Shown in pieces: positions 1-50,748 of a stretch of 50,748 nt of DNA. The notes below the pieces were generated by a model. That model saw nothing but the letters and a program-made list of their open reading frames with translations. It was not told the DNA's origin and made no database searches. Each line of letters starts with the position of its first letter. The stretch's first letter is position 1. Where the stretch lies: the NCBI RefSeq assembly GCF_000159035.1, contig NZ_DS999576.1, positions 190,968-241,715 on the forward strand, read 5' to 3'. The translations under genes and the position numbers were made by a program. Source of the DNA: Actinomyces urogenitalis DSM 15434. Lineage in GTDB: Bacteria; Actinomycetota; Actinomycetes; Actinomycetales; Actinomycetaceae.

Positions 1-600
1 ACCGTCCGCTCGCGCGCGGGCGCACCGAGCCGGCAGTGGCGCCTGGACGTCACCACACGGTTCACCGCCGAGCGTGGCGGGCTGCGTATGCGCACCACGA
101 TCGAGCCTTCGGGGCCCCTGCCTAGCGTCCTGCCGCGTCTGGGGATCCGCCTGGGGCTGCCGGCCGGGCTGGAGAAGGCCACCTGGTCGGGGACAGGTCC
201 GGCACCCTCCTACGCGGACATGGACCTGGCAGCGCGCCACGGCGTGTTCCAGGGGCAGATCGAGGACCTGTGGGAGATGCAGGTACGGCCCCAGGAGGGC
301 GGCACCCACCCGGGTCTGCGCAGCCTGTGGCTCACCGGTCAGGACGAGGCCGGGCCGCTGCGCCTCATGGTGCTCACGCACGGGGCTCCTGCCTTCTCCC
401 TGTCTGCCTGGCACCTGGACAACCTCACCGCGGCCAACCACGTGGAGGAGTTGAACAAGGACGAGCACCTGTGGCTCCACCTGGACGGGCTGCACCACGG
501 CATCGGCACCCGCTCGTGCGGCCCTGACACCCGCCCGCAGTTCGCCGCTACCGCGCGCACGGTGGTCCTGGACGCCTGGATCGGGGTCCAGCGCGGCTGA
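1..600 (+). CDS. lacZ: Beta-galactosidase (GH2, LacZ type), C-terminal part only
   Basis: The 5' part lies outside the window; the open frame runs from base 1 to a TGA at 598-600, leaving 199 codons. The visible part is the C-terminal 'small chain' domain of LacZ-type beta-galactosidases, which completes the active-site funnel of the GH2 barrel. Recognisable pieces are LPRLGIRLGLP, the Y-A-D-M-D-L-A-A-R-H-G stretch, R-P-Q-E-G-G-T-H-P, and GIGTRSCGPDTRP close to the end, the family's usual G-[VI]-G-T-x-S-C-G-P motif. The enzyme hydrolyses terminal beta-D-galactosides such as lactose; there is nothing here to show secretion. A strong hairpin follows the stop, so this gene probably ends its own transcript. 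Catalytic glutamates are not in view, so activity cannot be judged. Confidence 0.9.
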   Translation, partial: TVRSRAGAPSRQWRLDVTTRFTAERGGLRMRTTIEPSGPLPSVLPRLGIRLGLPAGLEKATWSGTGPAPSYADMDLAARHGVFQGQIEDLWEMQVRPQEGGTHPGLRSLWLTGQDEAGPLRLMVLTHGAPAFSLSAWHLDNLTAANHVEELNKDEHLWLHLDGLHHGIGTRSCGPDTRPQFAATARTVVLDAWIGVQRG

Positions 601-625
601 GGACGCCTCGATCGTTGAGCCTGCC

Positions 626-662
626 GGCCCTGCCCGCCCCGGTCCCCGAGGCGGGCAGGGCC
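626..662 (+). terminator. Hairpin after lacZ
   Basis: Perfect 13-bp arms at 626-638 and 650-662 around an 11-nt loop. No T tract follows. It sits between the lacZ stop and the coaD promoter. Confidence 0.6.
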
Positions 663-754
663 GTGACAGGAGGGGAGAGGACGGGCCCGGCTGCGCCGTC
701 GGCCACAGTGAGGCGGGCAGCGGCGCGGGGCCACCCACGAGCCGGGCAGGGCGA

Positions 755-760
755 TACCCT
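755..760 (+). promoter_or_regulatory. Leaderless -10 element of coaD
   Basis: TACCCT ends six bases before the coaD ATG, and there is no Shine-Dalgarno sequence. This spacing puts the transcript start at or next to the start codon. The same arrangement recurs at several other genes in the window. No convincing -35 is visible. Confidence 0.55.
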
Positions 761-766
761 CACGCC

Positions 767-1252
767 ATGACCCTCGCCGTCTACCCTGGCTCTTTCGACC
801 CGATCACCACGGGGCACCTCGACGTCGTCGCACGCGCCCTGACCCTTTTTGACCGGGTCGTCGTCGGCATCGCGCACAACGCCGCCAAGTCAGGCCATCA
901 CCTCTTCGACGCCGAGACCCGCCTGAGCCTGGCACGCCAGGCCCTGGCGCAGCTGCCTGGTGCCGAGGTGGACCTGGTGCCTGGACTGCTGGCTGACTAC
1001 TGCCGTGGGCGCGGGGCCACCGCGATCGTCAAGGGCCTGCGCAACGGCACGGACCTGGACGCTGAGGTGCCCATGGCACTGCTCAACCGGGACCTAGGGG
1101 GCCCGGAGACGGTCTTCCTCGCGGCCGCGCCGGCCCACGCCCACGTCTCCTCCTCCCTGGTCAAGGACGTCGCCCGCCACGGAGGAGACGTCTCGGCCCT
1201 GGTCCCACCGGTCGTCGCCGCAGCCCTGCGTCAGGAGCTGGGGCAGGACTGA
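767..1252 (+). CDS. coaD: Phosphopantetheine adenylyltransferase
   Basis: 161 aa, the normal length for bacterial CoaD. The enzyme transfers AMP from ATP to 4'-phosphopantetheine, the penultimate step of coenzyme A synthesis, in the cytoplasm. The N-terminus YPGSFDPITTGHLD carries the nucleotidyltransferase TxGH motif (T14, G16, H17). The second motif, SSSLVKD, follows H-V near residues 126-132, corresponding to the family ISSxxxR/K signature. The ATG is preceded by a -10 element at leaderless distance. The order coaD, sepIVA, yceD, rnc, mutM is close to that in other actinobacteria. Confidence 0.97.
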   Translation: MTLAVYPGSFDPITTGHLDVVARALTLFDRVVVGIAHNAAKSGHHLFDAETRLSLARQALAQLPGAEVDLVPGLLADYCRGRGATAIVKGLRNGTDLDAEVPMALLNRDLGGPETVFLAAAPAHAHVSSSLVKDVARHGGDVSALVPPVVAAALRQELGQD

Positions 1253-1321
1253 GGCTGCCTGCCTGCCAGGCCTCGCGCCCTCCCACCGATACCCTGCGCC
1301 ACCTCAAGGAAGGAAGAACTC

Positions 1322-1909
1322 GTGACCACCAGCCCAGACGCCGGTGACGACCTGCTCGTGATCCTCAGCGAGCTGGACAGCCTCATCTCCGGTTCACGCA
1401 CCATGCCGATGAGTGCCTCCGCCATCGTCAACCGTGAGGAGGCCCTCGACCTCATTGACCGTGCACGTCGGGCCGTGCCACGCGCGGTGCACCGGGCCGA
1501 GGACATCGTGGCGGACGCCGACGCCGTCGCGGCTCAGGGACGGAAGGAATCCGAGCGCCTGATCCGCCACGCCCACGAGGAGGCTGAGCGCCTGGTCTCC
1601 TCGGAGAACGTCGTGCGCCAGGCCAATGACCGTGCGGACGCGATCATCGCCGCCGCCGAGGAGCGTGCCGCCCAGCTGCGCCACGGGGCTGACGACTACT
1701 GCGACCGCACGCTGGCCAGTCTGGAGATCGAGCTGGGACGGATCGGCGAGCAGGTGCGTGCCGGACGTGAGGTCCTGGCTGGGCGCCTGGAGTCCCGGGC
1801 CTCCACGGGCTACGGTCCCGGCCACACCGAGGCTGAGCGCCCCGAGCCTTCGCGGCGTTCCCTGCGCTCGTCAGCCAGCTGGTCCGTGGATCCCTCCGCC
1901 CAGCGCTGA
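1322..1909 (+). CDS. sepIVA: SepIVA-like DivIVA-domain septation protein
   Basis: 195 aa, GTG start with AAGGAAGGAAG just upstream. The protein is almost entirely helical and heptad-like from about residue 40 to 165 (REEALDLIDRARRAV, then repeated A/E/R-rich blocks such as ADAIIAAAEERAAQL), with a disordered Ser/Arg/Pro tail. Such proteins are often annotated as 'ATP synthase subunit B-like' or DivIVA. The position directly before yceD-rnc-mutM matches Mycobacterium tuberculosis Rv2927c (SepIVA), an essential cytoplasmic factor for septation and polar growth. The assignment rests on context and coiled-coil character. It is shorter than the mycobacterial protein. Confidence 0.75.
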   Translation: MTTSPDAGDDLLVILSELDSLISGSRTMPMSASAIVNREEALDLIDRARRAVPRAVHRAEDIVADADAVAAQGRKESERLIRHAHEEAERLVSSENVVRQANDRADAIIAAAEERAAQLRHGADDYCDRTLASLEIELGRIGEQVRAGREVLAGRLESRASTGYGPGHTEAERPEPSRRSLRSSASWSVDPSAQR

Positions 1910-2000
1910 GAAGGCTGCGCTCGGGCGGCGGTGACCGGCTCGGGCAGGTAGATTCGCACCGCAAGGTCCGCACCCGGACCGGGACCATGAGGAGGAAACC

Positions 2001-2567
2001 GTGACCGGACTCGTCGTCGACATCGTGGACCTGCCGCGCGCGGTAGGCTCGGTCAAGAACGTCCGCCTCGACCTGCCTGCGCCCACGGGCCTGGGTACGG
2101 AGGTCGTCGGCGTGCCCGAGGGCAGCGAGATGACGCTGGTTGCCTCATTGACCTCCATGGACGACGGCGTGCTCGTGCGCGGGGAGGCAGACGTCCACGT
2201 CCACGGTGAGTGCGTGCGCTGCCTGCGCGACCTGGACGAGGACCGCACCGTGACCTTTGACGAGCTCTACTTCCTGCCCGAGGCCGCTGCGGCCCAGAAG
2301 GAGGAAGGGGACGAGGAGGCGGAGGACCTCTTCCTCGTGGGGGAGACGAGCCTGGACCTGGAGCCGGCGCTGCGTGATGCCCTGGTCCTGGACCTGCCGT
2401 TCCGCCCCCTGTGCCGCCCGGACTGCGCGGGCCTGTGCCAAGAGTGCGGTGAGCGCCTGGACGACCTTCCCGAGGACCACCACCACGAGGTGCTGGACCC
2501 GCGCTGGTCGGCTCTGTCCGCGTTGCTGGAGGAGCCGGGCGAGCAGAGTCAGGAGGAGCAGGCCTGA
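2001..2567 (+). CDS. yceD: DUF177 / YceD family protein
   Basis: 188 aa, GTG start behind a strong AGGAGGAAACC site. Family members are small acidic proteins linked to ribosome or 23S rRNA metabolism; the biochemical role is unsettled. The cysteine pattern is characteristic: ECVRCLRD near residues 71-78, and [18 protein letters not shown] near 136-153, where four cysteines could bind zinc. The middle is strongly acidic ([11 protein letters not shown]). The TGA stop overlaps the rnc ATG by one base (TGATG), indicating translational coupling. As in mycobacteria, no rpmF gene lies between this gene and rnc. Confidence 0.88.
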
Positions 2568-3397
2568 TGTCCCGAGGCTCGCACAAGCCCTCTCGCAGGA
2601 CGGCTCCGCCGGCCCGTACGGACCTGGAGTCGCTGGTCTACCGCTGGGGCTGTCAGATCGAGGACCCGCTGCTGGACCTGGCGCTGACCCACCGCTCCTG
2701 GGCGCACGAGAACGGTGGCCTGCCCACCAACGAGCGCCTGGAGTTCCTGGGGGACGCCGTCCTGCAGATCATCGTCACTGAGGACCTCTTCCGTGACCAC
2801 CCGGAGGTGCCCGAGGGACAGCTGGCCAAGATGCGAGCGGCCACGGTCTCCGAGCCGGCCCTGGCAGGCGTGGCCCGGGATCTGGGACTCGGTGAGTTCA
2901 TCAAGCTTGGTAAGGGCGAGGCCCTGTCCGGCGGGCGGGACAAGGACTCGATCCTGTCCGATACCGTCGAGGCGCTCATCGGCGCCACCTACCTCACGGT
3001 CGGCCTGGAGCCTGTACGTGAGGTTGTCCTGCGGCTGGTCAGCCGCTTCCTCACCGAGGCCCCCTCGCGCGGCGCAGGCCTGGACTGGAAGACGAGCCTG
3101 CAAGAGCTGGCCGCCGTGCACCGCCTGGGCAGCCCGAGCTATCGCGTCACGAGCGTGGGTCCTGATCACGCCCGCGTCTTCACCGCCGTCGCCGTCGTCG
3201 ACGGCCAGGAGCGTGGAGAGGGGACCGGCAGCTCAAAGAAGGTCGCTGAGCACGACGCCGCCGAGGCGGCCTACGCCTCGATCCTTGCCTCTCACGGTGA
3301 CGGAGGGCTGGAGATTCCCGGGGCGACCGAGGCCCTGCGAGCGGACCTGGGGCTGCCGACCGGGCAGTCCAGCCCTGCCGGCGGCGCGGGTGCCTGA
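2567..3397 (+). CDS. rnc: Ribonuclease III
   Basis: 276 aa. Cleaves double-stranded RNA in rRNA precursors and regulatory duplexes. The RNase III signature [12 protein letters not shown] covers residues 55-66, with E59 and D63 as metal ligands; D132 and E135 in [10 protein letters not shown] complete the Mg2+ site. A dsRNA-binding domain follows from about residue 165 ([18 protein letters not shown]) to 245 ([19 protein letters not shown]). An extra basic N-terminus of about 18 residues and a Gly/Ala tail are not conserved. The start overlaps the yceD stop; the 3' end overlaps mutM by 8 bp, so yceD, rnc and mutM are one coupled operon. Confidence 0.97.
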
Positions 3398-4442
3398 GCT
3401 TCCTGAGGTCGAGGCCGTCCGCAGGGGCCTGGAGCGCCACCTCGTCGGCCGTGTGGTCACGGGAGTCGAGGTCCTGGAGCCTCGTGCGCTGCGGCGTCAG
3501 GAGGGCGGCGTGGAGGCCTTCATCCGGGGCCTGGCCGGGCGCAGGCTGGAAGCGGCCGTGCGCCGCGGTAAGTTCCTGTGGCTGCCCCTGGATGACGGCC
3601 GCGCCCTGTCCGCCCACCTGGGGATGAGCGGGCAGCTTCTGGTCAGGGGCACAGCACCGGCAACCAGCGCGCGCGGCCAAGAGCCGGGCCCTGTGGGCGA
3701 CGCGCCTGCTGCTGACGCCGTCGTGGCGGACCCGTCTGTGCCCCGCGTGGACCTGACCGCGACCCGCGCCCCGAGCCTGGTGCGGGACCTGTCCGTGCGC
3801 CCCAGGCACCTGAGGGTGCGTCTCCACCTGACCTCGCGTGAGGCAGACCCACATCCGCAGGCTGGGGCCGCGCTCGACCTGGTGGACCAGCGCATGCTCG
3901 GGGGACTGCGCCTGAGCGAGATGGTGGCGACGTCTGACGGCGCGAGCGGGGGAGAAGGATCACCGCAACCGTTCCTGCCGCAGGACGCGGCGCATATCGC
4001 GCGAGACCTGCTGGACCCCGCGGTGGACCATGACGGGGTCCTGGCGCGGATGCGCTCGTCACGGCGAGGTGTCAAGGCTCTGCTGATGGATCAGGAGCTG
4101 GTGTCCGGGGTCGGCAACATCTACGCCGATGAGGGCTTGTGGGCAGCTCGGGTCCACGCGGCCTCGCCCGGCCGCAGCCTGGGTCCACGGGTCGGGCGCC
4201 GGCTCCTTGAGGCCACCGCCGAGGTGATGCGCCGGGCGCTGAAGGTGGGCGGCACCAGCTTTGACGCCCTCTACGTTGACGCCGAGGGCGCCGCCGGATT
4301 CTTCGCCCGCGAGCTTGAGGCCTACGGGCGCGCCGGTCAGGAGTGCCGCCGCTGCGGTGCCACCATGCAGCGCCAGGTCATCGGCGCCAGGAGCCACACC
4401 TTCTGCCCGCGGTGCCAGCGCAGGTGGGGTACCAGCAGCTGA
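3390..4442 (+). CDS. mutM: Formamidopyrimidine-DNA glycosylase (MutM/Fpg), with a central insertion
   Basis: 350 aa from the GTG at 3390. This start places PELPEVE directly after the initiator, as required because Pro2 is the Schiff-base nucleophile and Glu3 is catalytic. The enzyme removes 8-oxoguanine and formamidopyrimidines and nicks the strand. K61 (RRGKFLWL) is the conserved beta-hairpin lysine. The helix-two-turn-helix region contains [15 protein letters not shown], and the C-terminal zinc finger is C-x2-C (CRRCGA) with C-x2-C (FCPRCQRRW). Residues about 88-137, between [12 protein letters not shown] and the next strand, are a low-complexity Ala/Pro/Asp-rich insertion. It makes this protein longer than the usual 270-290 aa. 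An open frame continues upstream, but those codons overlap rnc and would bury Pro2. Confidence 0.95.
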
Positions 4443-4488
4443 TTCCTCTGCTGCTGGGCGGGAATGCTGAAAGGAAGCGGTGCGGCTT

Positions 4489-4519
4489 TTGTGACGTTGG
4501 TCCCCAGCGCTGGTACTCT
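4489..4519 (+). promoter_or_regulatory. Probable promoter of the response regulator gene
   Basis: TTGTGA at 4489-4494 and TACTCT at 4514-4519 with a 19-bp spacer. The -10 ends seven bases before the ATG at 4527, which has no Shine-Dalgarno site, suggesting a leaderless transcript. A weak DevR-box-like sequence (about 11 of 14 positions) overlaps at 4491-4504. Confidence 0.45.
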
Positions 4520-4526
4520 CTCACGT

Positions 4527-5180
4527 ATGCCGACTCCCTCCTCAACCGAGCAGGTCCGCGTCATGATCGTGGACGACCACGAGATCGTCCGGCGCGGCAT
4601 TGCTGAGATCATTGATCGTGCAGACGACCTCGACGTCGTCGCTGAGGCCGGCAGCCGCGCTGAGGCGGTACGCCGTGCCGAGCTGGTCCGCCCCGACGTC
4701 GTGCTCGTGGACCTTCAGCTTCCTGACGGTACCGGGATCGAGGTGATGAACGACCTGCGCGAGACGGTGCGGGAGGCCCTGCCGATCGTGCTGACCTCCT
4801 TCGACGACGACGAGGCACTGGCGGAGGCTCTGGAGGCCGGGGCACGTGCTTACCTGCTCAAGACCGTCCACGGCGCGGAGATCTCCGACGTCGTCCGGGC
4901 GGTGGCCGCGGGCCGGGTCCTGCTGGACGAGCGCACCGTGACTCGTCGCCGTGCTGACCATGACGACCCCACCGCTGACCTGACCAACGCCGAGCGCAAG
5001 GTCCTGGAGCTGATCGGGGACGGCCTGTCCAACCGGGAGATCGGCGAGCGGCTGGGCGTGGCGGAGAAGACCGTCAAGAACCACATCACCGCGCTCCTGG
5101 CCAAGATGGGCCTGCAGCGCCGCACCCAGGTAGCCGCCTGGGTGGCCGGGCAGCGCGCCTCGGGCTGGCGCAACCACTGA
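4527..5180 (+). CDS. devR: NarL/LuxR-family response regulator, DevR/DosR-like
   Basis: 217 aa. The receiver domain (about 10-125) has acidic residues D16-D17, the phosphoacceptor D62 in VLVDLQLPDG, the conserved Thr in IVLTSFDD and the Lys in YLLKTV. The C-terminal LuxR helix-turn-helix spans about 152-212. Its recognition helix carries AEKTVKN, the same K-T-V-K-N residues (here K181, K184, N185) that contact the palindromic box in mycobacterial DosR/DevR. It converges on a DevS-like kinase gene, its likely partner. The ATG at 4527 is chosen because a -10 element lies seven bases upstream; an in-frame ATG at 4464 would add 21 non-conserved residues. The DevR name reflects similarity of type; the regulon is inferred. 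Confidence 0.85.
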   Translation: MPTPSSTEQVRVMIVDDHEIVRRGIAEIIDRADDLDVVAEAGSRAEAVRRAELVRPDVVLVDLQLPDGTGIEVMNDLRETVREALPIVLTSFDDDEALAEALEAGARAYLLKTVHGAEISDVVRAVAAGRVLLDERTVTRRRADHDDPTADLTNAERKVLELIGDGLSNREIGERLGVAEKTVKNHITALLAKMGLQRRTQVAAWVAGQRASGWRNH

Positions 5181-5194
5181 GCCTGGGTACCTGG

Positions 5195-5232
5195 ACGCGT
5201 GTGGCCGCCCCAGCTGGGGCGGCCACACGCGT
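5195..5232. terminator. Bidirectional terminator between regulator and kinase genes
   Basis: A perfect 38-bp palindrome with two 19-base self-complementary halves and no unpaired centre. It lies between the convergent stop codons at 5180 and 5240 and can fold on either strand. Confidence 0.75.
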
Positions 5233-5239
5233 ATCCGGG

Positions 5240-7243
5240 CTACCGGACCTGACGCGGTTGAGCCGGCTCGGCCAGCGGTACCCGCCAGGTGAAGCAGGTC
5301 CCGCGGCGTCCGCCGTCGGACCTGGCTCGTGGCCCGATGACGAAGGTGCCGCCGTGGCGGCGAGCGCGTTCGGCCATATTGGCGGTTCCTGAGCGGCGCG
5401 TGACGGAGGGATCGACCCCCACGCCGTCGTCACGGCACACGATCTCGACGACGGGGCTACCGGAGAAGGGCGCGGAGCTGCCCGTCGCGGCGTCGTTGGG
5501 CTCCTCCTGACCTGGCTCGGGCTCCAGGCAGCCGGCTGGCAGCACGCCCTCAAGCTTGATGTCAACGGTCACGGAGGAAGCGTGGGCGTGGCGGGCCACG
5601 TTGCTCAGCCCCTCACGCACCACGGCCACCATGTCATCGGCGATATCAGGCTCCACCGCGGCGTCGACGGCGTCAATGAGCTCGTCCTCGGCCTCGCGCG
5701 GTGCCTGGGCCAGCCCGCGACCGTCCACGCTCAGGAGCAGGGAAGGGGCGTAGCCCAGCGAGGTGCGGGCCAGCGAGGCCTCACGGCGCAGGCGTTCCAC
5801 GAGGCTGACGTCCTCGTCCCGGTCACGTAGCGAGCGGACGATGGATCGGATCTGGCGCACGGAGTCGTCCACGGCTGCCAGCGAGGACTCCAGCACCTGG
5901 CACACGGCGTCCACGTCCACCTGGGTGGCTCCCGCCTGCTGCGAGGCAGCCTGAAGCCGGTCCTTGGCAGCCGTGATCTGCATCCCGGTGGCGAAGAGCT
6001 GTTGGATCGCCAGGTCGTGCAGGTCCCGACCGATCCGGTTGCGCTCGCCCAGCAGCAGCGCCATCTCCTCAGCGTGCTGGGCGTCAGCCAGCTCGAAGGC
6101 CATAGTCGCCTGCCCAGCGACGAGCTCAGCGATCTCCAGGTCCTGGGCGGTGAAGAGCGGGGCTCCCTGCTCGCGCAGGAGCAGCATGACACCCACACCC
6201 TTGCCACGGTGGATCATCGGGGCGTAGAGCGCCGGACCGAAGCGGGCCAGGGCCTCGACCTGGAGCTGGGAGTCGTCCCACAGCTCGTGCAGCGAAGGGA
6301 TGATGAGTCCGGTCTGGTTGGACAGGGTCTGCAGGGCACGTCCCTCGGCCGGGAAGTAGGTGCCGATGAGGTCAGCGCCGTGGGCGCCGTCGGCGATCTC
6401 GCACACCCAGGTCTGGCCGATGCTGGGCAGGACCAGGGCGGCCGTGTCCGCGTGGGCGACCTCGCGCACCCGCCGGGCAATGAGGGTCAGGGCGTCGTCC
6501 TGCTCGGCGCCGGACAGGAGCATCGTCGTCAGCTCCTGGGAGACGGCCATCCACTGCTCGCGGCTGCGCGCGACCCGGTACAGGCGTGAGTTCTCCACGG
6601 CGACGGCGGCGGCCTCAGCCAGCGTGGCCACGGTGGTGACGTCAGCCGGGCCGAAGCCACCGGGCTTGTCGCACAGGTAGAGCCGCCCGTAGACCCGGTC
6701 ATGGACCTTGAGAGGAGCGGAGAGCACGGAGCCCGGGTCCTCGCCCTCGATCGCGCCGGTAAAGGCGGAGGAGCCCATGAGCTCGTTGACGACGACGACC
6801 TCCTGCTCCGAGCTGGCCGTTCCCAGCAGCGCCTGGAGGTGCTCGGGTGACGCCGTGGCGGACCCGGCGGTGACCGGGTCATTGGGCTGCCCGGTGGTGC
6901 GGGAACGGTCCTCGACGGCGATCGTGCCCCAGGTCGCGCCGGTCAGCGAGCAGGCGGAGTCCACCAGGCGGCTGAGGGCGTCAGGAACGCGCAAGGAGCT
7001 GGTCAGACGCAGGGCTGCGCGCAACAGCTCGACCGTCGTCTCCTCCAGCGGCTGGGCGACCCGGTGGCTCCTGGTGGATCCCAGGGCGTCCAGGTGCACG
7101 GCGTAGGTCAGCGCGCCCAAGGTTGAGGAGTCCTCCGGGCTGGGCACCGAGGGCAAGGACATGAGCAGATCGGTGGAGGGCATCCCCGGCACCATGACAC
7201 CAGCGGCGTGCGGTGCGTGCTGGGGCGTGTGCTGTTCAGGCAC
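5240..7243 (-). CDS. devS: GAF-domain sensor histidine kinase, DevS/DosS-like
   Basis: 667 aa from the GTG at 7243, which has an AGGAAGGAG site at good spacing and overlaps the cydC stop by 8 bp; a longer frame to 7288 has no such signal. No membrane segments are seen, so it is cytoplasmic. GAF1 is about 75-222 and GAF2 about 245-395. A HisKA_3 dimerisation helix follows with ERNRIGRDLHDLAIQQLF (phospho-acceptor H409), then an HATPase domain with N-box REGLSNVARHAHA (N548) and DDGVGVD (605-611). The layout matches mycobacterial DevS/DosS, which sense oxygen, NO or CO through heme in GAF1. The His-rich segment before the 'L-V-P' strand that supplies the heme ligand in DosS is replaced here by TGAIEGEDPGSVLSAPL, with no histidine. 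The signal may therefore differ. Confidence 0.87.
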   Translation of the reverse strand: MPEQHTPQHAPHAAGVMVPGMPSTDLLMSLPSVPSPEDSSTLGALTYAVHLDALGSTRSHRVAQPLEETTVELLRAALRLTSSLRVPDALSRLVDSACSLTGATWGTIAVEDRSRTTGQPNDPVTAGSATASPEHLQALLGTASSEQEVVVVNELMGSSAFTGAIEGEDPGSVLSAPLKVHDRVYGRLYLCDKPGGFGPADVTTVATLAEAAAVAVENSRLYRVARSREQWMAVSQELTTMLLSGAEQDDALTLIARRVREVAHADTAALVLPSIGQTWVCEIADGAHGADLIGTYFPAEGRALQTLSNQTGLIIPSLHELWDDSQLQVEALARFGPALYAPMIHRGKGVGVMLLLREQGAPLFTAQDLEIAELVAGQATMAFELADAQHAEEMALLLGERNRIGRDLHDLAIQQLFATGMQITAAKDRLQAASQQAGATQVDVDAVCQVLESSLAAVDDSVRQIRSIVRSLRDRDEDVSLVERLRREASLARTSLGYAPSLLLSVDGRGLAQAPREAEDELIDAVDAAVEPDIADDMVAVVREGLSNVARHAHASSVTVDIKLEGVLPAGCLEPEPGQEEPNDAATGSSAPFSGSPVVEIVCRDDGVGVDPSVTRRSGTANMAERARRHGGTFVIGPRARSDGGRRGTCFTWRVPLAEPAQPRQVR

Positions 7244-9029
7244 GTCCCGCTCCTTCCTGTTCCAACGACCAACGGTAGCCCTCGTCATGCTCGCTCAGCC
7301 AGGCATGGGTGCCGCGGGCCCGCACCCGTGCCGGGCCACAGGCCTGGGTCCCCAGGACCAGGACCTCGTGGGCGCAGTCCAGGGCACTGAGGCGGTGGGT
7401 GACGAGCAGGACTCCGCGGGAGGAGTCTGCTGTGAGCAGGTCTGCCACCAGCTGGTCAGCGGTGGCGGTGTCCAGGTGCTCACCCGGCTCGTCCAGGAGC
7501 ATGAGGGGGGCCGGAGCCGCCAGGGCGCGCGCTAGCAACAGACGACGTCGTTCCCCGCCTGACAGTGCGGTGGCGTCCGTGCCGACGACGGTGTCCAGTC
7601 CCTCGGGCAGCGTCGCCAGCCACGTGCCCAGGCCAGCGCGCTGGAGCAACGCCGTGGCCTCCTGCGGCGTGACGGTGCCGCGGGCCACGCGCAGGTTCTC
7701 CAGGACGGAGGTGTCGAAGATATGCGCGTCCTCCTGGGTGAGGGTGACGCGCTCCGCCACCTGGTCACGGGGCACGGACCAGGGCACCACGCCGTCCAGG
7801 GTCAGCTCGCCTGCACGCGGGGGAAGCAGGCCAGCCAGGGTGAGTAGGAGGGTCGTCTTGCCGATGCCGGAGGGGCCCACCACGGCCAGGCGGTCACCGG
7901 GTCCCAGGTCGAGGTCGATCCCCTCGGCCACCACCGGGCCGCCGGGCCACCCCACGGCCAGGCCGCGCGCACGCAGACGGGAGGCACCCTGGCTGGGCGA
8001 TGAGAGCCGAGGGCCCTGGGCGGAGTCCGGCGTGGGCAGCGCTGTGGCCTCGGCGCGGTCAACGAGCTCGATGATGCGCACGGCGGCGCCGGCGGAGGTG
8101 ACCAGCTGGACCGAGGCTGGTCCGAGGTTGGCGGTCGCCTCGAAGGCGGACAGCGGGACCAAGACGATGACGGCGAGCCAGACCGGTCCCAGCGTCCCCG
8201 CGGCGACGGCTGGCAGACCAACCAGGACGGCTCCGAGCACAGCCAGTCCCATGGCCAGGGTGTCCACGGCCGCCGCAACCGCGGCAGGCCTGGCGGCCTT
8301 GTCCCGGGTGGCGGCCAGGTGGCGCTCGACCCGGTCCAGATCGGCCAGCAGGTGGGGCATCCGCCCGGCCACGCTCAGCTCGCTGCCGCCGTCGATCGCG
8401 GTCAGTGCCGTCGCGGACAGGTCCGTGGCCTGCTCCTGCCGGGCAAGCTCGGCAGCGCGGGCGGATCGGATCGTAGCCATGGGGCCCAGCACGCCCGCCA
8501 GGATGAGGCAGGCAGCCAGGATGAGTCCGGCCGGCCAGTAGACCAGGCCGATCGCCACGCTGGTGACCAGGCCGACCGTGGCCGCCACACCCGCGGGCAG
8601 GAAGCCTCGCACCACGAGGTCCCCGACGGCGTCGACGTCGGTGCCCACGCGGGAGAGCACGTCTCCGCGGCGCAGGCTCGCTACCATGTCCGTGCGCGAG
8701 GAGGCCAGGATCTCGTACAGGTGGGTCCGCAAGGCGTTCATCCCGCGCAACGCGGTGTCATGGGAGACCAGGCGTTCGCAGTAGCGCAGCACCGAGCGGG
8801 AGACACCGAACAGGCGTACCAGGACGGGGGCGACTCCCAGAGCCACGACGTCGGGCATTTGAGAGGCCCTGGCGATGAGCCAGGCGGCGACGCCGGACAA
8901 GGCGACGGCCGAGGTCAGGCCGAGCGCACCGGTGAGGACGGACAGGGCCACACGGCCGCCGTCGAGCTCGAGGAGGGACAGGGCACGCCGCAGCGCTCGT
9001 CGCTCGTCGCGGTGAAGGAACAGGCTCAT
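7236..9029 (-). CDS. cydC: Thiol reductant ABC exporter subunit CydC
   Basis: 597 aa, a full half-transporter. CydC pairs with CydD to form an inner-membrane ABC exporter (cysteine/glutathione or heme-linked function) needed to assemble cytochrome bd. The N-terminal transmembrane domain (about 1-310) includes ALSGVAAWLIARASQMP and VRLFGVSRSVLRYCERL, a CydC hallmark. The ATPase domain has Walker A GPSGIGKTTLLL, signature LSGGERRRLLLARAL, and Walker B LMLLDEPGEHLD. Its ATG lies within the last codons of cydD (ATGA-type overlap), and its 3' end overlaps the kinase gene, so cydD, cydC and the kinase are translationally coupled. Confidence 0.93.
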   Translation of the reverse strand: MSLFLHRDERRALRRALSLLELDGGRVALSVLTGALGLTSAVALSGVAAWLIARASQMPDVVALGVAPVLVRLFGVSRSVLRYCERLVSHDTALRGMNALRTHLYEILASSRTDMVASLRRGDVLSRVGTDVDAVGDLVVRGFLPAGVAATVGLVTSVAIGLVYWPAGLILAACLILAGVLGPMATIRSARAAELARQEQATDLSATALTAIDGGSELSVAGRMPHLLADLDRVERHLAATRDKAARPAAVAAAVDTLAMGLAVLGAVLVGLPAVAAGTLGPVWLAVIVLVPLSAFEATANLGPASVQLVTSAGAAVRIIELVDRAEATALPTPDSAQGPRLSSPSQGASRLRARGLAVGWPGGPVVAEGIDLDLGPGDRLAVVGPSGIGKTTLLLTLAGLLPPRAGELTLDGVVPWSVPRDQVAERVTLTQEDAHIFDTSVLENLRVARGTVTPQEATALLQRAGLGTWLATLPEGLDTVVGTDATALSGGERRRLLLARALAAPAPLMLLDEPGEHLDTATADQLVADLLTADSSRGVLLVTHRLSALDCAHEVLVLGTQACGPARVRARGTHAWLSEHDEGYRWSLEQEGAGRA

Positions 9030-10798
9030 CGGGCGGCCTCCTCAGCGTCAGTGAGGGCGGTGGCGGCAGGTGCCGAGCCAGGACTCCCATCGTCCTTGGC
9101 CGTCAGCCCGGCCTGCGGCGCGGGAGCGCTGGAGACGGTGATGACGTCGTCGGCCAGGGCCAGGACGCTGGACCGGTGGGCGATGACGACGACGGTGCGT
9201 CCTGAGGCACGCAGCGCAGCCAGGCCATCCAGCACGTGCGCCTCGCTGGCGGCGTCCAGGTGCGCGGTGGGCTCGTCCATGACCACCAGGGGAGCGGTGG
9301 ACACCAGGGCCCGGGTCAGTGCCAGGCGCTGGCGCTGACCGACGGACAGGCCGGTTCCTGCGTGGCCGACGGGGGTGTCCCAGCCCTGGGGCAGGGAGTC
9401 GATCACCTCGTTCAAGCCGGTGACCCGAGTGGCTTCCAGCACCCGCGCCGGAACCGGGGCGTGCGCGCCGTGATCCGGGGAGGAGACGTCGTCGGTGGGC
9501 ATGAGGTTGGAGCGGATGGTGCCGGGCAGGAGGACGGGACGCTGGGGAACCCAGGAGATCTGCCTCCACCAGCTCGTGGGTTCGGTCTCGGCCAGGTCCT
9601 GTGCGGCGCCGTCGGCGCTGATGACGCGTACACGGCCCTGCTCAGGCTCCAAAAGCCGCAGGAAGACCTCGGAGGTCGTGGTCTTTCCAGCGCCGGAGGG
9701 CCCGGACAGTGCCGTGAGGCGGCCCGGACGGATCGTGGCGCTCAGGTCGTGGGGTGCCCAGGCCCCGCGAGCGGCGACGCTGAGGTGCTCCAGCTCGATG
9801 CTGGCGTCCTCCAGGCGGGGAGCGGGCAGCGTGCCGGAGCTGAGGGCGGGGGCCTCCAGGACCTCGAAGACGGCCTGCGCGGCCGCCACGCCGTTGGCTG
9901 AGGCGTGGAACTGGAAGCCGACCTGGCGCAGGGGCTGGTAGACCTCAGGCGCGATCATGATGACCAGCAGCCCGGTGGCCAGGTCCATGTGCCCGAACAG
10001 GAGCCGGAAGCCGACCTCGACGGCGATGATGGCGACCGAGAGCGTGGTGAGGAACTCCAGGACCGCGCCGGACAGGAAGGCCACGCGCAGCGTCGCCATC
10101 GTGGTGCGGTTGTAGGCTCGTCCCAGCTCACGCACGCGCCGCCCCGGTCCGATTTCGCGTCCTAGTGCCTTGAGCGTGGGCAGGCCGGCGATGAGGTCGA
10201 GGACCTGGGCCCCCAGACGCTCCATGGCCTCCAGCCGGTCGGCGGAGTGCTGCTGGGTCATCTTGCCGATGAGGATCATGAAGATCGGGATGAGCGGGAT
10301 GGTCAGGACCACCGCGATGGTGGAGGGGACGTCCTGGAGCAGCATGACCAGGCCTGTCAGCGGCGTGACCGTAGCCGCCATGAGCAGCTGGGGCAGGTAT
10401 CGGGTGAAGTAGGGCTCCAGGTCGTCCATGCCTCGGGTGAGCAGCGTCGTCGTCTCGGCGCCGTGGGCGGCCTGCCAACGCGGTCCCAGGGCCGCGGCCC
10501 GCTCGATGACCAGCCGGCGCAGCTCGATGATGGTGCCGGTTGCCGCCCGGTGCGCGCGGGCCTCCTGGATGAGGAGCACGAAGGCACGCAGGATGACGAC
10601 GACCGCGAGCACGCCCACCAACGGCAGGACCTGGGACACCGTCGACTCACCGGTGATGACGGGGGAGATGACCCGGGAGATGAGGAAGGCCTGCGCGACG
10701 ACGAGGACGGCGGTGGCCAGCCCGGTGACGGCGGTCAGCACGATATAGCGGCGCGCCGAGCGTGCGTAGCGCATGAGTCGGGGGTCCAGTGGCTTCAC
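9026..10798 (-). CDS. cydD: Thiol reductant ABC exporter subunit CydD
   Basis: 590 aa, GTG start. Half-transporter partner of CydC. The membrane domain (about 15-320) is followed by an ATPase domain with Walker A GPSGAGKTTTSEV, signature LSVGQRQRLALTRAL (Val in place of the first Gly of LSGGQ) and Walker B VVMDEPTAHLD. TATCCT on this strand ends six bases before the GTG, and there is no Shine-Dalgarno site, so it probably has its own leaderless promoter. A hairpin terminator and a palindromic repeat separate it from cydB, so cydDC-kinase can be transcribed apart from cydAB. Confidence 0.93.
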   Translation of the reverse strand: MKPLDPRLMRYARSARRYIVLTAVTGLATAVLVVAQAFLISRVISPVITGESTVSQVLPLVGVLAVVVILRAFVLLIQEARAHRAATGTIIELRRLVIERAAALGPRWQAAHGAETTTLLTRGMDDLEPYFTRYLPQLLMAATVTPLTGLVMLLQDVPSTIAVVLTIPLIPIFMILIGKMTQQHSADRLEAMERLGAQVLDLIAGLPTLKALGREIGPGRRVRELGRAYNRTTMATLRVAFLSGAVLEFLTTLSVAIIAVEVGFRLLFGHMDLATGLLVIMIAPEVYQPLRQVGFQFHASANGVAAAQAVFEVLEAPALSSGTLPAPRLEDASIELEHLSVAARGAWAPHDLSATIRPGRLTALSGPSGAGKTTTSEVFLRLLEPEQGRVRVISADGAAQDLAETEPTSWWRQISWVPQRPVLLPGTIRSNLMPTDDVSSPDHGAHAPVPARVLEATRVTGLNEVIDSLPQGWDTPVGHAGTGLSVGQRQRLALTRALVSTAPLVVMDEPTAHLDAASEAHVLDGLAALRASGRTVVVIAHRSSVLALADDVITVSSAPAPQAGLTAKDDGSPGSAPAATALTDAEEAAR

Positions 10799-10804
10799 CG
10801 TCCC

Positions 10805-10810
10805 AGGATA
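10805..10810 (-). promoter_or_regulatory. Leaderless -10 element of cydD
   Basis: Read on the minus strand this is TATCCT, six bases before the GTG of cydD. It implies a transcript start at the start codon and a separate cydDC-kinase unit. Confidence 0.55.
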
Positions 10811-10841
10811 GTGGGGTAGGACCCTGGTCCTCGTCCATCCT

Positions 10842-10916
10842 CGTCGTTTCAGGCCCTCAACAGTCGGTCCCCATGCTCCCCGCCAGGGAACCGACTGTTG
10901 AGGGCCTGAAACGACG
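10842..10916. repeat. Intergenic palindromic element, copy 1
   Basis: Perfect 27-base inverted arms at 10842-10868 and 10890-10916 around a 21-nt centre that can pair further. The left arm contains the core TTCAGGCCCTCAACAGTCGG. A second, degenerate copy with the same core lies at 40816-40887. Both are intergenic and follow gene ends. No coding sequence is inside. Confidence 0.8.
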
Positions 10917-10926
10917 GCGAAAGGAA

Positions 10927-10963
10927 CCCGCCCGCCACCCAGCTGAACTGGATGACGGGCGGG
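10927..10963 (-). terminator. Hairpin terminator or attenuator after cydB
   Basis: Arms 10927-10942 and 10948-10963 pair over 16 positions with two mismatches. Read leftward (the direction of cydB), the stem is followed by TTCCTTT. It probably ends or thins the cydAB transcript before cydD. Confidence 0.65.
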
Positions 10964-11014
10964 TCCGTTCTGGTGACGGCTCTGGGCTCAGGGCCTGGGA
11001 GACCGCCAGGTCCG

Positions 11015-12151
11015 TCAGTATCCGACGGCGGCCTCCGGCTGAGCGGAGTCACGCACCTTGGTCGGGTGCAGACCACCCTCGTTGGGGTCGATCTTTTCGG
11101 CGCTGACGCGCTTGGAGAAGACCTTGTAGCCCCAGATCGTGTAGAAGAGCACGACCGGCACGAAGATGATCGCGGCGACCGTCATGATCGCCAGGGTCAC
11201 GTCATCGGAGGCGGCCTGGGCGATCGTGAGGGAGTAGGAGTCGTCGATCGACGAGCGCATGACGTTGGGAGCCATGGCCGAGAAGATGAAGACGACGGCG
11301 AAGGCGATGCCACCGAAGTGGAGGGAGAAGGCCCAGCCCTGACGCCCAGCCCAGGTCATGAGCAGCGAGGCGATGAGGAAGACCGCGGCCACGAGCAGCG
11401 GGATCCAGGCCAGGGCGTTGAGCGAGTAGGCCAGCTGGGCCCACAGGGCCCACACGGCGGTCAGCGCCGTCGAGGCGATCGCGGACTTGCGGGCGAAGGC
11501 CTCGGCGCGGGCGGACAGGTCACCAGCGGTCTTGAGCGCGGTGTAGAGCGCGCCGTGGGTCAGGAACAGCGAGCAGGTGACCAGACCACCCAGGATGGTG
11601 AAGGGGGTCAGCAGGCTGAAGAAGCCACCGGTCAGCTCGTGAGAGGCGCCAGCCAGAAGGGTCTCGGAGGGGACGTTCTCGGCCGGGATGACGTTGCCGG
11701 TGGCAACCTCGACGACCTCGATCTTCATGCCCTGGACCAGGTTGGCGAAGGCGGCACCCCACAGGATGGAGGGCAGCCAGGTGGAGACGGTGTGCGCCCA
11801 GTCCCAGTTGTCACGCCACTTCTGGGAGTTGATCTTGCTGCGCCACTCGATGGCGCAGATGCGGACGATCAGGCACAGCAGGATGAGGAAGAGGACCAGG
11901 TAGGCACCGGAGAAGAGGGTGCCGTACCACTCCGGGAAGGCGGCGAAGGTGGCGCCACCAGCGGTGAGCAGCCAGACCTCGTTACCGTCCCAGTGCGGGC
12001 CGATGGTCTTCATCATGGCTCGGCGCTCCTGCTCGTTGCGGCCGAGGATCTTGAGCAGCATGCCGACACCGAAGTCGAAGCCCTCAAGGGTGAGGTAGCC
12101 GATCCACAGGACGGCGATGAGGATGAACCAGAGGATGGAAAGCAGCGTCAT
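11015..12151 (-). CDS. cydB: Cytochrome bd ubiquinol oxidase subunit II
   Basis: 378 aa. CydB is the second core subunit of the bd-type terminal oxidase, an integral membrane protein with about eight to nine helices that stabilises the heme-bearing CydA. Start region MTLLSILWFILIAVLWIGYLTLEG and the conserved GFDFGVG and GPHWDGNEVWLLTAGG motifs identify it. Later hydrophobic segments include AYLVLFLILLCLIVRI and IMTVAAIIFVPVVLFYTIWG. It begins 23 bp after cydA and is surely co-transcribed with it. A terminator-like hairpin follows. Confidence 0.97.
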   Translation of the reverse strand: MTLLSILWFILIAVLWIGYLTLEGFDFGVGMLLKILGRNEQERRAMMKTIGPHWDGNEVWLLTAGGATFAAFPEWYGTLFSGAYLVLFLILLCLIVRICAIEWRSKINSQKWRDNWDWAHTVSTWLPSILWGAAFANLVQGMKIEVVEVATGNVIPAENVPSETLLAGASHELTGGFFSLLTPFTILGGLVTCSLFLTHGALYTALKTAGDLSARAEAFARKSAIASTALTAVWALWAQLAYSLNALAWIPLLVAAVFLIASLLMTWAGRQGWAFSLHFGGIAFAVVFIFSAMAPNVMRSSIDDSYSLTIAQAASDDVTLAIMTVAAIIFVPVVLFYTIWGYKVFSKRVSAEKIDPNEGGLHPTKVRDSAQPEAAVGY

Positions 12152-12174
12152 GGTGTGTTCTCTCTTCTCTCGGC

Positions 12175-13698
12175 TCAGTACTCGAAGGACAGAGCAGGAG
12201 CGGCCTGGCCGGTCTCCTGCGAGGCCGCCGAGCCCTGCTCCGTCTGCGTGCGCACACCCTCACGGATGTAACGGCGCAGGAGCATGAACCAGACGACGCC
12301 GAGGCCGGCGTACAGGAGGGTGAAGATGACCATCGAGGTCAGGACGGTGCCTGAGGAGACGACGGTCGACACGCCGTTCTGGGTCAGCATGTAGACCTGA
12401 GCGACGGGGTCGCCGGCCTCGAAGGAGGCCAGGTTGGGGGCGACGACCCAGGGCTGACGGCCGATCTCAGCGAAGATCCAGCCGAAGGTGGAAGCCAGGA
12501 AGGGCAGGCCCATGGACCACAGGGCCAGCTTGCCGTAGCCCGAGGAGGTGATGAGCCGGTCCTTGCGGATGAGCCACAGGGACACCACACCGATCAGGAC
12601 GCTCAGGCCACCCAGCACGATCATCGCGCGGAAGGTCCAGAAGGTCGTCATCTCGTCGGGGGTGTAGTCGATCTCGTTGCCGGCCACGTCCGTGGTGCCG
12701 TAGTTGCTGGCGTACAGCTCCTGGGCCTCCTTCAGGCCCATGACCTCAGCGTTGGGGTTGTTGGTGGCCATGAAGGAGTAGACCTTCGGGATGGTGACGA
12801 CGTGGCTGGCACTGCCGTCCTCGCACGAGCCGAAGGCTGCAATGGTGAAGCCGGCACCCTGCGCGGTCTCGCACAGCATCTCGGCGGCAGCCATCTTGGC
12901 GGGCTGCTCCTTGACGACCAGCTGGCCCTGGAAGTGGCCGGAGAACATGCACAGCACGCCGGCGATGACCATGGTGATCGCGCCGAAGCGGGTCATACGG
13001 CGCCACTGCTGACGAGCCTCGAAGTCCTGCGTGGCCTTGGCGGCCTTGGTCATCCACCACACGGACACGCCCAGGATGATGGCACCAGCCACCAGGAAGG
13101 AGGTGGTGATGGTGTGGAAGAAGGTCGTCCACAGCAGGGGGTTGCCCAGGACAGCGAAGAAGCCGCCCACGCCGTCCAGGACGGCGCGGCCGGTGTCAGG
13201 GTCGATCTTGGCGCCCACCGGGTGCTGCATCCAGGAGTTGGCCCCCAGGATGAACAGGGCGGAGATGTTGACGCCGATCGCCATCATCCAGATGCACAGG
13301 TTGTGCAGCTTGGGGGACAGGCGGTCCCAGCCGAAGATCCACAGGCCCATGAAGGTGGACTCAAGGAAGAAGGCGAGGAGGGCCTCGAAGGCCAGCGGCG
13401 CACCAAAGATGTTGCCGACGAAGCGGGAGTACTCAGACCAGTTCATTCCGAACTGGAACTCCTGGACGATACCGGTGGCCACACCCAGGGCGAAGTTGAT
13501 CAGGAGGATCTTCCCGAAGAACTTGGTCGCCACGAGCCACTGCTTGTTGCCGGTGCGGTTGTAGAGGGTCTCCATCAACGCCACGAGCGGGGCCAGACCA
13601 ATGGTCAGGGGGACGAGGATGAAGTGGTAGACGGTCGTGATGCCGAACTGCCAACGAGCAAGATCGAGGGAGTCCAGCGCCAAGGGTGTGAGAACCAC
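12175..13698 (-). CDS. cydA: Cytochrome bd ubiquinol oxidase subunit I
   Basis: About 507 aa. CydA carries hemes b558, b595 and d and reduces O2 to water with quinol at high affinity without pumping protons; it serves at low oxygen and in redox stress. DLARWQFGITTVYHF near the N-terminus contains the heme-ligand His, and GANSWMQHPVGAKID contains the b558-type His. The charged insertion around residues 250-340 is the quinol-binding loop, of the short type. I prefer the GTG at 13698, since AAAGGTGG lies six bases before it; a GTG at 13707 is also in frame. Expression is likely controlled from the long upstream region, which holds DevR-like boxes. Confidence 0.95.
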   Translation of the reverse strand: MVLTPLALDSLDLARWQFGITTVYHFILVPLTIGLAPLVALMETLYNRTGNKQWLVATKFFGKILLINFALGVATGIVQEFQFGMNWSEYSRFVGNIFGAPLAFEALLAFFLESTFMGLWIFGWDRLSPKLHNLCIWMMAIGVNISALFILGANSWMQHPVGAKIDPDTGRAVLDGVGGFFAVLGNPLLWTTFFHTITTSFLVAGAIILGVSVWWMTKAAKATQDFEARQQWRRMTRFGAITMVIAGVLCMFSGHFQGQLVVKEQPAKMAAAEMLCETAQGAGFTIAAFGSCEDGSASHVVTIPKVYSFMATNNPNAEVMGLKEAQELYASNYGTTDVAGNEIDYTPDEMTTFWTFRAMIVLGGLSVLIGVVSLWLIRKDRLITSSGYGKLALWSMGLPFLASTFGWIFAEIGRQPWVVAPNLASFEAGDPVAQVYMLTQNGVSTVVSSGTVLTSMVIFTLLYAGLGVVWFMLLRRYIREGVRTQTEQGSAASQETGQAAPALSFEY

Positions 13699-13784
13699 CA
13701 GCGCCACCTTTCATAGGGAGTGATGACTTCAATAGGGCTGCCGGGACCGAGGTCACGGTGACACAGGTCAAGTGTAGCCGTCGG

Positions 13785-13836
13785 TGTGACGCAGTGTCGT
13801 CAAAGCGGCATCGTTGGTACGCCTGTGTTGTGACGC
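13785..13836. promoter_or_regulatory. Direct repeats upstream of cydA
   Basis: TGTGACGC occurs at 13785-13792 and again at 13829-13836, 44 bp apart (about four helical turns). The second copy sits in TTGTGA, a half-site shared by Rex and Crp/Fnr-type operators. The regulator is unknown. Confidence 0.35.
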
Positions 13837-13877
13837 TTTTCTGACTTCTGTCAGGTAGGCCCGCGTTTTCGACCCCT

Positions 13878-13918
13878 GGGACTTTGGGCGCGAGAGACGT
13901 GGGGACTAAGGTCCTAGG
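13878..13918. promoter_or_regulatory. DevR/DosR-box-like sites upstream of cydA
   Basis: 13902-13915 reads GGGACTAAGGTCCT and matches 12 of 14 core positions of the mycobacterial box (GGGACTWWAGTCCC). A weaker site at 13878-13891 (GGGACTTTGGGCGC) keeps the first half. On the minus strand TACCTG at 13852-13857 lies about 30 bp from the proximal site's centre, a distance that would suit an activator-dependent -10. The regulator at 4527-5180 has the matching DNA-contact residues. Confidence 0.6.
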
Positions 13919-14005
13919 CCTTGAAGTCCTTGAAAGGCCGGGCGATTCCGCTGGAGGCGATGGCTGCGGGGTGGTCATGAGGTGGGTGGGAGGCGGTGAG
14001 TGTGG

Positions 14006-14011
14006 GATACT
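14006..14011 (+). promoter_or_regulatory. Possible -10 element for rne
   Basis: GATACT inside TGTGGGATACTC. No clear -35 is present. A start here would give a leader of about 225 nt, consistent with the long leaders through which RNase E genes are often autoregulated. Confidence 0.3.
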
Positions 14012-14245
14012 CGCCGTGGCCCCGGGTGTCACGTACCGGCCCCCGGTGTCCGAACCTCGTGGTCCACCCCGTCCGGGAGCCTTGCGCCGCCTTGAGCGCT
14101 GCTGCGGTCCCGACGCGTGAGGGTGACGACGACGGCCGGCGCCGCAAGGCGCATACGCAGACTTTCTGCTCCGCCCCGGAGCATGACCGTGCCGCGGTCT
14201 CGTAGGTACGACGAGAACCGCGGTGCCCGGAGAGTGCATCGCACC

Positions 14246-17200
14246 ATGACCACAACCTCAGACCACAGCTCGGTCGAGTCAGCTGACGAGCAGGAGCCCC
14301 AGGGCCTCCAGGAGCCAGCCTCGCAGGAGCCTGCCGCCGAGGAGCCCGCCAAGGCCCCTGCCAAGCGCACCCGTCGCACGACGACGCGCTCGCGCAAGAC
14401 CGCCACCAAGACCTCCTCCGCGTCCGACAAGGACGAGGCTGCCGAGAAGGACGACAAGACGGCTGACCCCCAGGAGCCCGAGCAGGGCGCGGCGGAGGAG
14501 ACCCCCAAGGCGCGTTCTCGCAGCAAGTCCTCCACGCGCAAGACCACGACCACTCGCACCCGTAAGACCGCGGCCTCGACCAAGGCGAAGGCCTCCGCGA
14601 AGGGCGCCGAGGCTACCGAGTCCGACCTGCCTGAGCAGACCAAGCCGGCCCAGGCGGAATCGCAGACCACCGCGCCGGTCACCGCCGCGGAGCCGGAGAC
14701 CGGCGCCACCACGCGCCGCCCGCGTCGCTCACGCAAGGTCACTGCCACCCAGTCCGCACCTGCCCCAGCCCCGCAGCCTCAGGATGAGGTCGTTCCGGTG
14801 GCTCCAGGCTCACCGTCTCCCGCAGCCTCCTCGTCCCAGGACGAGGAGGAGGTTGTCTCCCGCTCCCGGAGCACGACGCGCCATCGCCGCCGGGTGATGG
14901 CCGTCCAGGCTGCCTCGGACGCCGCCCCGGTGGTTGAGACCATCGTGGCCCCCGAGGACGTTGAGGAGGCTTCTGACGAGGAGCCGGCCGCCGAGGTGTC
15001 AGCGCCGACGGCGGAGCAGGACGCATTGCAGTCCGCCGACTCTGCTTCCTCCGCTCCTTCGGCACCCTCGGCTGACCAGATCGAGGAGGACGAGGAGGAC
15101 GACGACGTCGAGGAGAGCCCGGCCCAGCACGAGGACGAGGAGGCCGAGGCCTTCCTCCCGGCTGCCTCGCTGCTCTTCCAGGCCCCGGACCCCACGCGTG
15201 CCCGCCGTCGTCGTAAGGTCACGGCCGCCCAGGCGGCTCCGACGGCCGCTCCTGAGCCGCAGGAGGACGGCGAGGAGCAGGATGCCCCTGCTGATGCCGC
15301 CCAGCCTCAGCCGGAGGCCGAGGAAAGCCGGCCGGCCAAGCGTGGGCGCCGTCGCCGTAAGGCCACGGCGGCCCAGTCGGCCCCCGAGCACGCCCCGGAG
15401 CCTGAGGAGGCGTCCGCACCGGCCGAGCCTGATGAGGCCTCCCAGGAGGAGACCGAGGACCAGGAGGACTCCACCAACGGGCGCCGCAAGCGCCGTCGTG
15501 GCGGGCGCGGACGTCGGTCCCGCTCCCGCGCGGAGGCCTCCGAGACCGAGAAGGGCTCGGAGCCTGAGGAGGAGGCCGCGCGCGAGGAGCGTGAGGACTC
15601 CGAGCCGCAGTCCGAGGAGCCTGGCCAGACCACCGAGAGCGCTGGTGAGGAGGGCTCGGCCAGCTCCCGTCGGCGCCGGCGTCGTCGCTCCCGCTCGCGC
15701 TCGGACTCTGGTCGCGACGTGCGTGACGAGGTGACGGCCCTCAAGGGGTCGACCCGTCTGGAGGCCAAGCGCCAGCGCCGCCGCGAGGGGCGGGCCGCAG
15801 GACGTCGTCGTCCCATCGTCACAGAGGCCGAGTTCCTCGCGCGCCGGGAGTCGGTGGACCGCCAGATGATCGTGCGCGAGCAGGACGGCCTCAACCAGAT
15901 CGCCATCCTGGAGGACGGGATGCTCGTCGAGCACTACGTCGCCCGCCACACCCAGACCTCGATGGTCGGCAATGTCTACGTCGGCCGTGTCCAGAACGTC
16001 CTGCCCTCCATGGAGGCCGCCTTCGTGGACCTGGGCAAGGGGCGCAACGCCGTCCTGTACGCCGGCGAGGTCAACTGGGACGCCGCTGGCATGGAGGGCA
16101 AGCCCCGCCGGATCGAGGACGCCCTCAAGAGCGGGGACACGGTCCTGGTGCAGGTCACCAAGGACCCGATCGGTCACAAGGGGGCACGTCTGACCAGCCA
16201 GATCACCCTGGCCGGGCGCTACCTCGTCCTCGTGCCCGGCGGCACCATGACCGGTATCTCGCGCAAGCTCCCGGACACCGAGCGTCACCGCCTCAAGGGC
16301 ATCCTCAAGCGGATCGTCCCCGACGACGCCGGCGTCATCGTGCGCACGGCCGCCGAGGGGGCCAGCGAGGAGCAGCTGCGGGCTGACGTCGAGCGCCTGG
16401 CCACCCAGTGGGCAGCGATCGACAAGAAGTCCAAGCAGATCCTCTCCGGCTCCGGCCGCGCTCCTGTCCTGCTCAAGGGGGAGCCCGAGCTCGCCGTGCG
16501 TGTGGTGCGGGACGTCTTTAACGAGGACTTCCGCAAGCTGATCGTCCAGGGTCCTGACGCCTGGAAGACGATCTCGGAGTACGTCACCGAGCTCAGCCCG
16601 GACCTGGCCGACCGGCTGGAGCACTGGGTGAGCCCGGAGGACGTCTTCAGCGCCCACCGCATCGACGAGCAGCTGGCCAAGGGCTTCGACCGCAAGGTCT
16701 GGCTGCCCAGCGGCGGCACGCTCATCATCGACCGCACCGAGGCGATGACCGTCATCGACGTCAACACCGGGCGCTTCACCGGTGCTGGCGGCACCCTGGA
16801 GGAGACCGTCACCCGCAACAACATCGAGGCGGCTGAGGAGATCGTCCGGCAGCTGCGTCTGCGCGACATCGGCGGCATGGTCGTCATTGACTTCGTCGAC
16901 ATGGTCCTGGAGTCCAACCGTGACCTCGTGCTGCGCCGTCTGGTGGAGTGCCTTGGACGCGACCGCACCCGGCACCAGGTCACCGAGGTCACGAGCCTGG
17001 GGCTGGTGCAGATGACCCGCAAGCGCGTGGGACAGGGCCTGGTCGAGGCCTTCTCCACCCCGTGCGAGTGCTGTGGTGGGCGCGGCTTCATCGTCCACGA
17101 CAACCCCGTGGAGAACCAGCAGGCGGATATGTCCGTCTCCGCCTCGCGCAGCGCGTCCAAGAGCCGTCGTGGCAAGGGTGAGGGCGAGTCGGGTAAGTCG

Positions 17201-17389
17201 CGCGGCCGGGGACGCAAGGGCCCGGACGCCGACGACGTCGCGGACGACGCCACGCGCGCTGCAGTCCGCGGGGCGCTGGCCCAGATCGCGGCGGCCGCCG
17301 AGCATGCCCACAAGGATGCTGCGGAGCAGGCCGAGGCTGCCGGCTCCCAGGACTCCGCGGCGCAGGGCGACAGCCAGTCCGAGGACTGA
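14246..17389 (+). CDS. rne: Ribonuclease E/G family endoribonuclease with a long disordered N-terminus
   Basis: 1047 aa from the ATG at 14246; GGAGAG lies about 11 bases upstream, and in-frame GTG 14234 is an alternative. Single-strand-specific endonuclease of mRNA decay and rRNA processing. Residues 1 to about 540 are low complexity, alternating acidic (Glu/Asp) and Arg-rich patches, as in actinobacterial RNase E. Four basic repeats of the type RRRRKVTAAQ-(A/S)-AP occur near 14720, 14885, 15205 and 15345. The S1 domain begins near residue 572 (GNVYVGRVQNVLPSMEAAFV). Catalytic aspartates lie in VIDVNTGRF (about 838) and VVIDFVDM (about 880). The zinc link CECCGGRGF follows near 939. The C-terminal tail is again charged. 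Confidence 0.95.
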   Translation: MTTTSDHSSVESADEQEPQGLQEPASQEPAAEEPAKAPAKRTRRTTTRSRKTATKTSSASDKDEAAEKDDKTADPQEPEQGAAEETPKARSRSKSSTRKTTTTRTRKTAASTKAKASAKGAEATESDLPEQTKPAQAESQTTAPVTAAEPETGATTRRPRRSRKVTATQSAPAPAPQPQDEVVPVAPGSPSPAASSSQDEEEVVSRSRSTTRHRRRVMAVQAASDAAPVVETIVAPEDVEEASDEEPAAEVSAPTAEQDALQSADSASSAPSAPSADQIEEDEEDDDVEESPAQHEDEEAEAFLPAASLLFQAPDPTRARRRRKVTAAQAAPTAAPEPQEDGEEQDAPADAAQPQPEAEESRPAKRGRRRRKATAAQSAPEHAPEPEEASAPAEPDEASQEETEDQEDSTNGRRKRRRGGRGRRSRSRAEASETEKGSEPEEEAAREEREDSEPQSEEPGQTTESAGEEGSASSRRRRRRRSRSRSDSGRDVRDEVTALKGSTRLEAKRQRRREGRAAGRRRPIVTEAEFLARRESVDRQMIVREQDGLNQIAILEDGMLVEHYVARHTQTSMVGNVYVGRVQNVLPSMEAAFVDLGKGRNAVLYAGEVNWDAAGMEGKPRRIEDALKSGDTVLVQVTKDPIGHKGARLTSQITLAGRYLVLVPGGTMTGISRKLPDTERHRLKGILKRIVPDDAGVIVRTAAEGASEEQLRADVERLATQWAAIDKKSKQILSGSGRAPVLLKGEPELAVRVVRDVFNEDFRKLIVQGPDAWKTISEYVTELSPDLADRLEHWVSPEDVFSAHRIDEQLAKGFDRKVWLPSGGTLIIDRTEAMTVIDVNTGRFTGAGGTLEETVTRNNIEAAEEIVRQLRLRDIGGMVVIDFVDMVLESNRDLVLRRLVECLGRDRTRHQVTEVTSLGLVQMTRKRVGQGLVEAFSTPCECCGGRGFIVHDNPVENQQADMSVSASRSASKSRRGKGEGESGKSRGRGRKGPDADDVADDATRAAVRGALAQIAAAAEHAHKDAAEQAEAAGSQDSAAQGDSQSED

Positions 17390-17461
17390 GCGCACTGCCC
17401 GGAAGGTGACCGACCTGGCAGGACCGTGCGGAAGAACACAGCCGTCACGGGCCTGCTCAGG

Positions 17462-17490
17462 TTGGCCAGCCAGGGTGGATCGCATAAAGT
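17462..17490 (+). promoter_or_regulatory. Promoter of rplU-rpmA
   Basis: TTGGCC at 17462-17467 and TAAAGT at 17485-17490 with a 17-bp spacer, upstream of the L21 gene. The leader would be about 95 nt. Confidence 0.5.
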
Positions 17491-17592
17491 AATCCGCCGG
17501 TGCGTCTCGCACCTTGCCCAGGAGACATGCCCCGCCGAGCGCCACGCGCTGACAGGGTGTGTCCGAAGATTTCGACAGAGATGAGCATTCAA

Positions 17593-17901
17593 GTGGTCTA
17601 CGCGATCGTCAAGGCCGGCGGCCGTCAGGAGAAGGTCTCCGTCGGCGACGTCGTGGTTGTCGACAAGCTTGCCGGTGAGATCGGCGACGAGGTCACCCTC
17701 GCCCCCGTCATGCTTGTGGACGGCGACGCGGTGACCACCGCTGCTGCCGACCTGGCCAAGTCCTCCGTCAAGGCCGAGATCATCGGCGACGAGAAGGGCC
17801 CCAAGATCAACATCCTCAAGTTCAAGAACAAGACGGGCTTCCGCAAGCGCCAGGGCCACCGCGCCCAGCTGACGGCCGTCAAGGTCACCGCGATCAAGTG
17901 A
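17593..17901 (+). CDS. rplU: 50S ribosomal protein L21
   Basis: 102 aa from the GTG at 17593, giving the usual N-terminus (M)[14 protein letters not shown]. An in-frame ATG at 17581 would add four residues (MSIQ), and neither start has a strong Shine-Dalgarno site. L21 binds 23S rRNA in the large subunit. The tail [21 protein letters not shown] is typical. It is paired with rpmA 50 bp downstream, the conserved bacterial rplU-rpmA-obg order. Confidence 0.95.
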
Positions 17902-17951
17902 CCGCCCACGCGGCATCCTGAACGCATCAGCTCGACAGAAAGAAGCCTGAC

Positions 17952-18209
17952 ATGGCACACAAGAAGGGTCTTGGTTCCTCCCGCAACGGCCGTGACTCCA
18001 ACGCTCAGCGTCTGGGCGTCAAGCGCTTCGGCGGCCAGTTCGTCGGCGCCGGTGAGATCATCGTCCGCCAGCGCGGCACCCACTTCCACCCCGGCAACAA
18101 CGTCGGCCGTGGCAACGACGACACCCTGTTCGCCACTGCTGCCGGCAACGTTGAGTTCGGCACGCACCGCGGCCGCAAGGTCGTCAACGTTGTGGCTGCG
18201 CAGGCCTGA
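17952..18209 (+). CDS. rpmA: 50S ribosomal protein L27
   Basis: 85 aa, full length. [20 protein letters not shown] is the flexible N-terminus that reaches the peptidyl-transferase centre; the start is already in the mature MAHKK form, so no N-terminal leader of the Firmicute type needs removal. The [13 protein letters not shown] segment is diagnostic. A GACAGAAAGAAG site precedes the ATG. A hairpin follows. Confidence 0.97.
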
Positions 18210-18230
18210 GCCTGACACACATCACGCTTT

Positions 18231-18266
18231 CGCGAGGGCGAACGGCTTCGGCCGTCCGCCCTCGCG
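18231..18266 (+). terminator. Terminator after rpmA
   Basis: 16-base arms (18231-18246 and 18251-18266) with one G-T pair around a short TTCG-type loop. It separates L21-L27 from obg. Confidence 0.65.
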
Positions 18267-18279
18267 GCGTCTAACCTGA

Positions 18280-21068
<2,789 letters not shown>

Positions 21069-21160
21069 GGCACGCCCCCGGGCACTGCGCCTTGGTGGCT
21101 ACCCCTGCGCCTGGCAGGGCGCGGAGCACCCGGTGTTTCGGCTGTGTAGCGCATGTCTTC

Positions 21161-21166
21161 TAGGGT
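21161..21166 (+). promoter_or_regulatory. Leaderless -10 element of proA
   Basis: TAGGGT ends six bases before the proA ATG. There is no Shine-Dalgarno sequence. Confidence 0.5.
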
Positions 21167-21172
21167 GGACCC

Positions 21173-22486
21173 ATGACTGCGGACCCCACCCTCGATCCCT
21201 CCCAGGCCACTGATTTCGTCGCCGCGCTGGCTCGTTCGGCGCGCGCGGCACAGCGTGAGGTCGCTGGGGCGACCCGTGAGGTCAAGGACGCCGCCCTGGC
21301 CGCGATGGCTCTGGCCCTGCTCGAGCAGGAGCCTGCGATCCTGGCGGCCAACGCCGTCGACCTGGAGCGTGCGCGCCAGGAGGGGATGAAGGAAGGGCTG
21401 GTCGACCGTCTTGCCCTGTCCTCAGAGCGTCTGTCAGGGATCGCCTCGGCCCTTCACGAGGTGGCGAGCCTGCCAGACCCGGTTGGCCAGGTCATCGATG
21501 GCCAGACCCTGCCCAACGGGCTGCGGGTGCGTCGCCTGCGCGTGCCGCTGGGCGTCGTCGGCGTCATCTACGAGGCCCGCCCCAATGTCACCGTGGACGT
21601 CGCGGCCCTGGCACTGAAGTCCGGCAACGCCGTCCTGCTGCGCGGTGGGCACGCGGCCGAGCACACCAACGCGGCGATCGTGGCGACCCTGCGCGGCGCG
21701 CTGGAGTCAGCCGGTCTTCCGCCGGAGCTGGTGGCCACGGTGGACCCGGCCGGGCGCGCCGGGGCCAGTGCGCTCATGCAGGCGCGCGGGCTCGTTGACG
21801 TCCTGGTCCCGCGAGGCGGGGCCGGGCTCATCAAGGCCGTGGTGGAGTCCTCCTCGGTGCCGGTGATTGAGACGGGCTCAGGAAACTGCCACGTCTACGT
21901 GGACGCCTCGGCGGTGCTGGAGGACGCGGTGGCGATCATCGTCAACGCCAAGACACAGCGCGTGGGCGTGTGCAACGCAGCTGAGACGCTCCTGGTCCAC
22001 CGTCAGGTGGCCGCTACCTACCTGCCTCAGGCCGCCCGCGCGCTGTGGCAGCGTGGCGTGGTCCTGCACGCCGATGACGCCACGCGCGAGATCCTTGAGC
22101 AGGAGGCCGTGGCAGCCGGTGCGAGCCAGCTGCTCGTGGCGGCGAGCCAGGAGGACTGGGAGACCGAGTACGGCAGCCTGGACCTGGCTGTGCGGGTGGT
22201 TGACGACGTCGATGCGGCCACCGAGCACATCCGCCGCTACTCCACCGGACACACCGAGGCCGTCCTGTCCCAGGACCTGGCGGTGGTGCGCCGCTTTACC
22301 GCCGGTGTGGACAGCGCCGTCGTCATGGTCAACGCCTCCACGCGCTTTACTGACGGAGGCCAGCTGGGCCTGGGAGCCGAGCTGGGGATCTCCACCCAGA
22401 AGCTGCACGCGCGAGGCCCGATGGGTCTGGCGGCCCTGACCACCACCCAGTGGCTGGTCGAGGGAGAGGGGCATGTGCGCCCCTGA
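21173..22486 (+). CDS. proA: Glutamate-5-semialdehyde dehydrogenase (gamma-glutamyl phosphate reductase)
   Basis: 437 aa. NADPH-dependent reduction of gamma-glutamyl phosphate, step two of proline synthesis; the product cyclises to pyrroline-5-carboxylate. Aldehyde-dehydrogenase fold. [20 protein letters not shown] is the ProA signature. The catalytic cysteine lies in [18 protein letters not shown], and the C-terminus has [21 protein letters not shown]. The ATG is six bases after TAGGGT with no ribosome site, so it is probably leaderless although proB is close upstream. Confidence 0.97.
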
Positions 22487-22586
22487 GGGCGCTTCGTGGC
22501 AGGATGGGGCCATCCGCGCGTCCGGCGCGGTGGGATCGAGCAGCACAGCAGGCCTGACGGACCTGGCTGAAGCGGGAGGAAGACAC

Positions 22587-23267
22587 GTGGACCAGGGTTC
22601 CCGACCTCTGCGCATCGGCATCATGGGCGGCACCTTCGACCCGATCCACCACGGTCACCTCGTGGCGGCCTCTGAGGTCCAGAACGTCTTCGACCTGGAC
22701 GAGGTCATCTTTGTGCCGACCTGGGCTCAGCCCTTCAAGCGGGACCGGCGGGTCTCGGCCGCCGAGCACCGCTACCTCATGACGGTGATCGCCACGGCCT
22801 CGAACAACCGCTTCACGGTCTCGCGGGTGGATATCGACCGGGGCGGGACCACCTACACGATCGATACCTTGCGGGACATTGCTGCCGAGTATCCTGGTGC
22901 TGAGCTGTTCTTCATCACCGGTGCAGACGCTCTGGCGCAGATCCTGACCTGGAAGGACAACCAGGAGATCTTCAACATGGCGCACCTGGTCGGTGTGACC
23001 CGTCCTGGTCACGTGCTCGCCGATCCTGGTCTGCCTGAGGACGGGGTCTCGCTGGTCGAGGTACCGGCGATGGCGATCTCCTCGACTGACTGCCGTAACC
23101 GCGTGGGGCGCGGGGCACCGGTGTGGTACCTCGTTCCTGACGGTGTGGTGCAGTACATCCGTAAGTACGGGCTCTATCGTGTGAGCCAGCAAGCAGGGCC
23201 GACGCCCTCCATGACAGCGCGCGTGGCGCGGTCGCAGTCTCTTCGGAAGGAGAACAACGGTGAGTGA
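22587..23267 (+). CDS. nadD: Nicotinate-nucleotide adenylyltransferase
   Basis: 226 aa from the GTG at 22587, chosen because GGGAGGAAG lies eight bases upstream; the frame extends to 22473 but that stretch overlaps proA. Adenylates nicotinate mononucleotide in NAD synthesis. [17 protein letters not shown] contains the (H/T)xGH nucleotidyltransferase motif, and [15 protein letters not shown] holds the ISSTxxR motif. [16 protein letters not shown] is the usual end; an extra basic tail of about 25 residues follows. The stop overlaps the next gene by 8 bp. Confidence 0.95.
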
Positions 23268-24489
23268 GCACAGCGAGACTGGTCACCTGGATCAGGCGGA
23301 CGGTGCCGCGCCGCGTCGCTCCCGGCGAGCGATCCGACAGGCAGAGCGACAGGCTGAGCGTGAGGCGCTGCTCACTGGCCAGCAGCCGCTGCTGACCCGA
23401 CGCGAGCTCAAGCGCCTGCGTGAGGAGGCGGAGGCCCTGCGCGCAGCGGTTGCCGCCGGAGAGATCACCCTGGAGCAGGCCAAGGCGCTGCAGGACCCGC
23501 TGGCGGACCAGCCCAACGTCGACGTCCCCTCGCTGTCCGCCACCGGGACCCACGCCGCGGTCCCCGCTGAGCACCAGGCACCTGAGTCCGCGGCCTCACC
23601 GGAGCCTGTCGCTGCCGAGGCTGCCTGGACGACGTCGGGACCGGACACCGCTGAGAAGGAGGCTCTCGCCGAGGTCCCCACGGGCGTGCTTCCTGCTGCC
23701 GACCGGCCTGACGCGGTGCCGACCGCCGCGAGCCCTGCCGTGGCCGAGCCGGCCTCGGTTCCTGAGCGTCGATCGGTTCTGGACCGCGCAGCCCAGCCTG
23801 CGCAGGCGCCCGCTGCGGTCTCCTACGGCTACGTCGCGACGACGGCCACGCCCGCCCCTGCCCCGGCTACCAGTAGCGCCCCGGACGCCGCTGCGCAGCC
23901 TGCCCCGACCCCGTTCAGCCCGGCCGAGCCGGCTGCTCAGGAGACTGCGTCCGCTGCGGCACAGGAGGCGGCTACGCCGTCGTCACCTGAGCCTGCTGCT
24001 CCGACGACGCCGACGCGCCGCCCCATCGTGCGTATCCCTGCCTCGGTGCAGGGAGTACGGACCGTGGACTCCTCCACCGGTGAGCTCAGTGCCGTGCAGG
24101 TGATGGGGGAGGGCCAGACCATCGAGACCCCGCAGTGGAAGGCGCTGCGTCAGGATGACGCCTCGCCCTCTCACACGCAGGATGCTCAGGCTCCCGCTGC
24201 GGCACCGTCGCACCACTCCCACCGTGCTGCCGATGGTGCGCAGCACGCCTGGGCCCACGCGCCTGAGCCCGACTGGGCAGAGGTCCCCAGCGCCAGGGAG
24301 GCTGAGGACCAGGGACGGCAGGGGTTCCCGCTGACCCACCACCTCCTGATTGCGCTGCTCGTCCTTGTGGTCGTGCTGGTGGTGGGGACCCTCCTGTGGT
24401 TCTACCTCGGGCGCAACACGGGCACCAGCGCCGCGCCGGGGCTTGAGAATCTGCCATCGCTTGAGCAGCTCAAGCTGCTGCTGTCCTGA
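23260..24489 (+). CDS. Single-pass membrane protein of unknown function, Ala/Pro-rich
   Basis: 409 aa, GTG start behind GGAAGGAG and overlapping nadD. I do not recognise a family. Residues about 20-80 are basic and helical ([20 protein letters not shown], then [20 protein letters not shown]) and probably form a coiled coil. Residues about 85-355 are Ala/Pro/Glu-rich and look disordered, apart from a short ordered patch, [20 protein letters not shown]. One transmembrane helix (about 360-384, [21 protein letters not shown]) is followed by a 25-residue tail. There is no signal peptide, so a long cytoplasmic N-terminus is most likely. Fixed between nadD and rsfS, it may belong to cell-envelope or ribosome-silencing regulation, but that is a guess. 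Confidence 0.8.
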
Positions 24490-24528
24490 CCGACTACCTG
24501 GCCACCGACCCCGACACGGAGAAGACAC

Positions 24529-24939
24529 GTGCCTGCCACCCCCGAAGCAATCGAGCTGACGATCGCCGCCGCGCGTGCGGCCGCTGACCGGAAGGCTGAG
24601 GAGATCATTGCGATCGACGTCTCTGAGCGCCTGGCGCTGACGGACGTCTTCCTCGTGGTCTCCGCCGCCAACGACCGGCAGGTGCGTGCCGTCGTCGACG
24701 CCGTCGACGAGGCGATGATCAAGGCCGGAGCCAAGCGCAAGCTGCGCGAGGGCTTCGAGGAGGCGCACTGGGTGCTGGTCGACTACGGCGACGTCGTCGT
24801 CCACGTCCAGCAGACCGAGGATCGGGAGTTCTACGCCCTGGAGCGGCTGTGGAAGGACTGCCCGCTCGTGGAGCTGCCCGCTGACGTGCTGGCAGGCTCG
24901 GGCGCGGCTGAGGGCGGCGCGGCCGACTCAGTGCGGTGA
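24529..24939 (+). CDS. rsfS: Ribosome silencing factor RsfS
   Basis: 136 aa, GTG start with GGAGAAG upstream. RsfS (DUF143/Iojap) binds L14 on the 50S subunit and blocks subunit joining when nutrients are scarce. The fold is recognisable by AAADRKAEEIIAIDVSERLALTDVFLV, ANDRQVRAVVDAV, and HWVLVDYGDVVVHV followed by EDREFYALERLWKD. nadD and rsfS are neighbours in many bacteria. The stop overlaps the next start (GTGA). Confidence 0.95.
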   Translation: MPATPEAIELTIAAARAAADRKAEEIIAIDVSERLALTDVFLVVSAANDRQVRAVVDAVDEAMIKAGAKRKLREGFEEAHWVLVDYGDVVVHVQQTEDREFYALERLWKDCPLVELPADVLAGSGAAEGGAADSVR

Positions 24940-25685
24940 GCGAGCTCATCCTGTGGCGCCACGGGCTGACGGACTACAACGTCGCCGGGCGCGTCCAGGG
25001 ACAGGTTGATATCTGCCTCAACGAGACGGGGCTGGCGCAGGCGCGTGCTGCGGCGCCGGCCTTGGCAGGCTTGTCCCCGAGCCGGATCGTCTCCTCGCCG
25101 CTTGAGCGTGCCCAGTCGACGGCGGCCTGCCTCGCGGCGCTGACCGGTCTGCCGGTGGAGAGCGACGAGGCGCTGGTTGAGCGCAGCTTCGGTCAGTGGG
25201 AAGGGCTGGCTCGCCAGGAGATCCAGGCCAGGTGGCCTGACCAGTACGCCCGCTGGCGTGCGGGGGAGGACCCTGAAGGGCTGGACGTGGAGACGCGTGC
25301 GCACACAGCCCAGCGCGTGGGACGTGCGCTAGAACGCTTGGCTGGGCAGCAGAAGAAGGCTCAGAGTACTCAGGGGACCATCGGCGCGAGCACGGCTGAG
25401 GGCGCAGGCGCAGGAACGGGCGCGGGGCGCGGTCCCGTCGTCGTGGTGGCTCATGGGGCTGCGATCACTCTGGGCACCACGTACCTGCTGGGCCTGGACC
25501 CGGGAGGCTGGTTCGGGTTGCGGGGCCTGGACAACTGCCATCACGCGGTGCTGCGCTCTGGTTCTCGCACGCCTGGGTGGACCCTTGTGTGTTGGAACGC
25601 CGGTGGCGGGCAGACGGCCGGTGCTGGTGGTGCTGCTGGATCCGGCGAGCAGGGACAGGGGGCGATCGGGGCCTTCCTCGCGTGA
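24936..25685 (+). CDS. Histidine phosphatase family protein (phosphoglycerate mutase-like)
   Basis: 249 aa. LWRHGLTDYNVAGRVQGQVD contains the RHG catalytic histidine. SSPLERAQSTA and VERSFGQWEG (general acid Glu) follow, and VVVVAHGAAI supplies the second histidine. This superfamily covers cofactor-dependent mutases, glucosyl-3-phosphoglycerate phosphatases and broad phosphatases; the exact substrate cannot be read. A Gly/Ala-rich linker (about 145-165) and a glycine-rich tail are unconserved. Coupled to rsfS by GTGA overlap, the same neighbour as in mycobacteria. A hairpin terminator follows. Confidence 0.88.
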   Translation: MSELILWRHGLTDYNVAGRVQGQVDICLNETGLAQARAAAPALAGLSPSRIVSSPLERAQSTAACLAALTGLPVESDEALVERSFGQWEGLARQEIQARWPDQYARWRAGEDPEGLDVETRAHTAQRVGRALERLAGQQKKAQSTQGTIGASTAEGAGAGTGAGRGPVVVVAHGAAITLGTTYLLGLDPGGWFGLRGLDNCHHAVLRSGSRTPGWTLVCWNAGGGQTAGAGGAAGSGEQGQGAIGAFLA

Positions 25686-25695
25686 GGGTGAGGTA

Positions 25696-25733
25696 CCGCA
25701 CGCGGTGCGGATTTGCTCCGTGCGGGCCTTTTT
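25696..25733 (+). terminator. Terminator before the tRNA genes
   Basis: CCGCACG (25696-25702) pairs with CGTGCGG (25719-25725), followed by GCCTTTTT. A classical intrinsic terminator for the nadD-phosphatase operon. Confidence 0.7.
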
Positions 25734-25777
25734 CCTTACAGTTATCCGCGTCGCCCGCGAGGGTGGACGCCCATCTC

Positions 25778-25850
25778 GGGGCTATGGCGCAGTTGGTAGC
25801 GCGCTTCCATGGCATGGAAGAGGTCGGGGGTTCGAATCCCCCTAGCTCCA
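25778..25850 (+). tRNA. tRNA-Ala (GGC), copy 1
   Basis: 73 nt. The acceptor stem GGGGCTA pairs with TAGCTCC, with discriminator A and no encoded CCA. The D arm is GCGC-AGTTGGTA-GCGC. The anticodon stem CTTCC/GGAAG encloses ATGGCAT, giving anticodon GGC (reads GCC and GCT). The T arm is GGGGG-TTCGAAT-CCCCC. Confidence 0.97.
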
Positions 25851-25891
25851 CGATCTGCTTGGAACGTCAGTTCTCAGCGGTCTCCCATCTC

Positions 25892-25964
25892 GGGGCTATG
25901 GCGCAGTTGGTAGCGCGCTTCCATGGCATGGAAGAGGTCGGGGGTTCGAATCCCCCTAGCTCCA
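25892..25964 (+). tRNA. tRNA-Ala (GGC), copy 2
   Basis: Identical in sequence to the copy 114 bp upstream, with the same anticodon GGC and no encoded CCA. The two are probably co-transcribed and end at the terminator just downstream. Confidence 0.97.
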
Positions 25965-25972
25965 CGATCACC

Positions 25973-26000
25973 AAAGCCCAGGCTTGCGAGCCTGGGCTTT
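25973..26000 (+). terminator. Terminator after the tRNA pair
   Basis: AAAGCCCAGGCT and AGCCTGGGCTTT form a perfect 12-bp stem with loop TGCG, followed by CGTCTT. Confidence 0.8.
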
Positions 26001-26349
26001 CGTCTTGCTGGCGTGCGTGTGGCTTCCGGGCGCATGGGGCCGTCGTGCCCGAGGCTGCTGCGCCTGCGGCTGCGGCTGTTGTGCCCACGGCTGTGCCTGT
26101 GCCTGCAGCTGGCAGACCAGGAGCGCAGGGGGCTCCTGTGGGGCGCTTTGGTGATTGGTACGTGCGTGGGCGATTGGTGCGTGCCCTGCGTGGCGGGTAG
26201 CGCACGTAGTCATCGAGAAGGCGCTGGCCCATCGGGCAATGGGATCTGAGGCCTGCGTGGCGACCTCAGACGTGGTGCTGGTACTGATCTGCGGAAGGGC
26301 ATACCGATAGTTCCTCCCATGTGGGCGGCCTGGCTTATAAGGTTACCGT
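26001..26349. other. Non-coding stretch, probably decayed sequence
   Basis: About 350 bp with no gene I can support. It contains imprecise GCTGCGGCTG/GTGCCTGTGCCTG short repeats (26055-26115) and, near its end, a low-GC patch with TATAAG (26336-26341) inside the palindrome CTTATAAG, which may be the promoter of the following broken gene. Confidence 0.4.
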
Positions 26350-26868
26350 ATGACTCAGATTCAGACTGCATCACAATCCGCATCTGGGCGCTTCGTTGGT
26401 GCCGAGACCGTGCCTGCCGGTGGGCGGGTTCTGGTGGTTGGTACCTCGGGCAGCATCGGCCAGCACGCCGTCCGGGCGGCGTGCTGGCCGCGGGACTGTG
26501 CACGCGCGCTCGTACGCGATGACTCCGAGGCTGGGATGTTCCCGGACGAGGTCGAGGTAATCGTCGCTGACACGTCCCGGCCTGAGACTCTCGGCAGGGC
26601 GGTTGACGGCGTCCACGGCGTCGTCTCGCGTGCCCAGATTGCTCAGGTCCTCGTTGCCAGCCTTCGTTCCACCGCGGCCACGGGCAAGACCCTGGAGCTG
26701 GTGGCGACGACGGGGCAGGCGACGAGGGACCTGGAGGCTTTGTTTGCTGCCCTGGAGGTGGACACCGGCCTTGAGGGAGTCCATGACCGTGACACCCTGC
26801 CACTGGCTAGCGAGCCCGAGGATGTTCGTCAGGCGCTGGAGGCGATGACCGAGGCGTTCATCGCCTGA
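26350..26868 (+). pseudogene. NAD(P)-binding SDR-type dehydrogenase, internally deleted
   Basis: 172-codon open frame. The first third is a Rossmann start: VLVVGTSGSIGQHAVRAA (GxxGxxG kept), ALVRDD, VEVIVADTSRPETLGRAVDG. The last part, AQIAQVLVASLRSTAATGKTLELVA, is the C-terminal end of the same family. These atypical SDR proteins normally have 110 or more residues between the two blocks, covering the catalytic and substrate region. Here DGVHGVV runs straight into SRAQIAQ near base 26630. The first helix is also altered (AACWPRDCARALV). The frame is still open, so a small protein could be made, but oxidoreductase activity is unlikely. The deletion is inferred from memory of the family. Confidence 0.6.
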
Positions 26869-27043
26869 TCGCCGTCGATCACGGTGAGCAGGATCAGCAC
26901 ACCGTCGGAGACGAGCTACGAGATCGCGAGGGGCAGCGCATATGGCCCGCGCAGCCGAGAACCCGGCGTGCGGCCAAGGTTGCCCAGGTAACCTGGAGGG
27001 GCCAAGCGCGGCACAATCGCAGCCAGGAACTGAGGAGGAAGCC

Positions 27044-27793
27044 ATGCGGCAGGTTGGATGCGGGATCGACATCGGAGGCTCTGGCGTCAAGGGCGCCCTG
27101 GTGGACCTGGGGACGGGGGAGTTCATCGGCGAGCGCGTGCGTATCCCGACCCCGATGCCGGCCACGCCTGAGGCCGTGGCCGGGGTGTGCCGCGAGATCA
27201 TCGATGCGCTGGAGGTCGAGCCGGGCACGCCGGTAGGCGTCTCCTTCCCGGCCCCGATCATCCACGGCACGGTTCCGTTCATGGCCAACCTCGACCAGTC
27301 CTGGGTCGGGGTCAACGTCGATGTGCTCATGACCAAGACCCTCGACCGCCCCTGCCACACCCTCAACGACGCCGATGCGGCAGGACTGGCTGAGGTCGCC
27401 TTTGGTGCGGCCAAGGGGGTCAGCGGCACCGTGATCGTGACGACCCTGGGCACGGGGATTGGCTCGGCGGTCATCGTCGATGGCACCCTGGTTCCCAACG
27501 TCGAGCTCGGGCACCTGGAGATCGACGGGCACGACGCGGAGAAGCGTGCTTCCTCAGCCCAGAAGGAGCTGCAGGACCTGTCATGGAAGAAGTGGGCGAA
27601 GCGTCTGCAGCGCTACTACTCCCACGTGGAGATGCTCTTCTCCCCAGACCTGTTCGTTGTGGGCGGCGGCATCTCGAAGAAGCATGAGAAGTTCCTGCCG
27701 CTGCTGGACCTGCGCACCCCGATCGTGCCGGCGGCCCTGCTCAACACCGCCGGCATCGTCGGCGCCGCCTACGCCGCCTCGCGCCTGTCCTGA
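27044..27793 (+). CDS. ppgK: Polyphosphate glucokinase (ROK family)
   Basis: 249 aa from the ATG at 27044 with GAGGAGGAAG upstream; the open frame before it is non-conserved. Phosphorylates glucose using polyphosphate or ATP, an actinobacterial speciality. CGIDIGGSGVKGALVDL is the phosphate-binding start, HTLNDADAAGLAE carries the catalytic Asp, and VIVTTLGTGIGSAVIVDG and VPNVELGHLEIDG follow. SWKKWAKRLQRYYSHVEMLF and FVVGGGISKKHEKFL are typical of PpgK rather than other ROK kinases. A bidirectional terminator follows. Confidence 0.95.
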   Translation: MRQVGCGIDIGGSGVKGALVDLGTGEFIGERVRIPTPMPATPEAVAGVCREIIDALEVEPGTPVGVSFPAPIIHGTVPFMANLDQSWVGVNVDVLMTKTLDRPCHTLNDADAAGLAEVAFGAAKGVSGTVIVTTLGTGIGSAVIVDGTLVPNVELGHLEIDGHDAEKRASSAQKELQDLSWKKWAKRLQRYYSHVEMLFSPDLFVVGGGISKKHEKFLPLLDLRTPIVPAALLNTAGIVGAAYAASRLS

Positions 27794-27808
27794 GGCGCGC
27801 CACGCACG

Positions 27809-27853
27809 CACGAGGGCCGACGACGTAGCTCACCTGCGTCGTCGGCCCTCGTG
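27809..27853. terminator. Bidirectional terminator between ppgK and the glutaredoxin gene
   Basis: Perfect 17-bp arms at 27809-27825 and 27837-27853 around an 11-nt loop, between two convergent stops. Confidence 0.75.
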
Positions 27854-27862
27854 TGCTGGTGC

Positions 27863-28117
27863 TCAGGCCAGGCCCAGCTCCTTGACCTTGGTGGTGAGCT
27901 CAGCCTTGCTCGGCTCGACCAGGAAGGTGCCGTCGGAGAACTGGATGACCGGGATGTGCTTCTGGCCGCTGATATCAATGGCTGCCTGAACCGCGGACTC
28001 GTCCTTCTCCAGGTCGTGGTAGGTGAAGGGGACCTGAAGGTCCTCCAGCACCCGCTTGGCCATACGGCAGTCGCCGCACCACTGCGCGCCGTAGAACTCG
28101 ATCGTCGACTCAGCCAT
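27863..28117 (-). CDS. Glutaredoxin-like / mycoredoxin family protein (CGDC motif)
   Basis: 84 aa. Thioredoxin-fold protein with the active site WCGDC at residues 13-17 in FYGAQWCGDCRMAKRVL, the cis-proline region HIPVIQFSDGTFLVEPS, and a terminal helix. Such small actinobacterial glutaredoxins reduce mycothiol mixed disulfides or ribonucleotide reductase. CGDC differs from the CGYC of characterised mycoredoxin, so the partner is uncertain. The ATG has GGAGATCC-like sequence upstream. The next gene on this strand lies 110 bp upstream, so a separate promoter is possible. Confidence 0.85.
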   Translation of the reverse strand: MAESTIEFYGAQWCGDCRMAKRVLEDLQVPFTYHDLEKDESAVQAAIDISGQKHIPVIQFSDGTFLVEPSKAELTTKVKELGLA

Positions 28118-28227
28118 AAGGATCTCCCTGGTCGGTGGTGTTGTCTGGTCAGGCGAGGAACACGGGGCGGGAACGCGTTATTCCGGGCGCCTGGACCTCG
28201 GACGTGACGACGCCACCGTCCTCGGGC

Positions 28228-29277
28228 TCAGTCGTTGAAGGTCTCGGTGTCGATGACGTAGCGGTAGCGGACCTGAGAGGCGGTGACCTTGTTGTAGGCC
28301 TCGGTGATGTCCTCACCACCGATCATCTCCACCACCGGGTGGATGCCGTGCTCGGCGCAGAAGTCCAGCATCTCCTGGGTCTCAGCGATCCCGCCGATGT
28401 TGGAGCCCGCCAGGATCTTGTTGCCGCCCACCAGGGCGCTGAGGCTGATGCTGGCCGGCACCTCGGGCAGACCGACGTCCACGAAGACGCCGTAGGGCTT
28501 GAGCGCCCGGATATAGGCCGTGTAGTCCAGGTCCGAGGCGCTGACCGTGCACAGGATGACGTCGAAGGTCGAGGCCAGGGCCTCCAGGGCACCCTCCTCG
28601 CTGGAGGCGTGGTAGTACGAGGCGCCCAGGCGCAGGCCGTCAGCCTCCTTGGAGCGCGAGTGGGAGATGACGTGCACCTCGGCGCCCATGGCGGCAGCGA
28701 TCTGCACACCCATGTGCCCCAGTCCGCCCATGCCGAGCACGGCGACCTTCTTGCCCGGACCAGCGCCCCAGCGCTTGAGCGGGGAGTAGGTGGTGATACC
28801 GGCACACAGCAGGGGAGCGGAGGTCTCGAAGGGGATGGAGTCAGGGATGCGGCAGGCGAAGTCCTCACGCACCGTGAATCCCTGGGCGTAGCCGCCGGTG
28901 GTGGGGTTGCCCTGGGCATCGCGGCCGTAGGTGAAGTAGGCGTGAGGGTTGTTGCAGAACTGCTCCTCGCCGGCACGGCAGTACTCGCAGTCCTTGCAAG
29001 AGGCGAACATGCAGCCCACGCCCACCTTGTCTCCCACCTGGAACCTGGTGACGGCGCTGCCGACCTTGGTCACGACGCCGACCAGCTCATGGCCGGGTAC
29101 CAGCGGGTAGGTGGCTGGTCCCCACTCGCCGCGGGCGGTGTGGATGTCCGAGTGGCAGATGCCGGCGTACTTGATCTCGAAGTAGATCTCGTTGTCCGCG
29201 GGCTCGCGCAGCTCGATGGTGGTGCGGTGGAAGATGCTGCGCTCGTCCTCGCAGGCGTAGGCATAGACCTGGGGCAT
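28228..29277 (-). CDS. Zinc-dependent NAD(P) alcohol dehydrogenase (cinnamyl-ADH/YahK type)
   Basis: 349 aa, full length for the MDR family. Catalytic zinc ligands are in ICHSDIHTARGEW (Cys) and VPGHELVG (His-Glu). Structural zinc cysteines lie in CKDCEYCRAGEEQFC. The cofactor motif is VAVLGMGGLGHMGVQ. TYGRDAQGNPTTGGYAQGF and CAGITTYSPLKRWGAGPGK are diagnostic of the NADP-preferring aldehyde reductases that reduce a wide range of aldehydes to alcohols. It follows deoD by 48 bp on the same strand and may share its transcript, but no metabolic link is obvious. Confidence 0.93.
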   Translation of the reverse strand: MPQVYAYACEDERSIFHRTTIELREPADNEIYFEIKYAGICHSDIHTARGEWGPATYPLVPGHELVGVVTKVGSAVTRFQVGDKVGVGCMFASCKDCEYCRAGEEQFCNNPHAYFTYGRDAQGNPTTGGYAQGFTVREDFACRIPDSIPFETSAPLLCAGITTYSPLKRWGAGPGKKVAVLGMGGLGHMGVQIAAAMGAEVHVISHSRSKEADGLRLGASYYHASSEEGALEALASTFDVILCTVSASDLDYTAYIRALKPYGVFVDVGLPEVPASISLSALVGGNKILAGSNIGGIAETQEMLDFCAEHGIHPVVEMIGGEDITEAYNKVTASQVRYRYVIDTETFND

Positions 29278-29325
29278 GAGGGCTCCTTGAGACGGACGGT
29301 AGAGATCGTGAACAGAGCGTATGGC

Positions 29326-30042
29326 TTAGCTGAGCGCTGCGGCCAGGGCTAGCTGCAGTGAGTCCTGGAAGCGGGTCTCGCGCTCGGAGGCGTCCATGTC
29401 CGCGGAGTGGTCCAGCAGATGGTCGGAGATCGTGAGCACGGCCAGTGCCTGCTTGCCGAACTCGGCGGCCACGCCGTACAAGGCCGCCGCCTCCATCTCC
29501 ACGCACAGTGTTCCGTAGTGGGCGAGCCTGTCCGTCTGGCCTTCAGGCGTGAAGTAGAAGTGGTCGCGGGAGATGATCGTGCCGGCGTGCAGGCGATCGC
29601 CCAGCTCGGCCTCGACCCCGGCCTGGTAGGCGGCCATGGCCAGGCGGAAGTCGGCGACGGCGGAGAAGCTGACCCCGGGGATGCGCAGCTGGTTCATAGC
29701 GGAGTCAGTGTGGGCCCCAGTGGCGATGACGACGTCGCCAACCTTGACGTCCTCGCCGATACCGCCGGCAGTGCCTACGCGGATGATGCGCTCGACGCCG
29801 AACTGGCTGAACAGCTCGGTGGCGTAGATGGAGAAGGAGGGCTGGCCCATGCCTGATCCCATGACGCTCAGCGGCTTGCCCTGGTAGGTCCCGGTGAAGC
29901 CAAGCATGCCTCGCACGTCATTGACCAGGCGGGGAGACTCCAGGACCGACTCGGCGATGCGCTGGGCGCGCCTGGGGTCGCCAGGCATGAGCACAGCGGG
30001 AGCGAAGTCGGTGGGCTCGGCGTTGATATGAGGAGTGGCCAT
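29326..30042 (-). CDS. deoD: Purine-nucleoside phosphorylase, DeoD type
   Basis: 238 aa, the usual length of the hexameric trimer-of-dimers class. Phosphorolysis of purine (deoxy)nucleosides in salvage. MATPHINAEPTDFAPAVLMP and GDPRRAQRIAE form the phosphate-binding start; MGSGMGQPSFSIYATEL and RIIRVGTAGGIGEDV follow. CVEMEAAALYGVA binds the ribose, and ISDHLLDH carries the catalytic Asp. GGAGACACC lies just before the ATG. It faces metP across a 313-bp divergent region. Confidence 0.96.
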   Translation of the reverse strand: MATPHINAEPTDFAPAVLMPGDPRRAQRIAESVLESPRLVNDVRGMLGFTGTYQGKPLSVMGSGMGQPSFSIYATELFSQFGVERIIRVGTAGGIGEDVKVGDVVIATGAHTDSAMNQLRIPGVSFSAVADFRLAMAAYQAGVEAELGDRLHAGTIISRDHFYFTPEGQTDRLAHYGTLCVEMEAAALYGVAAEFGKQALAVLTISDHLLDHSADMDASERETRFQDSLQLALAAALS

Positions 30043-30355
30043 GGTGTCTCCTTGTGGCGGTGCAGTGGGTCAGGGGCCGCGGCAGGGCTCAGGGAAGTGT
30101 GCCCCGGGTCTGCGACGGTCCCAGTCTCCCACAGGCGTGCAGCGCTCGAGCGAGCAGCGCCTGACGAGCTGCGTCGATGGAGGACGTGCGGTCGCACGGC
30201 CCGCGATTCCACTATGTGGGACAGTCTCTGCTCGGTCGCCGGTCGGCGTTAGCGTTCCTGAGTTCCCGCCCCGGGCACACCGTTGCCCGGCCTGTACGAG
30301 GACCGCAGGCATGGTCCTACGGCAGGATCCCCTCCTTCAGGAAGGTCAACCACCC
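30043..30355. other. Divergent intergenic region between deoD and metP
   Basis: No gene supported. It contains a small CGTGCG/CGCACG hairpin (30185-30198) and a CCAC-TAT-GTGG inverted repeat near 30210. I see no SAM riboswitch or T-box features despite the amino-acid transporter downstream. AGGAAGG about ten bases before 30356 is the metP ribosome site. Confidence 0.45.
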
Positions 30356-31930
30356 ATGTCCGCCACCTCCTCTTCTCCATCGCCGGTCGCCGGCGTCGAG
30401 CGTGAGCAGTGGAGCGGCCAGCTCGGCTTCCTCATGGCTGCCATCGGCTCAGCGGTGGGGCTCGGAAACATCTGGCGCTTCCCAGGCGTCGCCTACACCA
30501 ACGGCGGCGGCGCCTTCATGGTTCCCTACATCGTGGCTCTCCTGGCGGCGGGTATCCCGATCCTCCTGCTCGACTACGCCACCGGCCACCGCTACCGGGG
30601 ATCCTCACCCACCGCGCTGCGTCGCATCTCCAAGCGCTTTGAGTGGCTGGGCTGGTTCCACGTCATGATCTGCTTCGTCATCATGACCTACTACGCGGTC
30701 ATCGTGGCCTGGTCGCTGCGCTACATGCTCTTCTCCCTCAACACGGCCTGGGGGAGTGACGCCGGCGGGTTCTTCAACTCCTACATCGGCCTGAGCGAGC
30801 TGCCCGACTCTGGTAGCCCCAGCTACTCCGCCCAGCCGGTCCTCGGCGTCGTCATCCCGCTGCTGCTCGTGTGGGTCTTCGGCCTGTTCACCATCGCTCG
30901 CGGCGTGAGCAGGGGGGTGGAGAAGGCGAACAAGATCTTCCTGCCGCTGCTGGTGGTCATGTTCATGGTGCTGGTGGTCCGCGCCCTGCTGCTGCCCGGC
31001 GCCACCGAGGGGCTCAACGAGCTGTTCACCCCCAACTGGTCGGCGCTGGGGGACCACCGCGTGTGGATGGCTGCCTTCGGCCAGATCTTCTTCTCCCTGT
31101 CCGTGGGCTTCGGCATCATGCTCACCTACGCCTCCTACCTGCGTCCGCGCTCCAACCTGGTGGGCACGGGACTGGTGGCGGCCTTCGCCAACTCCTCCTT
31201 CGAGCTGCTGGCCGGCATCGGCGTCTTCTCCACCCTGGGCTTCATGGCGCACTCCGAGGGCGTGGGCGTGGCCGATCTGGAGGGCATCTCAGGGGTTGCC
31301 CTGTCCTTCGTCACCTTCCCGACCGTCATCTCCGAGATGCCCGGCGGCCCGCTGTTCGGGGTCCTGTTCTTCGGCTCCTTCGCCATGGCGGGACTGACCT
31401 CCTTCATCTCGATCATTCAGCTGGTCAGCGCCGGCGTGGCTGAGAAGTTCGGCTGGCCCACCCTCAAGGCGACGCTCGTGACGGGCATCCCCTCCGCGGT
31501 GCTCTCCTTCGTCCTGTTCGGCACCTCCTCGGGCCTGTACGACCTCGACGTCGTGGACGCCTTCATCAACAACATCGGCGTGGTAGCCTCGGCCCTCATC
31601 GTCTGCGTGGGTCTGGGACTGGTCCTGCGCCGTCTCAAGGTCCTCCAGCGCCACCTCAACCTCGTCTCCGAGACCCGCCTGGTGCGCGGCTGGTGGCGTC
31701 TGCTGGTCGCCGTCGTCATCCCGGTGCTGCTCGGCGTCATGTTCGTCCAGACCGTGTGGTCCTACGCTACCGAGGGCTACGCCTACGCCCGCAGCTTCGA
31801 GGCGGTCTTCGGCTGGGGCATGCTCTTTGTGGTCGCGGTGGGCACGGTCGTGCTCACGGCTGTTCCCTGGCGTACTCCGGTGGACGACTTCACCCCGGCT
31901 GATTTGGACGTTCTTGAGGGGGTGAAGTGA
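30356..31930 (+). CDS. metP: Sodium-dependent methionine/alanine transporter, NSS family (MetP-like)
   Basis: 524 aa. Neurotransmitter:sodium symporter family, 11-12 membrane helices. EQWSGQLGFLMAAIGSAVGL then GNIWRFPGVAYTNGGGAFM is the conserved TM1 sodium/substrate site. SFSLSVGFGIMLTYASYL-like TM6 (residues about 245-262) and later hydrophobic segments follow. The start at 30356 gives the normal N-terminus; the open frame further 5' is unconserved. The gene for a 57-aa hydrophobic protein begins one base after its stop. This pairing is the hallmark of the MetPS importer of Corynebacterium, which takes up methionine and alanine with Na+. Confidence 0.9.
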   Translation: MSATSSSPSPVAGVEREQWSGQLGFLMAAIGSAVGLGNIWRFPGVAYTNGGGAFMVPYIVALLAAGIPILLLDYATGHRYRGSSPTALRRISKRFEWLGWFHVMICFVIMTYYAVIVAWSLRYMLFSLNTAWGSDAGGFFNSYIGLSELPDSGSPSYSAQPVLGVVIPLLLVWVFGLFTIARGVSRGVEKANKIFLPLLVVMFMVLVVRALLLPGATEGLNELFTPNWSALGDHRVWMAAFGQIFFSLSVGFGIMLTYASYLRPRSNLVGTGLVAAFANSSFELLAGIGVFSTLGFMAHSEGVGVADLEGISGVALSFVTFPTVISEMPGGPLFGVLFFGSFAMAGLTSFISIIQLVSAGVAEKFGWPTLKATLVTGIPSAVLSFVLFGTSSGLYDLDVVDAFINNIGVVASALIVCVGLGLVLRRLKVLQRHLNLVSETRLVRGWWRLLVAVVIPVLLGVMFVQTVWSYATEGYAYARSFEAVFGWGMLFVVAVGTVVLTAVPWRTPVDDFTPADLDVLEGVK

Positions 31931-31931
31931 C

Positions 31932-32105
31932 ATGCACGCACCCGCGATCATCCTCATGCTCATCGCCATCGTCGTCCTGTGGGGCGGTCTGGCCGTCTCG
32001 GTCACCGCGCTCCTGGTACGCGGCCAGCGCGAGGAGGACGAGGAGCGCGCGGCAGCCTTCGCCCGCGCCCACGCCCACCTGTGTGAAGGCGCTCCACAGT
32101 CCTGA
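31932..32105 (+). CDS. metS: Methionine/alanine importer small subunit (MetS-like)
   Basis: 57 aa. One N-terminal transmembrane helix (about residues 4-29: PAIILMLIAIVVLWGGLAV and following) and a charged cytoplasmic tail with REEDEERAAAFARAHAHL. Size, topology and position directly after an NSS transporter match MetS, which is required for MetP function in Corynebacterium glutamicum. The ATG lies one base after the metP stop, so translation is coupled. A strong hairpin ends the operon. Easily missed because of its length. Confidence 0.85.
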   Translation: MHAPAIILMLIAIVVLWGGLAVSVTALLVRGQREEDEERAAAFARAHAHLCEGAPQS

Positions 32106-32148
32106 GGACGCTGCCCACCTGCTGCTGAGCCCCTGGGCAACGCGCCGA

Positions 32149-32187
32149 CACGGGCCCGCCACCGGTTTTCCTGGTGGCGGGCCCGTG
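32149..32187 (+). terminator. Terminator of the metPS operon
   Basis: Perfect 15-bp arms at 32149-32163 and 32173-32187 around a loop that contains TTTT. Very GC-rich stem. Confidence 0.7.
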
Positions 32188-32202
32188 CGTCACAATGCGG
32201 CC

Positions 32203-33060
32203 ATGAGCGAGACGACGCCTGAGAGCACCGCCGCGGCCGTCGAGGCCGACGACGCCACGCAGCTGCCCGCCCTGGTCGCCTTCGACCTGGATGACACGCT
32301 GGCCCCCTCCAAGACCGCGATGCCGGAGCCGATGGCGGTGGCGCTGCGCCTGCTGCTGGACCAGGCCCAGGTCTGCATCATCTCCGGCGGCCAGATCAAG
32401 CAGTTCCGCGACCAGGTCCTGGCTCACCTGGGCGCCACGAGCGAGGAGCTTTCCCGCCTCCACCTCATGCCGACCTGCGGCACCCGCTACTACACCCACG
32501 CCCCGGCTGCTACCGGCGACACCGAGGACGACTGGACGCTGGTCTACTCCAACGACCTCAGCCCTGCCCAGATCGAGGAGGGCTTCGCCGTCGTTGAGCG
32601 TGAGGCCCGCCGCCTGGGGCTGTGGGAGGAGGAGACCTGGGGGCCGGTCCTGGAGGATCGCGGCAGCCAGATCACCTTCTCGGCACTGGGCCAGGAGGCC
32701 CCGATCGACGCCAAGCGCGCCTGGGACCCGACGGGGGAGAAGAAGGCGATGTTGCGCGACGCCGTCGCCCCCTACTTGTCCGAGCTGGAGGTGCGCTCAG
32801 GAGGCTCCACCAGCGTCGACATCACGCTCAAGGGTGTGGACAAGGCCTATGGCATGCGCCGGCTCACCGAGGTCACGGGGATCAGCCTGGATGACATGCT
32901 CTTCGTGGGCGACCGGCTCGACCCGGACGGCAACGACTACCCGGTCAAGGCCCTGGGCGTGGCCTGCCACGCCGTGGGTGGCTGGCAGGACACGGTCACC
33001 TTCGTCACCGAGCTGGCCGCTCGCCTGGCCGCCCAGCGCCTGAGCACGCAGGAGGCCTGA
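32203..33060 (+). CDS. HAD-IIB family hydrolase, phosphomannomutase-like
   Basis: 285 aa from the ATG at 32203. LVAFDLDDTLAPSKTAM carries motif I (DxDDT). CIISGGQIKQFRDQV is motif II. TSVDITLKGVDKAYGMRRL contains the motif III lysine, and DDMLFVGDRLDPDGNDYPV is motif IV. The GxNDY end and the SVDIT segment resemble eukaryotic-type phosphomannomutases and sucrose-phosphate phosphatases of the same cap type. The substrate is probably a sugar phosphate, but which one cannot be told. CACAAT lies six bases before the ATG and may be a leaderless -10. It is followed after 7 bp by the metallophosphoesterase gene. Confidence 0.85.
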   Translation: MSETTPESTAAAVEADDATQLPALVAFDLDDTLAPSKTAMPEPMAVALRLLLDQAQVCIISGGQIKQFRDQVLAHLGATSEELSRLHLMPTCGTRYYTHAPAATGDTEDDWTLVYSNDLSPAQIEEGFAVVEREARRLGLWEEETWGPVLEDRGSQITFSALGQEAPIDAKRAWDPTGEKKAMLRDAVAPYLSELEVRSGGSTSVDITLKGVDKAYGMRRLTEVTGISLDDMLFVGDRLDPDGNDYPVKALGVACHAVGGWQDTVTFVTELAARLAAQRLSTQEA

Positions 33061-33067
33061 GGCTACG

Positions 33068-34984
33068 GTGACCTCCACGCTTCGCTCCGACGCCGAGCCC
33101 AGCTCCCAGCAGCCAGCCTCACAGTCGACCGGGGCCCACCAGGATCGCCGCGCCAGGGCCCGGGCAGCGGTGCACACGCTGACCCGTCCGCTGGCCAGGG
33201 CGCACCAGGCTCGACGGCGCTGGTGGTCCTCGCGCACGGTCGCCTTCCGCAAGGTCACGCGCACCCTCGTGCTGCTGGCGGTCACCGCCGTCCTCTCTGT
33301 GGCGATCGGCCTGGTCACGGCCAGTGCCAGCTCGCCGATCGGTCCCCACACGGCCCGGTGGTCCACCACCCTGGACTCCCAGATCACCCTGGACCTAGGC
33401 CCCTTGGGGCAGGCCTCGCTGGACTCACCGGCCGGAGTCATCGGCGTCGAGGTGGTCCTCGGCGAGATTCCCGCCGAGAGCACGAGCACCCAGGTCGACG
33501 CCTCGACGCTGGGCCAGACCCTGTCCACCGACGCCTCGTCCTACGTCTCACTCGTCTCTCACCCGGACCTCACGGTCAAGGCGGGACTGCGGGCCCTGCT
33601 GGCCGACGCCGTCCGCCGAGCCGGACTGGTGGCCTCCCTGGTCCTGTGCCTGGTGGCTGTGGGGCGCCTGGCGACCTCAGGACGCCTGCGGGACTCGCTG
33701 CTGGCCTCCATGCGCCACGGCATGGCCACGGGTCTGGCGGCCGTCACCGCCGTCGGCACGGTCCTGGCCCTGCTGGTACCTGCGCTGGGCACGCACACCT
33801 CGACCGGCACCACCCTGTCCGTCCTGGCGGGTACGCCGCTGGAGGGCGCGCGCCTGTCCGGGCGCCTGGCGGACGTTGTCCAGGCCTACGGGCCCAAGGT
33901 ACGTGAGGTCATTGACGACAACGAGGCCTTCTACGCCAAGGCCGGTGCCAATATGACGGCGGCCTGGCAGGCCTCGCAGGAGGTCGACGGGCTGGTCGAC
34001 GTCACGGTCGCTGACGCGGCCGTGGACACGCAGGCCTTGCGCGCCCAGGCTGACGCGCTGGTGGCTAAGCAGCTTGACGATCTGCCGAGCCCGCAGCCGG
34101 GTGCCTCCGAGCTCACCGGCGGGAAGGCGCAGGAGACTGCGACCGCGCAGGCGACCCAGGCACCCCTGGTCACCGGTGGTCTGGCCGTGCGTGAGCACGT
34201 CGCGACGACGGCGGTGCTGTCCACCGATCTGCACTGCAACCTCGACATGATCACCCTGGCCGGCCAGCTCGACCGTCTGGCCGGGGCACAGGTACACCTT
34301 GATGACGGTGACCTGACCATGACTGGCTCCAACCCCGAGCAGCTGTGCGTGGACGCGTTGACCTCGGCCGTCCCGCGCGGCGTGGCGCGTGTGGCCACAA
34401 TCGGCAACCACGACTCTGACGAAACCGGGCAGCAGCTGCGCTCGCGCGGCTGGACGGTGACCGACGGCACGGTTCAGGAGGTCGGCGGGCTACGGGTGCT
34501 GGGCGACGTCGACGCCAACCGCACCCCTGCCGGCCGCAACTACCAGCGTGGGCAGGAGAACTCCGAGCAGATCGGCCAGCGCCTGGCCGAGGTGAGCTGT
34601 GAGCCGGGCAGCGACGTCGACCTGGTCCTCATCCACCAGCCCTACACCTTCTCGCCTCTCATCTCCTCCGGCTGCGCCCCGCTGCTGGTCGCCGGGCACT
34701 CCCACCAGGAGTACGGCATGAGTGTGTCCGAGGGCGCGCAGGGGCCGGTGGCCCAGCTGCGTGCCGGTGCGGGACTGGGCGGGACCTCGGTGGGCAAGCT
34801 CAAGTCCGACGCCTACCTGCATGTGCTCGCCTTCGATGAGGAGGGGCGCCTCCTGGGCTGGCGCGCGGTGACTATCCACACCGACGCCTCGGTGACGGTG
34901 GGCGCCTGGAACGAGGTTCCACCGGTGGGGACGAGCTGGCAGGGCGCGTCCCAAGCGGCCCTGGAGATCGTCTCCGGGGACTGA
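33068..34984 (+). CDS. Membrane-anchored metallophosphoesterase
   Basis: 638 aa, GTG start. The basic N-terminus is followed by three hydrophobic segments (about 63-86, 182-200 and 214-240). The calcineurin-like phosphoesterase domain comes late, about 378-610. Metal-binding motifs are visible in order: STDLHCN (DxH), DDGDLTMTG (GD), ATIGNHDSD (GNHD), VLIHQP and VAGHSHQ (GHxH). The segment between the helices (about 90-175) is likely extracytoplasmic. The family includes phosphodiesterases and phospholipid or nucleotide phosphatases; the substrate is unknown. It directly follows a HAD phosphatase gene and may be in its operon. Confidence 0.85.
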   Translation: MTSTLRSDAEPSSQQPASQSTGAHQDRRARARAAVHTLTRPLARAHQARRRWWSSRTVAFRKVTRTLVLLAVTAVLSVAIGLVTASASSPIGPHTARWSTTLDSQITLDLGPLGQASLDSPAGVIGVEVVLGEIPAESTSTQVDASTLGQTLSTDASSYVSLVSHPDLTVKAGLRALLADAVRRAGLVASLVLCLVAVGRLATSGRLRDSLLASMRHGMATGLAAVTAVGTVLALLVPALGTHTSTGTTLSVLAGTPLEGARLSGRLADVVQAYGPKVREVIDDNEAFYAKAGANMTAAWQASQEVDGLVDVTVADAAVDTQALRAQADALVAKQLDDLPSPQPGASELTGGKAQETATAQATQAPLVTGGLAVREHVATTAVLSTDLHCNLDMITLAGQLDRLAGAQVHLDDGDLTMTGSNPEQLCVDALTSAVPRGVARVATIGNHDSDETGQQLRSRGWTVTDGTVQEVGGLRVLGDVDANRTPAGRNYQRGQENSEQIGQRLAEVSCEPGSDVDLVLIHQPYTFSPLISSGCAPLLVAGHSHQEYGMSVSEGAQGPVAQLRAGAGLGGTSVGKLKSDAYLHVLAFDEEGRLLGWRAVTIHTDASVTVGAWNEVPPVGTSWQGASQAALEIVSGD

Positions 34985-35070
34985 ACCGTCACCTGGACCC
35001 TCCAGGCAGGTAGGGCACAATGGGGCGCGCGCCGCTCGGCGCCGCAGACCATGGAGCCAGGAGGACCGCG

Positions 35071-35808
35071 ATGGCTCGCATACCGACCGAGGCAGAGATC
35101 GACGCGATGAGCGAGGACGAGCTGCAGGCTTACCTTGCTTCGGTCCGGGCGGAGGACGGCCAGGCGACTCCCGGCGGCCTGGAGCGGGCAGAGGAGGCTG
35201 AGGCGGTCCCGGCCTGGCGGCGTGCCACTGGTTCCTCGCGTTCCTACGCCCTCCTGCTGGTGGTGGCCTCCCTCATCGGCATCGCGGCCAGCTGGGAGCT
35301 GATAGTCAGCGAGCTGAAGATCATCCGCGAGCCGCTGGCTGATCTCACCTGTGACATCAACCCCTTGGTCTCCTGCGGTGACACCTTCAACGTGTGGCAG
35401 GGCAACCTGCTGGGCGTGCCGAACTCCTTCATCGGCGCCATGGCCTTTGCCATCCTGCTGGCACTGGGCCTGCTGCTGGCCTCAGGCGTGCGGCTGCCAC
35501 GGTGGATGTGGTGGGGCATGGTGGCGGGGACGGTCGGCGCGATCGTCTGCGTGGCCTGGTTCCTGGGAGTCTCGGTCCTTGCCTTCGGCAAGCTGTGCCC
35601 CTTCTGCATGGTGATCTGGGCGGTGACGATCCCGACGGCGGCCGCGACCTGGGGCGAGGCCGCCTTGCGCGGGCACCTGGGCCTGCCCGAGGCGGCGGCG
35701 CGTCGGGTCTGGCAGGCGCGGTGGTGGATTGCCGGTGCCATGTACGTCATCGTCGTGGCGATCATCCTGATCGCCTTCTGGGACGGATGGGTGGCGCTGC
35801 TGCGATGA
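35071..35808 (+). CDS. Vitamin K epoxide reductase (VKOR) family protein
   Basis: 245 aa, ATG after CAGGAGGACC. Actinobacterial VKOR re-oxidises a DsbA-like protein to make disulfides outside the membrane, passing electrons to quinone. It has four or five helices (59-80, about 117-140, 147-170, 178-192, 210-235). The loop pair C94 and C102 (CDINPLVSC) and the active-site CPFC (C176, C179) in LAFGKLCPFCMVIW are all present. PNSFIGAMAF is conserved. The N-terminal 50 residues are acidic and cytoplasmic. The stop overlaps the mntR-like gene (ATGA). Confidence 0.93.
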   Translation: MARIPTEAEIDAMSEDELQAYLASVRAEDGQATPGGLERAEEAEAVPAWRRATGSSRSYALLLVVASLIGIAASWELIVSELKIIREPLADLTCDINPLVSCGDTFNVWQGNLLGVPNSFIGAMAFAILLALGLLLASGVRLPRWMWWGMVAGTVGAIVCVAWFLGVSVLAFGKLCPFCMVIWAVTIPTAAATWGEAALRGHLGLPEAAARRVWQARWWIAGAMYVIVVAIILIAFWDGWVALLR

Positions 35809-36539
35809 GCGAGCGCAGCAAGCGGTCAGGTGGCGCGGACCAGGGGACCGGCGGGGAGGACTCGGCCGTCACCCAGGACTATCTCAAGGCCGTGTGGGCG
35901 GCCTGCGAGTGGGGCGGGGCGGGGGCCTCGGTGACCGGGCTCGCCCGGCGTATGGGTGTGGCGCCCTCGACCGCCTCGGAGAACGTGGCCCGGCTGGTTG
36001 AGGCCGGGCTGCTGGAGCACGAGCCCTACCGGGCGGTGACCCTGACCCAGGCCGGGCGGGAGCGGGCGATGAGCATCGTGCGTCGTCACCGGCTGCTGGA
36101 GACCTATCTCGTGGAGCGCCTGGGCTTTGAGTGGGACGAGGTCCACGCTGAGGCGGAGGACCTGGAGCACGCCTGCTCGCAGCGCCTCCTGGAGGCTCTC
36201 GACCGGGCGCTGGACCACCCGGTGCGTGACCCGCATGGAGACCCCATCCCCACTCAGGACGGGCGGGTGGTGGTCCCCGCCCTGCGCGCGGTGGAGACGG
36301 TGGCCGTGGGGCGCACCGTCGTTGTGGGACGGATCCGTGACGACGCCGTCGTCCTGCGCGAGCTCTCGCAGGCGGGGATCGGACTCGATGTCCCGGTCAC
36401 CGTGGTGACGCGGGGCAGTGCCTCCTCCGGCTCGGGGCGGGCCCGGCGCACGACGACGGTGCGCGCCGCCCTGGCACGTCAGGGCGCCGGTCAGCAGGAG
36501 GTTGTCCTGCCTGCCGGGAGCCTGTGGGTGGTGGCCTGA
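35805..36539 (+). CDS. mntR: DtxR-family metal-dependent regulator, MntR-like
   Basis: 244 aa, starting in an ATGA overlap with the VKOR gene. N-terminal winged helix (about 22-85) with VTGLARRMGVAPSTASENVARL as recognition region, a dimerisation domain (about 88-160), and a C-terminal SH3/FeoA-like domain with a charged linker. Metal ligands favour manganese over iron: D25 takes the place of DtxR Met10, and E118 replaces Cys102 in HAEAEDLEH, with E121, H122 and H95 kept. That substitution pattern is the one that distinguishes MntR from DtxR/IdeR. It would act as an Mn2+-activated repressor of manganese uptake genes, none of which is nearby. Confidence 0.82.
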   Translation: MSERSKRSGGADQGTGGEDSAVTQDYLKAVWAACEWGGAGASVTGLARRMGVAPSTASENVARLVEAGLLEHEPYRAVTLTQAGRERAMSIVRRHRLLETYLVERLGFEWDEVHAEAEDLEHACSQRLLEALDRALDHPVRDPHGDPIPTQDGRVVVPALRAVETVAVGRTVVVGRIRDDAVVLRELSQAGIGLDVPVTVVTRGSASSGSGRARRTTTVRAALARQGAGQQEVVLPAGSLWVVA

Positions 36540-36560
36540 GCCCGGGCCCGGTCAGGTGGC

Positions 36561-36566
36561 TAGGCT
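36561..36566 (+). promoter_or_regulatory. Leaderless -10 element of the HIT gene
   Basis: TAGGCT ends seven bases before the ATG at 36574; no Shine-Dalgarno site is present. The same hexamer at the same distance precedes leuS. Confidence 0.5.
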
Positions 36567-36573
36567 TGGGCCC

Positions 36574-37071
36574 ATGAGCGACCAGACCACCACTGCTGCC
36601 CCGAGCCCTGCTGAGCCTCCCGCTGAGCCGTCGGTCTTCACCCGCATCATCGCCGGCCAGATCCCCGGCCGCTTCGCGTGGGCGGACGAGGTCTGCGTCG
36701 CCTTCGCCACGATCGAGCCCCAGACCCCCGGCCACGTGCTGGTGGTGCCTCGCGAGCAGGTGGAGTCCTACATCGACGCCGACGACGCCACGATCGCTCA
36801 CCTCGCCGTGGTCGCCAGGCGGATCGCTGCCACCCAGGTGCGGGTCTTTAAGGCTGTGCGTCCCGGGATCGCCGTGGTCGGGATGGACGTCGCGCACCTG
36901 CACATCCACGTCCTGCCGCTGCACGAGGCGGCGGATATCGCTCCCTCTCGTGCTCGTCAGGCCGACGGCGCCGCGCTGGATCAGGCCATGGAGCTCTTGC
37001 GGGCGGGCCTGCGTGAGGACGGCTGGGGCGCCTTTGTACCTGCGCAGATGGGATCGCCGGCACTGGCCTGA
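36574..37071 (+). CDS. HIT (histidine triad) family protein
   Basis: 165 aa. Nucleotide hydrolase/transferase of the HIT superfamily. IIAGQIPGRFAWADEVCVAF is the HIT start, PQTPGHVLVVPREQVESY follows, and HLHIHVLPLHEA contains the H-x-H-x-H triad with the nucleophilic second His. The Pro/Ala/Thr N-terminus of about 20 residues is extra. Typical targets are adenosine phosphoramidates or dinucleotides. It lies between mntR and leuS and is probably read from its own leaderless promoter. Confidence 0.92.
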   Translation: MSDQTTTAAPSPAEPPAEPSVFTRIIAGQIPGRFAWADEVCVAFATIEPQTPGHVLVVPREQVESYIDADDATIAHLAVVARRIAATQVRVFKAVRPGIAVVGMDVAHLHIHVLPLHEAADIAPSRARQADGAALDQAMELLRAGLREDGWGAFVPAQMGSPALA

Positions 37072-37142
37072 CCAGCCTCGGACGTGACCACTCTCGCCTG
37101 ACCGAGCGGCGGACAGCCGCCGAGGCCCGGCACCTGGGGCGA

Positions 37143-37148
37143 TAGGCT
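37143..37148 (+). promoter_or_regulatory. Leaderless -10 element of leuS
   Basis: TAGGCT ends seven bases before the leuS ATG, without a ribosome-binding sequence. No T-box leader is present. Confidence 0.55.
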
Positions 37149-37155
37149 GGTCCAC

Positions 37156-40128
37156 ATGACGGACAACGTGCAGGCACCTGAGAACGCGACGCCCTTCCGC
37201 TACACCGCGAAGCTGGCTGACACTATCGAGTCTGCCTGGCAGGACCGCTGGGAGGAACGCGGCACCTTCAACGCCGACAACCCCGTGGGAGCCCTGGCAG
37301 GCCCGGCCGCCTCCAAGGAGAAGTTCTTCCTGCTCGACATGTTCCCCTACCCCTCCGGTAAGGGGCTGCACGTGGGCCACCCGCTGGGCTACATCGCCAC
37401 CGACGTCGTGGCGCGCTTTACCCGCATGACGGGCAAGAACGTCCTGTACACCATGGGCTACGACGCCTTCGGCCTGCCCGCCGAGCAGTACGCCGTCCAG
37501 ACCGGGCAGCACCCGCGCATCTCCACCGAGGCCAACATCGCCAACATGCGCCGTCAGCTGCGTCGGCTGGGCCTGTCCCACGATCCGCGCCGCTCCCTGG
37601 CCACGATCGACGTGGACTACGTGCGCTGGACCCAGTGGATCTTCCTGCAGATCTTCAACTCCTGGTTTGACCCCACCGCCCCGCGCCGCGACGGGCGCGG
37701 CCTGGGCGCCGCCCGCCCGGTGAGCGAGCTGGAGGCTAAGCTCGCCTCCGGCGAGGTCGAGGTGCCTGGCGGGCGCAGCTGGGAGGACCTGACCGCAGGG
37801 GAGCGGGCCGACGTCGTCGACTCCTTCCGCCTGGCCTACGTCTCCTCCGCCCCGGTCAACTGGTGCCCCGGCCTGGGCACGGTGCTGGCCAACGAGGAGG
37901 TCACCAGCGAGGGCCGTTCCGAGCGTGGCAACTACCCCGTCTTCAAGCGCAACCTGCGCCAGTGGATGATGCGCATCACCGCCTACGGTGACCGCCTGGC
38001 CGAGGACCTGGACACCGTGGACTGGCCCGAGAAGGTCAAGTCCATGCAGCGCAACTGGATCGGCCGCTCCGAGGGTGCCAACGTCACCTTCGCCGTCGAG
38101 GGCCTGGCTGAGACGGCCGGCTCCGCAGACGGCGCCACGCAGCAGCCCGCCGCTGAGCTCACCGTGTACACCACCCGTCCTGACACGCTCTTCGGCGCTA
38201 CCTTCATGGTGGTGGCCCCCGAGCACCCGCTGCTGGGCGGCCTGCTGGGCGCCAGCCAGGCCGAGGACGCCGCCGCCCTGACCGTGCCGGTCTCCTGGCC
38301 CGAGGGCACCCGCGAGGCCTGGAAGGCCGGGCACGCCACCCCGCGCGAGGCGGTGGCCGCCTACCGCGCCTACGCCGCCGCGGCCACCGAGGCTGAGCGC
38401 ACGGACGAGGGCCGTACCAAGACCGGCGTCTTCACCGGCCTGTGGGGCGTCAACCCTGTCAACGGCAAGCGCGTGCCGGTCTTCGTGGCCGACTACGTCC
38501 TCATGGGCTACGGCACCGGCGCCATCATGGCGGTGCCCGCCCACGACGACCGCGACTACGCCTTCGCTCACGTCTACGACCTGGACCTTGTCCAGACCAT
38601 CGGGCCGGCTGACGACCCCCACGGCATCGACCTGTCCGAGGTCGCCTACACCGGCGACGGCGTGGCCGTGGACTCGGCCAACGAGGAGATCAGCCTGGAC
38701 GGCAAGTCCAAGGACGAGGCCAAGGCCGCCATGATCGCCTGGCTGGAGGACAAGGGCTACGGCCGCGGCGCGGTGACCTACCGCCTGCGTGACTGGCTCT
38801 TCTCCCGCCAGCGCTACTGGGGCGAGCCCTTCCCGGTGGTATGGGACGAGGACGGGCACGTCCACGCCCTGCCTGAGTCCATGCTGCCCGTCGAGCTGCC
38901 CGAGGTCACCGACTACTCCCCGCGCTCCTACGACCCTGACGACGCCACCTCCTCCCCGGAGCCCCCGCTGGGCAAGGCTGAGGAGTGGGTCAACGTCACC
39001 CTGGACCTGGGCGAGGGTCCGAAGACCTACCGCCGCGAGACCAACACGATGCCGCAGTGGGCCGGCTCGTGCTGGTACGAGATGCGCTATATCGACCCTA
39101 CCGACGACGCCGAGTTGGTCGCCCCGGCCAACGAGGCCTACTGGATGGGCCCGCGCCCGCAGACCGGAAACACCTCCGGTGGGACGGACCTGTACGTCGG
39201 CGGCGTGGAGCACGCAGTGCTCCACCTGCTCTACTCCCGCTTCTGGCACAAGGTCCTGTTCGACCTGGGTGTGGTCAGCTCGTCTGAGCCCTACCACAAG
39301 CTGTTCAACCAGGGTTACGTCCAGGCCTACGCCTACACGGACTCCCGCGGCCAGTACGTTCCGGCTGACGAGGTCGAGGGTGATGAGACCGCCGGCTTCA
39401 CCTGGAAGGGCGAGCCAGTTACCCGCGAGTACGGCAAGATGGGCAAGTCCCTGAAGAACATCGTCACCCCGGATGACATGTACGAGGCCTACGGCGCGGA
39501 CACCTTCCGCGTCTACGAGATGTCCATGGGGCCGCTGGACCAGGACCGTCCCTGGGACACCCGCGCCGTGGCAGGAGCCCAGCGCTTCCTGCAGCGCCTG
39601 TGGCGCAACGTGGTCGATGAGTCCACCGGCGAGACCACCGTGGTGGATGCTCCCGCGGACGAGGCCACGCGTCGGCTGGTGGCCAAGACCATCGTGGGCG
39701 TGCGCGAGGACTACGAGGCCATGCGCCTGAACACCGCGATCGCCAAGCTCATCGTCCTCAACAACCACCTCACGGGCCTGCAGTCCGTCCCGCGCGAGGC
39801 GGTGGAGGCTCTGGCGCTCATGACCGCGCCGGTGGCCCCGCACATCGCCGAGGAGATCTGGAACCGCCTGGGCCACACGGAGTCGCTGGCTCACGAGGCC
39901 TTCCCGGTGGTTGAGGACGAGTCGCTGCTGGCGGCTGAGAAGGTCACCTGCGTGGTCCAGGTCAAGGGCAAGGTCCGTGACCGCCTCGAGGTTGACCCTG
40001 GCATCAGCGAGGCCGAGCTGGAGAAGCTTGCTCTGGCGGCTCCCGGCGTCGTGCGTGCCCTGGAGGGCAAGGGCGTGCGCAAGGTCATCGTGCGCGCTCC
40101 CAAGCTCGTCTCGGTCGTGCCTGAGTGA
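37156..40128 (+). CDS. leuS: Leucyl-tRNA synthetase
   Basis: 990 aa, full length. Class I synthetase charging tRNA-Leu. [17 protein letters not shown] contains the HIGH-type motif (HVGH). The editing domain inserted after [14 protein letters not shown] includes [18 protein letters not shown], the conserved threonine-rich editing core, and [18 protein letters not shown]. The KMSKS loop is [10 protein letters not shown], the variant common in actinobacteria. The C-terminal anticodon and tail domain ends in [15 protein letters not shown]. An extra segment near residues 170-200 is low in conservation. A 1269-codon frame on the opposite strand is a codon-bias shadow. Confidence 0.98.
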
Positions 40129-40141
40129 GCCTGGGACAGTC

Positions 40142-40801
40142 GTGACCTTCCTCAGGACGGCTGTGGCCAGCGACCTGGCCGCGCTCAACGAGATCTGCGT
40201 CCGCACGGCTGCCTACGGCCGGGACATCACCCCCCAGATGAGCCGGCCCGAGCTGGTCGGTGCGGTCTACGCCGATCCGTACCTGCTCCACGATCCTGCC
40301 AGCTGCTTCGTCCTCGCCTCCGGGAGCGGGGACGAGGCCGAAGCCGGGGCGGGCCAGGGCCGCGGGCGGGCGCTGGGCTACGTCGTCGGCACCCTGGACA
40401 CACTGGCCTTTCGCCAGTGGTTCACCGGTGAGTACGCCCCGGCGCGCCTGGAGGAGCTGGGTTTGGCTGCGGCGGGGGAGGATCCGGAGAGCCTGACGCC
40501 GACCGACCGCAGCTACCTCAGGCTGCTGCGCGCGCCCGCGCCTGAGCCGGCACCCTGGCTCGGGCGCTACCCCGCCCACCTGCACATCGACCTGCTGGAG
40601 CCGGTGCGGCGCCAGGGATGGGGGCGGCGGCTGGTGGAGGCCTGGATCGACCACGCCCGCGAGCGTGGAGCCGCGGGCCTGCACCTGGGTGTGGGGGCGG
40701 ACAACACCGGCGCCATCGCCTTCTACGAGGCGATCGGCCTCCAGCGTATCGGGCAGGATGACGGCGGGGTGACGATGGCGCGCTCGTTGCGCCAGGAATG
40801 A
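40142..40801 (+). CDS. GNAT family N-acetyltransferase
   Basis: 219 aa from the GTG at 40142, 13 bp after leuS. FLRTAVASDLAALNEICVRT is a GNAT start. GRALGYVVGTLDT is the beta4 core. HLHIDLLEPVRRQGWGRRLVEAWIDHARERG contains motif A with the R-R-Q-G-W-G-R acetyl-CoA pyrophosphate loop. GVGADNTGAIAFYEAIGLQRIG is motif B. The TGEYAPARLEEL stretch with the DRSYL region resembles the O-GlcNAcase-associated acetyltransferase-like group. Acceptor unknown. Two internal Gly/Ala-rich inserts are lineage-specific. Confidence 0.88.
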   Translation: MTFLRTAVASDLAALNEICVRTAAYGRDITPQMSRPELVGAVYADPYLLHDPASCFVLASGSGDEAEAGAGQGRGRALGYVVGTLDTLAFRQWFTGEYAPARLEELGLAAAGEDPESLTPTDRSYLRLLRAPAPEPAPWLGRYPAHLHIDLLEPVRRQGWGRRLVEAWIDHARERGAAGLHLGVGADNTGAIAFYEAIGLQRIGQDDGGVTMARSLRQE

Positions 40802-40815
40802 CGCCCCCAGGGTCA

Positions 40816-40887
40816 TCGCTTCAGCTCCTGAACAGTCGGATCCCTCGCGGGTAGCGGGGGATATCGACGGTCCAGGAGCTCAAGCGA
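40816..40887. repeat. Intergenic palindromic element, copy 2
   Basis: Inverted arms 40816-40838 and about 40865-40887 match at 20 of 23 positions. The left arm shares TTCAG-x2-CCT-x-AACAGTCGG with the element at 10842-10916. It sits between convergent genes, so it may double as a terminator. Confidence 0.7.
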
Positions 40888-40901
40888 CGCCCGGCAGGCC
40901 C

Positions 40902-42389
40902 TTAGCGCAGGGTGACGGCCACCTCGAAGGGGCGCTGCCAGGGCAGTCGGGCGCTGACCAGCTCCACCTGGGGCGCCTGCGGGTGGGTGGCGATGAATGC
41001 TCTCATCTGCTCGGCCACCTCGGCCTCGAGGCCTGCCAGGGCCGAGGCGTCCTCAATGACGGCCGTCTGGCCTCCGGTGGAGCGGTAGTACTCCGTGCGG
41101 ATCCGGGTCTGGTAGAGGTAGTCGTCCAGGAGCCGGGTCCACAGGGCGATGTCGCGGGCACGCTCGCACAGCTCCCCGCGCTCGCTGCCCACGTACTCGG
41201 CCACTGCCGTCGCCAGCACCGCGCCGATTGTGTTACCGGCCGTGTTCCACCCGCCGTAGGCGGACAGGGACCAGAAGGTGCCGTCTGCCAGCAGGTCCTC
41301 CACCAACACCGGATCGGCACCGTTGGTGTAGCGCACGTCCGCCAGGGCCACGCGCTTGCCCGAGGCCAGCAGCTCGCGCACGAGGCTTGCGGTCAGCGCG
41401 GCGGCCTCCGGCTCAGGCTCGGGCGTGGATCCCCACCAGTCGTCGTTGACCGGGCCCGGGGCGTGGACGACGAGGTGGATATCGGCGTCGTCACCGCTGG
41501 AGGGCAGGGCGTCACAGGCGCGGATCTGGGCCTCCACCGAGATGGACAGCGGGACGTTCTCGTAGCTGGGAATGCGCAGCATGCCCTCCTCGTCCGCGCA
41601 GTGGACAGCGATGGCGGGCTGGTGGGCCCCGGCGACGAGCGCGCGGGCCGTCATGGTGGCGCCGACCTCGTCAGCACCGGGGTACATGAGCATGTTCCTC
41701 AGGGAGGGCAGCGCCCGGCGCCAGTGGCCGATCCAGTACTGCTCGGCGGATCCTGCGGAGTAGTAGGCAGTGTCGTCAGCAGTGACGGCCAGGGAGGAGA
41801 CCACGCCCTCGTGGACCAGGTCCAGCGTAGCGAGGTTGACCATGTGGTTGCGCAGGCGGCGTCCCTCATAGTCCTCCCGCACCCGCGCGGGCACCGGCGA
41901 GGGGGAGGGCGGCCCGGCAAGCTCGTCACGGATGTCGAGCTCCAGGCTGCGGTGCAGGTCCGCACCCAGGGCGTGGAGCTCACGTCCGTAGTCGGACCAG
42001 TAGGTGGGCTCCTCCTGGTTGGAGTAGGAGTCCGAGGCACGCATGACCAGCGAGGTGGCGATGATCCTCAGGCCCGGGTCGCCAGCCTTGAGCGTGCGCA
42101 GCAGGTCGAGGCGTCCCAGCGCCTGGCTGACGGAGTCGTCGGTGATACGGGCGGGGATGATGCCGCCGAAGACGAGGGTGTCTATGCAGGCCACCAGGCT
42201 CGCCCCCTCGTGGTCCTGGGACTGCTCGCGTACCCATCCGGCCAGCTCGTCGAGGTCCGCGGGGGTGCGGAAGCGGGGGAGCGCCGCGGTGGGCGGCAGG
42301 CTGATCGAGGCTCCTCCGATGGAGGCGACGAGCGCCGGGATCTGAGTGTTGACCGGGCGCTCGTCGAGCGGGATGACGACAATGTGCAT
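40902..42389 (-). CDS. DUF4127 family protein
   Basis: 495 aa from the ATG at 42389, one base beyond the gntR stop; the longer frame overlaps gntR. The N-terminus HIVVIPLDERPVNTQIPAL with the P-L-D-E-R-P-V-N motif (residues 7-14) identifies DUF4127, an uncharacterised cytoplasmic family of about 500 aa. Other conserved-looking patches are VACIDTLVFGGIIPARI, TADDTAYYSAG, YPGADEVGATMTARAL, and LADVRYTNGADPVLVEDLL. The many Asp/Glu/His/Arg residues suggest a metal enzyme or isomerase-like fold, but no catalytic motif is known to me. There is no signal peptide. It is co-transcribed with the GntR regulator and faces a glycan importer operon, so a role in processing the imported sugar is likely. 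Confidence 0.85.
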   Translation of the reverse strand: MHIVVIPLDERPVNTQIPALVASIGGASISLPPTAALPRFRTPADLDELAGWVREQSQDHEGASLVACIDTLVFGGIIPARITDDSVSQALGRLDLLRTLKAGDPGLRIIATSLVMRASDSYSNQEEPTYWSDYGRELHALGADLHRSLELDIRDELAGPPSPSPVPARVREDYEGRRLRNHMVNLATLDLVHEGVVSSLAVTADDTAYYSAGSAEQYWIGHWRRALPSLRNMLMYPGADEVGATMTARALVAGAHQPAIAVHCADEEGMLRIPSYENVPLSISVEAQIRACDALPSSGDDADIHLVVHAPGPVNDDWWGSTPEPEPEAAALTASLVRELLASGKRVALADVRYTNGADPVLVEDLLADGTFWSLSAYGGWNTAGNTIGAVLATAVAEYVGSERGELCERARDIALWTRLLDDYLYQTRIRTEYYRSTGGQTAVIEDASALAGLEAEVAEQMRAFIATHPQAPQVELVSARLPWQRPFEVAVTLR

Positions 42390-42390
42390 C

Positions 42391-43113
42391 TCAGTTGCCC
42401 TTCCTCGTGATGGTGTTGTGGTACTTGTACCGGTCGCCGCGCAGAAGCGTCTCGCAGTAGGCGATCGGGGTGCCGTCATGGCTGCGCATCGTCTTGGCCA
42501 CCAGCAGGGCCGGCATCATCGCCAGGGTCCGCAGCATCTGGGCCGAGCGCCGGTCCAGGACGGAGGCGGAGACGGTCTCGTCGATCTGGTCGATGGGCAG
42601 CTCGTAGCGGCTGAGCAGGGTCTCCAGCAGGGAGGCGTCACGGTCCAGGCTGGTCAGGTCCTCCACGAGGTCGCGGCGGATCCAGGTCTGGTCAATGGCG
42701 ATCGGGGCGCGGGCGATGGTGCGCAGGCGCATGATCGTGCGCAGCTCCGTGCCCGGAGGGACCTCCAGGAAGGTGGACATGCGGGCGTCGGCACTGACGG
42801 TGGAGATGGAGACCTGCGCGTTGCCCGGCTGGAGGCCGCGGGCGCGTGCCTCCCCGGTGAAGGAGGAAGTGATGAGGCTGCGTGAGCGCGAGGCGCGTGA
42901 GACGAAGCTGCCCGCGCCCTGACGACGGCGGACCAGGCCTTCGGTGACCAGGGCGTCGATAGCCCGGCGCACGGTGAGCCGGTTGACGCCGTAGGTGGTG
43001 GCGAGCTCGCGCTCGGAGGGCAGGCGCGCACCGTCGGCGAGCTCGTGGGTGACGAGCTCGATGAGGGCCTCACGCAGGGCCTGCGGACCGGTAGGTGGTG
43101 AATCAGTCGCCAA
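42391..43113 (-). CDS. GntR/HutC-family transcriptional regulator
   Basis: 240 aa from the TTG at 43113, chosen because GGAG lies nine bases upstream and the length fits the HutC class; the frame is open to an ATG at 43194 without any ribosome site. The winged helix (about 8-75) has LPSERELATTYGVNRLTVRRAIDALVTEGL and QGAGSFV. The UTRA effector domain (about 90-235) includes PGTELRTIMRLRTI and the closing KYHNTITRKG segment. UTRA regulators bind sugar phosphates or amino sugars; with a hexosaminidase in the divergent operon, an amino-sugar derivative is a reasonable effector. Confidence 0.9.
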   Translation of the reverse strand: MATDSPPTGPQALREALIELVTHELADGARLPSERELATTYGVNRLTVRRAIDALVTEGLVRRRQGAGSFVSRASRSRSLITSSFTGEARARGLQPGNAQVSISTVSADARMSTFLEVPPGTELRTIMRLRTIARAPIAIDQTWIRRDLVEDLTSLDRDASLLETLLSRYELPIDQIDETVSASVLDRRSAQMLRTLAMMPALLVAKTMRSHDGTPIAYCETLLRGDRYKYHNTITRKGN

Positions 43114-43377
43114 TGTGGAGTACTCCAGTGTGCTCTGACTGTGTGGTGGGGTGCCTCGTGTGTACACCTCTTGAAAGAAGGATGAGGCCAACATGTGGCA
43201 AAAACAAGCGGATAAGTATGAATGTGACTTGAGTCATATATGAAGTGGGTGGACAGTTAAGGGAGTCCCTCTTAATTTGCTGGTGTATCCCAATTGCGGG
43301 TTGGTCATCTTTCTCGATGGCGAGAGAGCCCTGACGGGTCTCAGCGGCCAGCGCGCGTCTCACGGAAGGAGCACGGG
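43114..43377. promoter_or_regulatory. Divergent operator region of the glycan locus
   Basis: Lower GC than the surroundings. It holds four short palindromes: TGGAGTACTCCA (43116-43127), GTGTACAC (43160-43167), TGACT-TG-AGTCA (43225-43236) and AGGGA-G-TCCCT (43260-43270). One or more are likely GntR operators; the first overlaps the regulator's own ribosome site, suggesting autoregulation. GGAAGGAG lies eight bases before 43378. Confidence 0.5.
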
Positions 43378-44646
43378 ATGGACATCGCAAGGAGGCGCTT
43401 CCTGGAGGCTGCCGCGCTCACCATGGCCCTGGCCGGCACCGCAGCCTGCGGCGGCGGCAACGACGGCAGCGGCAAGGGTGAGGGCTCGGGCACGCTGGAG
43501 TTCTGGACCATCGCGCTCCAGCCCACCTTCACCGACTACTTCAACGGCCTTATCAAGGCCTATGAGGAGGCCAACCCCGGGGTCAAGGTCAACTGGACGG
43601 ACCTGCCCTATGACTCCATCGAGGAGAAGCTCATCACCGCCTCGGCCGGCGGCACCGCCCCGGACGTGGTCAACCTCAACACCGAGTTCGCCCTGACGAT
43701 GGCTGGCAAGAAGGCCCTGGCTGACATCGCCAAGCTGACCACCAGCGAGGAGCAGGCCGTCTACATCGAGAGCCTGTGGGACTCGGCCAAGCTGGGGGAC
43801 GCCGTCTACGCCTTCCCCTGGTACGCCGCGCCGAACATCATGATCTACAACAAGTCCCTGTTCGAGAAGGCAAGGCTGACCAGCCAGCCCACCACCTACA
43901 CCGAGGCCCTCCAGATGGCCCCGACCATGAAGGCGGCCACCGGTGCCTACCTGTTTAACCCGCCCACGCTGTTCAACCTCTTCTCCGAGGAGGACGTGGC
44001 GATCCTGAGCGAGGACAAGACCAAGGCCACCTTCGCCACCGATACTGCTGACAAGCTGCTCTCCAGCTTCAAGGAGCTCACGGACAAGGATGACCTGCCC
44101 AAGACCGACTGGGGGCAGTGGGACACCGAGCTCAAGCTCTTTGAGACCGGCCAGTTGGCCATCATCAACTCCTCCTCGGCCTCGGTGGCACGCATCAAGG
44201 ACGAGGCCCCGGACGTCTACGAGCAGATCGGCATCGCCATGCCGCTCAAGGGCGCCGCAGGCGTCTCGCGCAACCCGCTGATGAACCTGGTCATCCCCTC
44301 CAAGTCCTCCCAGCAGGAGGCTGCGGCCAAGTTCGCCATGTTCATCACCGGTGATGACAACCAGCTCAGCTTTGCCAAGGAGGCGGGGATCTTCCCCTCC
44401 ACGGTCAAGGCCTCGCAGGACCCCTACTTCACCTCGGACACCTCCACGATCGAGGGTCAGGCCTCGGCCATGTGCGCTGAGGCCTCCAAGACCAGCGCGG
44501 ACTTCTCTCTGGGAGTGGAGGGCCAGTCCACCATCGCTGACGAGGTCAACAAGGCCTACGAGGCGGCCGTCATCAACGGCGACGACGTCAAGGAGTCCCT
44601 GGCCAGCGCTCAGGAGGCCGTTGACGCACTGCTGAAACAGGGATGA
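43378..44646 (+). CDS. Sugar ABC transporter substrate-binding lipoprotein
   Basis: 422 aa, ATG with GGAAGGAG upstream. The N-terminus ARRRFLEAAALTMALAGTAAC combines a twin-arginine-like motif (residues 5-10) with a lipobox ending at C24, so the mature protein is probably a Tat- or Sec-exported lipoprotein. Family 1 sugar-binding fold: LEFWTIALQPTFTDYFNGLI, GTAPDVVNLNTEFA, and GDAVYAFPWYAAPNIMIYNK are typical. It captures an oligosaccharide outside the cell and delivers it to the two permeases encoded next. Specificity cannot be read directly; the enzymes downstream suggest a HexNAc-containing, esterified glycan. Confidence 0.92.
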   Translation: MDIARRRFLEAAALTMALAGTAACGGGNDGSGKGEGSGTLEFWTIALQPTFTDYFNGLIKAYEEANPGVKVNWTDLPYDSIEEKLITASAGGTAPDVVNLNTEFALTMAGKKALADIAKLTTSEEQAVYIESLWDSAKLGDAVYAFPWYAAPNIMIYNKSLFEKARLTSQPTTYTEALQMAPTMKAATGAYLFNPPTLFNLFSEEDVAILSEDKTKATFATDTADKLLSSFKELTDKDDLPKTDWGQWDTELKLFETGQLAIINSSSASVARIKDEAPDVYEQIGIAMPLKGAAGVSRNPLMNLVIPSKSSQQEAAAKFAMFITGDDNQLSFAKEAGIFPSTVKASQDPYFTSDTSTIEGQASAMCAEASKTSADFSLGVEGQSTIADEVNKAYEAAVINGDDVKESLASAQEAVDALLKQG

Positions 44647-44681
44647 GCCAGCCTGTTCACCGGTGGACGGCTGGCGGCTGC

Positions 44682-44737
44682 GGACCGCTCACTGCCGGTC
44701 CTGAGCCGGCGGTCCGGGCCAAGCTGGCCCGGACCGC
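44682..44737 (+). promoter_or_regulatory. Competing hairpins between binding protein and permease genes
   Basis: GGACCGC (44682-44688) can pair with GCGGTCC (44709-44715), which can instead pair with GGACCGC (44731-44737). The downstream version is a perfect 12-bp stem (44709-44720 with 44726-44737). Probably sets the ratio of binding protein to permease mRNA. Confidence 0.6.
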
Positions 44738-44785
44738 GCCGCCCACCCAGCCCCTGAACCCCACTCTCACGCTGAAAGCACTGTG

Positions 44786-45676
44786 ATGAAACTCCGAACC
44801 AGGACGACGATCCTTGCCTACCTGTTCATGGCACCGGCTCTCGTCATGCTCGTGCTCTTCGTGTTCCTGCCCATCGCAGGATCCATCCCCCTGGTCTTCT
44901 ACGACTACTCGATGATCGGGGACGTGGAGTTCATCGGCCTGGACAACTTCCGTCGCGCGCTGTCAGACGGCACCTTCCACATCGCGATCGTCAACACCAT
45001 CACCTTCGTGGCCGTGGTCCCGGTCATCCAGCTGTGCTCGATCGCGCTGGCGAGCCTGGTCAATCAGAAGCTCAAGGGCATCGTCTTCTTCCGGACCCTG
45101 TTCTACGTCCCCGTCATCACCTCGATGGTGGCGGTCTCCATCATCTGGTCCTTCCTGTTCGACTCCCACGGCATCATCAACACCTGGCTGATGGAGTGGG
45201 GCCTTGCCAACCAGCCGCTGGGCTTCGTCAACTCCTCCAAGACCGCGATGATCTGCATCATGTTCATCACCCTGTGGCAGGGGCTGGGCTACTACATGAT
45301 GCTCTACCTGGCGGGACTGCAGTCCATCCCCGCCGAGATCGAGGAAGCTGCCCGGACCGACGGCGCGAATGCCCTGCAGGTCTTCTTCCGCATCAAGGTC
45401 CCGATGCTCAAGCCCTACATCTGGTTCTGCTCCCTGAACTCCGTCATCTCGGCCGTGGCGATCTTCGACCCGATCTTCGTCATGACCCAGGGCGGACCCA
45501 ACAACTCCACCATGGTGATCAACTACTACTCCTACATCCGGGCTTTCAAGGACTTCGAGTTCGGCTACTCGGCGACCCTGGGACTGGTCCAGGCCGTCAT
45601 CACGGGCCTGCTGTCCGTCGTCGTCTTCGTCTACGGCAAGAGGAACGGGGGAATGACCTATGACAACGCCCGCTGA
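44786..45676 (+). CDS. Sugar ABC transporter permease (MalF-like)
   Basis: 296 aa. Six membrane helices: the first is ILAYLFMAPALVMLVLFVFL, and the last ends LLSVVVFVYGKR. The cytoplasmic EAA loop, EIEEAARTDGANALQVFFRI, couples to the ATPase. IFDPIFVMTQGGPNNST is typical of carbohydrate porters (CUT1). An in-frame GTG three bases upstream is an alternative start. Its end overlaps the second permease by 17 bp. No ATPase gene is in the locus, so a shared MsmK/UgpC-type ATPase encoded elsewhere must serve it. Confidence 0.94.
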   Translation: MKLRTRTTILAYLFMAPALVMLVLFVFLPIAGSIPLVFYDYSMIGDVEFIGLDNFRRALSDGTFHIAIVNTITFVAVVPVIQLCSIALASLVNQKLKGIVFFRTLFYVPVITSMVAVSIIWSFLFDSHGIINTWLMEWGLANQPLGFVNSSKTAMICIMFITLWQGLGYYMMLYLAGLQSIPAEIEEAARTDGANALQVFFRIKVPMLKPYIWFCSLNSVISAVAIFDPIFVMTQGGPNNSTMVINYYSYIRAFKDFEFGYSATLGLVQAVITGLLSVVVFVYGKRNGGMTYDNAR

Positions 45677-46598
45677 GACCATGTCCGCGCCCGCCTCCTC
45701 GCCGTCAGCCGCTCGCTCCCGCCGCGCCCTCAGGCGAGGCCAGCGCGCCGGCGTGCCTCGCCGTCGTCGCCCGGCGAAGGTGGTGGCGCGCCGCAGCGCC
45801 ACCATGACGCTGAAGTACGTGGCGTTGCTGGCCGTGGCCGTCATTGCGGCCGGCCCCTTCCTGTGGATGACCATCACCGCCTTCAAGAGCGGGCAGAACA
45901 TCTACGACCCCTCGATCAAGATCAGCCAGCTGACGGTAGCCAACTTCGTGGGCGTGTGGGAGTTCCTCAACATCCCGGCCTACCTCGGCAACACGGTGGT
46001 CATCACGGTCGGCTCGATCGTCATCGACGTGGTGCTGGCCTCCCTGTGCGCCTACCCGCTGGCCTGCATGCGCTTCCCGGGCCGCGACGTCATCATGGTC
46101 CTGCTCATTGCGGCCATGATCATCCCGGCAGCCGCGGGCATGGTCATCAACTACCTCACCCTGTCCAAGCTGCACCTGCTCAACACCCTGGTCGGCGTCA
46201 TCCTGCCCGGCTCCCTCAAGGTCTTCTCCATCGTGCTGCTGCGCCAGGCCTACCTGGGCGTGCCGCGAGACCTCATCGAGGCCGCCCGCATCGACGGTGC
46301 CTCGGAGCTGCTCATCTGGCGCAAGATCATGATCCCCTCGATCTTGCCGGCCATCTCCACGGTGGTGATCTTCGACTTCATCGGGCGCTGGAACGAGTTC
46401 CTGTGGCCGGTCATCGTCCTGCAGGACCCAGCCAAGTACCCGCTGGCCGCGGCGCTGCAGTACCTCAACGGTTCCTTTAACTACAAGTTCGGCTACATCG
46501 CCGCCGGCACGGTCATCTCGATCATCCCGGTGCTCATCATCTTCATCATCTTCCAGAAGAACTACATCAACGCCGTCGCCGGCGCGGTCAAGGCCTGA
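45660..46598 (+). CDS. Sugar ABC transporter permease (MalG-like)
   Basis: 312 aa. After a basic, probably unstructured N-terminus of about 45 residues come six helices, starting with YVALLAVAVIAAGPFLWMTI. The EAA loop reads DLIEAARIDGASELLIWRKI. FDFIGRWNEFLWPVIVLQ and the ending QKNYINAVAGAVKA are typical of CUT1 MalG-type subunits. Overlaps the previous permease gene, so the two are made in equal amounts. The esterase gene starts 15 bp after its stop. Confidence 0.94.
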   Translation: MTTPAETMSAPASSPSAARSRRALRRGQRAGVPRRRRPAKVVARRSATMTLKYVALLAVAVIAAGPFLWMTITAFKSGQNIYDPSIKISQLTVANFVGVWEFLNIPAYLGNTVVITVGSIVIDVVLASLCAYPLACMRFPGRDVIMVLLIAAMIIPAAAGMVINYLTLSKLHLLNTLVGVILPGSLKVFSIVLLRQAYLGVPRDLIEAARIDGASELLIWRKIMIPSILPAISTVVIFDFIGRWNEFLWPVIVLQDPAKYPLAAALQYLNGSFNYKFGYIAAGTVISIIPVLIIFIIFQKNYINAVAGAVKA

Positions 46599-46612
46599 GG
46601 AGGCCCACGCAT

Positions 46613-47605
46613 ATGCCCGTCCTTGACATGCCCCTGCCCGAGCTGCGTGCCTATGCCCCCGAGCTCGACGAGCCGGCCGACTTCGACGCCTGGTGGGCCG
46701 CCCAGCTCCAGGGCCTACCGCAGCGCCCCGAGCTCATCTGTGACGAGCTCCAGGACACTCCCTTCCCAGGGCTGACGATCCGGGAGCTGGTCTTCGCCGG
46801 GGCCGACGGCGATCCGGTCCATGCGCTGCTCACCGTGCCTGACGCTGGTGGCAGGCAGGACGCCGCTGCTCTGGGCACTGCCGGCCTGCCCGGCGTGGTC
46901 CAGTTCGTCGGTTACGGTGGCGGGCGCGGCCTGCCCGGCCAGGTTCCCTGGTACGCGATGGCCGGGTTCGCTCACCTCATCGTTGACCCTCGTGGCCAGG
47001 GCGGGGACTGGGCCTACGGCTCCACCGCAGACCCCGGCAGCACCGGCGCCCACGCAGCCGGATGGCTGACCGACGGCGTGGGCTCCCCGGAGACCTTCTA
47101 CTACCGCCGCACGATCCTGGACTCGGTGGCGGCGGTACGCCTCATGCGCACCCTGGAAGGGGTGGACGCCTCGCGCATCGCCTGCGTGGGCGGCTCGCAG
47201 GGTGGGGGACTGTCCCTGGCCGCCGCGGCCCTGGACGGCCACGTCCAGGCGGCCTGCGTGGACTCTCCCTTCATCACCCACATCCCGCGCGCCCTGCAGC
47301 TGGCCAGCGCCGGCCCCTACCTGGAGCTCGTGCGCTTCCTGGGGGTCAGCCCGCAGGCCGAGCAGGCGGCGCTGCGGACCCTGTCCTATGTCGACGGCGT
47401 CAGCTTCGCCTCGAGGCTGAGCGCCCCGACGCTCTTCTCCACGGGCCTGCTGGACCCGGTGTGCCCCACCTCTACCTGCTTCGCGGCGCACAACCTGTGC
47501 TCGGCCGCGGACAAGCGAATTGACGTCTACTCCTACGGCGCCCACGAGGGCGGCGGGCACCGCCAGGTGCTGGCCCACTGCCGCTGGCTGCAGGAGCACC
47601 TGTGA
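46613..47605 (+). CDS. Acetylxylan esterase / carbohydrate esterase family 7-like
   Basis: 330 aa, alpha/beta hydrolase with no signal peptide, hence cytoplasmic. MPVLDMPLPELRAYAPELDE is a typical CE7 start. IVDPRGQGGDW contains the CE7 RGQ motif (127-129). CVGGSQGGGLSLAAAAL is the nucleophile elbow (S195). D281 in TGLLDPVCPTST and H311 in YGAHEGGG complete the triad. CE7 enzymes remove O-acetyl groups from small acetylated oligosaccharides and from cephalosporin C. In this operon it would deacetylate a sugar after uptake. The stop overlaps the GH20 start (TGATG). Confidence 0.88.
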   Translation: MPVLDMPLPELRAYAPELDEPADFDAWWAAQLQGLPQRPELICDELQDTPFPGLTIRELVFAGADGDPVHALLTVPDAGGRQDAAALGTAGLPGVVQFVGYGGGRGLPGQVPWYAMAGFAHLIVDPRGQGGDWAYGSTADPGSTGAHAAGWLTDGVGSPETFYYRRTILDSVAAVRLMRTLEGVDASRIACVGGSQGGGLSLAAAALDGHVQAACVDSPFITHIPRALQLASAGPYLELVRFLGVSPQAEQAALRTLSYVDGVSFASRLSAPTLFSTGLLDPVCPTSTCFAAHNLCSAADKRIDVYSYGAHEGGGHRQVLAHCRWLQEHL

Positions 47606-48636
47606 TGAGCGCCGTGACGCCCTGCGCCTACGAGGTCCGAGCCGTCCACCTGGACGCCGGCCGGAAGTACTTCAGCGCCTCCTGGATCCACCGCCTGCTG
47701 GAGCGCATGGCCGCCCTCGACCTCAACGAGCTCCAGTTGCACGTGTCTGACAACGAGGGCTACCGCGTGGCCTCAGCCGCTCATCCCGAGGTGGTCAGCC
47801 CCGAGCACCTGAGCCGGAAGGACCTTGCGGGACTGGTCGAGGCTGCCGGCGAGCTGGGCGTGCGCCTCGTGCCCGCCCTGGACGTGCCCGGGCACCTGGG
47901 AGCGGTGCTGGCCCACCACCCCCGGCTGCGCGCCAGCCAGACCCAGGAAGGGTCCCGGCTCCTGGACTACTCCAGGCCCGAGGCCGTCGCCCTGGCGCTG
48001 GAGCTTATCGACGAGCTGCACGAGATGGTGCCCTCCACCGCCTGGTGCCTGGGCGGGGACGAGGCCTTTGACGTCACCCAGGAGGCGCCGCTTGCCGAGC
48101 GCTTCCCCCAGCTGGCGGCGGAGGCCGAGCGGCGTTGCGGGCCCGGCGCCCACGTCCTGGACGGTTACGTCCACTTCCTCGGTGAGGTGGTCTCGCACCT
48201 GGAGAGCCTGGGGATCACGGATGTGCGTGCCTGGAATGACGCCCTCTACCAGCCTGGTACCCGCCAGGGGCTGTCGGCGCAGGTGACGGTCGGTTACTGG
48301 ACTGACTGGCACCCGAGCTACCCGTCCCTGGAGCGCGTCCTGGCTGCCGGGCATCGCGTCATCAACTACTCCGACCGCGACCTCTACTACGTCCTGGCCG
48401 GTCCCGGTCACCCGTACGCTGCGCGTCCGACTGCGCAGAGCCTGGCCGGCTGGAACCCGCGCCGCTTCCCAGCGCGCCCTGACGGCACGCGCCAGGACCC
48501 GCAAGGAGACACCCCGTGGCTGCGCGGCGCGAGCCTGGCAGTGTGGTGCGATGACCCGGGCCTGGAAACGCCGGAGCAGGTCTGGCAGGGGCTGGAGCCT
48601 GCCATGGAGGCCTTCGCCCGCATCATGCAGGGCTGA
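47605..48636 (+). CDS. Glycoside hydrolase family 20 beta-N-acetylhexosaminidase, catalytic domain only
   Basis: 343 aa from the ATG at 47605 (AGGAG eight bases upstream; GTG 47602 also possible). A bare GH20 barrel without the usual N-terminal GH20b domain and without a signal peptide, so it should act in the cytoplasm on imported sugars. Conserved features: LNELQLHVSDNEGYRV, VPALDVPGHLGAVLAHHP, and LGGDEAFD with the catalytic pair D152-E153. The usual His of HxGGDE is replaced by Cys148. VRAWNDALY and SLAVWCDD give the remaining subsite residues. Releases terminal GlcNAc or GalNAc by substrate-assisted catalysis. The stop lies 12 bp from the convergent herA-like gene with no terminator between. 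Confidence 0.88.
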   Translation: MSAVTPCAYEVRAVHLDAGRKYFSASWIHRLLERMAALDLNELQLHVSDNEGYRVASAAHPEVVSPEHLSRKDLAGLVEAAGELGVRLVPALDVPGHLGAVLAHHPRLRASQTQEGSRLLDYSRPEAVALALELIDELHEMVPSTAWCLGGDEAFDVTQEAPLAERFPQLAAEAERRCGPGAHVLDGYVHFLGEVVSHLESLGITDVRAWNDALYQPGTRQGLSAQVTVGYWTDWHPSYPSLERVLAAGHRVINYSDRDLYYVLAGPGHPYAARPTAQSLAGWNPRRFPARPDGTRQDPQGDTPWLRGASLAVWCDDPGLETPEQVWQGLEPAMEAFARIMQG

Positions 48637-48648
48637 GGGCCTGCGGTC

Positions 48649-50538
48649 TCAGCGCCGGCGCAGGTTGCCCAGGATCGAGCGGGTCAGCTCCCGGGTGACC
48701 TGACGGCCGATGCTACCCAGGGTCTTGTCGATCTCGCGCTGACGGCGCTCGGCCGCACGCTCGGCAGCGCGACGCTCACGCTCAGCGGCCTTCTCCGCCT
48801 CGCGCTGAAGGCGCTCCGCCTCCTTACGCTGGGCCGCTGCCGCTCGCTCCGCCTCCTTGCGACGCTCCTGCTCAGCCTTCTCCTGGGCCGCACGGGCCTG
48901 CGCTGCGGCCTTCTCCGCCTCGCGTGCCTGCTCAGCCTGGACGAGCCGACGGGCCAGGGCCTCGCTGGCCGAGTCAGGGTCGATGGGCTCGGCGTAGCGG
49001 GGCAGCAGCGTGGAGCCAGTGAGGATCTGGCTGACGGTGGTCGCCTGGGCGGGCCCCATGACTGAGGCCGGGGCGTCCACGACCACCGGCGCCACCGGTG
49101 CCGGGCGGCCCTTCTCATCCAGCACGCTGACCACGGCCTGGCCGGTGCCCAGGGTCTGCAGGACCGTGGGCAGGTCCAGCGGGGAGGTGGGGAAGGTCGT
49201 CACGATCTTTTTCAGGTTGGCCGCGTCCGCAGGGGTGTGGGCGCGCACCGCGTGCTGGACGCGTGAACCTAGTTGCGCGAGCACCTGGGTGGGAAGGTCG
49301 GTGGCTGACTGGGTGATGAGGACGATCCCCACGCCCTTGGAACGGATGAGGCGCACGGTGTGGGTGACGGCCTCCAGGAAGGCGGGGGAGGCGCCGTCGA
49401 AGAGCAGGTGGGCCTCGTCGAGGAAGAAGACCAGCCGGGGACGCTCCAGGTCCCCGACCTCGGGCAGCTCCTCGAAGAGCTCGCCCAGCAGCCACATGAG
49501 GAAGGTGGACACCAGCACGCCCTGGGACTGGACGTCGTCGAGCTCCAGGGCGCTGATGACGCCGCGCCCGTCCGCGGTGGCGCGCATCAGCTCGTGCACG
49601 TCCAGGGCCGGCTCACCGAAGAAGCGGTCGGCGCCGTCGGCCTCCAGCGCGGTGACCTGGCGCAGGATGACGCCTGCGGTGGCTGAGGACACCCCACCGA
49701 TGGTGCGCAGTGCCGCCTTGCCCTCGTCCGTGGTAGTCAGGTAGGTCACGACGTCGCGCAGGTCCCCCAGGTCCACCAGGGCCAGACCCTGCTCGTCCGC
49801 CCAGCGGAAGACCAGGCGCAGGGCGGCGGTCTGGGTCTCGGACAGGTTCAGCACGCGGGCGAGCATGACGGGGCCGAACTCCGTGACCGTGGTGCGGATC
49901 GGTACCCCGTGGCCCCGGCCACCGAGGCTGAAGAGCTCCACGGGGAAGGCCTGGGGCGCCCACTGCTGCGCGGTGGAAGCCAGGCGGGCCTCCAGGCGCT
50001 GAGAGGAGGTACCTGGCTCGGCCAGGCCCGTGAGGTCTCCCTTGACGTCGGAGAGGAAGACGGGCACGCCCGCGGCTGACAGGCCCTCGGCCATGAGCTG
50101 GAGCGTGCGGGTCTTGCCGGTGCCGGTGGCCCCCGTGATGAGGGCGTGGCGGTTGAGCAGGCCCATGGGGATACCAACCCGTACCCCGGGCACGGCGGTG
50201 GGCTCAGCAGCGGGTTCGGCGGCGGGGGAGCCGCTCGACGCCGTCGGCGCGCTGAGGTAGGTGCCGACCGGCAGCACAGGGCCGGAGAAGGAGTAGCCGG
50301 CTGCCACGGAGGCGGCGTAGGGATCGTCCTGGGGTGAGGCATCAGGTGAGGGCTCAGGCGCGCTCGGCGCCTGGGGCGAGGCAAGCGCCGCCTCCAAGGC
50401 TGCCTGCGCGGCCGCAGCACGTGCCTCGGCGGCCTGGGCCGCAGCCTCGGCAGCCTCAGCAGCAGCCTGGGCGGCTGCGGCCTTGAGACGGGCGACCTCA
50501 GCGGGATCAGTGGGCTGGGTGGAGGAGGCGTCAGTCAC
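48649..50538 (-). CDS. HerA-like ATPase, DUF853 family (helicase HerA-like C-terminal)
   Basis: 629 aa, GTG start. A long Ala/Glu helical N-terminus (10-52) and a Pro/Ser linker precede the ATPase. Walker A is TGATGTGKTRTL (K142). VPVFLSDVKGDLTGLAEPG is typical of the family, and LVFFLDEAHLLFDGA is Walker B. IVLITQSATDLP and a C-terminal arginine follow. Residues about 525-615 are a very highly charged coiled coil (AEKAAAQARAAQEKAEQERR onward). DUF853 proteins are predicted hexameric DNA or protein translocases of unknown role. TACCAT lies six bases before the GTG, so this gene too is probably leaderless. Confidence 0.9.
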   Translation of the reverse strand: MTDASSTQPTDPAEVARLKAAAAQAAAEAAEAAAQAAEARAAAAQAALEAALASPQAPSAPEPSPDASPQDDPYAASVAAGYSFSGPVLPVGTYLSAPTASSGSPAAEPAAEPTAVPGVRVGIPMGLLNRHALITGATGTGKTRTLQLMAEGLSAAGVPVFLSDVKGDLTGLAEPGTSSQRLEARLASTAQQWAPQAFPVELFSLGGRGHGVPIRTTVTEFGPVMLARVLNLSETQTAALRLVFRWADEQGLALVDLGDLRDVVTYLTTTDEGKAALRTIGGVSSATAGVILRQVTALEADGADRFFGEPALDVHELMRATADGRGVISALELDDVQSQGVLVSTFLMWLLGELFEELPEVGDLERPRLVFFLDEAHLLFDGASPAFLEAVTHTVRLIRSKGVGIVLITQSATDLPTQVLAQLGSRVQHAVRAHTPADAANLKKIVTTFPTSPLDLPTVLQTLGTGQAVVSVLDEKGRPAPVAPVVVDAPASVMGPAQATTVSQILTGSTLLPRYAEPIDPDSASEALARRLVQAEQAREAEKAAAQARAAQEKAEQERRKEAERAAAAQRKEAERLQREAEKAAERERRAAERAAERRQREIDKTLGSIGRQVTRELTRSILGNLRRR

Positions 50539-50544
50539 AGGGGA

Positions 50545-50587
50545 ATGGTACGTGCTCGGGGTCCGGGACCGGGCCCGGTACTACCCT
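50545..50587. promoter_or_regulatory. Back-to-back leaderless promoters of the HerA-like and DegV genes
   Basis: Minus strand: TACCAT at 50545-50550, six bases before the GTG at 50538. Plus strand: TACCCT at 50582-50587, seven bases before the ATG at 50595. Neither gene has a Shine-Dalgarno site. The whole divergent region is 56 bp. Confidence 0.5.
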
Positions 50588-50594
50588 GGACGGC

Positions 50595-50748
50595 ATGAGC
50601 CTCGCCGTCGTCACCGACTCCGCGGCCTGCCTGCCGCCCGAGCTCGCGCGCCGTCACGGCATCGAAGTCGTCCCCCTGCACACCGTGCCTGGCGCGGACG
50701 GTACGCCCGCCTCGACCTCTCGACCGAGCGTGGAGGAGCTGCGCCGTG
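50595..50748 (+). CDS. DegV family protein, N-terminal part
   Basis: Runs off the window end after 51 codons. LAVVTDSAACLPPELARRHG then IEVVPLHTV is the DegV start, with the TDS motif that helps bind a fatty acid. DegV/FakB proteins hold a fatty acid for phosphorylation by FakA kinases. Downstream gene context is not visible. Confidence 0.88.
   Translation, partial: MSLAVVTDSAACLPPELARRHGIEVVPLHTVPGADGTPASTSRPSVEELRR

Follow-up and report, generated by a model that had tools for sequence, protein, structure and literature searches.

Lactose/cellobiose-family PTS operons with a 6-phospho-glycosidase are a known operon type, and in CUT1 operons a cognate ATPase is common and not required. NanE is the N-acetylmannosamine 6-phosphate (ManNAc-6-P) 2-epimerase. 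In the pneumococcal N-glycan locus, the NgtS transporter is accompanied by GH20C, a ROK protein and GH38, and MsmK has been suggested as the ATPase (PMC5215778). An RpiR-type NanR is reported to bind ManNAc-6-P (PMC12713135).

We analyzed a locus in a window of 50,748 nucleotides (the whole stretch of DNA that was analyzed) from Actinomyces urogenitalis DSM 15434. The locus resembles the pneumococcal one in an importer without a local ATPase and in the predicted import of glycan fragments and predicted intracellular exo-glycosidases (PMC5215778). GH20 is common to the two, and the GH38 and ROK proteins of the pneumococcal locus recur in other DUF4127 loci. The initial annotation had placed a GntR/UTRA regulator and a DUF4127 protein facing an operon that encodes a lipoprotein, a pair of permeases, an esterase of the CE7 type and a signal-less GH20 enzyme. 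Pfam matches and ORF reading bore this layout out: all seven genes are present, with order, strands and families as first described. The locus looks like a self-contained gene set for the import and intracellular breakdown of an amino-sugar glycan. Its features are as follows.

40902..42389, minus strand: DUF4127 (PF13552) protein, 495 aa (Pfam, 401 bits; start from relatives)
42391..43194, minus strand: GntR/UTRA (HutC-type) regulator, ORF as listed (UTRA 97 bits, GntR 62 bits)
43116..43127, minus strand: second exact match, TGGAGTACTCCA, within gntR as listed, at the 5' end of the ORF
43281..43292, plus strand: palindrome resembling an operator, TGGTGTATCCCA, in the gap that separates gntR from the solute-binding protein (SBP) gene
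43378..44646, plus strand: CUT1-type solute-binding lipoprotein (SBP_bac_1, 131 bits)
44783..45676, plus strand: ABC permease, UgpA/MalF type (BPD_transp_1)
45660..46598, plus strand: ABC permease, UgpE/MalG type (BPD_transp_1)
46613..47605, plus strand: CE7 esterase (AXE1; Pfam, 245 bits)
47602..48636, plus strand: single-domain GH20 (Glyco_hydro_20; Pfam, 103 bits)

Relatives place the DUF4127 start at 42389 (MHIVVIPLDERP), one base past the gntR stop, and not at 42479. Since homology in the GntR/UTRA protein begins near residue 35-46 of the listed ORF, the true gntR start may lie downstream. The SBP start at 43378 is an ATG preceded by AAGGAG, and by eye the SBP N-terminus, with RRRFLE and a nearby lipobox-like AGTAAC stretch, has a twin-arginine-like signal. 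The CE7 and GH20 ORFs overlap by 4 bp, and a signal-like N-terminal segment was judged by eye to be absent from CE7, GH20 and DUF4127. The same locus lies at the same leuS-GNAT site in three other species of the genus; in one of them the locus (L017) lacks GH20 and is otherwise equal to that of the window. The site is empty in one close relative. Because pairwise dN/dS against these species was 0.02-0.41 (against two species for GH20), the seven genes are under purifying selection.

The palindrome at 43281..43292 is conserved in L016, L017 and L018. The TGGAGTACTCCA site recurs with unchanged spacing in L016 and L017; it was not found in the L018 stretch that was read. In 44 loci, an exact TGGNNTANNCCA lies upstream of 24 of 45 GntR-type genes, where random stretches taken from these loci would lead one to expect 1.1. 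The GntR/UTRA protein may repress both transcripts through TGGNNTANNCCA sites.

The SBP and two MalFG/UgpAE-type permeases (BPD_transp_1, 45 and 65 bits) make up a CUT1-type importer. It had been claimed that the ATPase gene is absent and a shared one is used, and indeed Pfam found no ABC ATPase among the seven genes, while two MalK/UgpC-type ATPases are encoded elsewhere in the genome (53% and 51% identity to a MalK/UgpC-type query). The further claim of import followed by cytoplasmic breakdown is consistent with the gene families.

The CE7 esterase matches the Thermotoga cephalosporin-C deacetylase/acetyl xylan esterase 1vlq (E 4e-67). It resembles 1vlq and the Bacillus cephalosporin-C deacetylase 1l7a over its full length and in the Ser/Asp/His positions, and differs from them in being encoded with DUF4127. 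Alignment to solved relatives, together with the family motifs, gave S195/D281/H311 as catalytic residues. The nearest solved structure to GH20 is the lacto-N-biosidase 8hvb (E 4e-24), whose GADEY aligns with GGDEA at 151-155; by this alignment and the family motif, the catalytic pair is D153-E154. We infer both the oligosaccharide substrate and the CE7 target. The initial annotation had thought the CE7/DUF4127 combination new, and this did not hold: CE7 occurs in 14 of 40 Bacillales DUF4127 loci (directly adjacent to DUF4127 in eight), and a plasmid of Priestia megaterium and a locus of Catellatospora also carry the pair. That the pair is unique to the genus was ruled out by the 14/40 Bacillales loci.

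The DUF4127 protein matches PF13552 over profile positions 1-488 of 489, far above the cut-off of 27 bits. The family is not rare: it occurs in 51 of 299 genomes drawn from the order of genome G521 and in 7 of 396 drawn from the phylum of the window. Positions conserved in at least 66 of 70 relatives include 10 Arg, 8 Asp, 4 Glu, 3 Asn and 3 Trp, and the 12 conserved Asp/Glu stand in a fold that sequence searches did not recognize. No conserved Lys or Cys was found (best Lys 20/70, best Cys 36/70). Searches of solved structures with the single sequence and a 70-row profile gave no meaningful relative of known fold, and hhalign against 59 neighbor clusters, including GH20, GH38 and GHL10, gave no match (best probability 0.9%). 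There were no relatives among viral contigs; one phage-labeled record from human feces matches DUF4127 over 22%, and phrog_20208 is a PHROG match. Within the collection searched, no paper names DUF4127.

We then consider the neighbors of DUF4127. With labels that come from profiles of our own clusters and can err, 63 of 88 DUF4127 loci were found to contain NanE, 60 a kinase of the ROK or BadF type, 59 the two together and 68 a CUT1 SBP. NanE reached 131 bits or more in 51 of 52 DUF4127 genomes, compared with 14 of 198 genomes at >100 bits in a phylum draw; these 52 genomes and 88 loci are best-matching relatives and not independent by descent. Within this phylum draw, leaving out its central genome (G000), NanE was present in 3 of 4 DUF4127 genomes and 10 of 193 others (p 9e-4). 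The test for co-occurrence of DUF4127 with amino-sugar genes, by which the initial annotation could have been refuted, thus came out in its favor. The NanE adjoining DUF4127 in L076 aligns with the solved NanE 4utt (E 8e-78). Companions in other loci are glycan enzymes, namely GH84, GH38, GH20, NagZ, CE7 and GHL10. Some labels differed on inspection: GHL10 in L076 and L102 is GH84 by Pfam, and proteins of L080 and L091 labeled DUF4434 scored low, the L091 protein being DUF4855 by Pfam. A NanE-ROK kinase fusion was ruled out (0/88 loci).

The window DUF4127 forms a group (99/94) together with Leifsonia and a Microbacteriaceae MAG; this group belongs to a clade with 16 members, 11 of them NanE linked. 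Leifsonia-type loci contain ROK, NanE, ABC, GntR and DUF4127 genes, and the related operon of Leifsonia and Microbacterium carries a kinase and NanE of its own at the place taken by CE7 and GH20 in Actinomyces. On one plasmid each of Carnobacterium and Enterococcus, an operon combines nanE, a HAD phosphatase, DUF4127 and a lactose/cellobiose-family PTS IIC (TIGR00410, above cut-off), and an RpiR regulator goes with it. A kinase is present in 31 of 36 ABC-type Bacillales DUF4127 loci, and no ROK or BadF kinase was found in the stretch of the PTS operons, where only DUF4127 and the HAD protein are candidates to split a phosphorylated disaccharide.

In many bacteria, then, DUF4127 is found beside genes for the use of N-acetylmannosamine (ManNAc), which suggests an enzyme releasing ManNAc. 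The best reading, we infer, is a glycosidase that acts inside the cell and frees ManNAc or ManNAc-6-P. The lipoprotein and both permeases, with an ATPase encoded elsewhere, would import an oligosaccharide, as their families predict; in the cytoplasm, CE7 would strip O-acetyl groups and GH20 would take off beta-linked GlcNAc/GalNAc, given their families and intact catalytic residues. From gene context and the conserved carboxylates and arginines, DUF4127 may cleave the ManNAc bond to give ManNAc, or ManNAc-6-P if the disaccharide is already phosphorylated. With a NanK and NanE, which in the window genome are encoded in a separate locus, ManNAc could be phosphorylated and epimerized to GlcNAc-6-P. 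Tentatively, at just short of an even chance, we propose a gain-or-loss cassette that serves the use of ManNAc-containing oligosaccharides and in which DUF4127 cleaves the ManNAc bond. The HexNAc-glycan pathway first proposed keeps its amino-sugar link and is sharpened, as DUF4127 points to ManNAc rather than HexNAc generally; the protein would still belong to the same pathway, more likely as the producer of free or phosphorylated ManNAc than as an enzyme acting on the product.

Several observations count against this reading. Neither NanE nor a kinase is found in the Actinomyces locus, and only two PTS-type DUF4127 loci were found. Sister DUF4127 loci do not supply the closest matches to the window SBP and permeases (best SBP match outside the genus, 35% identical, in Alkalihalobacillus; best permease matches in Bacillota and Chloroflexota loci), and the imported ligand may therefore differ. 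The lack of NanE and a kinase in the locus and the distance of its importer from those of the sister loci would fit a locus serving a plain GlcNAc/GalNAc oligosaccharide, with DUF4127 as a side activity on, for example, an unusual branch or dead-end product, as would the closeness of GH20 to lacto-N-biosidases among solved structures. We consider this quite improbable. Against it, all 4 loci of the genus retain DUF4127 and CE7 but one has no GH20, and the clade around the window DUF4127 is NanE linked. NanE was also not seen in 25/88 loci, 16/40 Bacillales loci and 14/20 further loci (some stretches end at contig ends), and none of its module was seen with the divergent members L247 and L252-L254; the family may therefore act on different substrates. 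As a rival reading, DUF4127 could be an epimerase, isomerase or eliminating enzyme producing ManNAc or ManNAc-6-P from another HexNAc derivative, in many lineages with a neighboring FAD oxidoreductase (PF12831), e.g., via a 3-keto intermediate with invertible C2. NanE would then be needed to reverse the C2 inversion, and a PF12831-type protein occurs in 27/88 loci and 36/40 Bacillales loci. However, the oxidoreductase was seen in 0/16 loci of the window's own clade, and no nucleotide-binding motif is evident by eye in the DUF4127 alignment. We regard such an enzyme as unlikely.

Alternatively, DUF4127 could be a metal-dependent neuraminate lyase replacing NanA, the ABC importer, DUF4127, kinase and NanE forming a sialic acid pathway. 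Leifsonia-type loci would then be complete down to GlcNAc-6-P, and a carboxylate might be bound by the conserved arginines. NanA was not found in the seven genes of the locus, the 20 named recurrent neighbor clusters or the 40 Bacillales loci (0/40). Five of 52 genomes (G488, G495, G503, G519 and G526), with NanE inside the DUF4127 locus, have a single neuraminate-lyase-model match, presumably DapA, and thus no second NanA-family match; these genomes count in favor of ManNAc release as well as of the lyase. More than one such match in the other 47 counts against ManNAc release by DUF4127; the TIGR00683 cut-off was passed in 0/52 genomes, and it also misses the NanA-family gene beside the window genome's NanE. 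That gene lies in a separate sialic acid locus (L119) about 177 kb from the DUF4127 locus, where NanE and the NanA-family protein are side by side and NanK- and NagB-like ORFs were named by eye; the genome also has a separate transporter, Dpp-like by eye. The NanA-family gene and this transporter, the companions GH38, GH84, GH20 and CE7 that point to neutral glycans elsewhere, and the lack of an invariant His or Lys in the 70-relative alignment count against a lyase, which we hold to be very improbable.

A broader form of the glycosidase proposal, which we find rather doubtful, is that DUF4127 is a new GH family cleaving ManNAc glycosides in the cell. The substrates would be 6-phosphorylated disaccharides (by PTS in Lactobacillales, by ROK kinase in ABC-type loci), and ManNAc-6-P would pass straight to NanE as a sialic-acid-free route in Actinomycetota, Bacillota, Chloroflexota, Devosia and Deinococcota. 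Candidate ManNAc glycans are teichoic acid linkage units and ManNAc-rich wall polymers. The DUF4127-NanE tie offers a concrete, cheap assay and suggests that polymers containing ManNAc, and not sialic acid alone, are a food source of bacteria; if the activity is borne out, there would be a new enzyme family, and ManNAc-glycan use would be testable across many genera.

Unlike the pneumococcal N-glycan locus, the window locus has no mannosidase, and no DUF4127, CE7 or NanE is described for the former in the available portion of its report (PMC5215778). The canonical nanA-nanK-nanE operon, of which L119 is one, is similar in that DUF4127 loci elsewhere include a ManNAc kinase and the ManNAc-6-P epimerase, and some of them RpiR regulators. 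DUF4127 loci differ from it in that DUF4127 stands in place of the ManNAc-generating step, the importer is of the CUT1 type, and NanA is not seen (0 of 40 Bacillales loci). Lactose/cellobiose PTS operons are matched in Carnobacterium and Enterococcus by the TIGR00410 PTS IIC beside a candidate hydrolase; however, DUF4127 and NanE are present there, a GH1/GH4 product is absent from the annotated Carnobacterium stretch, and the window has an ABC importer.

The seven genes that the initial annotation had described as a glycan-use locus, namely DUF4127 (PF13552) and gntR on the minus strand and genes for a CUT1-type solute-binding lipoprotein (SBP), two permeases, a CE7 esterase and a GH20 enzyme on the plus strand, were present as claimed. 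DUF4127 starts at 42389, and since only one base separates it from the gntR stop, the two genes are probably a single transcript; the SBP gene starts at 43378. Alignment showed that the catalytic residues expected from solved relatives are present in CE7 and in GH20. Comparison with three other species (two for GH20) gave dN/dS values of 0.02-0.41, indicating from sequence that the cassette genes are under purifying selection. The locus is a real, selected glycan-use cassette. The window also holds a tandem pair of tRNA-Ala(GGC) genes with equal scores (25778-25851 and 25892-25965).

Upstream of GntR-type genes we found an exact match to TGGNNTANNCCA in 24 of 45 cases (44 loci); judged from random stretches taken within these loci, 1.1 would be expected. 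We take this pattern to be similar to the DasR/NagR operator. The candidate sites in the window are as follows:

43281, candidate TGGNNTANNCCA site
43116, candidate TGGNNTANNCCA site

The Actinomyces loci L016 and L017 retain both sites; L018 retains one. Three more exact matches occur elsewhere in the window, so single matches also arise by chance.

DUF4127 was present in 4/49 genomes of the genus. The gene order is common to all four loci, each of which adjoins leuS and a GNAT gene; a herA-like gene adjoins three and is placed elsewhere in genome G021. The G019 locus lacks GH20 only, and some 50 bp separate its CE7 stop from the herA-like gene. In G008, whose LeuS is 94% identical to that of the window, leuS, GNAT and the herA-like gene are kept with a GNAT-herA spacing of about 215 bp, and none of the seven cassette genes was found in the 15 kb read around this site. 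Four loci at one site and an empty site in G008 therefore show that the locus is gained or lost as a unit.

The main result of the wider survey was that DUF4127 is linked to the catabolism of ManNAc. A genome scan found 464 relatives, the best 80 of which gave 79 loci; adding the window and eight loci found in other genomes brings the set to 88, in which one record is counted twice (L023 and L094) and some loci are cut by contig ends. NanE (ManNAc-6-P 2-epimerase) was found in 63 of the 88, a sugar kinase in 60 (ROK 50, BadF-type 10), both together in 59, and a CUT1 SBP in 68; other companions were a PF12831-type FAD oxidoreductase (27), GH38 (17), CE7 (6) and GH20 (4). In the Bacillales, as the order of G521 (Alkalihalobacillus) is named here, 51/299 genomes were DUF4127-positive, and one locus each from 40 of these contained NanE (24), ROK (32), permease genes (36), FAD oxidoreductase (36), GH38 (17) and CE7 (14, one a fragment at the edge). 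CE7 immediately precedes DUF4127 in eight of the 40 (gap -26 to 59 bp), and a ninth adjacency lies outside them on a Priestia plasmid. The CE7/DUF4127 pair, which had been thought new, is thus recurrent. Of 20 further class-level loci, whose selection partly favoured divergent members and genomes of small size, 6 had NanE in the gene list displayed. Eight plasmid records were found and six stretches read; NanE was present in three (Priestia, Carnobacterium and Enterococcus) and not shown in the remaining three.

Whole genomes bore out the proposed co-occurrence with amino-sugar genes. NanE scored at least 131 bits in 51 of 52 DUF4127 genomes (four from the genus plus the genomes behind 48 of the 79 named loci, most MAGs being left out), the one searched genome without NanE being G529, compared with 14/198 genomes above 100 bits in a phylum draw, a count that excludes 46 weaker matches looking like related barrels. 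The 14 include the DUF4127 genomes G000 (the centre of the draw), G203, G224 and G245; the fifth, G103, has a weak match only. NanE thus occurs in 4/5 DUF4127 genomes vs 10/193 others (p 8e-5), or 3/4 vs 10/193 without G000 (p 9e-4); these p values are indicative only, since the genome sets are related by descent and the named set consists of the best-matching relatives. Absence of DUF4127 from the 193 was taken from the phylum scan and from the listed genome identifiers, which leave 118 genomes with no NanE match unnamed.

Several neighbourhoods had features of their own. The Priestia plasmid encodes a 559 aa protein (L126:6846-8525) that resembles a ROK kinase in its first half and an RpiR-type protein in its second; in Deinococcus ficus (L129:9947-11200) the DUF4127 gene stands apart from the usual module, with wecB and polysaccharide genes close by; and a Bacillales locus (L188, genome G589) has two adjacent DUF4127 genes. 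By profile, a DUF4434 (PF14488) protein is encoded near DUF4127 in 7/87 loci (L029:11577-13403, L055, L063, L051, L048, L053 and L042), and Pfam confirms it in L055, with fn3 and F5/8-type domains, and in L042. This protein, named in no paper of the literature searched, is possibly a partner glycosidase of DUF4127.

Across 70 DUF4127 relatives we found no conserved Lys or Cys; the best-kept His occupies one position in 62, and the conserved positions are rich in Arg, Asp, Glu, Asn and Trp. A Schiff-base aldolase or a Ser/Cys hydrolase is made less likely by this residue pattern, which fits a glycosidase without proving it. The Carnobacterium and Enterococcus plasmids carry nanE, a HAD phosphatase gene, DUF4127 and a PTS IIC gene (lactose/cellobiose family), with RpiR; ROK and BadF kinases are absent from both stretches, and a kinase is found in 31/36 ABC-type Bacillales loci. 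A disaccharide may be phosphorylated at import and then cleaved by DUF4127 to yield ManNAc-6-P, which would account for both the PTS and the ABC forms of the locus. Two PTS-type loci support this idea, with no further one among 20 loci read from the class-wide draw. For DUF4127 we tentatively infer a catalytic role in releasing ManNAc or ManNAc-6-P, giving it somewhat less than an even chance. The Enterococcus faecalis plasmid operon (L130:3978-13486) is flanked by two similar transposase-like ORFs, presumably IS6-like as judged by eye, so this cassette may move as a unit.

ManNAc could also come from neuraminate lyase (NanA). The NanA model, which also picks up the DapA family, matched all 52 DUF4127 genomes, none above the cut-off. 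In five genomes the model found one match, presumably DapA, and NanE lies inside the DUF4127 locus, so NanA can hardly feed NanE there; in the 47 with more than one match, NanA may supply it. The window's genome has a NanA-family gene and NanE at a separate locus about 177 kb away, where NanK- and NagB-like ORFs were recognised by eye; this locus could support the pathway of DUF4127. In the tree, a group supported at 99/94 joins the window's DUF4127 to those of two Leifsonia and of a Microbacteriaceae MAG; it lies within a clade of 16 comprising 11 NanE-linked members, three from Actinomyces and two showing no NanE. The order in Leifsonia/Microbacterium is ROK, NanE, permease, permease and SBP facing GntR and DUF4127; in Actinomyces, CE7 and GH20 take the position of NanE and ROK. 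The nearest relatives of the window's SBP and permeases are in Bacillota and Chloroflexota loci, not Leifsonia, which counts against simple whole-operon orthology.

The words DUF4127, PF13552, IPR025394 and mannosaminidase were absent from the limited collection of literature searched. Binding of ManNAc-6-P by an RpiR regulator is described in PMC12713135. The pneumococcal precedent that had been invoked for import followed by intracellular GH20 action agrees with passages of PMC5215778, in which the locus combines an importer without a local ATPase with GH20C, ROK and GH38.
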